Source: Chloroflexota bacterium
GTDB taxonomy: Bacteria > Chloroflexota > UBA6077 > JACCZL01
NCBI GenBank assembly: GCA_020850535.1
Contig: JADZEM010000065.1
Span: 1 to 51,113, forward strand
Direction: 5' to 3'
Length of the DNA: 51,113 bases
The notes under the pieces are model-generated. The model ran no database searches and was not told where the DNA came from. It saw only the letters and a list, made by a program, of their open reading frames with translations. Shown here piece by piece: positions 1 through 51,113 of the stretch (its first letter is position 1; every line of letters begins with the position of its first letter). A program made the position numbers and the translations under genes.

Positions 1-76
1 AGCGACTGCAGGATCGTAGGCGGGGCTTTCAAGCCCCGACGCGGCCGCACGACGACATCAACATGCAATCGCCCTG
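1..76 (-). mobile_element. Partial MITE-like element (terminal part)
   Basis: The terminal 76 bp of a small palindromic element run into the window edge. The stretch is identical base for base to 229-304, the same end of the next copy, and finishes with the terminal repeat AACATGCAATCGCCCTG. It contains the internal palindrome GGGGCTTTCAAGCCCC. Orientation is given relative to the copy at 17108-17325. It is separated from the next copy by exactly 10 bp (77-86), the length of the target duplication seen at other copies, so the two form a head-to-tail tandem. Confidence 0.8.
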
Positions 77-86
77 GTTCGTGACT

Positions 87-304
87 CAGGGCGATTGCAT
101 GTTCATTGGTGTCCCCGAAGCATCATGGAACGGGCGGTCGGGGACTGAAGTCCCCGCCTACACGCATGCCGTCGCTGCGCGACGGACACCGGGCACGGAT
201 AGGCACTGGTGCGACTGGAGCGTCGCGCAGCGACTGCAGGATCGTAGGCGGGGCTTTCAAGCCCCGACGCGGCCGCACGACGACATCAACATGCAATCGC
301 CCTG
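87..304 (-). mobile_element. MITE-like element, full length (218 bp)
   Basis: The element is bounded by CAGGGCGATTGCATGTT at the left and its exact reverse complement at the right, a 17-bp terminal inverted repeat. The interior holds two GGGG...CCCC palindromes and two copies of a GTCGCTGCGCGAC-type hairpin arranged as mirror images, so the whole element can fold into one long imperfect hairpin. It encodes no protein. Its length equals that of the copy at 17108-17325. The flanking 10-mers (77-86 and 305-314) do not match, unlike the other copies, which fits rearrangement after insertion or a tandem formed by recombination. Confidence 0.85.
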
Positions 305-346
305 ACTCGATCCCGGGCATCCTGTTCGGCGGGTGAGGCGAGCGGC

Positions 347-352
347 CATACT
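347..352 (+). promoter_or_regulatory. Candidate -10 element upstream of moeA
   Basis: The hexamer CATACT lies 42 bp upstream of the moeA start. Similar TATACT or CATACT hexamers occur shortly upstream of several other genes here (5186, 6106, 35953, and on the minus strand at 28855-28860). No convincing -35 box is visible, so this is a weak call. Confidence 0.3.
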
Positions 353-394
353 CTGAGCGGCGGTTGCGTCTTGAGCGGTGCACGGAGGCCGAGC

Positions 395-1645
395 ATGCCA
401 GGAACGATCCGGACCACCTCGCCGTATCCGATGCTGTCCGTCGCGGAGGCGACCCGCGAGATCCTGTCGCGCGTCGAGCCGTTGCCGCCGGTCCGTCTGG
501 ACTTCCGCACGGTGGCCGGGCTGGTGCTGGCCGAGGATGTGCTGGCGGACGACGATCTCCCGCCGACGCGCCGGGCCGGCGTGGACGGCTACGCGGTGGT
601 GGCGCGGCCCGGACCGCTCCGGCTGCGAGTCGTGGGCGAGGTGACCGCTGGCAACGCGTCCTCGGTGACGGTTGAGCCTGACACGGCGGTCCGGATCATG
701 ACGGGCGGCGTGCTGCCACACGGGGCCGACGCCGTCGTCATGTTCGAGGACACCGGCGGCGAGCAGGATGGGTACGTCGAGGTCGTGCGCCCGCCCCGGT
801 TGGGAGACCATATCCAGGCGGCCGGCGTGGACGCGCGCAGCGGTCAGGTGGTCTTGCGGGCCGGCCAGCAGCTGCACTCGCCCGAGATCGGCATGCTGGC
901 GGCGGTCGGGCACACCGCCGTCAGCGTCCACCCCCGTCCGCGCGTCGCGGTGCTGGCGACGGGCGACGAGGTGGTGGCGCCAGACGGTACGCCGCCACCC
1001 GGCTTCGTGCGCGACAGCAACCAGTACGCGCTGATCGCGGCGGCCGAGGAGGCTGGCGGACAGGTTGTCTGGTCCGGGCACTGTGTGGACGATCCGGCTC
1101 GGCTTCGCGTGGCCGTCGAGGCGGCGCTCGGCGTAGCGGACGTGCTGATCACCTCGGGCGGGGTCTCGATGGGCACGCGCGATCTGCTCAAGCCGCTGCT
1201 GGCCGACCTCGGCGAGATCCATTTCGGGCGGGTGGCGTTCAAGCCGGGCAAGCCGCTGACCTTCGCAACGGTCCAGCGAACGGCGGTGTTCGCGCTGCCG
1301 GGGTTTCCCGTCTCCTCGCTGGTGACCTTCGAGGTGTTCGTGCGGCCGGCCTTGCGGCGGCTGCAGGGTCTGACGCGCCTGCACCGGCCCCGCGTGACGG
1401 TTGAGCTGGAGCACCCCATCGAGGCGAGCCGCTACCGGCTGGAGTATCAGCGGGCGGTGGTGCGGTGGCAGTACGGCCGGCTGATCGGCACGGCGACGGG
1501 GCGGCAGGCGTCCAGCCGGCTGCTGAACATGATCGGCGCGAACGCGCTGCTGGAGATCCCGTCTGGCGGCGAGATCCTGCCGGCTGGCGCCCGAGTGACG
1601 GCGCTGCTGACGGGGGAGATCGAAGACGCGCCAGCCCAGGGCTGA
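395..1645 (+). CDS. moeA: Molybdopterin molybdenumtransferase MoeA
   Basis: MoeA inserts molybdate into adenylylated molybdopterin, the last step of molybdenum cofactor synthesis, in the cytoplasm. The 416-residue product has the usual family length. It shows the N-terminal MoeA segment with the DGYAV motif near residue 65, the GGVSMGTRD motif of the MoaB/Mog-like domain near residue 260, the GFPVSS segment near 310, and a C-terminal beta domain. ATG 395 is chosen because a GGAGG ribosome site lies 6 bp upstream; an in-frame TTG at 371 lacks one. The gene stands alone, without other moa/moe genes, and converges on the dehydrogenase that follows. The family identity is secure; MoeA versus a gephyrin-type paralogue cannot be separated here. 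Confidence 0.93.
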   Translation: MPGTIRTTSPYPMLSVAEATREILSRVEPLPPVRLDFRTVAGLVLAEDVLADDDLPPTRRAGVDGYAVVARPGPLRLRVVGEVTAGNASSVTVEPDTAVRIMTGGVLPHGADAVVMFEDTGGEQDGYVEVVRPPRLGDHIQAAGVDARSGQVVLRAGQQLHSPEIGMLAAVGHTAVSVHPRPRVAVLATGDEVVAPDGTPPPGFVRDSNQYALIAAAEEAGGQVVWSGHCVDDPARLRVAVEAALGVADVLITSGGVSMGTRDLLKPLLADLGEIHFGRVAFKPGKPLTFATVQRTAVFALPGFPVSSLVTFEVFVRPALRRLQGLTRLHRPRVTVELEHPIEASRYRLEYQRAVVRWQYGRLIGTATGRQASSRLLNMIGANALLEIPSGGEILPAGARVTALLTGEIEDAPAQG

Positions 1646-1653
1646 CGCGTCTT
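1623..1653. terminator. Hairpin terminator between moeA and the SDR gene
   Basis: AAGACGCG and CGCGTCTT form an 8-bp stem that continues inward as CAGCCC/GGGCTG after a one-base mismatch. The stem overlaps the moeA stop codon and lies 10 bp from the stop of the convergent gene, so it could end transcription from both sides. There is only a short T run (TTCACTTCAT). Confidence 0.6.
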
Positions 1654-1662
1654 CACTTCATC

Positions 1663-2439
1663 TTAGATGATGCCCAGGCTCAGGCCGCCGTCGACGAACA
1701 GGTCCGCGCCGGTGATGTACGAGCCGGCGTCTGAGCAGAGCAGCAGGGCTGCCGCCGCGCACTCGTCGGGCTGGCCGACGCGCCCCACCGGAATCCGCTC
1801 GTTGAGGCGGGCCACGACGTTCGGATCGGCCAGCGTCTCGGCGTTCCGGTAGGTGTCGATGGCGCCCGGGGCCAGGTTGTTGACGGTCACCCCGAACTTC
1901 GCCACCTGAAGGGAGAGGTTGCGCGCCATGTTGAGCTGGGCGTGCTTGGTCCCGGCGTAGACCATCATCTGGGCGCTGGGGCGGGCCTGCTGGACGCTCC
2001 CGATCATCAGCACGCGGCCCCAGCCCTGCGCGCACATCGACGGCACCGCCAGCTGCGTCAGCTCGAACATCGCCTTGAGGTTGACGTTGATCTGGTGATC
2101 GAACTCTTCCTCGGGGATCTCGCTCCAGCCCGAGCGGTACTGCACGGAGGCGTTGTGTACCAGGATGTCGATGCCGCCAAGCGCGTGGACCGACGCCTCA
2201 TAGAGCGAGCGCGCGGCCCCTGGCTGCCCTAATTCGGCCTGGATCGCGTAGGCCGAGACGCCGAACGCCTCGGCCTCAGCCACGGCCTGCTCGGCGAGCG
2301 CGCGGCTCGACGCGTAGTTGACGACCACGTTCGCGCCGCACTCGGCCAGCGCCAGCGCGATCGACTTGCCGATGCCGCGCGGCGCGCCGGTCACGAGCGC
2401 CCGGCGGCCATCCAGCCGGAACTGCTGCAGGATTCCCAT
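1663..2439 (-). CDS. Short-chain dehydrogenase/reductase (SDR family)
   Basis: A classical SDR oxidoreductase of 258 residues using NAD(P)H; the substrate is unknown. The nucleotide-binding motif TGAPRGIG is at residues 17-24, the catalytic serine lies in VLMIGS near 145, and the active-site YAGTK (YxxxK) is near 158-162. The C-terminal GADLFVDGG is the usual substrate-loop end. The N-terminal glycine motif has Pro in place of the more common Ser/Gly, within the range seen in the family. An AAGGA-type ribosome site precedes ATG 2439. It is transcribed towards moeA and away from the element at 2550. Confidence 0.9.
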   Translation of the reverse strand: MGILQQFRLDGRRALVTGAPRGIGKSIALALAECGANVVVNYASSRALAEQAVAEAEAFGVSAYAIQAELGQPGAARSLYEASVHALGGIDILVHNASVQYRSGWSEIPEEEFDHQINVNLKAMFELTQLAVPSMCAQGWGRVLMIGSVQQARPSAQMMVYAGTKHAQLNMARNLSLQVAKFGVTVNNLAPGAIDTYRNAETLADPNVVARLNERIPVGRVGQPDECAAAALLLCSDAGSYITGADLFVDGGLSLGII

Positions 2440-2549
2440 CGTTTCCGTCCTTCACTGGCCGTGTCGTGCGCGCCCCGTCCTCCGCTGGGCCAGCGGCCCC
2501 GCACGCCGTGGCCGTGAGTGTACCCGCGCCAGCCATGCGGCTCCGCTCA

Positions 2550-2766
2550 CAGGGCGATTGCACGTTGAGCGGGTCGCGCAGCGCAGTCGGGGCTTGAAAG
2601 CCCCGCCTACCATCCTGCAGTCGCTTCGCGACGCTCCGGTCTCACCTGTTGCCGCTGGTCCCGGCGTCCGTCGCGCAGCGACGGCGTGAGTGTAGGCGGG
2701 GGTTTCAACCCCCGACTGCGCGTTTCACGGCGTTGCGGGAACATCGACGAACGTGCAATCGCCCTG
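2550..2766 (+). mobile_element. MITE-like element (217 bp) with 10-bp target duplication
   Basis: The ends are CAGGGCGATTGCACGTT and AACGTGCAATCGCCCTG, reverse complements with a shared C/G change relative to other copies. The flanks are identical: GCTCCGCTCA occurs at 2540-2549 and again at 2767-2776. It sits in the spacer between the divergent SDR and histidine-kinase genes, and its internal blocks match those of the copy at 17108. The compensating changes in both ends suggest that pairing of the ends is under selection, or that ends are copied together. Confidence 0.9.
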
Positions 2767-2890
2767 GCTCCGCTCACGCCCGGCTTCGGGTTGGCGGAGG
2801 TCCGGGGTATAGTCACGCTCCAGCCTCGGCTTCAGGTCGGCTGGCCGGTGTGCCAGCGGGACCGTGAAGCACGTCAACGGCGGATCGTGG

Positions 2891-4336
2891 ATGCAGCAGT
2901 CAGAGCCATCACGCCAGACGCGCACGCTCAGCATCCTGCTCGAAGTCTCCAGTGCGCTCGCCAGCCAGGTGCGCCTCGACGATCTGCTGGGGACCATCAT
3001 CAGCAAGACGACGGACGTGCTCGACGCCGAGCGCGCGACCCTCTTCCTGTACGATGCCCAGCACGGCGAGCTGTGGAGCAAGACGACCGGTCAGCTTGAG
3101 ATCCGCGAGATCCGGCTGCCGGTTGGCAAGGGCATCGCCGGCGACGTGGCGAGGACGCGGGCCGTCGCCAACATCCCCGACGCCTACGCCGATCCGCGCT
3201 TCGATCCGGCCGTCGACCGGCGGACCGGCTACCGTACGCGCTCGGTGCTGTCGATGCCGCTGATCGGCGCGCACGATCAACTGGTCGGCGTGATCCAGGT
3301 GCTGAACAAGCACAACCTGACCGGTTTTGACCGGGAGGATGAGGCGCTGCTTCGGGGGCTGACGGCCCACATCTGCGTAGCCATCGAGCGGGCGCGGATG
3401 GTCGAGGCATTCATCGAGCAGGATCGTCTGCTGGAGATGCAGAACGTCGCCAAGTCTCGGATGATCGACCACCTCTCCCACGAGCTGAAGACGCCGCTGG
3501 CGGTGCTGGCGGCGTCGAGCGGGGTGCTCCAGAAGATGGCCGCCGCCCAGCAACCGGAGCGGGCGCGGACCATCGGGGAGCGGGTGCAGCGGGCCATCAG
3601 CCGGCTGTCCGAGCTGCAGCTCGAAGCGTCGGACATCGCCGACCAGCGCAACTTTCACGAGGAGATCATCCTCTCGACGCTGCTGCGGCGGGCTGAGGAT
3701 CTGTTCGACAGCCTGGCCGACGTCGAGGGCACGCCGCACGAGCTACGCCTGCGCTTCGCCCGGCGGATCGCCGCGATCTACGCCGACGACGACGATCAGG
3801 TCGCCTCGACGCTGGCGCTCGACACCTGGACGTCGGCGGTGGTGGAGTCGCTCCGGCCCGCGTTCGCGCATCGCGGCGTCAGGCTGACGCTGGCGCTGGC
3901 GGCGTGCCCGGCCGTCTGCCTGCCCGAATCGATCCTGTTCAAGTCGTTTCGAGGGCTGCTCCGCAACGCCATCGAGGCCACGCCTGACGGCAACGAGATC
4001 GAGGTCCGGCTGCGGACGCTGCACGGCGACGTGCGGCTGGAGATCCACGATACCGGGGTGGGCATCGATGCGGACTTGCAGCGCCAGTTGTTCTTCGGGT
4101 TCGTGCACGCCGGCAGCACGGACGACTACTCCTCGGGTCGCCCGTACGACTTCGGGGCCGGCGGGAAGGGGCTGGATCTCCAGCGCATCAAGCTGCTCTC
4201 GGAGCGTCACGGCTTCCAGCTCCGTTTCCGGAGCCAGGTGGGCGTCGGGAGCACGTTCATGCTGATCTTTCCGACAGCCATCCAGGCCATCCAGACGCCG
4301 CCGGCCGGCGAGCCTGAACCGACGGACAGGCCATGA
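2891..4336 (+). CDS. GAF-domain sensor histidine kinase
   Basis: A soluble two-component sensor kinase of about 481 residues. A GAF domain spans roughly residues 28-170 (ligand unknown). A HisKA segment follows, with LSHELKTP placing the phospho-acceptor at His197, then an HATPase domain with an N-box (FRGLLRNAIEATP), the G1 motif HDTGVGID near 386, GAGGKGLDL and GVGSTF. No membrane segment is visible, so sensing is intracellular. ATG 2891 is chosen; an in-frame GTG at 2864 is possible and neither has a strong ribosome site. A TATAGT hexamer at 2808-2813 could be the -10 box. The stop overlaps the next kinase start (ATGA), so the two are translationally coupled. Confidence 0.9.
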   Translation: MQQSEPSRQTRTLSILLEVSSALASQVRLDDLLGTIISKTTDVLDAERATLFLYDAQHGELWSKTTGQLEIREIRLPVGKGIAGDVARTRAVANIPDAYADPRFDPAVDRRTGYRTRSVLSMPLIGAHDQLVGVIQVLNKHNLTGFDREDEALLRGLTAHICVAIERARMVEAFIEQDRLLEMQNVAKSRMIDHLSHELKTPLAVLAASSGVLQKMAAAQQPERARTIGERVQRAISRLSELQLEASDIADQRNFHEEIILSTLLRRAEDLFDSLADVEGTPHELRLRFARRIAAIYADDDDQVASTLALDTWTSAVVESLRPAFAHRGVRLTLALAACPAVCLPESILFKSFRGLLRNAIEATPDGNEIEVRLRTLHGDVRLEIHDTGVGIDADLQRQLFFGFVHAGSTDDYSSGRPYDFGAGGKGLDLQRIKLLSERHGFQLRFRSQVGVGSTFMLIFPTAIQAIQTPPAGEPEPTDRP

Positions 4337-5139
4337 CGCACGACGCTGCGACGCACGATACCACCCAGCCGGCCGAGGGCGGCGGTACGTTCTTCCAGGA
4401 GCTGGACACGCAGCTGTTGGTACATGAGCTGAAGAGTCCGCTTGCGCTGGTCGAGGCGACCACCCGGACGCTGCTGGCCAGCCCCTCGCGGCATGGACCG
4501 CTGACGGAGCGCCAGGAGAAGGCGTTGCGGCGCATTCTGCGCGGGGCGCTGCGCGGGCGGCGGCTGGTCGAGCACCTGCTGGAGGTCGGGCGGGCCGAGG
4601 CATCGCAGTTCACCTATGCGTCGTTCGCCCCGGCCGAGGCGGTGCTCCACATCGTGCTGGCGGCCGTCGAGAGCTTCGACGACGCGCTGGCCGGCCACGT
4701 CTACGACGGCAGCACCGACGCCGAGCGGCTGGCGTCGCTGGCCGCCGCCGGTATCCACGTCCACGCTGGCCCGGGCGTCGGGAGCCTGACCATCCATCAA
4801 GACCCGGTCAAGTTCGATCTGATGGTGGGAAACCTGGTCCAGAACGCGTTGCACTACCGGCGGCAGACGCTCGACGTGACGCTGGAACAGGCTGGCGGGA
4901 TGCTGACGGTGCAGGTGCAGGACGATGGGCCGGGCATCGCACCGGAGCACCATGCAACGGTCTTCGAGCGGTACCGGCAGGTGGCGGCGAGCGACGGCCT
5001 GGAGCGCAAGGGGCATGGGCTGGGGCTGGCGGGGGCGCGCATCCTGGCGCGTCGGCTGGGCGGCGACATCACGCTGAGCAGCGAAGTCGGGCGTGGCACG
5101 ACGTTCTGTCTGACGGTCCCCACCGGGCGCCGGCGCTGA
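4333..5139 (+). CDS. Short histidine kinase without a sensor domain
   Basis: A 268-residue kinase consisting of only dimerisation and catalytic parts. HELKSP puts the phospho-acceptor at His31, the N-box is MVGNLVQNALHY near 165, the G1 motif is QDDGPGIAPEH near 196, and HGLGLAGARILARRLGGDI followed by GRGTTF completes the ATP lid. It starts inside the stop of the GAF kinase (ATGA overlap). Because it has no input domain it may heterodimerise with, or be controlled by, the GAF kinase; this is inference. The response regulator 115 bp downstream is the natural partner. Confidence 0.9.
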   Translation: MTHDAATHDTTQPAEGGGTFFQELDTQLLVHELKSPLALVEATTRTLLASPSRHGPLTERQEKALRRILRGALRGRRLVEHLLEVGRAEASQFTYASFAPAEAVLHIVLAAVESFDDALAGHVYDGSTDAERLASLAAAGIHVHAGPGVGSLTIHQDPVKFDLMVGNLVQNALHYRRQTLDVTLEQAGGMLTVQVQDDGPGIAPEHHATVFERYRQVAASDGLERKGHGLGLAGARILARRLGGDITLSSEVGRGTTFCLTVPTGRRR

Positions 5140-5185
5140 GACGCTGTGGCGCCGAACCCGTCGCGTGTGGCCCACGGTGTTCGTC

Positions 5186-5191
5186 TATACT
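5186..5191 (+). promoter_or_regulatory. Candidate -10 box (TATACT) before the response regulator
   Basis: TATACT sits 62 bp upstream of the response-regulator ATG in a GC-rich spacer. No good -35 box is visible 17 bp upstream. It would allow the regulator to be made separately from the two kinases. Confidence 0.35.
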
Positions 5192-5253
5192 CCGCCGCCA
5201 GCCTTGCGGGTCTCTGGGGGATGGGCTGGCGATGCTGGGAGGAGTGAGCTGAC

Positions 5254-5757
5254 ATGTCGGATGCAAGCGCCACGGATCGCCTGAGCGGGCTGCGGATCCT
5301 CGCCGTGGACGACGAGCCGGATATCCTTGAGACGATTGTCGACGTGCTGGACGGCGCGACCGTTGACGGCGCCCGGACCTACCAGGAGGCCGTCGCGTTC
5401 CTGGAGGCGCACACCTACGATGTGGCCGTGCTCGACATCATGGGCGTGGACGGCATGGAGCTGCTGAACCAGACGGTGGCGCTCGGCATCCCGACGGTGA
5501 TGCTCACGGCCCACGCGATGAACCCGGACACGCTGAAGGCGTCCATCGAGCAGGGGGCGAACTCGTACCTGCCGAAGGAGGAGCTGGCGAACCTGGGCGA
5601 GCACATCGCGGACGTGCTGGAGGCCATCGAGGCGGGCCAGTCCACCTGGGAGCGGCTGTTCAACCGGATGGGCCGGTTCTTCGAGCGGGCGTTCGCCCCG
5701 GGCTGGCGGAACGGCGACCCCGACTTCTGGGCCTACTACTACGGCCCGGTGATGTAG
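5254..5757 (+). CDS. Single-domain response regulator with a short C-terminal tail
   Basis: A CheY-like receiver protein of 167 residues. The acidic pocket is Asp19-Asp20-Glu21, the phospho-acceptor is Asp61 in VLDIMG, the switch threonine is Thr85 in VMLTAHA, and Lys108 lies in YLPKEEL. Residues from about 130 form a tail rich in aromatic residues (FNRMGRFFERAF, then FWAYYYGPVM) with no DNA-binding or enzymatic domain. The tail may be a docking surface. It follows two histidine kinases in the same direction and is their probable partner. A GGAGG-type ribosome site (GGGAGGAG) precedes the start. Confidence 0.88.
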   Translation: MSDASATDRLSGLRILAVDDEPDILETIVDVLDGATVDGARTYQEAVAFLEAHTYDVAVLDIMGVDGMELLNQTVALGIPTVMLTAHAMNPDTLKASIEQGANSYLPKEELANLGEHIADVLEAIEAGQSTWERLFNRMGRFFERAFAPGWRNGDPDFWAYYYGPVM

Positions 5758-5993
5758 GGTGCAGCCTTCGTAGCACGGGCACCTGACGCGACGACGACAC
5801 GAGGCGTGCGATGGTACATCGGCGGCGTTGTGTTCGCGTTTCATGACGGCCAGGAAATCGGTCCTCGTATGCTCGCTCGCATCGCTCGACAAACTGGCCT
5901 GACGCCTGACGACCTGCAAGGTTGAGCGCGACTGCCGAAATGGCCCTGGTATCGACACCGTTGCCGGGCCCGAGGCTCTCCCGCGGCTGCTGC

Positions 5994-6045
5994 TACGCGC
6001 GTTTGGCGTACGCGGCGGCCTCGCACTGGCGTGCCGGCTCACGGT
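5994..6045 (-). pseudogene. Relic of a terminase-like C-terminal segment
   Basis: Read on the minus strand this short piece gives RQCEAAAYAKRA, closely matching RQCEAAEYAMRA near the C-terminus of the terminase-like protein encoded at 12405-13982, and a stop follows directly. Similarity fades on both sides. It is too short to be functional and looks like the remains of a second copy, or a fragment moved by recombination. Chance similarity is unlikely because the match is seen in both DNA and protein. Confidence 0.45.
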
Positions 6046-6105
6046 CCCGGGCGATCTGGTGACCAGGCTGTCTCGCGCGGAACAGCCGGGCGGCTGGCGC
6101 CGACC

Positions 6106-6111
6106 TATACT
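6106..6111 (+). promoter_or_regulatory. -10 box placed for a leaderless transcript
   Basis: TATACT ends 7 bp before ATG 6119 of the LuxR-type regulator. If used, transcription would begin at or next to the start codon, giving a leaderless mRNA. No ribosome site is visible before this ATG, consistent with that reading. No clear -35 box is seen. Confidence 0.4.
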
Positions 6112-6118
6112 CAAGCCC

Positions 6119-8992
6119 ATGCACCCGCGCAGACCGTTGATCGGGCGTGAGGATGAGCAGGCTGTCCTCGACCGCGCAATCGACGCGGCCCGAGACGGCT
6201 GTGGCAGCCTGGTGCTCGTGACGGGCGAGGCCGGCGTCGGGAAGACCGCGCTCGTCAAGGCGGCGTTGGCCGAGACAGATCTGCTGGCGCTCGCATCCGC
6301 TCCGCCACACGTCGATGCGGAGCCCTACGGGCCGATCGTTGCCGTGCTCCGCGCATTTCTCCACGACGCGCCGGATGGCTTGCCGGGACCAGGACCGCTC
6401 TCGATCCACCTCAACATCTTGCTTCCCGAGCGGGGGCCGCCACCCGAACGGAGCGACGCGCCGACGCTTCTCGAAGCGGTGCGGTGGGGCATGGAACAGA
6501 TGGCCGCACGCCGGCCGGCTGTCGTGTTCCTGGACGATCTGCAGTGGGCCGACGCGGCGACAATCGACCTCCTGAGCGCGGCTGCCACCTGGCTCGAGCA
6601 ACTTCCCCTCCTGATGATCGGCGCATACCGAGCCGATGGGCTCCCTCGTGACCACCCGCTCCGTCGCCTGCGCCTGGACCTGCGCCGGGCCGGTCGGGCA
6701 CGCGAGCTGAGCATCAAGCCGCTCGACCAGGCTGGAAGCTCCCGTCTCGCTGCCTGCGCCCTTGGGCAGCGCGTGAGTCCCCACCTCCAGTCGATCCTGC
6801 ACGACCGGACCCAGGGACTGCCGTTCTTCATCGAGGAAGTCGCGATGGCGCTGGCGGCGAGCGGACGACTGCGCGAGACGCCGGCCGGCCTCGCGCTCGA
6901 TCAGCGCGATCCGCTGCCGGTTCCTGAGAGTGTTCGTGACACCATGCTGCTGCGCACCCAGGGATTGAGCCGCGACGCGCTTCAGGCCCTCCAGGTTGCG
7001 GCGGTCGCTGGCGTGCGCTTCGACCTCGATCTGGTGGCGGATCTGGCCGGCGGGGACGGTGGCCTGGACGAGCTGATCGAGCGGGGCATCGTGATCGAGG
7101 CGGAGCGCGGGGTCGGAGCGTTCCGTCACGCGCTGGCGCGCGATGCCATCTATGCCGATGTGCCGTGGGGACGCCGCCGAGCGCTTCATCGAGGGCTGGC
7201 GGAGCGTCTCGAGCCGCGTGGTGCTCCGCTCGGGCTCGTCGCGGAGCACTGGGGGGCGGCCCAGGAGACGGAGCGGGCGCGGCGAGCCCTGGTCGCCGCC
7301 GTCGAGGCGTTCTGTGCGCTCCATGCCTACCGGGACGCCGCCCGTGCCGCCGGTCGAGCGCTCGCCCTCTGGACCGAAAGCTCCGCGGCAGACCGGCTGG
7401 GGCTCCTGGAGCGCCTGGGGCATTGTGCCGAGCTGTCCGGCGAGCCGGCCGAGGCGGTCCAGGCATGGCGGCAGGCCGCCGCCGGCTGGCGCGACCTCGG
7501 CGACCTGCGCAGGGCGGCCACGGCGGAGCGTCGCCTGGCCACGGTCCATGAGATGCAGGGCGCGTGGGACCAGTCACTCGCGGCGCGGCTGTCCGCCGCC
7601 GATGCGTTCTCCGCGAGCGGGCTGCCCGGCGACGCGGCGGCAGAGCGGCTGTCGGTTGTGGCGCATCTCCGTTCGGCCGCGAGCCTGACGGCGGCGTTGC
7701 CGCTGCTCGAGATCGTCCATCGCGAAGCGGATGAAGCCGGTCGACTGGACCTCAAGGCCCGGGCCATGGGCCTCGAAGGCAGCGTTCGCGCCAAGTCGGG
7801 GCAGCACGAGGCCGGACTGGCTCTGGTGCGCGAGGGACTGTCGCTCGCGCTCGAGCGCGACTTGCCTGGGCTGGCCGCCGAGGTGTACCAGCATCTCGGC
7901 GATGCCCTGGAGCAGGCAGGGCAGTATGGCCAGGCACGGGAGACGTACCTGACGGCGGCTGAGTTCTGTCGCGCGCGCGGCGAGTCCGGCCTGGCCCACG
8001 TCTGCATGGCGTGCATGTCCGTCTTGTTGAGGCAGATCGGGGAATGGGACAGGACGCTCCGGGTCTGCCGAGACGTCCTCGCCTCCGACGAGAGCCCAGC
8101 ACCTGCCCGCTCGGTCGCAGGAGCCATGCTCGGATCTATCTATGCGTTCCGGGGGGACGGACCCCGCGCGCGACCGCTCCTGCTCCAGTCGGCGACGCTC
8201 GCGCACCTGATCGAGCTGGCGGCGATCGAGATCCAGGACGCGTGGGGCCTGGCATTCGTGGAACAGCTTGCGGGAGATGACGACGCGGCGGCGGGTCATT
8301 GTCGCGCCCTCCTCGAGCGGTGGGAGCGGACCGAGGAGCGGCACTACGCGATCTCGTCACTCCGGTGGTCGGCGACGTTCTTCGCGGTCCGTGGTGCGGC
8401 GGCCGAAGCGCGCGCCTGTGCGAGCGCCCTCTCGCGGATCGCCGCCGAGAACACGCACGGCGAGGCGCTGGCTGGCCTCGCCCACGCGCTCGGCGAGACC
8501 CTGCTCCTCGAGGGCGAAGCGGAACAATCGGCTCGTCAGTTCGAACACGCGCTGGCCCTGCTGCGGGACACGCCGCTGCCGTTCGACGTGGCCCAGACAC
8601 ACCTCCGCGCTGGCGCGGCCCTCGGGGCGGCCGGTCAGCACCAGAGGGCCGTCGAGCACCTGACCGATGCGTATCGGATGGCGCGGAAACTGGGAGCCCG
8701 TCCACTGGCCGCGCAGGCCACGCAGGAGCTGGCGGCGCTCGGCGAGTCGCCGGAGCGGAGACCGGGCCGGGGCATGGCCTCCGGGCTTGAGCGTGGCGGC
8801 CTTTCGCATCGGGAGCTCGAAGTGCTGCGACATATCGCGTTGGGCCGAACCGACCGCGACATCGCGCGCCTGCTCTTCTTGAGCCCACGGACCGTCGAGC
8901 GGCACGTCGGCAACGTCCTGGCGAAGCTCAACTGCCGATCTCGCGCCGAGGCTGTCCGCCGGGCCAGCGAGCTCGGCGTCCTGGGCGACTGA
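6119..8992 (+). CDS. Large ATP-dependent LuxR-family transcriptional regulator (AAA/TPR/HTH)
   Basis: A 957-residue regulator of the LAL/MalT-like type. The N-terminal third is a STAND-like ATPase: Walker A GEAGVGKT at residues 36-43 and Walker B VVFLDDLQWAD near 135-145. The middle, from about residue 400 to 870, is an alanine- and leucine-rich helical array resembling tetratricopeptide repeats. The end (about 895-957) is a LuxR helix-turn-helix with LSHRELEVLRHIALGRTDRDIA and RTVERHVGNVLAKL. Such proteins bind an inducer and ATP, oligomerise and activate transcription; the inducer here is unknown. An in-frame GTG at 6059 is possible, but ATG 6119 begins just before the conserved PLIGREDE. 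The downstream secreted CARDB gene may be a target, from position only. Confidence 0.9.
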   Translation: MHPRRPLIGREDEQAVLDRAIDAARDGCGSLVLVTGEAGVGKTALVKAALAETDLLALASAPPHVDAEPYGPIVAVLRAFLHDAPDGLPGPGPLSIHLNILLPERGPPPERSDAPTLLEAVRWGMEQMAARRPAVVFLDDLQWADAATIDLLSAAATWLEQLPLLMIGAYRADGLPRDHPLRRLRLDLRRAGRARELSIKPLDQAGSSRLAACALGQRVSPHLQSILHDRTQGLPFFIEEVAMALAASGRLRETPAGLALDQRDPLPVPESVRDTMLLRTQGLSRDALQALQVAAVAGVRFDLDLVADLAGGDGGLDELIERGIVIEAERGVGAFRHALARDAIYADVPWGRRRALHRGLAERLEPRGAPLGLVAEHWGAAQETERARRALVAAVEAFCALHAYRDAARAAGRALALWTESSAADRLGLLERLGHCAELSGEPAEAVQAWRQAAAGWRDLGDLRRAATAERRLATVHEMQGAWDQSLAARLSAADAFSASGLPGDAAAERLSVVAHLRSAASLTAALPLLEIVHREADEAGRLDLKARAMGLEGSVRAKSGQHEAGLALVREGLSLALERDLPGLAAEVYQHLGDALEQAGQYGQARETYLTAAEFCRARGESGLAHVCMACMSVLLRQIGEWDRTLRVCRDVLASDESPAPARSVAGAMLGSIYAFRGDGPRARPLLLQSATLAHLIELAAIEIQDAWGLAFVEQLAGDDDAAAGHCRALLERWERTEERHYAISSLRWSATFFAVRGAAAEARACASALSRIAAENTHGEALAGLAHALGETLLLEGEAEQSARQFEHALALLRDTPLPFDVAQTHLRAGAALGAAGQHQRAVEHLTDAYRMARKLGARPLAAQATQELAALGESPERRPGRGMASGLERGGLSHRELEVLRHIALGRTDRDIARLLFLSPRTVERHVGNVLAKLNCRSRAEAVRRASELGVLGD

Positions 8993-9320
8993 ACGCGCCA
9001 CTCGAAGGCCGGGCAACGCACGACCTGGCCCATTCGGTCATCCGTGGCTGCCGAAGACGGCCTCCGGACGACGAAGCCCGCCTGAGAAAGATACGTAGGT
9101 CCCCCGATACGGCTGGGTGATCTCCCGCATCCTTGCGGCCTGCCGCCGTCGATAGGCTGAGGGTGCGAGCCAGCGAGCGCCCGGCCGCACGCTCCGGTGC
9201 GAAGTCCGCAACGGACGCGTGGACCTTGACGGAGACACCGCGGCGACGGAGACACCACGGCGGGGCACACGGCCGTGCCGGTCGGCACGACGTGCCAGTG
9301 TGCACGATAGGGGGAGACCG
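8993..9320. other. Intergenic region, 328 bp
   Basis: No gene, repeat copy or convincing hairpin terminator is seen. Base composition is like the coding DNA. A GGGGGAG ribosome site at 9310-9316 belongs to the next gene. Confidence 0.5.
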
Positions 9321-10667
9321 ATGACCTTCGCGTGGACTGCTCAACGTGCGGCTGTCGCGCACGTCGCTCATCGCGCCATGCCGACCGTCGGCCTCGTGGC
9401 CGCCCTGGTCGTCACGGTACTCGGGTTGCCGGCTCCTACGCAGGCGCAGCCCGCGCGGTCCCGCGACCCGGCGGCGCGGGTGCAGCTCATTGTCAAGTCC
9501 GCCCACATCCTGGACGATCACGACTGGCACTCCGAGGGCGACCTGCAGTTGGAGGCAAAGCTCCTTCGCTGCTCGGCCACGGACACCTGCTTCCCGGGCA
9601 ACGACGGAATGGCCGGCCTCACCGATCACCTGGAGCTCTTCGACGCCAGTTCCGACGAGACGGTCCCCCTGAATGTCGTGATCCCCAAACTCGGCGACCA
9701 GGGGCACAGCGGGTACGACCTGTCCGAGCGAGCCGGCTATCCGATGTACGCCGGCGCGGAGTACTTGCTCTGGCTCGACATGTACGACACGGACGACGAG
9801 CTCGATCCCGCCGGAGTCCGATGGGAGTACCTGGGCCGGATCTACGTCTGGCTCACCCCGGGCAACGACTGGGGCGTCGGCAGCTACACGCCGCGGAGCT
9901 TCTGGACCGATGGCGGCCCTGCTGACTACTACCTCGACTTCGAGATCCGCCGTACGCCGCTGCCGGACCTACGGGCGCGCGAGATCCGGAGCTTCGACGC
10001 CGGCGGGCTGCAGTACCGCTGCGTCGTCGTCGACAACGTCGGCAGCGAGCCGTCCGGCCTGTTCCAGCTCGGCATCCGCGACAGTGGCGTGCCGCTGTCG
10101 CGGACGCCGACCCTGCCGGCTCTCGAGGTCGGGGCGTCCACCGAGCACTGTGTGCTCCTGTCGGAGCTGGGGGACGGCCAGCGCGAGCTGTCGTTCGCGA
10201 TCGACGAGGCGCGGCAAGTCCCGGAGATGGACGAGGCCAACAACCGGATCGCGCTGGTGGTGGACCGAACGGCGTCGCCGACGCCCGGCCCCACGCCGAT
10301 GCCGACGCCGAGCGCGGCCCGGTCCGACCTCACCATCAGTGCGATCGAGGTCAACGGCCGGACGCCGGACGGCAAGGACGACTGTAAGGACGGCAAGAAC
10401 GACGTGACCGCCGTCGTCAAGAACACGGGCAACGCCAACGCGGGCGCCTTCGCCGTCTCGCTCGCCGTGGACAAGGTGGAAGTTGGCAGCGAATCGGCGC
10501 CTGGACTGGACGCCGGGCAGGAGCGCGAGGTCCGCTTCGAGCATGTTCGGCTGAAGAAGGGCCAACGCACGCTGACGGCGACGGTCGACCCGGCGAAGCG
10601 TGTCGCCGAGGCGGACGAGGCGAACAACACGCTCACCGTCACCGCCGCGTGCAAGGACGACGACTAG
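9321..10667 (+). CDS. Secreted protein with CARDB-type repeats
   Basis: A 448-residue exported protein of unknown function. An N-terminal signal peptide is visible (hydrophobic VGLVAALVVTVLGL, cleavage likely after PTQAQA-like residues near 40). The region to about 210 is unassigned and contains two cysteines (LLRCSATDTCF). Two CARDB-like beta-sandwich repeats follow, about 215-318 and 338-445, each ending in a motif of the form EMDEANNRIALVV or EADEANNTLTVTA, joined by a PT-rich linker (PTPGPTPMPTPS). CARDB domains are adhesion or spacer modules of cell-surface proteins. ATG 9321 follows a GGGGGAG ribosome site; longer in-frame starts would place the signal peptide inside the protein. No membrane anchor is seen. 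Confidence 0.8.
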   Translation: MTFAWTAQRAAVAHVAHRAMPTVGLVAALVVTVLGLPAPTQAQPARSRDPAARVQLIVKSAHILDDHDWHSEGDLQLEAKLLRCSATDTCFPGNDGMAGLTDHLELFDASSDETVPLNVVIPKLGDQGHSGYDLSERAGYPMYAGAEYLLWLDMYDTDDELDPAGVRWEYLGRIYVWLTPGNDWGVGSYTPRSFWTDGGPADYYLDFEIRRTPLPDLRAREIRSFDAGGLQYRCVVVDNVGSEPSGLFQLGIRDSGVPLSRTPTLPALEVGASTEHCVLLSELGDGQRELSFAIDEARQVPEMDEANNRIALVVDRTASPTPGPTPMPTPSAARSDLTISAIEVNGRTPDGKDDCKDGKNDVTAVVKNTGNANAGAFAVSLAVDKVEVGSESAPGLDAGQEREVRFEHVRLKKGQRTLTATVDPAKRVAEADEANNTLTVTAACKDDD

Positions 10668-10743
10668 CGCGCGGGACGACGGCCGGCCGCCCCTGAGCCG
10701 GCCATCTCGACACCACACCCGACACCACACAAGGAGGGACGCC

Positions 10744-11595
10744 ATGCTCGCCTTCGACCCCATCGCGTACAAGGAGACGACACGGGAGCAGTGGCAGCAG
10801 GCCGCGGAGGCCTGGCATCGTTGGGGCCCGACGTTGAAGAGCTGGCTCGGCCCGGCCACGGATGTCATGCTCGATGCTGCGCGGATCAGCCCCGGCTGCC
10901 GCGTGCTCGACGTGGCGGCCGGCGCCGGCGAGCCGGCCATCACCATCGCCGAGCGCGTCGGACCGCGCGGCTACGTCCTCGCCACCGACATCGCGCCCAA
11001 CATCCTGGAGCTTGCGGCCCGATCCGCCGGCGAGCGTGGACTCGGCAACGTCGAGACCCGCGAGATGGACGGCGAGCACCTCGAGCTGCCGGACGCGTCG
11101 TTCGACGTGGTGACCTCACGGGTCGGGCTGATCTACTTCCCGGACCGGCAGCGGGCGCTGTCCGAGATGCGACGGGTGCTCAAGCCGGGCGGACGCGTCG
11201 CCGCCATCGTCTATACGACGCCGGAGAACAACCGCTTCTTCTCGATCCCCGTCTCGATCATCCGCCGCCGCGCCCAGCTCCCGCCGCCGCTGTCCGGCCA
11301 GCCCGGCCCGTTCAGTCTCGGCGGTCCCGGCGTCCTGGCCGAGGCGTACCGGAGGGCAGGTTTCCGCGAGGTCGAGACGTGCATCGTCCCGTCGCCCCTG
11401 CGGATGCCCTCGGCGGCGGAATGCGTGCGCTTCGAGCGCGAGTCGTTCGGCGCATTGCACCAGATGCTGGCCGGCTTGCCCGAGGGGGAGCGCCGGGCCG
11501 CCTGGGACGAGATCGAGCGTGAGCTCGGCCAGTTCGAGGGGACCGGTGGATTCGAGGGTCCGTGCGAGCTGATCGTCGGAGTCGGCGTCAGGTAG
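10744..11595 (+). CDS. Class I SAM-dependent methyltransferase (UbiE/Methyltransf_11 type)
   Basis: A 283-residue methyltransferase. The SAM motif I is VLDVAAGAGEPA near residues 57-68, the acidic residue after beta 2 is in ATDIAPNILELA near 82, and motif IV-like DASFDVVTSRVGLIYFPD is near 120, with VLKPGGRVAAIVYT after it. This resembles ubiquinone/menaquinone-type and small-molecule methyltransferases. The substrate cannot be told from sequence, and no quinone genes are nearby. AAGGAGGG lies 5 bp before ATG 10744, a strong ribosome site. Confidence 0.87.
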   Translation: MLAFDPIAYKETTREQWQQAAEAWHRWGPTLKSWLGPATDVMLDAARISPGCRVLDVAAGAGEPAITIAERVGPRGYVLATDIAPNILELAARSAGERGLGNVETREMDGEHLELPDASFDVVTSRVGLIYFPDRQRALSEMRRVLKPGGRVAAIVYTTPENNRFFSIPVSIIRRRAQLPPPLSGQPGPFSLGGPGVLAEAYRRAGFREVETCIVPSPLRMPSAAECVRFERESFGALHQMLAGLPEGERRAAWDEIERELGQFEGTGGFEGPCELIVGVGVR

Positions 11596-11670
11596 CCGCC
11601 GGGTGCAAGGGTGACACCTGACAGCCCTGGCGCCCCGGCGCTTCAAGAGCCGGTGAGGAGGCCAGCAGGG

Positions 11671-12327
11671 ATGGTCAACGACCGACCGGCGCGCTGCTCG
11701 GACCCGGTACAGGATGCGGCATGCACCACCACCTCTCCGGCGAGCACGGCGACACTGCTGTTCGCAGTTGGCCTCGCGACGGTGCTGCCACTCGGCGCGA
11801 CGCAGCCCCCCGAACGCGACGTCCTCCCAACGATCCGATCCGACACGGACGGGATCCTCGACTCAGTCGACGTGGCGGCGATGCTGAACGGTGCAGGAGC
11901 CGAGGTCGGACGTGGGCGAGTGGCGCTGGTGGAGATGGACTGGCGACTGCGCGGGCTGGTCGTCTCGTTCCAGATCTTCCGGGTGACCGGCGGAGCGGGA
12001 CTCGGGGCGCTGATCACCCTCGGCAGCGTCGGCCTCGACCGGGCAACGAGCGGTACCCGGGGCGCCACGCCCGCCGACCTCTGGACGCTGGCCCGCGAGA
12101 CCATCCCGCTGTACGGCGGCCTGCGAGGATGCCACCTGGACGGGGCGGCCGACGCGATCCTGGTCCACTACGGCACGACGTCCCAGGTGGCCTGGCTGGC
12201 TGCCGACCACCTGGCGACGGTCAGCGTGACCGACCTGGGCGGCAACGAGGCGCGGCAGTCTGGGCTGGCGCAGGCCATCGCCCGCCTGGTCGCACCGCGC
12301 CTCGCATCCCGTGTCGCCGGGCGATAG
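11671..12327 (+). CDS. Hypothetical protein with N-terminal hydrophobic segment
   Basis: I do not recognise this 218-residue protein. Residues near 25-45 (ATLLFAVGLATVLPLG) form one hydrophobic stretch that may be a signal peptide or anchor. The remainder looks like a folded soluble domain with alternating strands (VALVEMDWRLRGLVVSFQIF). Cysteines occur at about residues 9, 17 and 152. ATG 11671 has GTGAGGAG upstream; a GTG at 11611 would add 20 residues. It follows the methyltransferase by 75 bp and could be co-transcribed. A strong hairpin terminator begins 5 bp after its stop. Confidence 0.6.
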   Translation: MVNDRPARCSDPVQDAACTTTSPASTATLLFAVGLATVLPLGATQPPERDVLPTIRSDTDGILDSVDVAAMLNGAGAEVGRGRVALVEMDWRLRGLVVSFQIFRVTGGAGLGALITLGSVGLDRATSGTRGATPADLWTLARETIPLYGGLRGCHLDGAADAILVHYGTTSQVAWLAADHLATVSVTDLGGNEARQSGLAQAIARLVAPRLASRVAGR

Positions 12328-12331
12328 CCGG

Positions 12332-12387
12332 CTGGGCCGAGACATGATTGGCCGTGCGACTGATCGGCCGATCATGTCTCGGCCCAG
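12332..12387. terminator. Bidirectional hairpin with perfect 17-bp arms
   Basis: CTGGGCCGAGACATGAT at 12332-12348 is the exact reverse complement of 12371-12387, and GGCC/GGCC pairing in the loop extends the stem. It lies between two convergent genes, 5 bp after one stop and 18 bp before the other. The arms are longer than in most rho-independent terminators and there is no T tract, so an mRNA 3'-end stabiliser is equally possible. Confidence 0.7.
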
Positions 12388-12404
12388 GCCCGACGGCGAG
12401 ACGC

Positions 12405-13982
12405 TCACCGGTCCGATCGGCTCTGACGCCGCCCGGTGGCCGTGCGGACCGATCCGACGGGCTGGGCCTGCACCAGCAGCGCAGCGGCGTTGAGCAGGTC
12501 GTCGTGGCCACGGTGCTCGGGCACGAAGAAGCTCATGACTTGCCCGGCGCGCATGGCGTACTCGGCGGCCTCGCACTGGCGCAGCAGTTCGCGGCGCAGA
12601 TCGTTGGCAGCCGGATCGGTCAGGAGTATCGGGGCGCCCGTCTCCTTCGGACATTCCCCCGCCTCGGCATAGAGCTTCAGGCGGCCAGCGTTGACGGCCG
12701 ACAGGAAGTCGTAGGCGAGCTGGCTCTTGCTGGCCGCCGTGTACCGGAACGGCCTGACGATGGCCGGCCCAAGCGCCGCGCCCAGGAACGCCGCCAGTCC
12801 GCCGCCGACGCCGGTGGCGTCCACCACCACCGAGCGGCAGCGCCAGCGCTCGCTGACCAGCGCCAGGATGCGCGGGTACAGCTCGCGATGGCGGTCGCCG
12901 CGCCACGCATACTGGTGCACGATCTCGAAGCGCGGCTCCAGGACGCGCTCGCCGATCCGCGTCTGGGCCGCGTAGGCGATGGTCAGGACGGTGGAGTCGC
13001 GGCGCGGGTTGACACGGACGGCCTCGCCGGACGGGTCCTCCTCGTCCTCGCCGGCCACGTCCAGGCCGGCCACGTAAGCGCCCGGCCCCGCGCGGCGCGC
13101 GGACGGGGCGTCCTCGGGCGGGTGCTCCCCCAGCAGCAGCCCGAGCTGTCCGGCGTCGAGGAAGCGCCCACCACCGGCCACGGTGCGGAGCAGATACTGC
13201 GTCCGCACAATCGGGTGGTGCTCCCCGAGCCGGGCGATCTCTCCCTCGACGTGTCGACCGTAGGCCGGGTTCGCATCGGCCACGGCTGACCAGTCCACCT
13301 GGAAGTGCCGGCGGACGCCGTCCCGGGCCTCGGCCTCGCGGTTCAGGGCGACCTGGCGGGCCAGCAGCGTGTCGTCGGTCCAGGGGGTGCCGTAGAGGAC
13401 GCTGGCGGCGTTGGCGGTGGCGGCCATCGGGCGGAAGTCTTTCTCCCACTTGTCTGGCAGCACGTCCTGGGCCTCGTCGCACTCCAGCAGCAGGCTGGCG
13501 GTCCCGCCGACGACGTGCGCGCCCGGCTCAGCCGAGTAGAACGCGATGCTGGCCCGCCCCAGCACGACGATGTGGCCATCGCGCCGCCGCCACTGGCCGC
13601 CCGTCAGCGGGTTGTCGAGCGTCCGCAGCAGCCGCGCCACCGAGACGAGCACCTGCGGCCGGTAGGTTGGCGCGCACTTGACGATGCTGCCGCCTCGGCG
13701 CTGGCGGCGCGTCAGCAGGTACGCCTCCAGGTGGGCGGACAGCTCGTTCTTGCCGCTCTGGCGCGGCAGCATCACCGTCAACTGGCGGCCGCCACCATCC
13801 TCGATGGCGCGCAGGACCGACCGGGCGATCTCCGCCTGATACGGGCGCAGCGGCATCGCGAGCAGGCGGGCCGAGAACGTCTCGATGTCCCCGAGCAGGC
13901 GGCGCAGGGCCGCGGGCCGGCCCCCGCTGCTCGCACTGCCGGCCGCCTGGGGTTCCGTTCGCCGTGTCGTGTCGTCTCGCAT
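12405..13982 (-). CDS. Orphan phage terminase large subunit-like protein
   Basis: A 525-residue protein with the two halves of a terminase large subunit. The ATPase half has a Walker A-like LPRQSGKN near residue 73 and a Walker B-like LLLECDEAQD near 160. The nuclease half has acidic motifs GLDVAGED near 310, VVVDATGVG near 385 and a C-terminal HDDLLNA near 494, as in RNase H-like terminase nucleases. In phages such proteins pump DNA into capsids; here there are no capsid, portal or small-terminase genes within reach, so the role is unclear. GGGAGGG precedes ATG 13982. The frame stays open far upstream on the opposite side of the amidohydrolase gene, which I treat as chance. A related fragment lies at 5994-6045. 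Confidence 0.8.
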   Translation of the reverse strand: MRDDTTRRTEPQAAGSASSGGRPAALRRLLGDIETFSARLLAMPLRPYQAEIARSVLRAIEDGGGRQLTVMLPRQSGKNELSAHLEAYLLTRRQRRGGSIVKCAPTYRPQVLVSVARLLRTLDNPLTGGQWRRRDGHIVVLGRASIAFYSAEPGAHVVGGTASLLLECDEAQDVLPDKWEKDFRPMAATANAASVLYGTPWTDDTLLARQVALNREAEARDGVRRHFQVDWSAVADANPAYGRHVEGEIARLGEHHPIVRTQYLLRTVAGGGRFLDAGQLGLLLGEHPPEDAPSARRAGPGAYVAGLDVAGEDEEDPSGEAVRVNPRRDSTVLTIAYAAQTRIGERVLEPRFEIVHQYAWRGDRHRELYPRILALVSERWRCRSVVVDATGVGGGLAAFLGAALGPAIVRPFRYTAASKSQLAYDFLSAVNAGRLKLYAEAGECPKETGAPILLTDPAANDLRRELLRQCEAAEYAMRAGQVMSFFVPEHRGHDDLLNAAALLVQAQPVGSVRTATGRRQSRSDR

Positions 13983-14147
13983 GTGCCCTCCCGACCGGGA
14001 GTACCCGCGAGGCGGCCCGAATCGGTGGGCAGGCGGGCGCACCATCTGAGACGGTTGCGGCACGCTCCCCGTCCGGCCACAATCCCGACACGACCGCACT
14101 CGCCGCGCACGCGCTCGCCGCGCATCCCCCGCATTGGAGCATGCTGC

Positions 14148-15299
14148 ATGGACCCGAAACAGGCTGCCGCACGGCGCATCGCCCAGGAGCACGAGCGGCT
14201 GGTCGCCCTGAGTCACCGCATGTACGCCGCGCCAGAGGTCGCCTGGGAGGAGGAACAATCCTGCCGCTGGCTGGCAGACCTGCTGGCCGACGGTGGATTT
14301 GCCGTGCAGACCGGCGTCTACGACCTGCCAACGGCGTTCGTGGCCCGCGCCGGCTCGGGGCCGCTGCACCTGGCGATCTGCGCCGAGTACGATGCCCTCC
14401 CGGATATCGGGCACGCCTGCGGCCACAACATCATCGCCGCTTCGGCGCTGGGGGCCGCGTTCGCGCTGCGCGAGCTTGCCGACGATCTCGGCCTGACCGT
14501 CAGCGTGCTCGGCACGCCGGCCGAGGAAGTCCTCGACAGCGGCGGCAAGATCCTGCTGCTGGAGCGGGGCGCGTTCGCCGGGGTCAACGCGGCGATGATG
14601 GTCCACCCGGGGCCGTCGAACGTCCTCGAACCGAACCTGATCGCCGCGACGATGTTCGACGTGCGGTACGCCGGCAGGCCGGCCCACGCCGGCGCGTTCC
14701 CGCATCTCGGCGTCAACGCCGCCGATGCGATGGTCGTAGCGCAGACGGCCATCGGGCTGCTGCGGCAACAACTGCGACCGACCGACCGTGTCCACGGCAT
14801 CGTGACGCACGGCGGCGACGCCCCGAACGTCATTCCGGCGAACACGGCCGCCCGCTACTGCGTCCGGGCCTCGGCGATCGGCGATCTGGTCGATGTGCGC
14901 GACAAGGTCTTTCGCTGCTTCGAGGCCGGCGCGCTGGCGACTGGCGCAGCGCTCACGCTCTCCGGCGGCGAGAAGCCGTACGCCGAGGGCCGCTGGGACG
15001 CCGAGCTCTCGGCCATCTTCGGGCAGAATGCCAGCGGGCTCGGGCGTGAGTTCGTGGTGTCCCCGATGCCGGCCTCGACAGACATGGGCAACATCTCGCA
15101 CGTCATCCCGACGATTCACCCGATGATCGGGATCGACTCGCTGCCGGCCGTCAACCACCAGCCGGAGTTCGCGGCCTGCACCGTCACCCCGGCCGGCGAC
15201 CGGGCCATCCGCGACGGCGCCACGGCGCTCGCCTGGACGGCCATCGACCTCGCGACCAACCGAACGGTCCGCGAACGGCTGCTGTCGCGGTCGGCCTGA
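14148..15299 (+). CDS. M20-family amidohydrolase / peptidase
   Basis: A 383-residue metal-dependent amidohydrolase of the M20D type, close in style to p-aminobenzoyl-glutamate hydrolases and N-acyl amino-acid amidohydrolases. His89 lies in the zinc motif HACGHN, Glu126-Glu127 lie in TPAEEV (the usual catalytic/metal Glu pair), and GRPAHAG near 180 marks the dimerisation/lid domain. The C-terminus has SPMPASTDMGNISHVIP near 305 with the last metal-site histidine. No signal peptide is seen, so it is cytoplasmic. GGAG lies before ATG 14148. A small element has inserted directly at the stop codon: the target duplication contains the TGA, so the product is unchanged. Confidence 0.88.
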   Translation: MDPKQAAARRIAQEHERLVALSHRMYAAPEVAWEEEQSCRWLADLLADGGFAVQTGVYDLPTAFVARAGSGPLHLAICAEYDALPDIGHACGHNIIAASALGAAFALRELADDLGLTVSVLGTPAEEVLDSGGKILLLERGAFAGVNAAMMVHPGPSNVLEPNLIAATMFDVRYAGRPAHAGAFPHLGVNAADAMVVAQTAIGLLRQQLRPTDRVHGIVTHGGDAPNVIPANTAARYCVRASAIGDLVDVRDKVFRCFEAGALATGAALTLSGGEKPYAEGRWDAELSAIFGQNASGLGREFVVSPMPASTDMGNISHVIPTIHPMIGIDSLPAVNHQPEFAACTVTPAGDRAIRDGATALAWTAIDLATNRTVRERLLSRSA

Positions 15300-15302
15300 G
15301 GG

Positions 15303-15388
15303 CAGGGCGATTGCATGTTGGGCGCGTCATGCAGCGCAGTCGGGGCGTACCACGTTCTGGGAACGCCAACGAACATGCGATTGCCATG
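15303..15388 (+). mobile_element. Internally deleted MITE-like element (86 bp) with 10-bp target duplication
   Basis: The left end is CAGGGCGATTGCATGTT and the right end is AACATGCGATTGCCATG, an imperfect match that has drifted at two or three bases. The central hairpins of the full-length copies are missing. GGCCTGAGGG is duplicated on both sides (15293-15302 and 15389-15398). The target overlaps the stop codon of the amidohydrolase gene. Confidence 0.85.
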
Positions 15389-15512
15389 GGCCTGAGGGGA
15401 CCCAACTTGAGCGGCGGCGGCCGGGCGTGCCATCCTCACGGCGACGCGGCCGACCCGGCGATTCGGTGTCGGCACGCACCGCAACGACGTTGTTGATTCC
15501 CCGGAGGCTCCG

Positions 15513-16397
15513 ATGCAGCCCGAGCTGATCGCCGATTACCAGTGTGTCGTGGGCGAAGGCCCCCTCTGGCACGCCACCGAAGGCCGCCTGTACTGGTCCG
15601 ACATCCTGACCGGCCGCCTCTTCCGCTACGACCCCGCCAGCGGCCACCACGAACAGATCTACAGCGGCCCGCAGGTCGGAGGATTCACGATCCAGGAGGA
15701 CGGCTCGCTGCTCCTGTTCATGGAGCGCGGGCAGATCGCCGTCTGGCGCGACGGCACGCTGACCACCCTGATCGACGAGATCCCGGCCATCCGCGCCAGC
15801 CGCTTCAACGACGTGATCGCCGATCCGCGCGGGCGGGTGTTCTGCGGGACCATGTCGCCGCCCGTCGAGGGCGAGCCGGCCAACAAGCGGACGGGCTTCC
15901 TCTACCGACTCGAGACGGACCTGACCTACTCCGTGGTGCTGACCGAGATCGGCGTCTCGAACGGCATGGGCTTCACCGCTGACCGGAGCAGGCTGTACTA
16001 CACCGACACCTCGACCCGCGACATCTCCCTGTTCGACTACGACGCCGACTCCGGCGCGATCACCAACAAGCGCCAGTTCGTGTACGTGGCGGACGAGCCG
16101 GGCCAGGGCGCCCCCGACGGCATGACGATGGACGCCGAGGGGTGCGTCTGGTCGGCGCGGTGGGGCGGCTCGTGCCTGGTGCGGTACGCGCCGGACGGCA
16201 GGGAGCTGTCGCGGATCGAGTTCCCGGCGAAGAAGGTCTCCAGCGCCATCTTCGCCGGGCCGGACCTCTCAGACCTGTACGTCACGACGGCCGGCGGCGA
16301 TCAGAAGGACGTGGACGGCCCCGGGGCCGGGGCGCTGTTCCGGGTGCGGCCGGGCGTGCGCGGCCTGCCGGAGTTCACCTCGCGCATCGGGCTGTAG
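15513..16397 (+). CDS. SMP-30/gluconolactonase/LRE family protein
   Basis: A 294-residue six-bladed beta-propeller of the SMP-30 family, which hydrolyses sugar lactones using a divalent metal. Motifs are GEGPLWH near residue 13 (metal-binding Glu), RFNDVIADPRGRVFCGTM near 98-115 (metal-binding Asn), NGMGFTADRSRLYYTDT near 150 and APDGMTMDAEGCVWSARW near 197 (metal-binding Asp). A GGAGG site precedes ATG 15513. The preceding amidohydrolase and following phosphonate-type hydrolase run in the same direction, but spacers of over 100 bp and an inserted element argue against one tight operon. The physiological lactone is unknown. Confidence 0.88.
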   Translation: MQPELIADYQCVVGEGPLWHATEGRLYWSDILTGRLFRYDPASGHHEQIYSGPQVGGFTIQEDGSLLLFMERGQIAVWRDGTLTTLIDEIPAIRASRFNDVIADPRGRVFCGTMSPPVEGEPANKRTGFLYRLETDLTYSVVLTEIGVSNGMGFTADRSRLYYTDTSTRDISLFDYDADSGAITNKRQFVYVADEPGQGAPDGMTMDAEGCVWSARWGGSCLVRYAPDGRELSRIEFPAKKVSSAIFAGPDLSDLYVTTAGGDQKDVDGPGAGALFRVRPGVRGLPEFTSRIGL

Positions 16398-16541
16398 CGG
16401 CCAGCAGCAGGCCGGGGTGGCCGCCGCCGCGAGGCAGTCACCCCGGCTGCTGAACCGTCTCCGGCCGGCCGCGCTCCTGGCTGCTATCCTGCCTGCTGAC
16501 TCGCGCTGAGCCGCCGCTCAGCGACGCGCCGGAGGTGGCCC

Positions 16542-17933
16542 GTGCCCACTGCCGACTCGCTCATCACCGTCAACGGGCGTGACTACCGCCTGCCGCGCCG
16601 CCCGACCGTCGTCATCACCGTCGACGGCTGCCAGCCGGCCTACCTCGACGATGGCATGGCGCGTGGCCTGATGCCCCGCCTCTCGGCGCTGCTGGCCGGC
16701 GACGGCGCGTACCACCTCGGGCGCGGGCAGATGCCCTCGCTGACCAACCCGAACAACGTCTCCATCGTGACGGGCGTGGCTCCCGCCGTCCACGGCATCC
16801 CCGGCAACCACTTCCGCGCGCCAGACGGCTCCGAAGTCCAATTGACGGACCCGGCCCACCTGCGCTGCCCGACGATCCTGGGGGAGATGCAGCGGGCTGG
16901 CGAGCTCGGGCTGCCCGGCCTGGGCATCGCCGACGTGCCGGCCGTCGTCGGGCGGCCGGCCCCGAAGATCTACGAGTGGGACGCCAGCGCCTACGCCGCC
17001 GAGATCGGGCTGACCGTTCACCGGCACCTGCTGGCGCGCGATGGGCGCGGCCTCGACCTGTTGTACGTCTCGACCACCGACTTCGTCCAGCACAAGGAAG
17101 CCCCCGGCAGGGCGATTGCATGTTGATGTCGTCGTGCCGCCGCGTCGGGGCTTGAAAGCCCCGCCTACCGTCCTGCAGTCGCTGCGCGACGCTCCAGTCT
17201 CACCGGACGACGGCTGTTCCCGGTCTCCGTCGCGCAGCGACGGAATGACTGTAGGCGGGGGTTTCAACCCCCGACCGCCCGTTCCATGATGCTTCGGGGA
17301 CACCAATGAACATGCAATCGCCCTGAAGCCCCCGGCGGGCCGATGGCCGACCAGTTCTATCGGCGCTTCGACCAGTTGCTGGGCGAGTTTCTGGATGCCG
17401 GGTTCGTGGTCGGATTCACGGCGGACCACGGCATGAACGCCAAGCAGCAGCCGGACGGCGCGCCGCGCGTCATCTACCTGGAGGACGTGCTCGACCACCT
17501 GGGCGTCCGCGACTACCACGTCGTGCTGCCGATCACCGATCCGTACGTCCTGCACCACGGGGCGCTCGGATCGTTCGCCTGGGTCTACCTGCCCGAGGCG
17601 GATCGCGAGCGCGCCCGCGCGGCCTTCGTGGCGCTCGACGGCGTCGAGGAGGTCTACCCCCGCGAGGAGGCCGCCGTCATCTACGAGCATCCGGCCGACC
17701 GCATCGGCGATCTGACCGTGGCGTCGGATGCGCGGACGGCGCTCGGGAAGGCGCAGTCCAAGCACGACCTGTCGCTAGTCGAGACGGGGCTGCGCTCGCA
17801 CGGGGGCCGCCACGAGCAGATCGTGCCGATCGTGGTGAGCCACCCGTTGAAGCCACGGTATGCGGCGTGGCACGCGGCCGGCGCGCAGAGCCGCGACCTG
17901 TTCGACTTCGTGCTGAACGGCATCGAAGGGTAG
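16542..17933 (+). pseudogene. Phosphonoacetate hydrolase-like gene interrupted by a MITE
   Basis: Both halves belong to one alkaline-phosphatase-superfamily hydrolase resembling phosphonoacetate hydrolase, which cleaves phosphonoacetate to acetate and phosphate. The first half has VVITVDGCQPAYLD, SLTNPNNVSIVTG and YVSTTDFVQHKEAPG; the second has GFTADHGMNAK, ITDPYVLHHGALGSFAWVYLP and RSHGGRHEQIVP. A 218-bp element at 17108-17325 separates them and brings a stop at 17124-17126. Removing the element plus one target copy (228 bp, 76 codons) restores one frame. From memory of the family, about 40 residues after TILGEMQRAGE also seem to be missing, which would be a second lesion. GTG 16542 has GGAGG 6 bp upstream. 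An ATG at 17343 could start a C-terminal fragment, but it would lack the first metal ligands. Confidence 0.85.
17108..17325 (+). mobile_element. MITE-like element (218 bp) inside a gene, 10-bp target duplication
   Basis: This is the reference copy. The ends CAGGGCGATTGCATGTT and AACATGCAATCGCCCTG are perfect inverted repeats. AAGCCCCCGG is duplicated at 17098-17107 and 17326-17335; counting the outer G and C, the repeated string is 12 bp. Inside, a block with GGGGCTTGAAAGCCCC and CCGCCTAC is mirrored by GTAGGCGG and GGGGTTTCAACCCC, and a GTCGCTGCGCGAC hairpin is mirrored by GTCGCGCAGCGAC, so the element is a near-palindrome. It has no coding capacity and must depend on a transposase encoded elsewhere. 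Confidence 0.92.
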
Positions 17934-17974
17934 GAGCGGCACGCGGTCGCCCACATCCGTCGATATAGGCGCAA

Positions 17975-17980
17975 TATAAT
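17975..17980 (+). promoter_or_regulatory. Candidate -10 box (TATAAT) before the flagellin-like gene
   Basis: A consensus TATAAT lies in an unusually AT-rich patch (about 17960-17990) of this GC-rich region, 110 bp upstream of the flagellin-like start. No good -35 box is seen at the expected distance. Confidence 0.4.
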
Positions 17981-18089
17981 CTTTACATCCAGCGCGCAAA
18001 CGCGATAGCATGATGGTGAAGGCGCGCGGTCATCGCTGGCAGGCTCGGTGGCGGGCGCTCCTACCGCTCACCCTCCGGAGGCCGCGCTC

Positions 18090-18926
18090 GTGCCCGTCCC
18101 GCCCTTGCCGTTCTTCCGATCACCTCGGGACAACGACGCGCTGGCCGGCCGTAGTGGCCTGGCGGGTGGCTTGCGCATGCAGATCGCGCGCATCGGCCCC
18201 GCCGACGACGCCGAGAGCGGCCTGCTGAGCAGCATCGACGGTGGCGGCACGCCGGCCATGCTGGTGGACGACAGCCGGGCATCCATCGCCGCGCTCAACG
18301 AGGCGCGTGACCGTGCAGCACAGGTCGGAACGGGCCTGGAGCAGCTCGAATCGGCAGCGGACAGCGCGACGACCGTCAAGACGCTCCTGGCCCAGCTTGG
18401 AGACGCGGTGGTGGTCAGCACCGGCCACGGCATGCAGCCGCAGGAGCGCGCGGCACTGCAGCGTCAGGTCAACGAACTGCTGGGCGAGATCGACTCCCTT
18501 GCCGACGGGACGCTGTTCAACCAGGAGCTGCTGCGGCCCGGGATACGCAGCGCCTCGGGGCAAACCGCCACCCCCGCCCCGTTCAAGCAGATCAGCACCT
18601 CGGCGCTGGGCCTGACCGAGCTGTCGGTGCGCTCCTCAGACCAGGCCGTCGCCGCATCCGGCGCCCTCGACCTGGCCGGCACGCGGCTGGATCGCGCCGC
18701 CGACGCCGTCCGGCGGGCGCAGGCGCGCCTCGAGGACGACCTGGATGCCCTGACCAGCCCGCCGCTCACGGCGACCGGCGAGCTGGCGTTGGGGAACTCG
18801 ACGGCGGCGTTCGGCACGACGATCCAGCTGCGCTCGGATCTGCTGTCCAGCCCTGGCGACGCCCTGCTGGCGCAGTCTGGCCTGGATGTCTCGCGGGTCT
18901 TCCGCCTGCTCGATACGTCGTCGTAG
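18090..18926 (+). CDS. Flagellin-like protein (D0/D1 helices only), orphan
   Basis: A 278-residue protein with the layout of flagellin lacking its variable middle. The N-terminal part has IGPADDAESGLL near residue 35 (compare ISSAADDAAGL of flagellins), then a long helix and the stretch ERAALQRQVNELLGEIDSLAD then LFNQELL near 120-150, which matches the conserved flagellin segment around ALQxEVxQLxxEIDxIA...FNGxxLL. The C-terminal part has ALGLTEL, a helix and a tail GDALLAQSGLDVSRVFRLLD resembling the flagellin end (MLxQANQxPxxVLxLL). GTG 18090 follows CCGGAGG at a 7-bp spacing. No other flagellar gene is in the window. It may be a true flagellin whose partners lie elsewhere, or a repurposed secreted helical protein. 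Confidence 0.65.
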   Translation: MPVPPLPFFRSPRDNDALAGRSGLAGGLRMQIARIGPADDAESGLLSSIDGGGTPAMLVDDSRASIAALNEARDRAAQVGTGLEQLESAADSATTVKTLLAQLGDAVVVSTGHGMQPQERAALQRQVNELLGEIDSLADGTLFNQELLRPGIRSASGQTATPAPFKQISTSALGLTELSVRSSDQAVAASGALDLAGTRLDRAADAVRRAQARLEDDLDALTSPPLTATGELALGNSTAAFGTTIQLRSDLLSSPGDALLAQSGLDVSRVFRLLDTSS

Positions 18927-18967
18927 ACACGTTCCGTCGAGAACAGCGGCCAGCCCGTCCGATTCGG

Positions 18968-18973
18968 TACAAC
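18968..18973 (+). promoter_or_regulatory. -10-like box close to the rsgA start
   Basis: TACAAC ends 7 bp before ATG 18981, the same geometry as at 6106-6119. It suggests a leaderless or nearly leaderless rsgA transcript. No -35 box is obvious, and read-through from the gene upstream is equally possible. Confidence 0.3.
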
Positions 18974-18980
18974 CTGACGG

Positions 18981-20081
18981 ATGGGACAGACAGCGCCAGG
19001 AAGCATCCTCAACGCCTACGGCTTCGACGGTCTGTTCGCCGAGCGGTTCGAGCCGTACGGCGAGCAGGGGCTGCTGCCGGCCCGCGTGGTGGTCGAGTAC
19101 CAACACATCTACCGGGTGGTGACCGAGGGCGGCGAGCTGCTGGCGACGGTGGCCGGCCGGCTGCGGCACCGGGCGGGCGGGCGCGTGGACTACCCGGCCG
19201 TTGGCGACTGGGTGGGGCTGCGCCGCATCCCGAACACGACGGGCGAGGAGCGCGCCACCATCCACGGCGTCCTGGAGCGCAAGAGCCGCTTCGTGCGGAA
19301 GGTCGCGGGGAGCGTCGTGGCCGAGCAGGTGGTGGCGGCCAACGTGGACGTGGTGCTGCTGGTGATGGCGCTGGTGGACGCTGACTTCAGCCCGCGCCGG
19401 CTGGAACGGTACCTCGTGCTGGCACACGAGAGCGGCGCGCGTCCGGTCCTGGTGCTGACCAAAACCGATCTGTGCGACGACCTGAACGACCGGCTGTCTG
19501 CCGCCCGCGCAGTCACCGGCCCGAACCTGCCGATCCACACGGTGAGCCGCCCGCGCGACGAAGGGTATGACGACCTGTTCGCCTATCTCCAGCCCGGGCA
19601 GACGGTCGCGCTGCTCGGGTCATCGGGCGTCGGCAAATCCACCATCGTCAACCGGCTGGCCGGGCGCGAGCTGCAGCGCACCCAGGAGGTCCGCGAGTTC
19701 GACGGGCGCGGACGCCACACCACGACCCATCGGCAGTTGCTGCTGCTCGACGGCGGCGGCCTGATGATGGACACGCCCGGCATGCGCGAGCTGCAGCTCT
19801 GGGACGTGGACGAGGGTGTGGAAGAGACGTTCGCGGACATCGAGGACCTGGCGCTCCAGTGCCGCTTCCCGGACTGCCTGCACACGACGGAGCCAGGGTG
19901 TGCCGTGCTGGCGGCCGTCGAGGCGGGGACGCTGGGGCAGGATCGGCTGGAGAGCTACCACAAGCTGCGCCGCGAGCTGCGGGCGCTGGCGGCTCGCCAG
20001 GATCACCTGAACCGCCAGTTCGAGAAGCGGCGGGTGCGGGCGGCCACGAAGGCGTTCAACAAGCACGCGCCTCGGCGGTAA
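18981..20081 (+). CDS. rsgA: Ribosome small subunit biogenesis GTPase RsgA
   Basis: RsgA is a circularly permuted GTPase that helps mature the 30S ribosomal subunit. In the 366-residue product the G motifs occur in permuted order: G4 LTKTD near residue 156, then G1 GSSGVGKST near 214-222, then G3 DTPGMRE near 264. An N-terminal OB-fold covers about 30-110. The C-terminal zinc-binding part has the Cys/His set CRFPDCLHTTEPGC near 293-306, followed by a basic helical tail (EKRRVRAATKAFNKH). Length and motif order fit the family fully. The spacing to the flagellin-like gene is 54 bp. Confidence 0.95.
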   Translation: MGQTAPGSILNAYGFDGLFAERFEPYGEQGLLPARVVVEYQHIYRVVTEGGELLATVAGRLRHRAGGRVDYPAVGDWVGLRRIPNTTGEERATIHGVLERKSRFVRKVAGSVVAEQVVAANVDVVLLVMALVDADFSPRRLERYLVLAHESGARPVLVLTKTDLCDDLNDRLSAARAVTGPNLPIHTVSRPRDEGYDDLFAYLQPGQTVALLGSSGVGKSTIVNRLAGRELQRTQEVREFDGRGRHTTTHRQLLLLDGGGLMMDTPGMRELQLWDVDEGVEETFADIEDLALQCRFPDCLHTTEPGCAVLAAVEAGTLGQDRLESYHKLRRELRALAARQDHLNRQFEKRRVRAATKAFNKHAPRR

Positions 20082-20139
20082 GCTCGCCATCGGCAAGCGC
20101 GCCATCCGTTCGGCAGGCGCCGAACGGCCGCGCACCCAC

Positions 20140-20168
20140 TTGACAGCCCGTGAGGACCGCTGTATGCT
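20140..20168 (+). promoter_or_regulatory. Sigma-70-type promoter of the lacI-sugar importer operon
   Basis: A consensus -35 box TTGACA (20140-20145), a 17-bp spacer and a -10 box TATGCT (20163-20168) predict a start near 20175. The LacI operator begins directly after that point. This is the best promoter in the window. Confidence 0.8.
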
Positions 20169-20180
20169 GCGGGAAGGTTA

Positions 20181-20196
20181 CCGGTAACGTTACCGG
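20181..20196. promoter_or_regulatory. LacI-type palindromic operator
   Basis: CCGGTAACGTTACCGG is a perfect 16-bp palindrome with the central CG typical of LacI/GalR operators, and the flanking GGTTA makes a second overlapping palindrome (GTTACCGGTAAC). It sits just after the predicted transcription start and before the regulator gene, the position expected for autorepression that also controls the importer genes. Confidence 0.8.
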
Positions 20197-20208
20197 AGTT
20201 CGTGCGCA

Positions 20209-21249
20209 GTGGCACGGAGTCTCGCAGTGCGCGTCACCATCCGCGATGTCGCGGCGAAGTCAGGCGTCTCCGCCAACACGGTCTCGCGCGTCCTCAACGG
20301 CAAGCAGGACGTCAGTCCGGTGACCCGTGAGCGGGTGCAGGCCGTCATCGACGAGCTTGGCTTCCGCCCGAACAACCTCGCGCGCTCGCTGCTGCGGCGG
20401 CAGAGTCACACCATCGGGCACGTCGTCACCGACTGCACGAACCCGAATACCGCCCAGCAGATCCGCGCCATTCAGGACGTGACGACCCGCGAAGGGTACA
20501 GCGTCGTCCTGTTCGACACGAACGAGCGGGCGGACCGCCAGACCCAGTCCCTGCACCTGCTGGAAGGGCAGGTGGTGGACGGCATCATCCTGACGCCGGC
20601 CCGCTCCGAGGACGATGGGCTGGCGAAGTTCGTCGGGCGGGGCAACCGGCTGGTGCTGCTCAACCGCGACGTGCCCGGCCTCGACGTGGACCGGGTGATG
20701 ATCGACAACCGGGCCGGCGCGCGGGCGGCCATCGAGCACCTGATCGAGCTTGGGCATCGGCGCATCGCCTACATCACCGGCCGCCCGGAGATCTCGACGG
20801 TTTCCGAGCGGCTGGCGGGCTACCAGGATGCGCTCGCGGCACACGGGATCACACTCGACCCGCACCTCGTCTGCCGGGTCGAGATCGACGTGGAAGCGGC
20901 CACCGAGGCGACCGGCAAGCTGCTTGGACGCCGCCGACGCCCGACGGCGATCTTCGCCTACAACGACCTGATGGCCGTTGGGGCGCTGGTGGCGATCCGC
21001 GCGGCCGGCCTGCGCGTGCCCGAGGACATCTCGCTGGTCGGCCACGACGACATCCTCTACGCGCCCTATCTCCAGGTGCCGCTGACCACCGTGGCCCAGC
21101 CGACCCGTGAGATGGCCGAGACGGCCGCCCGGCTGCTGGTCGCGCGGGTGCGCGGCGACACCGCTCCCCATCGTCGGATCGTCCTGCCGCCGAGGCTCGT
21201 CGTGCGGGCGTCCACCGCTGCCCCTCCCGGACTGGAGGCCGTCTCATGA
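20209..21249 (+). CDS. LacI-family transcriptional regulator
   Basis: A 346-residue repressor-type regulator. The N-terminal helix-turn-helix is VTIRDVAAKSGVSANTVSRVLNG (about residues 9-31) with the hinge helix PNNLARSLLRRQ near 57; a periplasmic-binding-protein-like sensor domain fills the rest (for example AIFAYNDLMAVGALVAIRAAG near 245 and ISLVGHDDI near 280). GTG 20209 is used here; GTG 20227, nearer the helix-turn-helix, is as plausible. Its stop overlaps the first permease start (ATGA). It should bind the palindrome at 20181-20196, repress its own operon and release on binding a sugar taken up by the importer; the sugar is unknown. Confidence 0.92.
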   Translation: MARSLAVRVTIRDVAAKSGVSANTVSRVLNGKQDVSPVTRERVQAVIDELGFRPNNLARSLLRRQSHTIGHVVTDCTNPNTAQQIRAIQDVTTREGYSVVLFDTNERADRQTQSLHLLEGQVVDGIILTPARSEDDGLAKFVGRGNRLVLLNRDVPGLDVDRVMIDNRAGARAAIEHLIELGHRRIAYITGRPEISTVSERLAGYQDALAAHGITLDPHLVCRVEIDVEAATEATGKLLGRRRRPTAIFAYNDLMAVGALVAIRAAGLRVPEDISLVGHDDILYAPYLQVPLTTVAQPTREMAETAARLLVARVRGDTAPHRRIVLPPRLVVRASTAAPPGLEAVS

Positions 21250-22187
21250 GCGCATCGGCGCGCCCATCGTCGCCCCGCGCAGCCACCCACGACGCGCCGT
21301 CCACGGGCGGCCTCGGCGCGTTCCTGGAGCGGCGCATCGCCTACATCCTGGTCTTCCCCACGGTTGTCGGCATCCTGCTGGTGGACGTGTACCCGCTCCT
21401 GTTCAACCTCTGGATCAGCTTTCAGGAGCGCAAGATCTCCTCGGCCACGGCCACCTTCATCGGGTTCCGCAACTATCAGCGCATCCTGGCCGACCCCGAG
21501 GTCTGGAACGCCATCTGGATCTCGATCATCTTCACGGTGGCGTCGGTGTTCTTCTCGTTCATCATCGGGTTCGGGCTGGCGCTGCTGCTGAATCGGCAGT
21601 TCCCCTTCCGGGGCATCGTCCGCTCGGTGTTCATCATCCCGTGGGCGATCCCGGCCTTCGTGGCGGCGCTGGTCTGGGCCTGGATGTTCAACGACCAGTT
21701 CGGCATCCTGGCGGCGCTGTTCCGAAGCGCTGGCTGGCGCGCCCCGATCTGGCTCGGGAAGGACTGGGCGCTCTGGTCGCTGATCGCGGTGATGGTCTGG
21801 AAGAGCTTCCCGTTCCAACTGGTGGTGCTGCTGGCGGGCCTCCAGTCGATCCCGAAGGAGCAGTACGAGGCGGCGGCGGTCGACGGCGCGAACGTCTTCC
21901 AGCGCTTCTGGTCGATCACCCTGCCGTTGGTCAAGCCGGTCGCGATGGTGGGCGTCCTCCTGGCGGCCGTCAACGCCTTCCACTACTTCACAATCCCCTG
22001 GATTCTGACGCGGGGCGGCCCGGCCAACGCCACCAACGTCATCCCGATTGCGACCTACAACATCGCCTTTATCGCGGGGGACTTCGGGTACGCCGCCGCC
22101 GCCGCCGTGCTGATGTTCCTGTTCATCCTGCTGATCAGCGGCATCTACATCTGGCAGTACATCCGGGAGGTGCAGGACGTTGGCTAG
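21246..22187 (+). CDS. Carbohydrate ABC importer permease, MalF type
   Basis: An inner-membrane permease of 313 residues with about six transmembrane segments, the first at IAYILVFPTVVGILLVDVYPLLF. The EAA loop that contacts the ATPase is EQYEAAAVDGANVFQRFWSITLPLVKP near 205-232. It overlaps lacI by 4 bp and the next permease by 8 bp, so the genes are translated together. Permease class and gene order point to a sugar or oligosaccharide. No ATPase gene lies in this cluster. Confidence 0.92.
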   Translation: MSASARPSSPRAATHDAPSTGGLGAFLERRIAYILVFPTVVGILLVDVYPLLFNLWISFQERKISSATATFIGFRNYQRILADPEVWNAIWISIIFTVASVFFSFIIGFGLALLLNRQFPFRGIVRSVFIIPWAIPAFVAALVWAWMFNDQFGILAALFRSAGWRAPIWLGKDWALWSLIAVMVWKSFPFQLVVLLAGLQSIPKEQYEAAAVDGANVFQRFWSITLPLVKPVAMVGVLLAAVNAFHYFTIPWILTRGGPANATNVIPIATYNIAFIAGDFGYAAAAAVLMFLFILLISGIYIWQYIREVQDVG

Positions 22188-23064
22188 CCTTGCCGTGAGC
22201 GCCGCTCCGCGCCGCCCGCTGCGTCGCCGCCTGAGCCAGCATGTCGGCAGCGCGGCGGCCTGGGCCGTCATCCTGTTCGCCATCTTCGTGGCGCTGTTCC
22301 CCTTCTTCTGGGTCTTGCGGACGGCCGTCACGCCGGCCCCGGAGGCGTTCTCGCTGCGCCCGACGCTGCTCCCGAACAGCTACACCCTGGACAACATCGT
22401 TCGGGTGATCGTCTCGCCAACCCTGCCGTTCGGGCGGTACTTCTTGAACAGCGCGCTGGTCTCGCTGGGGACCACCGTGCTGGTGCTGGTCGCCGGCTCG
22501 TGGGGTGCATACGCCCTGGCGAGGCTGAAGTTCCGGGGGCAGCGGGCGTTCGGGATCTCGCTGCTGCTGATCCAGTTGTTCCCGGCCGTGCTGCTGGTCA
22601 TCCCATTGTTCGTGGTGTTCGCACGGGTCGGGCTGGTGAACAACCTGCTCGGGCTGGTGGTGGCCTACACCACGTTCAACCTGCCGTTCGTGACGTGGCT
22701 GCTGCGCGGCTACTTTCTGTCGATCCCACGCGAGCTCGAGGATGCCGCCAGAATCGATGGGTGCAGCTACCTGGGCGTGCTGTTCCGGGTGGTACTGCCA
22801 ATGGCCGCGCCAGGGCTGGCGGCTGTCGCCACGCTGGCGTTCGTCAACTCCTGGAATGAGTTCTTCTTCGCCTACGTGATGATCAACGACGACGCCAAAC
22901 GGGTGCTGGCCATCGGCTTGTCGGCGTACATCGACCAGTTCCGCACGGACTACACCGGCCTCTTCGCGATGGCGACGCTGACGACGCTGCCGGTCGTCGC
23001 CGTCTTCGTGATCTTCCAGCGGTACCTCGTCGGCGGACTCACCGCCGGCGCCGTCAAGTCGTGA
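22180..23064 (+). CDS. Carbohydrate ABC importer permease, MalG type
   Basis: The partner permease, 294 residues with about six membrane segments; the first is AAAWAVILFAIFVALFPFFWVL. Its EAA loop is ELEDAARIDGCSYLGVLFRVVLPMAAP near 187-213. A TTG at 22180 follows GGGAGGTG at a suitable distance and overlaps the previous gene by 8 bp; an in-frame GTG at 22195 is the alternative. It forms a heterodimer with the MalF-type permease and uses the binding protein encoded downstream. Confidence 0.91.
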   Translation: MASLAVSAAPRRPLRRRLSQHVGSAAAWAVILFAIFVALFPFFWVLRTAVTPAPEAFSLRPTLLPNSYTLDNIVRVIVSPTLPFGRYFLNSALVSLGTTVLVLVAGSWGAYALARLKFRGQRAFGISLLLIQLFPAVLLVIPLFVVFARVGLVNNLLGLVVAYTTFNLPFVTWLLRGYFLSIPRELEDAARIDGCSYLGVLFRVVLPMAAPGLAAVATLAFVNSWNEFFFAYVMINDDAKRVLAIGLSAYIDQFRTDYTGLFAMATLTTLPVVAVFVIFQRYLVGGLTAGAVKS

Positions 23065-23102
23065 GCGTCGCCGACGCGGACGCTCGACCCAAGGGAGGGG
23101 CA

Positions 23103-24491
23103 ATGTCTGGTTCACCTCGTTCGGACCGTGGAACCCCCCGCGCCGGCAAGCGGCCGGCCTCGCCGGCTCGACGGCGGCTGCTGCAGGCTGGCTCGGCGTT
23201 GGGCCTGGGGCTGGCGGCAGCGCCGCTGCTGGGAGGATCGGCGGCGCAGGCGATGGGTCTGGCGGACCTGGGCGCGCCGCCGATGCGGCAGTCCGCGAAC
23301 ACCGTGGAGTTCTGGAGCCGCGAGACGGCGGACAACGGCGCACGGCAGCCGCTGATCAACGCTCACCTGGCTGCCTTCGACAGCGCGAACGGCACCAGGT
23401 CCAGCGCGCAGTTCATGGTGTTCCAGGAGTCGATCCAGAAGACCCAGGCGGCCATCGCGGCTGGCTCACCGCCGGACCTCGGGCAGCAGGGTCCAGACGT
23501 CACGATGCAGTTCGCGGCGGCCGGCCACCTGCTGCCGATCGACGATGTGTCGGCGCAGATCGCCCCGACCCTCGCGCCGCTCCAGCGCGACGCCTTCGTC
23601 TCGCTGGGCGGGCAGGCGTACAGCGTGCCCTGGTACATCGAGACGCGCGTGCTCTTCTACCACAAGGACTTGCTGGACGCGGCCGGCCTGAAGCCGCCGA
23701 CGACCTGGGCCGAGTGGACCGAGACGGCGAAGGCGCTGACCACTCCGGATCAGTTCGGCTTCGTGGTGCCGATGGAGGGGACGAACCCGGGCCAGTTGTG
23801 GGTGCCGCTCGGCATCTCGAACGGCGGGCTGGTCATCGACGGGGCCGGCAGCGTGATGGTCAACAGCGCCGAGATGAAGGAGTCGCTGAAGTTCTGCTCC
23901 GACTTCCTGCTGACCCACAAGACGATGGACGAGGCAGCGCTGACCTACAAGGCCACCGACCTGATTCAGCTGTTCATGCTGAAGAAGATCGCGATGGTGG
24001 TCGCGAACGGCGAGCTTGCGCGGGCCATCGCGGACCAGGCGCCGCAACTACTGGACACGCTCGGCGCGGTGACGCTGCCGGTCAACAAGGCCGGCCAGAC
24101 GACGCGCTCGTTCCTGGGCGGCTGGCAGTTGTTCGTGTTCTCGGGCGGCAAGAACCCACAGGGCGGGCTCGACCTCCTCAAGTGGCTGTACGACCCAACC
24201 TTCTACACGGACTACGTGGAGCGGACGCGCGGCGCAGCCCTGCCGGTGACGAAGGCGGCGCTCAGCTCGTCGTTCTTCACGGCTGACCCGATCCGCAGCG
24301 TGCTGGTCAAGCAGATGGAGACGGCTGTGCGCTACGGCGGCCCGGTCTACGGCACCACGCCGTACATGGGCGAGGCCGAGGGCAAACTGCTGTTCAGCCA
24401 GGCGCTGGGCGACGTGATGAACGGCAAGCGTGGGGTTGAGGAGGCGGTCACCTTCCTGGAGCGGGAGCTGAAGACGCTGGCCGGCCAGTAG
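23103..24491 (+). CDS. Extracellular sugar-binding protein of an ABC importer
   Basis: A 462-residue family 1 solute-binding protein. The N-terminus has a twin-arginine-type export signal (ARRRLLQAGSALGLGLAAAPLLGG, about residues 20-43), and no lipobox cysteine follows, so anchoring is not by lipidation. The body shows TVEFWSRE near 62, VPWYIETRVLFYHKDLLDAAGL near 178 and a C-terminal lobe. ATG 23103 has AAGGGAGGGG upstream; a GTG at 23061 overlapping the permease stop is less likely. It delivers ligand to the two permeases just upstream; the ligand is probably a plant-type oligosaccharide, given the GH39 gene that follows. Confidence 0.9.
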   Translation: MSGSPRSDRGTPRAGKRPASPARRRLLQAGSALGLGLAAAPLLGGSAAQAMGLADLGAPPMRQSANTVEFWSRETADNGARQPLINAHLAAFDSANGTRSSAQFMVFQESIQKTQAAIAAGSPPDLGQQGPDVTMQFAAAGHLLPIDDVSAQIAPTLAPLQRDAFVSLGGQAYSVPWYIETRVLFYHKDLLDAAGLKPPTTWAEWTETAKALTTPDQFGFVVPMEGTNPGQLWVPLGISNGGLVIDGAGSVMVNSAEMKESLKFCSDFLLTHKTMDEAALTYKATDLIQLFMLKKIAMVVANGELARAIADQAPQLLDTLGAVTLPVNKAGQTTRSFLGGWQLFVFSGGKNPQGGLDLLKWLYDPTFYTDYVERTRGAALPVTKAALSSSFFTADPIRSVLVKQMETAVRYGGPVYGTTPYMGEAEGKLLFSQALGDVMNGKRGVEEAVTFLERELKTLAGQ

Positions 24492-24501
24492 GCTGCGGGA
24501 G

Positions 24502-24590
24502 GCCCTCACCCCCGAGACCGACCCCTCACCCCCGAGACCGACCCCTCACCCCCGAGACCGACCCCTCACCCCCGAGACCGACCCCTCACC
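24502..24590. repeat. Tandem 20-bp repeat
   Basis: The unit ACCCCTCACCCCCGAGACCG occurs as one shortened copy, three exact copies (24521-24580) and a half copy that runs into a hairpin of the CCCCTCTCCC family. The period is exactly 20 bp. It lies between the binding-protein and GH39 genes. Perfect copy identity suggests recent expansion by slippage from the CCTCACCCCC start of the dispersed repeat. Confidence 0.9.
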
Positions 24591-24596
24591 CCCCAA

Positions 24597-24623
24597 CCCC
24601 CTCTCCCTCAAGGGGAGAGGGGG
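24597..24623. repeat. Dispersed hairpin repeat (CCCCCTCTCC/GGAGAGGGGG)
   Basis: A 10-11 bp GC stem with a 5-7 base loop follows the 20-bp tandem array. Relatives of this sequence occur at 31323-31350, 49023-49063 and 49135-49175, with weaker ones near 33307 and 50504. It could end or stabilise the importer mRNA, since it is 105 bp after that operon's last stop. Confidence 0.75.
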
Positions 24624-24700
24624 AGCCACGCTGTGACGCACACGTTTCCATGTTTCTAGGCCGTGTGCTGACCGCGCACGACCTGCCTGGGAGAGCGATC

Positions 24701-26356
24701 ATGGCCCGGATCGATGTTGACTGCGGGCGCTGGCTCGGTCCGCTCAGGCGGATCTGGGCGAGCATCGGCTATGACGAGATCAACTTCACCTACACCGGGC
24801 GCGGCAAGCGGCTGTATCGCACGCTGCGCGACGTGTTCGACGTGCGCTACAGCGTGCGGAATCACAACGCCCTGACCAGCAGCAACGGCCTGTCTGGGCC
24901 GGCCTGGGGCGGCGGCAACGTCTACCACGAGGACGCCGAGGGACAGCCGCGCTACTACTGGGGCTACCTGGACCAGATCTACGACACCATTCTCGGCGGC
25001 AACGGGATCCCGCTGATCGAGCTTGGCTTCATGCCGCAGCAGTTGTCAAGCGAGCAGGCCCCGAACATCGGGTTTGGGGCCGGCCTGGATGTCGGCAAGG
25101 AGCCGTATGAGGCCGGGGCCTGGAAGTACCCGCCGAAGGACTGGGACCGCTGGGAAGAGCTGATCTACCAGACGGTCCGGCACTGCGTGGAGCGGTATGG
25201 CGAGGAGGAGGTCGCCCGCTGGAAGTGGGAGGTCTGGAACGAGCCGGACATCCGCCACTACTGGCACGGCACCTTCGACGAGTACTGCAAGCTGTACGAC
25301 TACGCCGCCCGGGGCGCGAAACGGGCATTTCCACGCGCGCAGTTTGGCGGCCCGGCCACCACCCACCGCAACCCGGACTTCCTGCTGAAGTTCCTGGAAC
25401 ACGTAACCGAGGGGCGGAACTACGCGACCGGCGAGATCGGGAGCCCCATCGACTTCATCTCGTTCCATACGAAGGGCGCGTTCTACGATCCCCGCCGCTC
25501 GTACAACCCGTTTGTCGAGCTGCCGGAGCAGAGCCCGTCTACTCCGACAATGCTCGGGGACATCCAGCGGAGCCTGGGGATCATCGCGCGGTTCCCGACG
25601 CTCGCCGGGCTGCCGTGCCTCGTGGACGAGTGCGACCCGGCCGTTGGCACCGTCTACGGCGTCTACGACAACCCCGACTTCGAGGTCTGCAACACGCCGT
25701 ACTACGCGTCGTTCGTGTGCGCGCTGGCGCGGCGGCTGCTGGACATCAGCCCGGAGAGCATCGGGGCAACGGGTGAGTGTCCGCGCGTGGACGAGTTCAC
25801 GTCGTGGGCGTTCTACATGGAGGGGAAGCGCTGGTTTGAGGGGAACCGCTCCCTGGTGACCAACGAGAACGTGGAAGGGGCCATCGTCAACGGGTTCCGG
25901 ATGCTGAGTCGGATGGCCGGGACGCGGGTGGCGCTCTCGACGGACGCACGCACGGACCCGCTAGCCGACGGCTTTTCCTGGTCAGACCGCGAGGTTGACG
26001 GGCTGGCTGCGATGGACGCCGACCGCGTGACGGTGATGGTCTGGCACCATGCTGACCGCTGGCGCGAGACTGGCACGGCCACGGTTGACCTGACACTCTC
26101 GGGCATCGCGTTCGCCGGTGAGACGGCCATGCTGCGACACTGGCGCATCGACGGAGAGCACTCGAACGCGCACGGCGAGTGGGTGCGACTCGGCAAGCCG
26201 GAAGACCCGACGCCGGTCCAGCTTGAGAGGTTGACGTCGCGGATGGGGCTGGAGCAGCTCTCGCCGCCGGCGGCTGTGCCGGTCGTAAACGGTCAGGTGA
26301 CGGTGCGCTTCGAGCTTCCGCTCCATGGCGTGTCGCTGCTGGAGCTTCGACGGTAG
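24701..26356 (+). CDS. Glycoside hydrolase family 39 (beta-xylosidase-like)
   Basis: A 551-residue retaining glycosidase, clan A (beta/alpha)8 barrel. The acid/base is Glu181 in WEVWNEPDIRHYW; the nucleophile is Glu310 in LVDECDP. The start RIDVDCGRWLGPLRRIWASIGYDEINFTY matches the GH39 N-terminus, and a beta-sandwich follows the barrel from about residue 430. There is no signal peptide, so it probably hydrolyses imported xylo- or other oligosaccharides in the cytoplasm. ATG 24701 has GGGAG upstream; ATG 24650 adds 17 residues without a ribosome site. It lies directly after the LacI-controlled importer and is likely part of the same pathway. Confidence 0.9.
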   Translation: MARIDVDCGRWLGPLRRIWASIGYDEINFTYTGRGKRLYRTLRDVFDVRYSVRNHNALTSSNGLSGPAWGGGNVYHEDAEGQPRYYWGYLDQIYDTILGGNGIPLIELGFMPQQLSSEQAPNIGFGAGLDVGKEPYEAGAWKYPPKDWDRWEELIYQTVRHCVERYGEEEVARWKWEVWNEPDIRHYWHGTFDEYCKLYDYAARGAKRAFPRAQFGGPATTHRNPDFLLKFLEHVTEGRNYATGEIGSPIDFISFHTKGAFYDPRRSYNPFVELPEQSPSTPTMLGDIQRSLGIIARFPTLAGLPCLVDECDPAVGTVYGVYDNPDFEVCNTPYYASFVCALARRLLDISPESIGATGECPRVDEFTSWAFYMEGKRWFEGNRSLVTNENVEGAIVNGFRMLSRMAGTRVALSTDARTDPLADGFSWSDREVDGLAAMDADRVTVMVWHHADRWRETGTATVDLTLSGIAFAGETAMLRHWRIDGEHSNAHGEWVRLGKPEDPTPVQLERLTSRMGLEQLSPPAAVPVVNGQVTVRFELPLHGVSLLELRR

Positions 26357-26425
26357 CGATCCCTGCCGAACTGCTCGTCGGCCCGCGGGTGGGTCTGCTA
26401 CGCTGCACTCCTCTGGAGGCATGCC

Positions 26426-28066
26426 ATGGCACGGCTCACCGGCGGGCAGGCGCTCGTGCAGTCGCTCCTGCGCGAAGGCGTCGATACGATCTTCGGCATC
26501 CCGGGCATTCAGCTCGACTGGGCGTACGACGCGCTCCACGCCGAGAGCGACCAGATCAATGTGATCCACACACGCCACGAGCAGGCCACGGCGTACATGG
26601 CCGACGGCTACGCGCGCTCGACGGGGAAGATCGGCGTCTACCTCGTGGTCCCGGGGCCGGGCGTGCTCAACACGACGGGCGCGCTCTCGACGGCCTACGC
26701 CTGCAACACCCGCGTCCTCTGTCTGACCGGCCAGATCCAGTCCGACGCCCTGGAGGTCGGCCGGGGGCTGCTGCACGAGATCCCGGACCAGATCGGACTG
26801 CTGCGGCACCTGACCAAGTGGGCCGGCAGCGCGCTGGCCCCGTCTGAGGTGCCGTACCTCGTGCACGAGGCGTTCCGGCAGATGCGCTCGGGGCGGCCGC
26901 GCCCGACGGCCATCGAGGTTCCTCCCGATGTCCTGGCCGCCGAGCGTGAGGTCAGGCTGCTGGAACCGTTCCCGCCGGCCGTCGAGACGGGCGAGCCGGC
27001 CTTGCTGGAGCAGGCGGCAGCCATCCTCCGCAACGCAAAACGGCCGCTGATCATCTCGGGCGGCGGCGTGCTGCTGGCCGAGGCCTGGAACGAGGTCCGC
27101 CTGCTGGCCGACCTGCTCGGTGCGCCCGTCGCGATGACGGCGAACGGCGTCGGGGCGGCGCCCTCGTCGCATCCGCTCGGGTTCTCGTTTGTCGGGCTGC
27201 CGCGGCTGCTGGAGGATGCCGACGCCGTGCTGGCAGTCGGGACGCGGCTCGTCGGACTGCGGAACCGGACGATTGCGCCCCGGCCGGGCGTGCCGCTGAT
27301 CCGCATCGACGCGGATGGCACCCAGATGTACCGCAGCACGCCGCCAACGGTCGGCATCGTGGCGGACGCCCAGCCCGCCCTGGCCTCGCTGATCGAGCTG
27401 GTGCAGGCCGACAACCCGGCCCGCCCCGACCGCGGCGCCGAGCTGGCAGCGCTCAAGCGGCAGATGGCTGAGGACATCGGGACGCTGGAGCCGCAGGCTC
27501 TCTATGGGCGGGTGCTGCGCGAGGAGCTGCCAGACGACACGGTCTTCGTCACTGAGAGCACGCAGGTCGGCTACTGGATGACGTTTGGCGGACTGCCCAT
27601 CGAGCAGCCGCGCACGTTCCTGGGGTCAGGCTACCAGGGGACGCTCGGGAACGGCTTCCCGACGGCGCTCGGGGCGCAGGTCGGGAACCCCGATCGGCGG
27701 GTCGTGTCGATCAACGGCGACGGCGGGTTCATGTTCAACGTGCAGGAGCTGGCGACGGCCGTCCAGCACAATATCCCCGTCATCGCGGTGGTCTTCGACG
27801 ACGGCGCGTACGGAAACGTCCGCCGCATCCAGGAGTACCAGTTCGGCGGGCGGACCATCGCCTCGGAGCTGAAGAACCCGTCGTTCGCGGCCCTGGGCGA
27901 GGTGTTCGGGGTCCAGGGGCTGCGGGCGGTCGGCCCCGACGAGCTGCGAGCCGCGATCCGACAGGCGCTGGCGCACAACGGCCCGAGCCTGATCGAGGTA
28001 CCAGTGGGGAAGATGCCGATGATCTTCTCGCACATGGAGGCGCGGGCGACAGCAAGGCGGGGGTAG
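26426..28066 (+). CDS. Thiamine diphosphate-dependent enzyme (acetolactate synthase-like)
   Basis: A 546-residue ThDP enzyme of the acetohydroxyacid synthase/benzoylformate decarboxylase superfamily. The cofactor-activating glutamate is in TRHEQATAYMADGYAR near residue 52; the central domain has PLIISGGGVLLAEAW near 210 and LAVGTRL near 270. The diphosphate motif is INGDGGFMF near 430, and the metal loop reads VVFDDGAYGN where Asn-Asp or Asn-Asn is more usual. A GGAGG site lies upstream of ATG 26426. The substrate is not clear: without an ilvN-type partner it is probably not the biosynthetic acetolactate synthase. Location after GH39 suggests carbohydrate or aldehyde metabolism, from position only. 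Confidence 0.88.
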   Translation: MARLTGGQALVQSLLREGVDTIFGIPGIQLDWAYDALHAESDQINVIHTRHEQATAYMADGYARSTGKIGVYLVVPGPGVLNTTGALSTAYACNTRVLCLTGQIQSDALEVGRGLLHEIPDQIGLLRHLTKWAGSALAPSEVPYLVHEAFRQMRSGRPRPTAIEVPPDVLAAEREVRLLEPFPPAVETGEPALLEQAAAILRNAKRPLIISGGGVLLAEAWNEVRLLADLLGAPVAMTANGVGAAPSSHPLGFSFVGLPRLLEDADAVLAVGTRLVGLRNRTIAPRPGVPLIRIDADGTQMYRSTPPTVGIVADAQPALASLIELVQADNPARPDRGAELAALKRQMAEDIGTLEPQALYGRVLREELPDDTVFVTESTQVGYWMTFGGLPIEQPRTFLGSGYQGTLGNGFPTALGAQVGNPDRRVVSINGDGGFMFNVQELATAVQHNIPVIAVVFDDGAYGNVRRIQEYQFGGRTIASELKNPSFAALGEVFGVQGLRAVGPDELRAAIRQALAHNGPSLIEVPVGKMPMIFSHMEARATARRG

Positions 28067-28095
28067 GGGGAGGCCCTACCCTCAACCGACTGCTT

Positions 28096-28797
28096 CTACT
28101 GCGGCTTCTCGGAGACCTGGACCGTCAGCACGGCGTCCGTCAGGTAGGACAGGCACGCCGACATCTCGCGGATGTCCGCTGACTGGTCGTCTGCGCCGAG
28201 CACCAGCACGCCCTTCTGCTGGCCGGCCGCCACCCAGTCGAGCACCTGCGGCAGCACGTTCCAGACGCCAGACTCGGCGGTCGTGGCGGGCGTCATGCCG
28301 TCCGTCTTCGCCGGCTGGGTGGCGATCAGGCGGTCGGTGCTGCCGTTCCAGGCCGAGGTTGGCACGCCGAGCTTCGTGTTGCACGAGGTCAGGATGCCGT
28401 ACTCCGACTCGCCGGCCGCCGACCGTTTCGTGGTGCTGACCTCGGAGAACATCAGCTCCGCGAAGTCGATCGCCTGATTCGGGCCGACCGTGATCTTGGT
28501 CAGGTCGAACTGCATGGCGACCTGGAGCACGTGCTTCTCGGCCAGATCCTTGTTGCTCTCGAAGCCGACGACGAAGATGGATGGGTCGGTCAGAATGTCA
28601 CCTGCCGTGAAGCCCATGCAGTTCGTGGTGGCGGTGGAGAGCGTCGCGCCGCCACACCGATGCAGGGCGATGGTCTTCGCCGGCTCGGGCGTCAGCGCGA
28701 TAGAGGTCGGCTCCTGCGCCGACACGACGAGCGATCCCAGGGACAAGACGGCAACGGCTGCAGCCAGGACTCCGCGAGCAACGGCGCGAACACGCAT
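28096..28797 (-). CDS. Secreted protein of unknown function
   Basis: A 233-residue protein with a clear signal peptide (RGVLAAAVAVLSLGSLVVSAQ, cleavage near residue 27). Four cysteines (HRCGG, TNCMG, TSCNT, SACLS) could form two disulfides. The C-terminal half (VLDWVAAGQQKGVLVLGADD then LSYLTDAVLTVQV) looks like a beta-sandwich of the kind found in carbohydrate-binding or DNRLRE-type surface modules; this is only a resemblance. GAGGAG precedes ATG 28797. A CATACT box at 28855-28860 and a small hairpin lie upstream. It converges on the ThDP enzyme. Confidence 0.7.
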   Translation of the reverse strand: MRVRAVARGVLAAAVAVLSLGSLVVSAQEPTSIALTPEPAKTIALHRCGGATLSTATTNCMGFTAGDILTDPSIFVVGFESNKDLAEKHVLQVAMQFDLTKITVGPNQAIDFAELMFSEVSTTKRSAAGESEYGILTSCNTKLGVPTSAWNGSTDRLIATQPAKTDGMTPATTAESGVWNVLPQVLDWVAAGQQKGVLVLGADDQSADIREMSACLSYLTDAVLTVQVSEKPQ

Positions 28798-28817
28798 GGG
28801 GGCGGCTCCTCAAGGGT

Positions 28818-28834
28818 GCGGGACATCGTCCCGC
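28818..28834 (-). promoter_or_regulatory. Small hairpin in the leader of the secreted protein gene
   Basis: GCGGGAC and GTCCCGC pair around a 3-base loop, between the CATACT box (28855-28860, minus strand) and the ribosome site of the gene ending at 28797. A role in mRNA stability or initiation is possible but unproven. Confidence 0.35.
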
Positions 28835-29024
28835 GAAATCCACCAGCAATCCAGAGTATGCCGCGGAAAGATGACGCCGAACTGTTCGTCTGCTAACGCC
28901 GAACAGCGCATCGTTACGGGCCATGCTGCCAACGCTGCCGGTGCGCAGCCGATGGTCAACTACCGGAGAGGAGTTCCGTCGACATGCGCGTTCAGGTGAC
29001 CGCGCCCCCGCGCGGTCATCCGAC

Positions 29025-29123
29025 CTACGCCCGGAGCATCCGTGCCAGCATGATCAGCACCATGCCGACCACACCGGCGACCAGTCCGAGAAACACGAGC
29101 TGCGCGATGGGGTACTCCAGCAT
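29025..29123 (-). CDS. 32-residue single-pass membrane peptide
   Basis: A short gene, ATG at 29123 to TAG at 29025. The product begins MLEYPIAQLVFLGL and is almost entirely one hydrophobic helix (LVFLGLVAGVVGMVLIMLA), ending with two arginines and alanine, which predicts an N-out or N-in single-pass membrane peptide. CGGAGG lies 6 bp before the ATG, an ideal ribosome site, which is the main support for it being real. I know no family for it. It is separate from the secreted-protein gene 227 bp downstream on the same strand. Confidence 0.6.
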   Translation of the reverse strand: MLEYPIAQLVFLGLVAGVVGMVLIMLARMLRA

Positions 29124-29573
29124 GTCCGGCCTCCGAGCAGGCGCTGCAGGTCGAGCGGGCGCGGGAGCGACTCCGGCCTCTCGTTATGCCCATTATGTCT
29201 GTGCAGGGGCGCAAAACAGTGCGCCGCCAGTAGCCGTTTTGAGCCACCTGTTCGGGGGATTTTGGGGCTGCGTCGAGTATATGGGACGAATGGCACCTGT
29301 CTAGAGCAGATTTCCAGGGGATGGAGCCTCTGCACCTGGCAGGCCGTCTCGGCACCATGCGTGTGGCCCGATCTACGGCGCGGACGCGCGCCAGACGCCC
29401 GACGCACTCGCGGCGAAGAGCGTGCGCCCGTTCGGGAAAGGCCGCTACTCCCCTGATCTCACTTCAACTGTATACCCGCCAGCCCCCGGCCGGATGCGGT
29501 TTGAGAACGGATATCCGGAGTCCGTGTACTGGCTCCGAGCGCCATCAACACGCCGATCTGCCTGCCTCGCCGA
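29124..29573. other. Intergenic region, 450 bp, less GC-rich
   Basis: No supported gene. The patch 29170-29300 is noticeably richer in A and T than its surroundings and contains CATAAT-like sequences on the minus strand that could promote the 32-residue peptide gene. A plus-strand frame from about 29370 to 29540 looks protein-like (RPFGKGRYSPDL, FENGYPESVYW) but has no start signal and runs into the hydrolase gene, so it may be a gene relic. Confidence 0.4.
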
Positions 29574-30419
29574 TCAGGCGCGACGACTGCCCTGCATGAC
29601 GGGCATGCGGTGGCGGGCCAGGAACGAGGCGAGCGCCGCCGCGAAGCGCTCAGGCTGCTCCAGGTGCAACAGGTGGCCGGCTCCCGGCAGCGTAAAGGCG
29701 TCGGCGCGCGGCAGCCACTCCAGCAGCAGGTGTTGGCGCTGGGCAAACACGGGTGGGCTCTCCGCACCCGCCACGACGAGCGTCGGGCAGATCACCCGCC
29801 GCGCCTGCTCCTCGGAGAAGCGCCACGCCAGCAGGGCCGGGATCTCCTGGCGGAAGAGGCCGTCCGCATCCGTCAACGCCTGGCTGAGCGCATCCGGAGG
29901 CAGCATCCGCACCACCACCGACTGCCAGCGCTCACCGCAGACGGAGCGCATGAACCCATCGACGGCGCCAGCCGTGTCGCCGGCGGCGTGCTGCTCGATC
30001 AGCGTCCGCAGGAGCGGCGGCGCACCGGCCCGAGTCGCGGCGCCGGGGGAGAGCGCCGGGTCCATCACCGTCAGCGATTGCACCAGCCTCGGCGCGTCGT
30101 GGGCCAGTTGCAGCGCGATGGCCGCCCCCGCCGAGTGCCCGACAAGGTGTGCCCTGGTGATACGGAGGTGGCTCAGCAGTTGGCGGCACTGCTCCGCCTG
30201 CTCGGGCACGCTGAAGCGCGCGCACCCGTGCTCGCTCGTCCCGTAGTTCGCTCGGTGGTAGACGATCAGTTGATACCGATTGGTCAGGATCGGCTGCTCA
30301 AGCAACGGTCGGAACCAGTCGGCCAGCGCGCCCGCATGGATCAGTACGACCGGCTCACCGTGGCCGCTCACGGTGTAGCCAAGGCGCACGTCACCTGCCA
30401 CCACTGCTGCTGCATCCAT
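29574..30419 (-). CDS. Alpha/beta-hydrolase fold protein
   Basis: A 281-residue alpha/beta hydrolase. The nucleophile elbow is GHSAG near residue 94 and the catalytic His lies in GAGHLLHLEQPE near 250; an oxyanion-type HAG occurs near 28. The acid position reads VVAGAESPPV, with Glu rather than the usual Asp, so the catalytic acid may be Glu or lie elsewhere. Substrates of this family (esters, epoxides, C-C bonds) cannot be predicted. No signal peptide is seen. The gene stands alone on the minus strand. Confidence 0.85.
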   Translation of the reverse strand: MDAAAVVAGDVRLGYTVSGHGEPVVLIHAGALADWFRPLLEQPILTNRYQLIVYHRANYGTSEHGCARFSVPEQAEQCRQLLSHLRITRAHLVGHSAGAAIALQLAHDAPRLVQSLTVMDPALSPGAATRAGAPPLLRTLIEQHAAGDTAGAVDGFMRSVCGERWQSVVVRMLPPDALSQALTDADGLFRQEIPALLAWRFSEEQARRVICPTLVVAGAESPPVFAQRQHLLLEWLPRADAFTLPGAGHLLHLEQPERFAAALASFLARHRMPVMQGSRRA

Positions 30420-30745
30420 GCGTTCTCCCGACGTACGTGCTGCACGGAGCTGCTGCCGGTCCTGCCCTGTTGCGGCACCATCATCTGTTGAGTGTCTCTT
30501 GCGACGCTGCGTCGTTCGGGCCGGAGCAGGCCGATATCAGATCGCAATAGTGAGGTCGCACACGCGCCAGCGTCGCGAGCATGGCACAGCATGCTGCGCG
30601 CCACCAGCCCAGAATCCTCGTGAGGGGGCCGGCTCCGAGCTATCATGCCGTGCTGGCCGAGATCGTGCTGTCATGACGCGGTCAGACACCGCTCACACCT
30701 GAGCCTCGTGGCCGGCCCCCGGTCGCGAGCGGACGAGGAGTGCTC
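30420..30745. other. Intergenic region between divergent genes
   Basis: The 326 bp separate the hydrolase (minus) from the sortase-substrate gene (plus) and should hold both promoters. TATCAT at 30641-30646 is a possible -10 box for the plus strand. No gene or repeat copy is seen. Confidence 0.4.
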
Positions 30746-31036
30746 ATGAAGCGCCTGCCTACCCTGATCGCAGTGCCCCTCGCCGCCACGGCGATGTTCG
30801 CCGCGTCGCTCGCAGCCCCGGCCGCGCCAGACGCTGCCGCCCAGGTGCCAGCGCCCAAGCCGACGGCCGCGCCGGCCGTCCCTGCCCCTGCTGCCAAGCC
30901 GGCGGGCGCGCCTGCCACCACCGCCCCACGCGCCGGCGGCATCCCGCTGGAGCTGGCGGGCGGACTCGTCGCCGGCGGGTCGGCGCTGATCGGCGGCGGC
31001 CTGTACGCCTTCCGACGGCGGAAGCACTCAGCCTGA
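30746..31036 (+). CDS. Small surface protein with a sortase-type sorting signal
   Basis: A 96-residue exported protein. It has a signal peptide (LPTLIAVPLAATAMFAASLAAPAAP), a low-complexity Ala/Pro/Lys linker of about 35 residues, and a C-terminal tripartite tail: the motif APRAGG, a hydrophobic helix (LAGGLVAGGSALIGGGLYAF) and a basic end RRRKHSA. This is the layout of a cell-wall sorting signal with APRAGG in the place of LPxTG. There is almost no folded domain between the two ends. GAGGAG lies before ATG 30746. A sortase gene starts 48 bp downstream, so this is probably its dedicated substrate. Confidence 0.7.
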   Translation: MKRLPTLIAVPLAATAMFAASLAAPAAPDAAAQVPAPKPTAAPAVPAPAAKPAGAPATTAPRAGGIPLELAGGLVAGGSALIGGGLYAFRRRKHSA

Positions 31037-31084
31037 TCGCCCGGGCGACCGTTCGCTTGCCCCATGCGCCCATGAGCCCGTCCC

Positions 31085-33130
31085 GTGGCTGACCGACTCC
31101 CGAAGCTGCTGGCCGGGTTGGCGGTGCTGCTCGGCGTCGGAGTGGTCGGCGTCGGCCTGAGCGTCTTCGTCGAGGCGTGGCAGGCGAACCAGGCCTGGGC
31201 CGGGACCGCGCACGCCCCGCAGGCGGACCTCCCCTCCGAGCAGCCGCCGCTCTGGCTCGACGCCGCGCCGACGGCCACGCGTGGACCCACACCGCAACCG
31301 GCGGAAGCCCCTCACCCCCCGACCCCCTCTCCCGCACGCGGGAGAGGGGGAGAGAATGCACTGCCTCGTTCTGGAGCGGCAGAGGTGGTAAGCGGCCCCG
31401 CTCCACGCCGTGAAGATGGCAGAACAGCGATCCCCCCTCCGCTCCGCGCTGGAGATGATGTCGGCGAAGCTCCTGAGCGATGTCGTTCCGCAGAACGATA
31501 TTCGCGCTCCGCGGGAGCTTGCGAGCCGAAGGATAGTCGCGCCGCGCAGCGGGGCCGGGGGGATGAGGTTCACCCGGATCTGGGGGCTGAGGTTCCTCCC
31601 GAGGCCCGAGGGAGTGATGTCGGCCAGCAGGGCGCCGTCGCCCCTGAGGCGCCGGCGGCCGTCGCCGCTCCCGCTGACCTTGACCTGACCGAGGCCGATT
31701 TCCGCTTCCTCGATCCGCCGGAGCCGGGCGCGCATGCCCGCCTCGCCGTGACGATCCAGAACCGGAGTGTCGCCGGCACCGGCCCGATCTCCCTGGTGCT
31801 GGCGCAGCGCTGGCTTCAGTCGTACACGGTCCTGGGGGCGGCGCCGGCCGTCCTCGACGACCGCCCGGACGGGGAGGCCGCCCGCCGCTTCATCTTCGCG
31901 CCGCTCGGCCCTGGCGAGCGCCAGACTGTCGAACTGCACCTGATCGCCACGGCTGATGAGGTCGACGGCCCCGAGGTGCGCGTCCTGCTGGGGGAGGACG
32001 CCGAGATCGGCAAGGCCCAGCCGCGCACTGTCGCGCCGCGCCCGCGCCCCGGGCCTGCCCGCACGGTGGTGGTGCCCAGGCTGAACGTGCGCGCCCCCGT
32101 GGTGCCCGTCACCTGGGAGCCGCCGCCGTTCGTCATCGGGCAGGTGCAGGGCTCGGCGGCCGTCAGCGAGGGCAACACGGTGCTGATCGGGCACCTGGCC
32201 GGCCCGCAAGGCGACGTCTTCGCCCGGCTGGGTCAACTGCGGCCCGGCGACACGGTGACGGCCACCTCGCGCGGCGTCGAGTACATATTTGTGGTCAGCG
32301 ACATCTCGGTGCGCCCGTACACGGATGTCTCGCCCACCGAGCCGACTGGCACGCCGCGCCTCACCCTGATGACCTGCACCGGCCAGTGGAGCGTCGCGCG
32401 GCAGGACTACTCGCACCGGCTGTGGGTCGTGGCCGAGCCGGCCGAGCTGGCCCAGCAGACGATTCGTGCGAACGCCGAGCGCGCCGCGCAAGCCGCCCGC
32501 GAGGCCGAGATCGCATCGGCCCAGCGGGCGGCCCACGAAGCAGCGGTCGACGCCCAGGCGACCCAGGCCGCCGCTGGCTCGCCGTCCGGGGCGGCGACGC
32601 AGGGAGCCGCGCAGCCGGCCAGCGATCCGGCAGCGGCGGGCGGCCCGCCATCGGCCACGGCGCACAGTGACGCGCCGGCCGGCCCTGATGGCTCGTCGGT
32701 CGCCGCTGACGGCTCGTCGGTCAACCTGACACCTGGGGCTGCTGAGGCACAGGAGCCGCGCGCGCCCGGCATCCTGCTCGACGCGCCGACCGAGGGCGGG
32801 CGCGTCCCCGAGCGGCTGACGGTGCGCGGCCGGCGCACCCCGGACGCCGATCAGGCCGGGCCGCTCTGGCTGTTCGTGCGGGCGGAGGTTGAGGGCAGCC
32901 GGTGGTACGCCCTGCCCCGTCCGCTGGAGATCGATGCCGAGGGCCGCTGGCAGGCCGACCTCGTGCTGGGCGGCGCTGCCGGCATCCGCCACGAGATCCG
33001 CGTCGGCCCGCTCCCGCCCGACGCCGACGCCCTGCTGCGCCGCCACGCCAGCGAGCGCCCTGGGCAGCCCCTCGACGCCCTGCCGGCCGGGTTTGTCCTC
33101 GGCGCGCGGATCACCGTCGAGCGCCGCTGA
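31085..33130 (+). CDS. Sortase with long linker and C-terminal extension
   Basis: A 681-residue membrane-anchored transpeptidase. An N-terminal membrane helix (LLAGLAVLLGVGVVGVGLSVFV) precedes a long, low-complexity linker. The catalytic domain spans about 330-455: His370 in VLIGHLAG, Cys431 in LMTCTGQW and Arg445 in YSHRLWVV form the sortase triad. A second domain from about 560 to 681 (LLDAPTEGGRVPERLTVRG onward) looks like a beta-sandwich. Most sortases have 200-300 residues, so it is unusually large. Residues about 74-185 are encoded by repeat-like DNA (see 31309). GTG 31085 is the likely start. It should attach proteins such as the one encoded just upstream. Confidence 0.87.
   Translation: MADRLPKLLAGLAVLLGVGVVGVGLSVFVEAWQANQAWAGTAHAPQADLPSEQPPLWLDAAPTATRGPTPQPAEAPHPPTPSPARGRGGENALPRSGAAEVVSGPAPRREDGRTAIPPPLRAGDDVGEAPERCRSAERYSRSAGACEPKDSRAAQRGRGDEVHPDLGAEVPPEARGSDVGQQGAVAPEAPAAVAAPADLDLTEADFRFLDPPEPGAHARLAVTIQNRSVAGTGPISLVLAQRWLQSYTVLGAAPAVLDDRPDGEAARRFIFAPLGPGERQTVELHLIATADEVDGPEVRVLLGEDAEIGKAQPRTVAPRPRPGPARTVVVPRLNVRAPVVPVTWEPPPFVIGQVQGSAAVSEGNTVLIGHLAGPQGDVFARLGQLRPGDTVTATSRGVEYIFVVSDISVRPYTDVSPTEPTGTPRLTLMTCTGQWSVARQDYSHRLWVVAEPAELAQQTIRANAERAAQAAREAEIASAQRAAHEAAVDAQATQAAAGSPSGAATQGAAQPASDPAAAGGPPSATAHSDAPAGPDGSSVAADGSSVNLTPGAAEAQEPRAPGILLDAPTEGGRVPERLTVRGRRTPDADQAGPLWLFVRAEVEGSRWYALPRPLEIDAEGRWQADLVLGGAAGIRHEIRVGPLPPDADALLRRHASERPGQPLDALPAGFVLGARITVERR
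31309..31350. repeat. Dispersed hairpin repeat inside the sortase coding sequence
   Basis: CCCCCTCTCCCGC (31323-31335) and its reverse complement (31338-31350) form a 13-bp stem preceded by CCCTCACCCCCC, the hallmark of the hairpin family otherwise found between genes (24597, 49023, 49135). Here it is read as HPPTPSPARGRGG within the sortase. The following 290 bp to about 31640 also look extragenic in composition (many Arg/Gly/Ser codons, no conserved motifs), yet stay open in frame. Confidence 0.7.
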
Positions 33131-33546
33131 CCCTCCCCGGGTACCACTCCCTCTCCTGGGTGCGTGTCCGAGGACGGGCAGCTTCTCGCCGACGTAGACT
33201 GTCGCTGTATGTACAGTATGCGAGCTGCAATGTCATCCTGAGCGCAGCCCCCATGCCGCTTCGCGGCACCTCAAAGGATGAAAATGGACGGCTCCGCGCC
33301 GGCTCCCCCGCTCCCGCGTGCGGGGGACGGGGTCGGGGGTGGGGGGCATCCCGAAGCCTGTTTTCAGGACAGCGTACGCGCCGACGCCGGTGTGGGGACC
33401 AGACCGCCCGGAGGCTGCCCGACACGCCACGAGCGGGCCTCGCGTGAGAACGACGTCAGGAAATGTCTGTCTCGCGGGGAATCGACCGTGGATGCCATCA
33501 CAATGCGCTGACGCGCGGCGTTGTCTGATCGGACGGGGGGAGCGAC
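33131..33546. other. Intergenic region with repeat fragments, 416 bp
   Basis: No gene is supported. It contains GTCATCCTGAGCGCAGC at 33232, a motif also found in altered form in the repeat modules near 41950 and 43070 (reverse complement CGCTCAGGATGAC), and a degenerate member of the GC hairpin family near 33304-33345. GGGGGGAG at 33535-33542 is the ribosome site of the next gene. Confidence 0.55.
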
Positions 33547-35910
33547 TTGCACGTTTCGCTCCGCAGCCGCGCTCTCGGATTCCCTATGAACGACATATCC
33601 CACCTTCGCATCGCTCCTCAGCGTGGGGCGGTCTGCTCGGCCGCCATGCACCGCGTTCGGCTCTACGAGCACCTGGATGCGCTCGCCGCAACGTCGGCGG
33701 ACTTCCTGGCCCCGGCGCTCGCGCGTGGGGAGTCCACGATTGTGGTGGCCGCCCCGATCCACCGGACCGCCATCGACGCCGCCCTGCGCGCACGCGGCCT
33801 GGATCTGGAGCGGCTGACGGCCGCCGGACGGCTCGTCGTCTGTGACGTCGCCGTCGTCCTGTCACGGTGCCTCGAAGATGGCCTGCCAGACCGCAACCGC
33901 TTTCTCGACGTGCTTGGTGCGCTGATCGGAGAGGCGTCAGCAGCGGGGTCCGGGCCGGTGTCGACGTTCTGCGAGATGGCCGACATGCTGGCCGCCGTGG
34001 GCAGCGTCGAGGCGGCCCTCACCGTCGAGGCACTGTGGAACGAGCTGCTCCGGGTGCAGCCCTCGGCGCTCTGCTGCGCGTACCCGCTCGACCGCTTCCT
34101 CGGCGTGACCGGCGGCGAGACGCTGGCGCGGGTCTGCGCCGAGCACGGGACAGTCGTGCCGACGGAAGCCTACACCGATCTGCCGTCAGACGACGCCCGA
34201 CTGGAGATGGTGGCGCGCCTGCAGCAGCAGGGGCGGACGCTGGCCGTCGAGCGCGAGGAGCGCCGGCACATCACCGACCGTCTCCGCCGGCAACTGCTGG
34301 CCAACCCGCTGCCGACCTTCATCTGGGAGCGCACCAACAGCGCCGACCCTGACGATGGCGACGAGTTTGTGCTGGTGGAGCGCAACGAGGTTGCCGAGCG
34401 CATGCTCGGGACCGACGCCACGGGGCTGCTGGGGACGCGCCTCTCGGAGCTGTCCGCCAACGGGCCGATGGGCGCCTTGCCGGAGATGCTGGCCTGCGCC
34501 GAGCCAGATCGCCGTGTCTGGCGCGAGCACGTCTTCACGCCCTCCGGCCAGGATTTCCCGCGAACCGTCAACGTGAGCCTCGTGGTGCTCCCGCCCGATC
34601 TGCTGGTGGTCTTCGTGGAAGACCTGACCGACCGCACGGCCGCTGCGCGCTGGCCGGTGGACCGAATCCAGGCGGAGCGCCTCCAGATGCTCGGGCAGTT
34701 GACCAGCGGCGTCGCCCACAACCTGAACGAGCGGCTGACCGTGATCGCGGGCTACGGCGAGCGCGTCCGCGAGGCCCTGCGCCACGATGGCGCATCCCCC
34801 GAGATATGCGCCGCGCTCGACGAGATCCTGCGGGCGGCCCTCGACAGCGGCGAGACGGTCGGGCAGTTGCAGCGTTTCGGGCGCAGCGACGCCTTCGCCG
34901 AGCGGACGACCATCGACGTGCGGCTGCTGCTGCACGACGTCTCACGACTGACCGCCCCTCGCTGGCGCGACCTGGCCCAGCTCGAAGGCCGGCCGATTCG
35001 GCTGGAGGCCGTCGCGGCGGGGGTCGGGCTGAACGTCGTCGGCCACGAGCCGGGCCTGCGCGACGCGCTCACGGCCCTGGTCTTCAGCGCCGTCGATGCC
35101 CTGCCGGAGGGCGGTGGCATCCAGGTTGCATCAACGCGGGCACAAGATCAGGTCGTGCTCGCGGTCACGGCCACGCCCCTGGCGCCCCCCGCTCCGAGTC
35201 TCGTCGCGGGCAGCCCGGCGCTCGACAGACGGCAACCGCCGCCACGCAGCCTGCGAACGCCGACACGCCCCCGCTGGAATCTCCGCAGTGCGAGCCCCGG
35301 GTTGGCTCAGGTCTGGAGCATCGTGAACCGCCACGGAGGAACTGTGCATGTAGAAGCAGCGGAGGCGGAGACGACGATCCGGCTGCTCTTGCCGGCTGCG
35401 CCCGCACCGCGTCCGACGGCATCCCGGCCGCCGATGCCCCAGGCCGGAGGCCGCCTTCGCCTGCTCGTCGTGGACGATGAGCCGGCCCTGGCCCAGCTCG
35501 CCGCGCAGGGGCTGCGACGGGCCGGCCACGAGGTCGTCGCGCTGCACGCCGCCCACGAGGCGCTGACGACGCTCGACGCCAGCCCCATCGACGTGCTGGT
35601 GACTGATCTCGGGCTGGGCGAGGGCATGAACGGCTGGGATCTCGTCCGACTCGCCCGTCAGGCGTGCCCGTCTCTGCGCGTCGTGATGGTCAGCGGGTGG
35701 GCGTCGGACATCGAGCCGGCCCTGGCCGCCGAGAACGGCGTTGATGCCGTCGTCGCCAAGCCGTACCAGCTGTCGTCGCTGATCCGGGCCGTCGAGGGGG
35801 TGGCAGCCGGCACGGTCGGCGATGGGACCAGAGTAGACCGCGATCCTGCGCCGGATGTCGTCCCGCCGTTCCTGGATACGAAGCCGGGTCGGGTCTCGCG
35901 CGGCGCGTAG
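33547..35910 (+). CDS. MEDS-domain hybrid sensor with degenerate kinase domain and receiver
   Basis: A 787-residue signalling protein. Residues about 30-200 match the MEDS domain (HRVRLYEHLDAL, FCEMADMLAAVG, YPLDRF) found in DcmR-type sensors of methylotrophs and methanogens. A PAS-like region follows (about 240-370), then a HisKA segment with GVAHNLNERLTVI (His391). The ATPase domain is eroded: the N-box lacks its Asn (ALVFSAVDALPEGG), the DTGxG motif is absent (AVTATPLAPPAP) and an Arg/Pro-rich stretch fills the lid. The C-terminal receiver is intact: DDE pocket, Asp687 in VTDLGLG, Lys in AKPY. TTG 33547 has GGGGGGAG upstream; ATG 33586 is an alternative. It may act as a phosphatase or scaffold rather than a kinase. 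Confidence 0.8.
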   Translation: MHVSLRSRALGFPMNDISHLRIAPQRGAVCSAAMHRVRLYEHLDALAATSADFLAPALARGESTIVVAAPIHRTAIDAALRARGLDLERLTAAGRLVVCDVAVVLSRCLEDGLPDRNRFLDVLGALIGEASAAGSGPVSTFCEMADMLAAVGSVEAALTVEALWNELLRVQPSALCCAYPLDRFLGVTGGETLARVCAEHGTVVPTEAYTDLPSDDARLEMVARLQQQGRTLAVEREERRHITDRLRRQLLANPLPTFIWERTNSADPDDGDEFVLVERNEVAERMLGTDATGLLGTRLSELSANGPMGALPEMLACAEPDRRVWREHVFTPSGQDFPRTVNVSLVVLPPDLLVVFVEDLTDRTAAARWPVDRIQAERLQMLGQLTSGVAHNLNERLTVIAGYGERVREALRHDGASPEICAALDEILRAALDSGETVGQLQRFGRSDAFAERTTIDVRLLLHDVSRLTAPRWRDLAQLEGRPIRLEAVAAGVGLNVVGHEPGLRDALTALVFSAVDALPEGGGIQVASTRAQDQVVLAVTATPLAPPAPSLVAGSPALDRRQPPPRSLRTPTRPRWNLRSASPGLAQVWSIVNRHGGTVHVEAAEAETTIRLLLPAAPAPRPTASRPPMPQAGGRLRLLVVDDEPALAQLAAQGLRRAGHEVVALHAAHEALTTLDASPIDVLVTDLGLGEGMNGWDLVRLARQACPSLRVVMVSGWASDIEPALAAENGVDAVVAKPYQLSSLIRAVEGVAAGTVGDGTRVDRDPAPDVVPPFLDTKPGRVSRGA

Positions 35911-36032
35911 GCCAGCGCGAGGGCATCCTGCTGACGGGCGGGCGGCAGCCGGCATACTGACGGCAGCTTTCGCCGGCCGCCGGGCCGGCTCGGGGCTGTC
36001 CATGTTCCCCATCGCCGCCACGAGCGTGCCGC

Positions 36033-37169
36033 ATGCCTGGGCCTGATCGCCTCTCCGAGCGTCTGCTGCTCGACGCGCTGGAGGCAGAGGCCCGCCGCCC
36101 GGACCGACAGTCGTCGGGCGGTCCGTCTGCGCTGCTGATCGGCGTGCAGGCCTGCGAGACGGTGGCCGCCGCGAACGCGCTGCTCGGCGCAGATCGGGTG
36201 TGCCTGCTGCACCTGGATCGTGCGGCCGGCGGCGTCGGGTGCGGTCTAGGCAACGCCGAAGCGATGCTGGGCGGCGATGGCCTGCCCGCTGGTCCGTTCG
36301 ACGTGCTCGGTTTGAACGTCGAGGCGGCGCGCACCTACCGGGTGCTCCGCGAGATCGTGGCGACGGCGGCCGGCCAGCTCGCGCCAGACGGCTGCCTGCT
36401 GGTGGCCGGGCCACGGAAGGGCGGCGCGGAAGCGATGGCGAGCACGATGCGTACGCACTTCGCAGCCGTCGAGGTGGTTCACTATCGGAAGGGCCACCGC
36501 GTCTACCGGGCGGCGCTGCCGCTGGGGCCAGGAAGCACACAGGATGCGGCAGATCAGTCCGATGCGGCGTCAGCCACCCCAGCAGCGGCGGCGCTGCCGG
36601 TCGTCTCGTTGGAGCTGCGCGGCCAGACGCTCCAGCTCGTGCAGGACGACCGCGTCTTCGCACGGGGCGGGCTGGACCCGGCAACCCGGATGCTGGCAGA
36701 GGTCTTCGAGGTGCCGCCCGGCGCGGAGGTGCTCGATCTCGGGTGTGGCGGCGGCGTGCTGGGCATCCTGGCCGCGCTGCTGGACCCGACGGCCCGCTGC
36801 ACGCTGGTAGATGCCGACCCGCTGGCCGTGGCAGCCGCCCGGCAGGGCGCCGAGCGCTCCCGAGCAGCGGGCGTCGCCATCCACCTCTCGAATCTGCTGG
36901 ACGATCTGCCCGGCCAGACCTTCGACGCCATCCTGATGAATCCGCCGTTCCACCGGGGCCGCGCGCAGGACGTGACCCTCGGCGAGCGGTTCCTGCGGAC
37001 GGCGGCTGCCGCGCTCCGGCCGGGCGGCCGGGTGTGGGTCGTCTGCAACCGGTTCCTGCCCTACGAGCGGACGCTCAGGGCCGCCCTGGGCAACGTCCGC
37101 GAGGCGGCCGGCGATCGCGCGTACAAGGTGCTGGTCGCCGAGCGCGGCGGCTCAGCCCCCTCGCGCTGA
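36033..37169 (+). CDS. RsmC/RlmG-like rRNA guanine-N2 methyltransferase
   Basis: A 378-residue protein with the two-domain layout of RsmC/RlmG enzymes, which methylate guanine N2 in 16S or 23S rRNA using SAM. The N-terminal half is a diverged methyltransferase-like domain (VLGLNVEAARTYRVLREIV, then VAGPRKGGAEAM). The C-terminal half is active-looking: SAM motif VLDLGCGGGVLGILA near 232-246, VDADPLAVAAARQGAE near 258, and the catalytic NPPFHRG near 306-312. ATG 36033 has no strong ribosome site. It is 122 bp after the MEDS gene and followed by a terminator hairpin. Family assignment is good; which rRNA base is modified is not known. Confidence 0.83.
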   Translation: MPGPDRLSERLLLDALEAEARRPDRQSSGGPSALLIGVQACETVAAANALLGADRVCLLHLDRAAGGVGCGLGNAEAMLGGDGLPAGPFDVLGLNVEAARTYRVLREIVATAAGQLAPDGCLLVAGPRKGGAEAMASTMRTHFAAVEVVHYRKGHRVYRAALPLGPGSTQDAADQSDAASATPAAAALPVVSLELRGQTLQLVQDDRVFARGGLDPATRMLAEVFEVPPGAEVLDLGCGGGVLGILAALLDPTARCTLVDADPLAVAAARQGAERSRAAGVAIHLSNLLDDLPGQTFDAILMNPPFHRGRAQDVTLGERFLRTAAAALRPGGRVWVVCNRFLPYERTLRAALGNVREAAGDRAYKVLVAERGGSAPSR

Positions 37170-37184
37170 GTTGCCCGCACCTGC

Positions 37185-37215
37185 CTGCCCCTCCCGAACT
37201 GTCGCGGAGGGGCAG
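37185..37215 (+). terminator. Hairpin terminator after the methyltransferase gene
   Basis: CTGCCCCTCC (37185-37194) pairs with GGAGGGGCAG (37206-37215) around an 11-base loop, 16 bp after the methyltransferase stop. No T tract follows. Confidence 0.55.
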
Positions 37216-37384
37216 ACGCATTCACGACCAGGATGATGACCGGGAGGCCCCGCCGGCCGTGCGGCGTCTTGGGCGCTAAATCGGTGCACTGAGCGATGCG
37301 CGATCGTCTCTGGAGTCGCAACGCTTGCGTAGTTGCACTTCTGGTGATAGTCTTCCGACACCTATTCTCCAATGGGAGGGACCG

Positions 37385-39313
37385 GTGAGTTCCAACCGCT
37401 CCGCTTCTGAGGAATCCTTGCCACACCGCCATGTGACCAGGCGCCAGATGCTCCGTGTCGGGCTGTCGCTGGCGGCCCTGCCGCTGTTCGCGGCCTGCGG
37501 TCAGTCTGCTGCACCAGCCCCGGCCAAGCCGGCGGAGACCAAGCCCGCTGAGACAAAGCCGGCCGCTCCGGCTGCGACGACGGCCCCGGCCGCCGCCGCC
37601 AAGCCGGCCGAGACCAAGCCCGCCGAGAGCAAGCCGGCCGAGGCCAAGCCCGCGCAGTCCGCGCCGGCCTCCTCCAGCAGCAAGCCGACCGGCGCGCTGA
37701 AGCTCCTGCTCTGGCAGGCGCCGACCATCCTGAACCCCCATCTCTCCCAGGGAACCAAGGACTACATCGCCGCCCGGTGCTGCACCGAGCCGCTGATGAC
37801 CGTCGACGGCGACGGCAAGTTCGCGCCGGTGCTCGCGGCCGAGATCCCGAGCCAGGCGAACGGCGGCGTGGCGGCGGACGGCAAGTCCGTGACCTACAAG
37901 CTGAAGTCTGGCGTCAAGTGGGCGGACGGCCAGGCGTTCTCCGCTGACGACGTCGCCTTCACCTTCGAGTTCATCGCGAACAAGGAATCGTCGGCGGTGA
38001 CGGCCGGCACCTACGCCAACATCGAGAAGGTGGAGGCTGTCGATCCCGGCACCGTCAAGATCACCTTCAAGGAGCCGACCGGCGGCTGGTTCGTGCCGTT
38101 TGTCGGCACGAACGGCCAGATCCTGCCGAAGCACATCATGAAGGACTTCATCGGCTCGAAGTCCCGCGAGGCGCCGCTCAACACCAAGCTGATCGGCACC
38201 GGTCCGTACATGGTCGAGGACTTCAAGCCCGGCGACCTCGTCATCTACAAGGCGAACCCGAACTACCGCGAGCCCGGCAAGCCCGGCTTCGAGCGCATCG
38301 AGATGAAGGGCGGCGGCGACGCGGCCTCGGCGGCGCGCGCGGTCTTCCAGACGGGCGAGTACGACTGGTCCTGGAACCTCCAGGTTGAGGCTCCGGTCCT
38401 GGCCGACATCATGAACGGCGGCAAGGGCGACCTGCTGACGGCTCCGGGCTCGGGCGTCGAGCAGGTCTACTTCCCGTTCATGGACAACACCAAGGAGACC
38501 GACGGGGAGCGCGGCAAGGCCGGCACCAAGCACCCGTTCCTCTCGGACATCAAGGTCCGCGAGGCGATGTCGCTGGCCATCGACAAGAAGACGCTGGTCA
38601 CCCAGCTCTACGGCCCCACGGGTGAGGCCACCAACAACGTCCTGACCACGCCCGGCAACCTCTCCTCGAAAGCCTCGACGCACGAGTTCAACATCGAGAA
38701 GGCCAACAGGATCCTCGACGACGCCGGCTACAAGCGCGGCGGCGACGGCATCCGCACCACCCCCAGCGGCGCACGGATGAAGGTGGTGTTCCAGACGTCG
38801 ATCAACTCGCTCCGCCAGAAGGAGCAGGCGATCATCAAGGACGGCTGGCAGAAGATCGGCATTGAGACGGAGATCAAGTCGGTGGACGCTGGCGTCTTCT
38901 TCTCGAGCGATCCTGGCAACCCGGACATCTTCGCCCGCTTCTCGGTGGACGTGCAGATGTTCACCTCGACGTTCGACTCGCCGTTCCCGGTCGGCTACAT
39001 GAACCGGTTCTACACCGGCAAGGATCCGGACCGGACCTGGGGCCAGAAGTCGAACAACTGGTCGGGCCGCAACTTCCAGAAGTGGCAGAACGCCGAGTAC
39101 GACGCGCTGTTCGACAAGGTGCTCGTCGAGCTGGACACGGCGAAGGCCGCCACCATGTGGCAGCAGCTCAACGACATCATCGTCAAGGACTTCGCGGACA
39201 TCCCGCTGGTGGACCGCAAGTTCACGAACGCCAAGATCAAGGCCCTCACCGGCCCGGAGTCCCGGGCCTTCGACAGCGAGACCTGGAACATCGCGGACTG
39301 GAAGAAGGCGTAG
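37385..39313 (+). CDS. Peptide/nickel-type ABC importer binding lipoprotein (SBP_bac_5)
   Basis: A 642-residue family 5 solute-binding protein. The N-terminus combines a twin-arginine motif (TRRQMLRVGLSLAALPLFAACG) with a lipobox (LFAAC, Cys near residue 38), so it is probably a Tat-exported lipoprotein. A 60-residue linker of repeated KPAETKPAE-type units follows, then the large two-lobed binding domain, for example FSADDVAFTFEFI near 190 and LSLAIDKKTL-like sequence near 400. The linker probably spans the cell wall. GTG 37385 follows GGGAGGG. Two permease genes lie downstream behind a terminator hairpin. The ligand could be a peptide, an opine or an oligosaccharide. Confidence 0.92.
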   Translation: MSSNRSASEESLPHRHVTRRQMLRVGLSLAALPLFAACGQSAAPAPAKPAETKPAETKPAAPAATTAPAAAAKPAETKPAESKPAEAKPAQSAPASSSSKPTGALKLLLWQAPTILNPHLSQGTKDYIAARCCTEPLMTVDGDGKFAPVLAAEIPSQANGGVAADGKSVTYKLKSGVKWADGQAFSADDVAFTFEFIANKESSAVTAGTYANIEKVEAVDPGTVKITFKEPTGGWFVPFVGTNGQILPKHIMKDFIGSKSREAPLNTKLIGTGPYMVEDFKPGDLVIYKANPNYREPGKPGFERIEMKGGGDAASAARAVFQTGEYDWSWNLQVEAPVLADIMNGGKGDLLTAPGSGVEQVYFPFMDNTKETDGERGKAGTKHPFLSDIKVREAMSLAIDKKTLVTQLYGPTGEATNNVLTTPGNLSSKASTHEFNIEKANRILDDAGYKRGGDGIRTTPSGARMKVVFQTSINSLRQKEQAIIKDGWQKIGIETEIKSVDAGVFFSSDPGNPDIFARFSVDVQMFTSTFDSPFPVGYMNRFYTGKDPDRTWGQKSNNWSGRNFQKWQNAEYDALFDKVLVELDTAKAATMWQQLNDIIVKDFADIPLVDRKFTNAKIKALTGPESRAFDSETWNIADWKKA

Positions 39314-39339
39314 CCTTTCGCGCCCACCGACCTGTGCTG

Positions 39340-39367
39340 CGACCGGCTGCCGCCTGGCAGCCGGTCG
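39340..39367 (+). terminator. Strong hairpin terminator after the binding-protein gene
   Basis: CGACCGGCTGCC and GGCAGCCGGTCG form a perfect 12-bp stem closed by a GCCT tetraloop and followed by TTCCATAT. It lies 26 bp after the stop codon. Confidence 0.75.
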
Positions 39368-39451
39368 TTCCATATCAGCGGCTGCGCCGATGCCGTCTCA
39401 CGGCCGCACTCTTGCACGAGGTCATGCCGTCCGATTGTGGCAGTCAGACGC

Positions 39452-39480
39452 TTGCCTGATACCGCGACTGGTGGTAGGCT
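39452..39480 (+). promoter_or_regulatory. Candidate promoter for the permease genes
   Basis: TTGCCT (39452-39457), a 17-bp spacer and TAGGCT (39475-39480) give a reasonable sigma-70 match between the terminator and the first permease, leaving a leader of about 185 nt. Confidence 0.35.
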
Positions 39481-39671
39481 GGCGCACATCGGCGATGGTC
39501 GCGTCAGGTGGCACGCGGCGGCCATCCCCGAAGCGGGACGCGGGCCGTGTACACGGCACCGGGTGACGGTCTCAGGCGGGAACGCGGACCATCGTTCCTG
39601 TACGTTTCAAGCAGCAGCTCAGCGCGGACGACCTGGAACGGCGCATCCGGGAGAAACGGAGTGATCCGAGC

Positions 39672-40616
39672 GTGACAACTTACGCCATCCGCCGGCTCTT
39701 AATCGCAATTCCGACCCTGCTCGTGATTAGTCTGGTGGTCTTCTCCGTGCTGGCGCTGGCGCCGGGTGATCCGCTGTCCAACCTCGCGGGCAGCAGCGAC
39801 ATCCCCGTCGAAGTCCGCGAGAACATCCGCAAGCAGTTTGGTCTCGATCAGCCGATCTATATACGCTACTTCAAGTGGCTGTTCGCCTATGTGCAGGGTG
39901 ACTGGGGCTACTCGTTCGGCAGCCGCATTCCGGCGTCCACCCTGATCATGCTGCGCGTCCCGACCACCCTCTGGGTGATCGGTCTCGCGTACCTGACGGC
40001 CGTCCTGATCGCCATCCCGCTCGGGGTGCTGACGGCCGCCCGGCAGTACACCTGGTTCGACCACGTGTTCACCGGCATCAGCTTCATCGGATTCTCGTTG
40101 CCGACGTTCTTTACCGGGGTCTTGCTGATCATCACGTTCAGCGTCACGCTCGGCTGGTTCCCGATGGTTTACAACCAGCAAGTGACCGATCCCGTGGAGT
40201 GGATCCGCCAGGCGATCATGCCGATCTCGGTGCTGGCGCTGCTCCAGGCTGCCACGTTGAACCGCTATGTGCGGGCATCGATGCTGGACAACCTCAACCA
40301 GGACTATGCGCGCACGGCCCGCGCGAAAGGCCTCGCAGAACGGGTTGTGGTTACCCGCCACGTTCTACGGAACGCCCTGGTGCCAGTCGTCACGCTGATC
40401 GCGTTGCAGCTCCCGACCGTGTTCACGGGCGCCGTCGTCACCGAGCAGATCTTCCGGGTGCCTGGGATCGGCTCGCTGCTGATCTCCTCGATCCAGAACA
40501 ATGACACGCCGGTGATCATGGCCATCATCATGGTATTTGCCGCGCTCGTGGTATTCTTCACGCTCTTCGCGGACCTGCTGTATGGCATCCTCGATCCGCG
40601 CGTCCGATATCGGTAG
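39672..40616 (+). CDS. Peptide-type ABC importer permease, DppB family
   Basis: A 314-residue inner-membrane permease with six predicted membrane helices, beginning YAIRRLLIAIPTLLVISLVVFSVLALAPGDP, the typical DppB start. The ATPase-contacting loop is DYARTARAKGLAERVVVTRHVLRNAL near 212-237. The end LLYGILDPRVRY is also typical of the family. GTG 39672 is preceded by a CGGAG-type site. It pairs with the DppC-type permease 18 bp downstream. No DppD/DppF ATPase genes follow in the window. Confidence 0.92.
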   Translation: MTTYAIRRLLIAIPTLLVISLVVFSVLALAPGDPLSNLAGSSDIPVEVRENIRKQFGLDQPIYIRYFKWLFAYVQGDWGYSFGSRIPASTLIMLRVPTTLWVIGLAYLTAVLIAIPLGVLTAARQYTWFDHVFTGISFIGFSLPTFFTGVLLIITFSVTLGWFPMVYNQQVTDPVEWIRQAIMPISVLALLQAATLNRYVRASMLDNLNQDYARTARAKGLAERVVVTRHVLRNALVPVVTLIALQLPTVFTGAVVTEQIFRVPGIGSLLISSIQNNDTPVIMAIIMVFAALVVFFTLFADLLYGILDPRVRYR

Positions 40617-40634
40617 AGAGGGACAGGAGTCGCG

Positions 40635-41585
40635 ATGAGCACGACCGAAACCGCCCAGTCTGGCAGCGCTGTCGTTGCCGCGGCGGCGCCCGTTCCCGCC
40701 CGCTACAACCGGTCCCTGGTCAGCGACACCTGGCGCAGGTTTCGCCGCCACAAGCTCGCGGTGATCGGCGCATTCGTCTACTTTGCGTTGATCGCCCTCA
40801 CGCTGCTCGGCCCGATCCTCTGGCGCACGCCGATCAACGATCTCGACTTCATGTACAACCCGAAGGCAGGGTTGTTCACGGCGGCGCACCCGCTCGGCGC
40901 GGATGACCTGGGCCGCGACACGCTGGCGCGCGTCCTCTACGGCGGGCGCATCTCCATCGCCGTGGGTCTCTGCGCGATGCTCGTGTCGATCACCATCGGC
41001 GTGCTCATCGGGGCGATGGCCGGCTTCTTCGGCGGCTGGGTGGACATCTCCCTCAGCCGCATCATCGAGGTCTTCCTGTCGGTGCCGCAGCTGCCGCTGC
41101 TGCTGCTGGTGATCTACCTGTACCGCGACGCCCTCAGAAACGCGTTTGGGCTTGAGCTTGGCGTGTTCCTGATGATCGTGGGGGTGATCGGCGGCCTCAA
41201 CTGGATGCCGACCGCCCGCCTCGTGCGGGCCGGCTTCGTGACGCAGCGCGAGCGCGAGTACGTCGAGGCGGCCCGCTGCCTCGGAGCGGGCTCCGGGCGG
41301 ATCATGAAGCACATCCTGCCGAACGTCCTCAGCCCGATCATCGTGGCGGGCACGCTCTCGGTCGGCTCCTCGATGATCGCCGAGTCCACCCTGTCGTTCC
41401 TGGGCCTCGGATTCCCGCCCGACGTGCCGACCTGGGGCCGCCTGCTGTTCGACGCTCAGAACTTCCTGGGCACGAACCCGGCGCAGGCGCTGATCCCCGG
41501 CACGATGATCTTCCTGGCGGTGCTGTCGATCAACTTCGTGGGGGACGGCCTGCGCGACGCGCTGGACCCACGCCGGACGCTCTAG
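40635..41585 (+). CDS. Peptide-type ABC importer permease, DppC family
   Basis: A 316-residue permease with six predicted membrane helices. The N-terminal cytoplasmic part ends in WRRFRRHKLAVIGAFVYFALIALTLLGP, typical of DppC; HPLGADDLGRDTLARVLYGGRISI near 85-108 and the contact loop REYVEAARCLGAGSGRIMKHILPN near 205-228 are hallmarks. It ends NFVGDGLRDALDPR, standard for the family. AGGAG lies before ATG 40635. The transport ATPases must come from elsewhere or from shared subunits. Confidence 0.92.
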   Translation: MSTTETAQSGSAVVAAAAPVPARYNRSLVSDTWRRFRRHKLAVIGAFVYFALIALTLLGPILWRTPINDLDFMYNPKAGLFTAAHPLGADDLGRDTLARVLYGGRISIAVGLCAMLVSITIGVLIGAMAGFFGGWVDISLSRIIEVFLSVPQLPLLLLVIYLYRDALRNAFGLELGVFLMIVGVIGGLNWMPTARLVRAGFVTQREREYVEAARCLGAGSGRIMKHILPNVLSPIIVAGTLSVGSSMIAESTLSFLGLGFPPDVPTWGRLLFDAQNFLGTNPAQALIPGTMIFLAVLSINFVGDGLRDALDPRRTL

Positions 41586-41736
41586 CAGCGAGCCCACGCG
41601 GCACGCTCAGGGCAGGCTCTGCCAGGGAAATGGGACGCCGTCCACACCGCGAGCGTCAGCGAGTCGGACCGTCACCATTCGGGTCCACTCGCTGACGCTC
41701 GTGGTACGGAAGCGCGACGCGCGCCGAACTGAACGG

Positions 41737-41985
41737 CAGTGGGGTTTCAACCCCCGACCGCTCGCTCACCCGCTGACACGCGCGTTGACGGTCAGCGGGT
41801 GAGACACAAGCTGGCGGTCGGAGCGTGACGCGAGCGTTGACGGTCAGCGGGTAACGCGCGCGTTGACGGTCAGCGGGTGACACGCGCGTTGACGGTCAGC
41901 GGGTGACACGCGCGTTGACGGTCAGCGGGTGAGGTCCTTCGCTGCGCTCAGGATGACAAGTGAGAGTTGCACGCTTTCACGAACA
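41737..41985. repeat. Repeat module with six 26-bp tandem units
   Basis: The module begins with a piece of the MITE interior (GGGGTTTCAACCCC) and then CTCACCCGCTGAC, which pairs perfectly with GTCAGCGGGTGAG at 41791-41803 (13-bp stem). Units starting GCGTTGACGGTCAGCGGGT occur at 41782, 41834, 41860, 41886 and 41912, spaced by exact multiples of 26 bp, with a degenerate unit at 41808. It ends in a conserved tail (GGTCCTTC, CAGGATGACAAGTGAG, CTTTCACGAACA). The same module, shorter, lies at 42965-43112 beyond the crotonase gene. There are no unique spacers, so it is not a CRISPR array. Confidence 0.85.
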
Positions 41986-41986
41986 T

Positions 41987-42093
41987 CCATGACCCATGAC
42001 CCATGACCCATGACCCATGACCCATGACCCATGACCCATGACCCATGACCCATGACCCATGACCCATGACCCATGACCCATGACCCATGACCC
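41987..42093. repeat. Heptanucleotide microsatellite (CCATGAC)15
   Basis: Fifteen uninterrupted copies of the 7-bp unit CCATGAC run from the end of the repeat module to within 5 bp of the crotonase stop codon. Because 7 is not a multiple of 3, every frame is represented and each unit offers an ATG. Array length is likely to vary between strains. Confidence 0.95.
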
Positions 42094-42098
42094 AGCCG

Positions 42099-42860
42099 CT
42101 ACGCCGTGCCGGTCACGCGCGTCGCGGCGGCCCGGAACCGCTGTTCCGAGTCCGTCGACTCACGGGCGGCCTTCCCGAGCGCCTGCTCCAGCGCCATCGC
42201 ATCGTCGATGGGCAGCGCCGCGTCGATGATCCGCTTGAGCGCCTGCACGGCGATCTGCGAGTTGGCGGCGATGCGCGCGCCCATCGCCACGGCCGTGTCG
42301 AGCACCTCGGCCGCTGGCACCACCTGATTCGCCAGCCCTGAGCGGAGCGCCTCGTCGGCGTAGACGATGTCGGCGGTCATCAGGATCTCTTTCGCCTTGG
42401 CGTCCCCGACGATGCGCGGCAGGATCGCTCCGCAGGCCGGCATGCCGTACTGCGCCGCCACGAACCGGAACCGGGTGTCGTCGCCGCAGATGCGGATGTC
42501 ACAGTTGACAGCCAGGTGGGCCGCGCCCCCGTAGCAAATGCCGCGAATCGCCGCGATGACCGGCTTCGCGCAGGTTCGCACGCGCTCGCTGGTGTTCGGG
42601 CCGCCACCGCTACGGCCATTCGGCCCCATCCGGTCGCGAACCTCGGTCATGTCGCCGCCGGCCGAGAACGCTCGCTCGCCGGCCCCGGTGACGACGATGA
42701 CGGCGATCTCGTCGTCTGCCTCGAAGGCGTCGATGGCATCGACGAGCTGCTGGCTGAGGGCCGAGCTCATGGCGTTGTGTTTCTCTGGCCGATTGAGCGT
42801 CGCAATCCCGACCGGCCCGCGCTTCTCTACCAGGACCAGCCGCTCCGTAGCAACCGACAT
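42099..42860 (-). CDS. Enoyl-CoA hydratase/isomerase (crotonase) family protein
   Basis: A 253-residue crotonase-fold enzyme acting on an acyl-CoA. The first oxyanion-hole segment is AFSAGGDMTEV near residues 64-74 and the second is AAIRGICYGGAAHLAVNCDIRI near 102-123. The usual catalytic Glu near position 120-144 is not clearly present: the segment after ICYGGAAH reads AVNCDIR, and FVAAQYGMPACGAIL replaces the typical FxxPExxxG(L). It may therefore be an isomerase or a decarboxylase-type member rather than a hydratase. GGGAGGG precedes ATG 42860; a GTG at 42863 is adjacent. The gene is bracketed by two related repeat modules. Confidence 0.87.
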   Translation of the reverse strand: MSVATERLVLVEKRGPVGIATLNRPEKHNAMSSALSQQLVDAIDAFEADDEIAVIVVTGAGERAFSAGGDMTEVRDRMGPNGRSGGGPNTSERVRTCAKPVIAAIRGICYGGAAHLAVNCDIRICGDDTRFRFVAAQYGMPACGAILPRIVGDAKAKEILMTADIVYADEALRSGLANQVVPAAEVLDTAVAMGARIAANSQIAVQALKRIIDAALPIDDAMALEQALGKAARESTDSEQRFRAAATRVTGTA

Positions 42861-42930
42861 CACACCCTCCCACTGGTGGGGACATGGTACCCGGGCAGAG
42901 GCCGCGTGTCAGCTATCGGCCGTCAGCGAG

Positions 42931-43112
42931 CAGGGCGTTCGCATGTTGGGCGTGTCGTGCAGCGTCGTCGGGGCTTCAAAGCCCCGACCGCTCGCTCACC
43001 CGCTGACGCGGGCCTTGACGGTCAGCGGGCGACACGAGCGTTGACGGTCAGCGGGTGAGGTCCTTCACTGCGCCCAGGATGACAAGTGAGGGTTGCATAC
43101 TTTCACGAACAG
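42931..43112. repeat. MITE half fused to a second 26-bp repeat module
   Basis: CAGGGCGTTCGCATGTT at 42931-42947 is a MITE end with two changes, followed by MITE-like sequence to the palindrome GGGGCTTCAAAGCCCC. Instead of the second half, CTCACCCGCTGAC and two 26-bp units (from 43012 and 43038) follow, then the same tail as at 41920-41985 (GGTCCTTC, CAGGATGACAAGTGAG, CTTTCACGAACA). It is in direct orientation relative to the first module. Confidence 0.8.
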
Positions 43113-43146
43113 GCCACGGCCCACACCCCAATCTTATTAAGGGATC

Positions 43147-43176
43147 TTTACATTCACCCTGTTGGGCTGCTATCGT
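43147..43176 (+). promoter_or_regulatory. Candidate promoter of the YfhO-type gene
   Basis: TTTACA (43147-43152), an 18-bp spacer and TATCGT (43171-43176) lie in an AT-rich patch after TTATTAAGGGATC. A start near 43183 would exclude the TTG at 43162 and favours ATG 43240. Confidence 0.45.
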
Positions 43177-43239
43177 CTCTCCGCGTGCTCCTTGCTGCCG
43201 GCCTCCGATGCTGGCGCGACGGTCTGCTTGCCCCGCTGC

Positions 43240-46203
43240 ATGCTCTCTTTTCAACCTGCCAGACTCGCCCCCACCTGGAACCTGCCCTGGTCCGTTCGTG
43301 CCCGCCGCCTGCGTCACGAGCTGGCTGGCAGCAGCGTCGCCCTCGTCGCGCTGCTCGGTCTCTTCGGGCGGTTTGTCGTGCCGGGCGTCGTCGGCCACCA
43401 GCGGGACACGGGCGCGTTCTACTACCCGCTCACGGCATGGCTGGCCGGCGAGCTGGCCGCCGGCCGATTCCCCCTCTGGTGCCCGCTGATCTTCGCCGGG
43501 TATCCACTGGTCGCAGACGGCGAGATCGGGTTGCTCTACCCGCCCAACATCCTGCTCCTGCTGCTGTTGCCGGTGGATGTGGCGTTCATCGCCCTGCGGA
43601 GCGCCCACTACCTGCTGGCGGCGGCCGGCCTGTACGCGCTCGGGCGGGTGCTGGGCCTGGGGCGGATGGGCAGCGCCTTTGGCGGGGTCGTCTTTGCGCT
43701 GGGCGGCTTCATGTATGGCCACCTGGATCACGGCAACATCGTCCGCAGCGCCGCGTGGCTGCCGTCGATGCTCGCCTGTGCCGACCTCGCCCTGCGCGTC
43801 GAGGACCGTCGCCGCTGGCTCTGGCTGGCGCTCGGGGCTGGCACGCTGACGCTGGCCGGCCTCGGGTTGCACCCGCAGATCGTCCTGATCGAGCTGGTGG
43901 CGCTCGGGGCGTGGGTCGGCCTGCGCGCCCTGGCCCTCGCGCTGGCCGACGGGGATACTCGCCCGCGTATGCTGGCGGTGCGCTTGACGCGGCTGGCGGG
44001 GCGCAGCCTGCTGGTCATCGCCGCGATCGGCGGTCTCGGGCTGGCCGGTGCGGGCGTTCAGCTCCTCCCCACCTACGAGCTTGGCGCGGCCTCCTCGCGC
44101 GGCGACGGCCTCAGCTACGCCCAGGCGGCGGCCGGCGGGCTGGCCCCGGTCGATCTGTTCACGTTGCTGCTCCCCTACGGCTTCCGCGCCGATCCGGCCG
44201 TGCAGTGGATGCGCTACCCCTACTGGGAGAGCACCGTCTACGTCGGAGTCATCGGGCTGTTCCTGGCGCTCGTCGGGCTGGTGGCCGGCCGACGCAGCGT
44301 CTCGCTGCCGGTCGCCGGCGTGGGGCTGCTCGGCCTGCTGCTCGCGATGTCCTCGAACGCGCCGGTCGATCTGTACGGCTGGCTCTGGACGCTCCCCGGC
44401 TTCTCCTCGATGCGGGCGCCCGTCCGCTACTCGCTGGTGTTCGAGCTGGCGCTGGCCGTGCTGGCGGCGCTCGGCGTCGACCGGCTGCGGGCGCAGACGG
44501 CCCCGCGCGGCGCGCGTCCGCTGGCCGTGTTCGTCGTCGGGAGCAGCATGGCGCTGGCCGTCGGCGGGTTCCGGCTGCGCGCGTGGCTGCTGGCGGACGA
44601 GTCCGGCACGCTGCGCTGGCTCCAGGAGACGTACCTCCAGCTCCCACGGGACCGTGCGGCCCTCACGGCGAGCGCCGTCCGCGAGGGACTGCTCGGGACG
44701 CTCCTGCTCGACAACCCGTGGACGCTGCTGGCGCTGGCGAGCGGGGCTGTCATCGGCGCGCTCCTGCTCACGTGGGCGTGGCGTGGCCGAGGCTCGGCGC
44801 GGCTGGCAGCGCTGGCGGCGGCCCTCGGCGCGGCTGAGCTGCTGACCGTCGCGCACGGGTTCCATCCGACCGTCTCACGGGCGGAGCTGCGCGCGGCCTC
44901 CCGCCCGCTCCGCTTCCTGAGCGAGCAGCCCGGCCTCTGGCGCACGTTCCTCACGGGCCGCTCAGACCTCTCGGTGACCAGCCGCCCCGCCCTCTTCGGG
45001 GTCGCCCAGGCCTACGGGTACAGCTCCCTGCCGACGGCCAGGATGGAACGCTACTGGACCCGCGTCAACGAGGTGGACGACGATCTGCTGGATCTCTGGA
45101 ACGTTCGCTACGTCGTCGAGCCGAAGGGGAGCCTGCCGCCCATGCACGCGGCGTCCGTCTCGTTCGACCCGGCCCGGCCGCTCCTCGACGGGCGCGCCGA
45201 CAGCCCGCTCGGCGACGAGCATTTCCGGCTCGCACCGACCCCGGCCGACGCGATCCGTGTCCTGGGCAGCCTGACATATGGCGGCAGCCTCGCAGACGGC
45301 GAGCCGGTCGCGGAGATCACCGTCTCCGGCAGCGGCTTCTCCCCCCTGACGCTGGTGCTGCGGGCCGGCGAGCATCTCTCCGAGGCGGCCTACGACCAGC
45401 ATCCCGGCGCGGTTGCCCACCGCAAGGCCCAGGTGGGGATGCGCTGGGAGCCGCGCGATCCAGCGGGCAAGGCGTTCCCGCGCGACGTCTACCTGGCCGA
45501 TCTGCCGCTGCCTTCCACGCTCCAGATCGAGCAGATCGACGTGCGAGCAGTCGCGCGGACGGGCCTGCTGCGGCTGGCCGGCCTGGGCCTGCACGAGCGG
45601 GGACCAAACGTCGTGCGGTCCGTGCTGGCGTCCCACCGCGCCAAGTACCGCGTGGCCTACGACGCCGACGCCACCCTCATCTACGAGAACCTCGGCGCAC
45701 AGCCGCGCGCCTACCTGGCTCCGCGCGCCGTCAGCGCCCCGCCGAACGACTGGACCATCGTGCGGCTGACCGACGACGCGCTGAATCCCCGCACCACGGC
45801 GCTCCTCGAACGGCCGGCCGAGGAGCGCGTCCACGTGGTGCTCGACGGCCCGCCCATCGCCCCGGCCGAACGGGCTGAGATCGTGCGCTACGAGCCGGAC
45901 CTGGTGCAGATTCAGGTCCGTGCCCAGGAGACGCGCTACCTCGTGCTGGCCGACGCCGACTTCCCGGGCTGGGCGGTGACGGTGAACGGCGTGGAGGCGC
46001 GCTCGGAGCGCGCCAACTACCTGTTCCGGGCGGTGGAAGTCCCGCCCGGCGAACATACGGTGACCTGGCGCTACCGCCCGACCAGCCTGCTGCTGGGGGC
46101 CGGCATCACGGCCGCGGCGCTGGTCATGATGGTGGCGCTCACAGCGGCCGGCCTCGGCCGCCGACGGGCGCCCGTGCCGCGGCCGGCGGCAGCCGCCGGC
46201 TGA
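43240..46203 (+). CDS. YfhO-type multi-pass membrane protein (GT-C-like)
   Basis: A large integral membrane protein of about 987 residues. The first extracytoplasmic loop, HQRDTGAFYYPLTAWLAGELAAGRFPLWCPLIFAGYP then LVADGEIGLLYP (about residues 50-100), is characteristic of YfhO and related GT-C glycosyltransferase-like proteins. About twelve hydrophobic helices reach residue 570, followed by a 370-residue soluble region and a last helix (LLLGAGITAAALVMMVALTAAGL) before a Pro/Arg/Ala tail. The soluble end has a typical closing pattern (LADADFPGWAVTVNG then PPGEHTVTWRYRP). YfhO helps glycosylate surface polymers in Firmicutes; the acceptor here is unknown. Start choice is uncertain because no ribosome site is visible. 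Confidence 0.83.
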   Translation: MLSFQPARLAPTWNLPWSVRARRLRHELAGSSVALVALLGLFGRFVVPGVVGHQRDTGAFYYPLTAWLAGELAAGRFPLWCPLIFAGYPLVADGEIGLLYPPNILLLLLLPVDVAFIALRSAHYLLAAAGLYALGRVLGLGRMGSAFGGVVFALGGFMYGHLDHGNIVRSAAWLPSMLACADLALRVEDRRRWLWLALGAGTLTLAGLGLHPQIVLIELVALGAWVGLRALALALADGDTRPRMLAVRLTRLAGRSLLVIAAIGGLGLAGAGVQLLPTYELGAASSRGDGLSYAQAAAGGLAPVDLFTLLLPYGFRADPAVQWMRYPYWESTVYVGVIGLFLALVGLVAGRRSVSLPVAGVGLLGLLLAMSSNAPVDLYGWLWTLPGFSSMRAPVRYSLVFELALAVLAALGVDRLRAQTAPRGARPLAVFVVGSSMALAVGGFRLRAWLLADESGTLRWLQETYLQLPRDRAALTASAVREGLLGTLLLDNPWTLLALASGAVIGALLLTWAWRGRGSARLAALAAALGAAELLTVAHGFHPTVSRAELRAASRPLRFLSEQPGLWRTFLTGRSDLSVTSRPALFGVAQAYGYSSLPTARMERYWTRVNEVDDDLLDLWNVRYVVEPKGSLPPMHAASVSFDPARPLLDGRADSPLGDEHFRLAPTPADAIRVLGSLTYGGSLADGEPVAEITVSGSGFSPLTLVLRAGEHLSEAAYDQHPGAVAHRKAQVGMRWEPRDPAGKAFPRDVYLADLPLPSTLQIEQIDVRAVARTGLLRLAGLGLHERGPNVVRSVLASHRAKYRVAYDADATLIYENLGAQPRAYLAPRAVSAPPNDWTIVRLTDDALNPRTTALLERPAEERVHVVLDGPPIAPAERAEIVRYEPDLVQIQVRAQETRYLVLADADFPGWAVTVNGVEARSERANYLFRAVEVPPGEHTVTWRYRPTSLLLGAGITAAALVMMVALTAAGLGRRRAPVPRPAAAAG

Positions 46204-47316
46204 CTACCCAGCGTCCGGGATGATGTGGACCCGCGAGGCGTTCACCTGGACCACCACCGAGCCTGCGAGCGGTGGCCCGGCGCCCGGGTCTGGCTGGTCG
46301 ACGAGCCACTCCTGGCCATCGGACCTGACCGCGTAGCGCATCAGCCGGCCCAGGAACGTGTGCCGAACCACCTCGCCGTGGAAGACCGCGCCAGCATGGA
46401 CGTGGGCATCGGCCGGCGCGGCGACCGACAGGCTCTCCGGGCGGATCGAGAGCACGACCTGGCTGCCCGAGGACAGCGCGGACCAGTCGCCCGGCACCAC
46501 GATGGTCTGATCCCCGACGCGAACGTGGGCGGCGTCAGGCCCGGCGGAGGCCACCTGCCCCTTCACGAGGTTGACGGTCCCCACGAAGTCGGCCATGAAC
46601 GGCGTGCGCGGGTGGTAGTAGATGTCCCAGGGCGGGCCCCACTGCTCCACCTTGCCGCGGTTCATGACGGCCACCCAGTCGCTCATCGCCAGGGCCTCGT
46701 CCTGATCGTGGGTGACGTAGATGGTGGTGATGCCGAGCTGCCGCTGGATCGACATCAGCTCGTCGCGGATGCTGACGCGGAGCTTGGCGTCCAGGTTGGA
46801 GAGCGGCTCGTCCAGCAGCAAGACTTCCGGGTTCATCACCAGCGCCCGCGCGAGCGCCACGCGCTGCTGCTGGCCGCCGCTCAACTGGCTGGGGGAGCGC
46901 TTCTCCAGGCCAGTGAGGCCCAGGAACTTGAGCGTGTCCGCCACCCGCTGCTGGCGTTCTGGCCCCTTCACGCCGGCCAGCTTGAGGCCGTAGCCGACGT
47001 TCTCGGCCACGCTCATGTGCGGGAAGAGGGCGTAGTCCTGGAAGACCATCGCGGTGCCGCGCCGGTGGGCCGGCACGTCGTTGATGCGGCGGTCGCCGAG
47101 CAGGATGTCGCCGGCGTCCGGCTCGTAGAAGCCGGCGATCATCCGCAGCGTGGTGGTCTTGCCGCAGCCGGACGGCCCGAGCAGCGTCGTGAAACTGCCG
47201 CGCGGCACCTCCAGCGAGATGTTGTCCACGGCCGGCGGATTCTGCCCGACTGGGCCAAATCGCTTGGTGATGTTGACGAGCCGGATGTGCGGCTCGATCC
47301 GCTGCGACTCAGCCAC
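46204..47316 (-). CDS. ABC importer ATPase, ferric-iron/spermidine type
   Basis: A 370-residue ATPase energising the permease encoded just upstream. Walker A GPSGCGKTT near residue 47, Q-loop MVFQDYALFP near 91, signature LSGGQQQR near 141, Walker B VLLLDEPLSNLD near 162 and the switch His in VTHDQDEA near 197 are all present. A C-terminal TOBE domain (about 290-370) is typical of FbpC, PotA and MalK. GTG 47316 overlaps the permease stop, with a GAGGTGG site upstream; the frame stays open to 47352. It is the only complete ABC ATPase in the window, so it is a theoretical candidate to serve the two importers that lack one, although its TOBE domain fits the Fbp class best. Confidence 0.92.
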   Translation of the reverse strand: MAESQRIEPHIRLVNITKRFGPVGQNPPAVDNISLEVPRGSFTTLLGPSGCGKTTTLRMIAGFYEPDAGDILLGDRRINDVPAHRRGTAMVFQDYALFPHMSVAENVGYGLKLAGVKGPERQQRVADTLKFLGLTGLEKRSPSQLSGGQQQRVALARALVMNPEVLLLDEPLSNLDAKLRVSIRDELMSIQRQLGITTIYVTHDQDEALAMSDWVAVMNRGKVEQWGPPWDIYYHPRTPFMADFVGTVNLVKGQVASAGPDAAHVRVGDQTIVVPGDWSALSSGSQVVLSIRPESLSVAAPADAHVHAGAVFHGEVVRHTFLGRLMRYAVRSDGQEWLVDQPDPGAGPPLAGSVVVQVNASRVHIIPDAG

Positions 47317-48931
47317 CGGCCACCTCTTCGAGATTGACGCGCCGCCCGGCAATCGTCCAGACCACCAGCAGCACGAGGATTGCCGACCCGATCACCGAGA
47401 CGGTGAACGCCGTGGCCCCGCCCCAGTTGAAATCGTTGACCAGTTGGAAGATCGTGATGGTCGCGACGGTCGTGGACGGCGTGAACAGGAAGATGACCAC
47501 CGAGAGCGTCGTGATGGCCCGCACGAACGTAGTGACGAAGCCCGTCGTCAGGGGGCCGCTCAGGATGGGGAGCAGCACGTCGCGGAACGAGCGCAGGCTG
47601 CTCGCGCCCATGCTGGTCGCCGCCTCGTCAATCGAGCGGTCGATCTGCTGCAGCCCGGCCACGGCCGCCCGGTAGCCGACGGGGATGTTCCAGAAGATCA
47701 TGCTGATGGTGATCAATGCGCCCCGATCCAGCCAGTCCAGCCACTTCTGGTTGAAGGTCGTGGCGTAGCCGATGCCGAAGAAGATGCCCGGGACGGCGGC
47801 CGGCACGATCGCGATGAAGTCCACCAGCCCGCGCCCGCGCCACGATTTTCGCTGGACGATGTAGGCCAGCAGCATCGCCAGCAGCGAGCAGACGGCCGCC
47901 GCGACGAGCGCGTAGATCAGGCTGTTCCGCAGCGAGGTGAAGTGCGCGCCCACGTAGGCGAAGTGCTTCAGCGTGGGCGTGAAGTTAAACGGGTACGCCT
48001 CGACCAGCGCGCTCAGGATCAGGACACCGTAGACCAGGACGATCAGCACTGCCAGGATCAGGCAGATCGCGAAGCAGGCCCAGTTCACGACGCGCGGCAC
48101 CGGTGGCCGGGGGATCGAGGAGCCGCGCCCGCTGACCGTCACGTAGCCGTGGCGGCCCTCCAGCTTGAGGCGGATGACGTACATGGTCATCGCCAGCCCG
48201 AGCAGGATCGTGCTGACGACGGCCGCGCCGGCGAAGTCGCCGAAGCCGGAGATCAGGCCGTAGGCGAGCGTTGGCAGGACGGTGTACTGCCCGGCGATCA
48301 GGGCCGGGTTCCCGAAGTCCTCCACGACGTAGATCGCCACCAGCAGGATCGCCGCGACGAGGCCCGGCCGCGAGAGCGGCAGCGTGACCGTCAGAAAGAC
48401 CTTCCACGGGCCGGCCCCGAGGTTGCGGGCGGCCTGCTCCAGCCTGGGATCGGAGCGCGCCAGCACGTCGGCGATCAACTGGTAGGCTATCGGGAAGAAG
48501 GCGATGGTCTGGACGCCCCACAGCCCGTAGAACCCGAGGATGTTCGGGCTCTTGCCGAAGACGTAGAAGGTGATGAGGCCGCGCGGCCCGAAGAGGAGGA
48601 TGTAGCTGGCCGCCACCACGAACGGCGGCGAGAGCATCGGCAGGATCGCGATCAGCCGAAAGAACCGCTTCCAGGGCATCCGGCTGTAGACCATCGCGTA
48701 GGCGTAAATGAACCCGAGGACGACGGCGGTCGTCGTCGAGTAGAGCATCACCCAGAGGCTGTTCTGGGTGGCCCGGATCCAGTTCGGCCCTTCGCGGAAG
48801 AACGCCTCGTACCCCTTGAGGCCGGGCGCCAGCACGACCTGTACCTGCGGGATGATGATGAACGCGATCATCAACCCGACCAGCACCAGGGCGGTCAGGC
48901 CGAGGGCAGGCTCGCGGATGAACACCTTCAT
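47309..48931 (-). CDS. Fused two-domain ABC permease, FbpB (ferric iron) type
   Basis: A 540-residue permease with about twelve membrane helices, formed from two fused permease domains as in FbpB/SfuB. The two ATPase-contact loops are DPRLEQAARNLGAGPWKVFLTVTLPLSRP near 190-218 and DRSIDEAATSMGASSLRSFRDVLLPILSG near 432-460. The central linker near 268-285 is short and basic. It overlaps the ATPase gene by 8 bp. Upstream, a 41-bp perfect inverted repeat separates it from the binding-protein gene. ATG 48931 has no strong ribosome site. It probably imports iron or a similar small charged solute. Confidence 0.91.
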   Translation of the reverse strand: MKVFIREPALGLTALVLVGLMIAFIIIPQVQVVLAPGLKGYEAFFREGPNWIRATQNSLWVMLYSTTTAVVLGFIYAYAMVYSRMPWKRFFRLIAILPMLSPPFVVAASYILLFGPRGLITFYVFGKSPNILGFYGLWGVQTIAFFPIAYQLIADVLARSDPRLEQAARNLGAGPWKVFLTVTLPLSRPGLVAAILLVAIYVVEDFGNPALIAGQYTVLPTLAYGLISGFGDFAGAAVVSTILLGLAMTMYVIRLKLEGRHGYVTVSGRGSSIPRPPVPRVVNWACFAICLILAVLIVLVYGVLILSALVEAYPFNFTPTLKHFAYVGAHFTSLRNSLIYALVAAAVCSLLAMLLAYIVQRKSWRGRGLVDFIAIVPAAVPGIFFGIGYATTFNQKWLDWLDRGALITISMIFWNIPVGYRAAVAGLQQIDRSIDEAATSMGASSLRSFRDVLLPILSGPLTTGFVTTFVRAITTLSVVIFLFTPSTTVATITIFQLVNDFNWGGATAFTVSVIGSAILVLLVVWTIAGRRVNLEEVAGG

Positions 48932-49022
48932 GGCGCGGTCACATGCATGGCGGCCTCAGGCGTGGGTTCGCAGGAGATGACGGAGAGGCCCTCACCCCGC
49001 GTCCTCGCGGAGCGAGAAAGGC

Positions 49023-49175
49023 CCCTCACCCCCAACCCCTCTCCCTGTGCGCGGGAGAGGGGAGACGGAACAACTACACGGCTGTACCCACACGACTGGG
49101 CATGAGTCGCAGTGCCGAACCGCATTGATATGCCTCCCCTCTCCCGCGCACAGGGAGAGGGGTTGGGGGTGAGGG
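49023..49175. repeat. Perfect 41-bp inverted repeat in the iron-importer operon
   Basis: Positions 49023-49063 are the exact reverse complement of 49135-49175, separated by 71 bp. Each arm is itself a member of the dispersed family (CCCTCACCCCC ... CTCTCCC ... GGGAGAGGGG) and contains its own small hairpin. On the minus-strand transcript it lies between the binding-protein and permease genes and would form a very stable stem, likely lowering permease expression or protecting the upstream message. Confidence 0.92.
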
Positions 49176-49199
49176 CCTTCTTGTCCCTCACCGGACGCT

Positions 49200-50339
49200 C
49201 TACATCCCGATGGCCGACTGCCACTTCTTGATCAGGCGGTCCTTGTTCTCGGTGGCCCAGACGCGGTCGTAGTTCGTCAGGGTGACCTGATCCAGCGTCG
49301 GGGCGCCGGCGGCTGGCGGGACGCTCGGCAGCACCGAGAGCCGGTTGGACAGCTTGACATTCAGGGCCGCGGCATCGGGCGTGAGCACCCAGTCCACGAA
49401 CGCCTTCGCGCCCTCGGTGTTCGGGCCGCCCTTGACGATGCTGACCGCGCCGACCTCGTTGGCTGTGAGGGCCGGCGCCACGAACTCGACGGGCATGCCA
49501 CGGTTGGCGGCCGTCAGGATGTCGTGGCCCCAGTTCGGCCCCATCAGGAACTGCCCCTGCGCCACCAGCTCGATGCCCTGCGGCGAGGTGCCGACGTACT
49601 GCCCGATGTTGTTGTGGAGGCCCTTCATGTACTCCATCGCCTTCTCTTCGTCCCGGTCGAACCGGAACACCTGGTTGGCGATGAAGATGTAGCCGCCGCC
49701 CGTTTTGACCGGGTCTGGCATGTCGAGCTTGCCGGCCAGGGCCGGGTTCAGGAGGTCGTCCCAGGTCCCGGGCTTCGCCATGCCGGCCATCTCGCTGTTC
49801 CAGCGGTCGGTGTTGATGACCAGCCCGAAGATGCCGACGTACCAGCCGACCCAGTTTCCATCGGGATCCTTGTACGCGGCGTCCACCGTCGCCGCGTTCG
49901 GCGAGACGTACTGCTCCAGCAGGCCTTCCTTCCCGAGCGGATCGTGGAACTCGCTGGAGCCGCCGATAAAGACGTCCGCCTTGGGCGAGTTCTTCTCGGT
50001 GCGGATACGGGTCTGAAGCTCGCCGGCGGCGGCCAGCGGCAGCAGCTGGGCATCGGCACCGGGCACGGCCTCCTTGAACGCGGCGACGAAGGCGTTGTTG
50101 GTGGACTCGTTGAGCGCCGAGTAGATGGTGACCGTGCCGACGCTCTGCCGGACGGCTGGCACAGCGACCTGCCGAGGATCGCTCTTGACGGTCTCGGCGG
50201 TCAGCTCGGCGGCCAGGGCCGGCGTCGAGCCGAGGAGCGCGGCAGCGCCCACGCCGAGCGCCACCTGCCGCATCAACTCGCGGCGCGTGATTGAGCGACG
50301 ACCCGTCGCGGTCTTCCGTTGTCCGCCAGTGGACGCCAT
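49200..50339 (-). CDS. Ferric-iron-type ABC importer binding protein
   Basis: A 379-residue family 1 binding protein similar to FbpA/FutA. The Tat-type signal is SITRRELMRQVALGVGAAALLGS (about residues 15-37) with likely cleavage after LAA near 45. The body has VTIYSALNESTNNAFVAAFKEA near 69, ADVFIGGSSEFHD near 120 and GWYVGIFGLVINTDRW near 160, as in FbpA-like proteins; the usual twin-tyrosine iron ligands are not obvious, so the ligand could also be another anion-bound metal or a phosphorylated compound. ATG 50339 follows GGGAGGGG. It is the first gene of the binding protein-permease-ATPase operon, with a good promoter upstream. Confidence 0.9.
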   Translation of the reverse strand: MASTGGQRKTATGRRSITRRELMRQVALGVGAAALLGSTPALAAELTAETVKSDPRQVAVPAVRQSVGTVTIYSALNESTNNAFVAAFKEAVPGADAQLLPLAAAGELQTRIRTEKNSPKADVFIGGSSEFHDPLGKEGLLEQYVSPNAATVDAAYKDPDGNWVGWYVGIFGLVINTDRWNSEMAGMAKPGTWDDLLNPALAGKLDMPDPVKTGGGYIFIANQVFRFDRDEEKAMEYMKGLHNNIGQYVGTSPQGIELVAQGQFLMGPNWGHDILTAANRGMPVEFVAPALTANEVGAVSIVKGGPNTEGAKAFVDWVLTPDAAALNVKLSNRLSVLPSVPPAAGAPTLDQVTLTNYDRVWATENKDRLIKKWQSAIGM

Positions 50340-50389
50340 GATCCCCTCCCTGTTGCCATCGACACACCAACGCGGTGTGAAGTGTGCCG

Positions 50390-50418
50390 ATTCTACTCCG
50401 AGACGGGCAGGCTGACAA
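50390..50418 (-). promoter_or_regulatory. Promoter of the iron-importer operon
   Basis: On the minus strand TTGTCA (50418-50413), a 17-bp spacer and TAGAAT (50395-50390) form a good sigma-70 promoter 50 bp upstream of the binding-protein start. No obvious Fur-type palindrome overlaps it; a GACACACCAA/GCGGTGTGA inverted motif lies between promoter and start. Confidence 0.6.
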
Positions 50419-50538
50419 TCGGGTCGGGCCACCGGGGAGCACTCTCACGTGCGAAAGCCAGCGAGCACGGGACGAGTTGCTCGTGAACATTCCCTGGAGA
50501 GCCTCACCCCCGACCCTACTCCGGCGCGGAGAGAGGCC

Positions 50539-50798
50539 ACCGATAACCGCTACGACGAGCCAATCAGCCAACGGTGGGTCAGGAAGCTGGTCACCACGTA
50601 CCGTGAGGCGGCCGGCATTGCCAAGAAGGCCATCCCCACGCATTCCGACGCACCTTCGCCGACCACAAGGCCAGAGCGGGCATCCCCCTGCCCGACCTGA
50701 TGGACTGGATGGGCCACAAGAAGCCCTCCACGACCCAGGGGTACCTCAACCCGAATGCGGTGAATAAGCGGAAGCTGATGGAGGCGACCAGTCTATGA
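50539..50798 (+). pseudogene. Frameshifted C-terminal fragment of a tyrosine recombinase/integrase
   Basis: Only the catalytic end remains. One frame gives QRWVRKLVTTYREAAGIAKKA up to about 50630; the next frame gives PHAFRRTFADHKARAGIPL then LMDWMGHKKPSTTQGYLN to the stop at 50796. HxxR, GH and the nucleophile Tyr of tyrosine recombinases are all present, but a single-base indel around 50625-50640 separates the two parts and the N-terminal two thirds is missing. The 5' edge adjoins CCTCACCCCCGACCC, a piece of the dispersed hairpin repeat, which may have been the breakpoint. Confidence 0.75.
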
Positions 50799-51061
50799 CG
50801 CCGCGTGAGCCTAAGGATCGAACACAGCGGCGGGCGGTCGATCCGAAGACGGGGCGGCTCTACCGGATCGTGCGCTCACTCAAGGCACCACCCAGGATGA
50901 TTCGGAAGGCGCGGCTGGACAACGTTGCGCTCGTCCCAGCTTCACTCCTGCCCTATAGGGCTCGGTACCAGCAACTCGCGAATGAATGTCAATGGCCACG
51001 CGGAAGTCCCCACCGGTGGCCAGGGAAAAGTCCCCACCCCGGCAGGGCTAGCGTGAGGTAG
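50795..51061 (+). CDS. Hypothetical short protein, possibly truncated
   Basis: I do not recognise this product. It starts at an ATG overlapping the integrase-fragment stop (ATGA). Residues 1-66 (TQRRAVDPKTGRLYRIVRSL, then KARLDNVALVPASLLPYRARYQQLAN) look like a basic, helical protein; the remaining residues are encoded by sequence resembling an insertion-sequence end, so the original gene may have been cut near 50987. Association with the integrase suggests an accessory gene of a former mobile island. Confidence 0.4.
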   Translation: MTPREPKDRTQRRAVDPKTGRLYRIVRSLKAPPRMIRKARLDNVALVPASLLPYRARYQQLANECQWPRGSPHRWPGKSPHPGRASVR

Positions 51062-51113
51062 TGAGGGCACCTCCCTTCGTCGTGGTCGGCAGGAGATCGG
51101 AGAACGCGACGGG
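50987..51113 (+). mobile_element. Possible left end of an IS21-like element
   Basis: From TGTCAATGGCCACGCGG at 50987 the sequence carries two closely spaced copies of a motif AAGTCCCCACC (at about 51003 and 51025), alternating with GTGGCCAGGG. Repeated short AAGTCCCCA-type motifs at the end are a feature I associate with IS21-family termini that bind IstA. No transposase start lies within the remaining bases, so the call rests on the terminal motifs only. Confidence 0.3.

Follow-up and report, generated by a model that had tools for sequence, protein, structure and literature searches.

Ordinary flagellins start with a D0 helix followed by the spoke motif RINxAxDDAAGLxIS, and their export signal lies in the N-terminal part. 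FliW contacts flagellin near the N-terminal helices, protecting residues 11–34 and 50–72, and FliS contacts the C-terminal tail (PMC6070490). Campylobacter FlaC is secreted and not assembled, and it binds FliS and not FliW (PMC5466977). FlaE and FlaF, the flagellin-homologous proteins of Vibrio vulnificus, are exported and not assembled; they strengthen the biofilm and were shown to bind exopolysaccharide (PMC6692518). In Caulobacter, FljJ acts together with FlbT in controlling translation (PMC7591256), and the Sphingomonas cell-surface flagellin was reported, in a title cited in PMC13015449, to bind a polysaccharide.

The gene described here is located in a 51,113-bp stretch of DNA (the window), which is the entire contig C65 of a Chloroflexota assembly (7.65 Mb, 227 contigs). 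The open reading frame at 18,090–18,926 (+), with its stop codon ending at 18,926, is real, as indicated by a Pfam match, the profile score, a ribosome-binding site, and the third-position GC content (0.88–0.90), which was like that of the adjoining genes. Two start codons are candidates, GTG at 18,090 (278 amino acids) and GTG at 18,048 (292 amino acids), and the ribosome-binding site GGAGG is located approximately 10 nt 5' of the former. The AT-rich region noted 5' of the gene in the first-pass annotation was confirmed; the GC content falls to 0.45–0.53, compared with 0.70, in the intergenic stretch at 17,930–18,020 (+), where the GC dip and a consensus match only (TTTACA-18-TAGCAT at 17,982–18,011) indicate a putative promoter. 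A sigma-28-type promoter (TAA-N14..16-GCCGATA[AT]) was not found within the window and was present in three loci of relatives. On the 3' side, rsgA starts at 18,981. Linkage to rsgA was not conserved in the relatives inspected: no flagellin-like gene was found beside rsgA in four of them (G002, G012, G007, and G004) or in the approximately 1.2 kb visible upstream of rsgA in a fifth (G015).

A phosphodiesterase (PF01663) gene is present in two parts (16,542–17,126 and 17,343–17,933) because an element of approximately 218 bp, bounded by 20-nt terminal inverted repeats (CAGGGCGATTGCATGTTGAT), interrupts it at 17,108–17,325. The ends of the element overlap with an imperfect 23-nt direct repeat (GAAGCCCCCGGC...), and the element looks like a MITE. 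When up to three mismatches are allowed, the window contains eight copies of its terminal repeat, with none expected by chance (sites at 57–304, 2550–2766, 15,303–15,322, and 17,108–17,325), and translated pieces like its inner part occur on contig C123 of the same assembly (L011, 2474–3502); thus, the element probably belongs to a repeat family of this genome. Elsewhere in the window, the product of an open reading frame at 12,405–13,844 (−) reads like a terminase-type ATPase (PRQSGKNE and ECDEAQD), with no Pfam match up to an E-value of 1e-5 and no phage genes recognized beside it. At 30,740–33,127, an apparently secreted 98-residue protein with a basic C-terminal tail directly precedes a 681-residue sortase-domain (PF04203) protein, and the two are possibly a surface-anchoring pair.

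Judged from its sequence, the gene product is a genuine flagellin homologue. The Pfam model Flagellin_N (PF00669), which places it in the flagellin superfamily, scored 29.8 bits (cut-off of 26.6, E-value of 7e-7), with the match spanning only positions 51–133 of the 139 in the profile, and no match to Flagellin_C (PF00700) was listed up to an E-value of 10. Solved flagellin structures were retrieved using phmmer, the best being 9hpz, which aligned with residues 58–274. As the protein is alanine-rich and helical, its composition was controlled for by shuffling and reversal. With a profile built from 38 ordinary flagellins (alignment A3, from which the row of the window protein was left out), the protein scored 43.2 bits over residues 60–274; the best whole shuffle reached 7.8 bits, and neither local shuffles nor the reversed sequence came near. 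None of 2000 shuffles equaled the score of residues 60–150 (29.4 bits) or that of residues 151–278 (16.6 bits); each half of D1 is therefore recognizable without the other, and their order is correct. Sequence identity to the aligned flagellins is low (23–30%). These searches upheld the flagellin-like identity proposed in the first-pass annotation and its description of a protein with almost no variable center, as the D2/D3 center is absent. A hook-like protein, which had also been suggested, was not supported by the scores: the FliC profile gave 18.4 bits, above every shuffle, and the FlgL profile built from the class gave 6.8 bits, within the shuffle range (best of 8.2). On these scores, FlgL identity was rejected.

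The recognizable homology comprises D1 (residues about 60–222) and a weak C-terminal D0 helix. The N-terminal D1 helices (18,252–18,509, +; residues 55–110 and 117–140 in the model) end in the ID..A..T.FN motif; they scored 28.7–29.4 bits, a level reached by no shuffle, and had pLDDT values of 81–98 over most of their length. The stretch ERAALQRQVNELLGEIDSLAD falls in D1, the best-matching part (0 of 2000 shuffles). The C-terminal D1 helix (18,636–18,755, +; residues 183–222) had pLDDT values of 86–97, and residues 160–225 scored 11.8 bits, again with none of 2000 shuffles as good. In the C-terminal spoke and D0-like tail (18,762–18,911, +; residues 225–274), the ESRIRDxD motif is lost, only one of 11 conserved spoke positions is left, and LLAQ...VFRLL is weakly kept. 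The tail (residues 225–278) scored 3.5 bits with a purpose-built profile, a marginal result equaled by eight of 2000 shuffles; the proposed C-terminal signature ALLAQSGL..VFRLLD is therefore a real match but a weak one.

Residues 1–54 (18,090–18,251, +) contain no recognizable N-terminal D0 helix. With the N-terminal D0 profile, the window protein scored 0.3 bits, and 179 of 1000 shuffles were equally good, whereas the flagellins of the same genome scored 46–57 bits (56.9 bits for its own FliC). With the 38-flagellin profile, residues 1–59 scored −1.7 bits, which was reached by 50 of 2000 shuffles. The region is predicted to be disordered (pLDDT mostly below 50) and is rich in proline and glycine, with nine such residues in the first 34 compared with 0–4 in the 38 ordinary flagellins. 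ADDAESGLL, proposed as an N-terminal flagellin signature, was placed at the spoke by MAFFT with an insertion of approximately 12 residues after it; the spoke profile did not score it above shuffles, and the proposal was not confirmed. A frameshifted D0 was ruled out, as no D0 helix was found in any other frame upstream of or around the gene. Of the paired D0 and D1 helices expected for a flagellin, only the D1 pair is present; with the N-terminal D0 helix unrecognizable, the proposed minimal flagellin is not supported if the term means a subunit with both D0 and D1 intact.

The structure predicted without an alignment had a mean pLDDT of only 49, yet its helices followed the flagellin order. 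When the 38 aligned flagellins were supplied, the pLDDT increased to 72 overall and exceeded 90 in much of D1, where the helices are antiparallel, and residues 1–52 were nearly unstructured. This model matched PDB flagellins (best E-value of 2e-6), with Z of 15–18 in a fold list that re-examines the matches of Foldseek itself, so that folds outside that list stay possible. Because it leans on ordinary flagellins, the alignment-based model backs the D1 assignment and is not evidence separate from the sequence comparison.

The first-pass annotation was correct that no flagellar genes lie nearby, as no flagellar Pfam match was obtained among the other scanned proteins of the 51-kb contig. In the same assembly, contigs C101 and C95 encode two or three flagellins of the ordinary kind, C78 carries two FliS genes and FliD, and C123 has genes for CsrA, FliW, FlgL, FlgK, two FlgF/G-type proteins, a FliA-type sigma factor, FlhA, FlhB, and FliR; thus, export gate genes exist in this genome, and an ordinary flgL adjoins flgK. 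The gene can consequently be called an orphan in its neighborhood but not in its genome, and it may, as suggested, belong to a distant flagellar cluster, although its description as a minimal D0–D1 flagellin is not supported. The two FliS genes are close together (L177, G000:C78, 18,518–18,859 and 19,833–20,174) and could serve different flagellins.

None of 28 further genomes of the class yielded an orthologue, and the other two members of its family (86% and 90% complete) had no flagellin match whatever. Searches of the class and 400 phylum genomes retrieved generic flagellins only (25–36% identity), and no close relative of the protein was found in the search of genome contigs, in plasmids and phages (tblastn), or, at a significant level, in PHROGs. 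Of the flagellins examined from the class and from the phylum hits, fragments apart, only this one has the D0-less form. Other N-truncated matches in relatives were rejected because they are either split frames or fragments truncated at the end of a contig or locus. Two further flagellins of the class, without recognized flagellar genes in the surrounding 12–19 kb (L015, 1499–2383, G023:C311; L014, 9522–10,487, G026:C19), both retain the N-terminal D0 helix. Flagellins of same-phylum genomes (e.g., G244) were closest to those of Thermoflexus and records labeled Chloroflexi. When flagellins and FlgLs were put into one tree, the window protein fell among FliC with weak support (32–50%); its branch, at 2.49 substitutions per site, was approximately eight times as long as the median (0.31). 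A 278-codon frame would be open by chance with a probability of approximately 0.009 at this composition. As the frame is open and the coding GC pattern is kept despite this extreme divergence, the gene was probably maintained by selection over most of its history, a conclusion drawn from one sequence. No paper was found under the phrase "orphan flagellin".

The explanation that we prefer, held tentatively and at slightly less than even confidence, is that the protein is a non-structural FliC-type paralogue, held by FliS and exported as a monomer. It would be a strongly diverged paralogue of the filament protein, retaining the D1 rod and a weak FliS-binding-type tail and having lost the N-terminal D0 helix and both D0–D1 spoke motifs. 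A normal place in the filament would then probably be impossible, and with its rod-like middle retained and no recognizable core-packing helix, the protein is probably a spare flagellin with a non-structural job. After being held by FliS, it would be released through the flagellar export gate and could act outside the cell or on its surface, similar to FlaC or the Vibrio proteins; the loss of polymerization, the export, and any extracellular role are what we infer from the anatomy. By analogy, this anatomy (N-terminal D0 gone, tail weakly kept) would suit a FlaC-like fate best and a decaying gene next. That a large share of the FliW-protected residues is missing also favors this explanation. 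Export is made less probable by the unrecognizable N-terminal export-signal region, and the preferred explanation as a whole by the lack of an orthologue in any other genome searched and of a linked gene for a dedicated chaperone or partner.

Decay of a former flagellin gene, in which the D0 ends were lost first and the frame is open by chance without present selection, is unlikely. It would account for the occurrence in one genome, the long branch, the degenerate N- and C-terminal spokes, and the interruption of the phosphodiesterase gene just upstream by the repeat element; however, a gene released early would have collected stops and frameshifts, and here 278 codons are open with the coding GC pattern kept after approximately 2.5 substitutions per site and with a ribosome-binding site present. 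A D0-less class of flagellin-derived proteins, in which a free D1 rod with a disordered leader has a new function inside or outside the cell, is also unlikely. We consider it quite unlikely that the protein is a cytosolic regulator that adjusts how much flagellin is made by binding FliS or some other flagellar partner, in the way that FljJ works with FlbT. With its N-terminal export part missing, a flagellin would tend to be retained in the cell, and the genome encodes FliW, CsrA, and two FliS proteins, but the FliW-protected region appears mostly missing from the protein, and the precedent itself, FljJ, is exported and assembled (PMC7591256). A minor filament or junction subunit with the D0 helix replaced by other sequence is distinctly improbable: the D1 helices and tail are in the correct order and spacing and the N-terminal stretch is approximately of D0 length, but that stretch is Pro/Gly-rich without the D0 pattern, and the conserved positions of the C-terminal spoke are nearly all lost. 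The low identity and the compositionally biased matches might suggest an alanine-rich coiled coil resembling flagellin by chance, which is extremely improbable given that shuffles and reversal came nowhere near and that both D1 halves matched independently and in order.

Compared with FliC (PF00669 and PF00700; e.g., the Roseburia hominis filament, 9hpz), the window protein shares the D1 rod, the ID..A..T.FN..LL motif, the absence of D2/D3, and, weakly, the tail; it differs in having no recognizable N-terminal D0, degenerate spokes, no Flagellin_C match, and a location outside any flagellar cluster. FlgL belongs to the same superfamily and also matches the D1 profile (35.7 bits for the FlgL of this genome and 28.4 bits for the window protein), but the FlgL profile does not score the window protein above shuffles. 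Similar to FljJ, it would be a specialized flagellin paralogue unable to form a filament alone (PMC7591256); however, FljJ is 49% identical to its paralogues, is assembled beside the hook after export, and works with FlbT. The model superimposed on the Sphingomonas cell-surface flagellin (2zbi, 3k8v, and 3k8w) with a Z of about 17 and an rmsd of 2.2–3.7 Å, no better than on ordinary flagellins; polysaccharide binding is reported for the Sphingomonas protein, which is a possible precedent for a flagellin with another surface role. Compared by description, V. vulnificus FlaE and FlaF are likewise flagellin paralogues additional to the filament builders, with demonstrated expression, export, and exopolysaccharide binding, whereas the window protein is known from its gene alone. 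As a gene of a single genome, it carries limited weight; the find is real but modest, a small departure from known flagellins represented by a single sequence. Should the protein be made, it would be a natural test of which flagellin parts are required for binding of chaperones, for export, and for assembly, because here a single gene sets D1 apart from the N-terminal D0. C. jejuni FlaC, also compared by description (PMC5466977), is a D2/D3-less paralogue of the filament subunits that is described as having D0–D1 and was shown to be secreted. The window protein lacks a recognizable N-terminal D0 and, by analogy with FlaC, possibly binds FliS without FliW; if made, it would be a possible Chloroflexota case among the few flagellins known to have non-structural roles.
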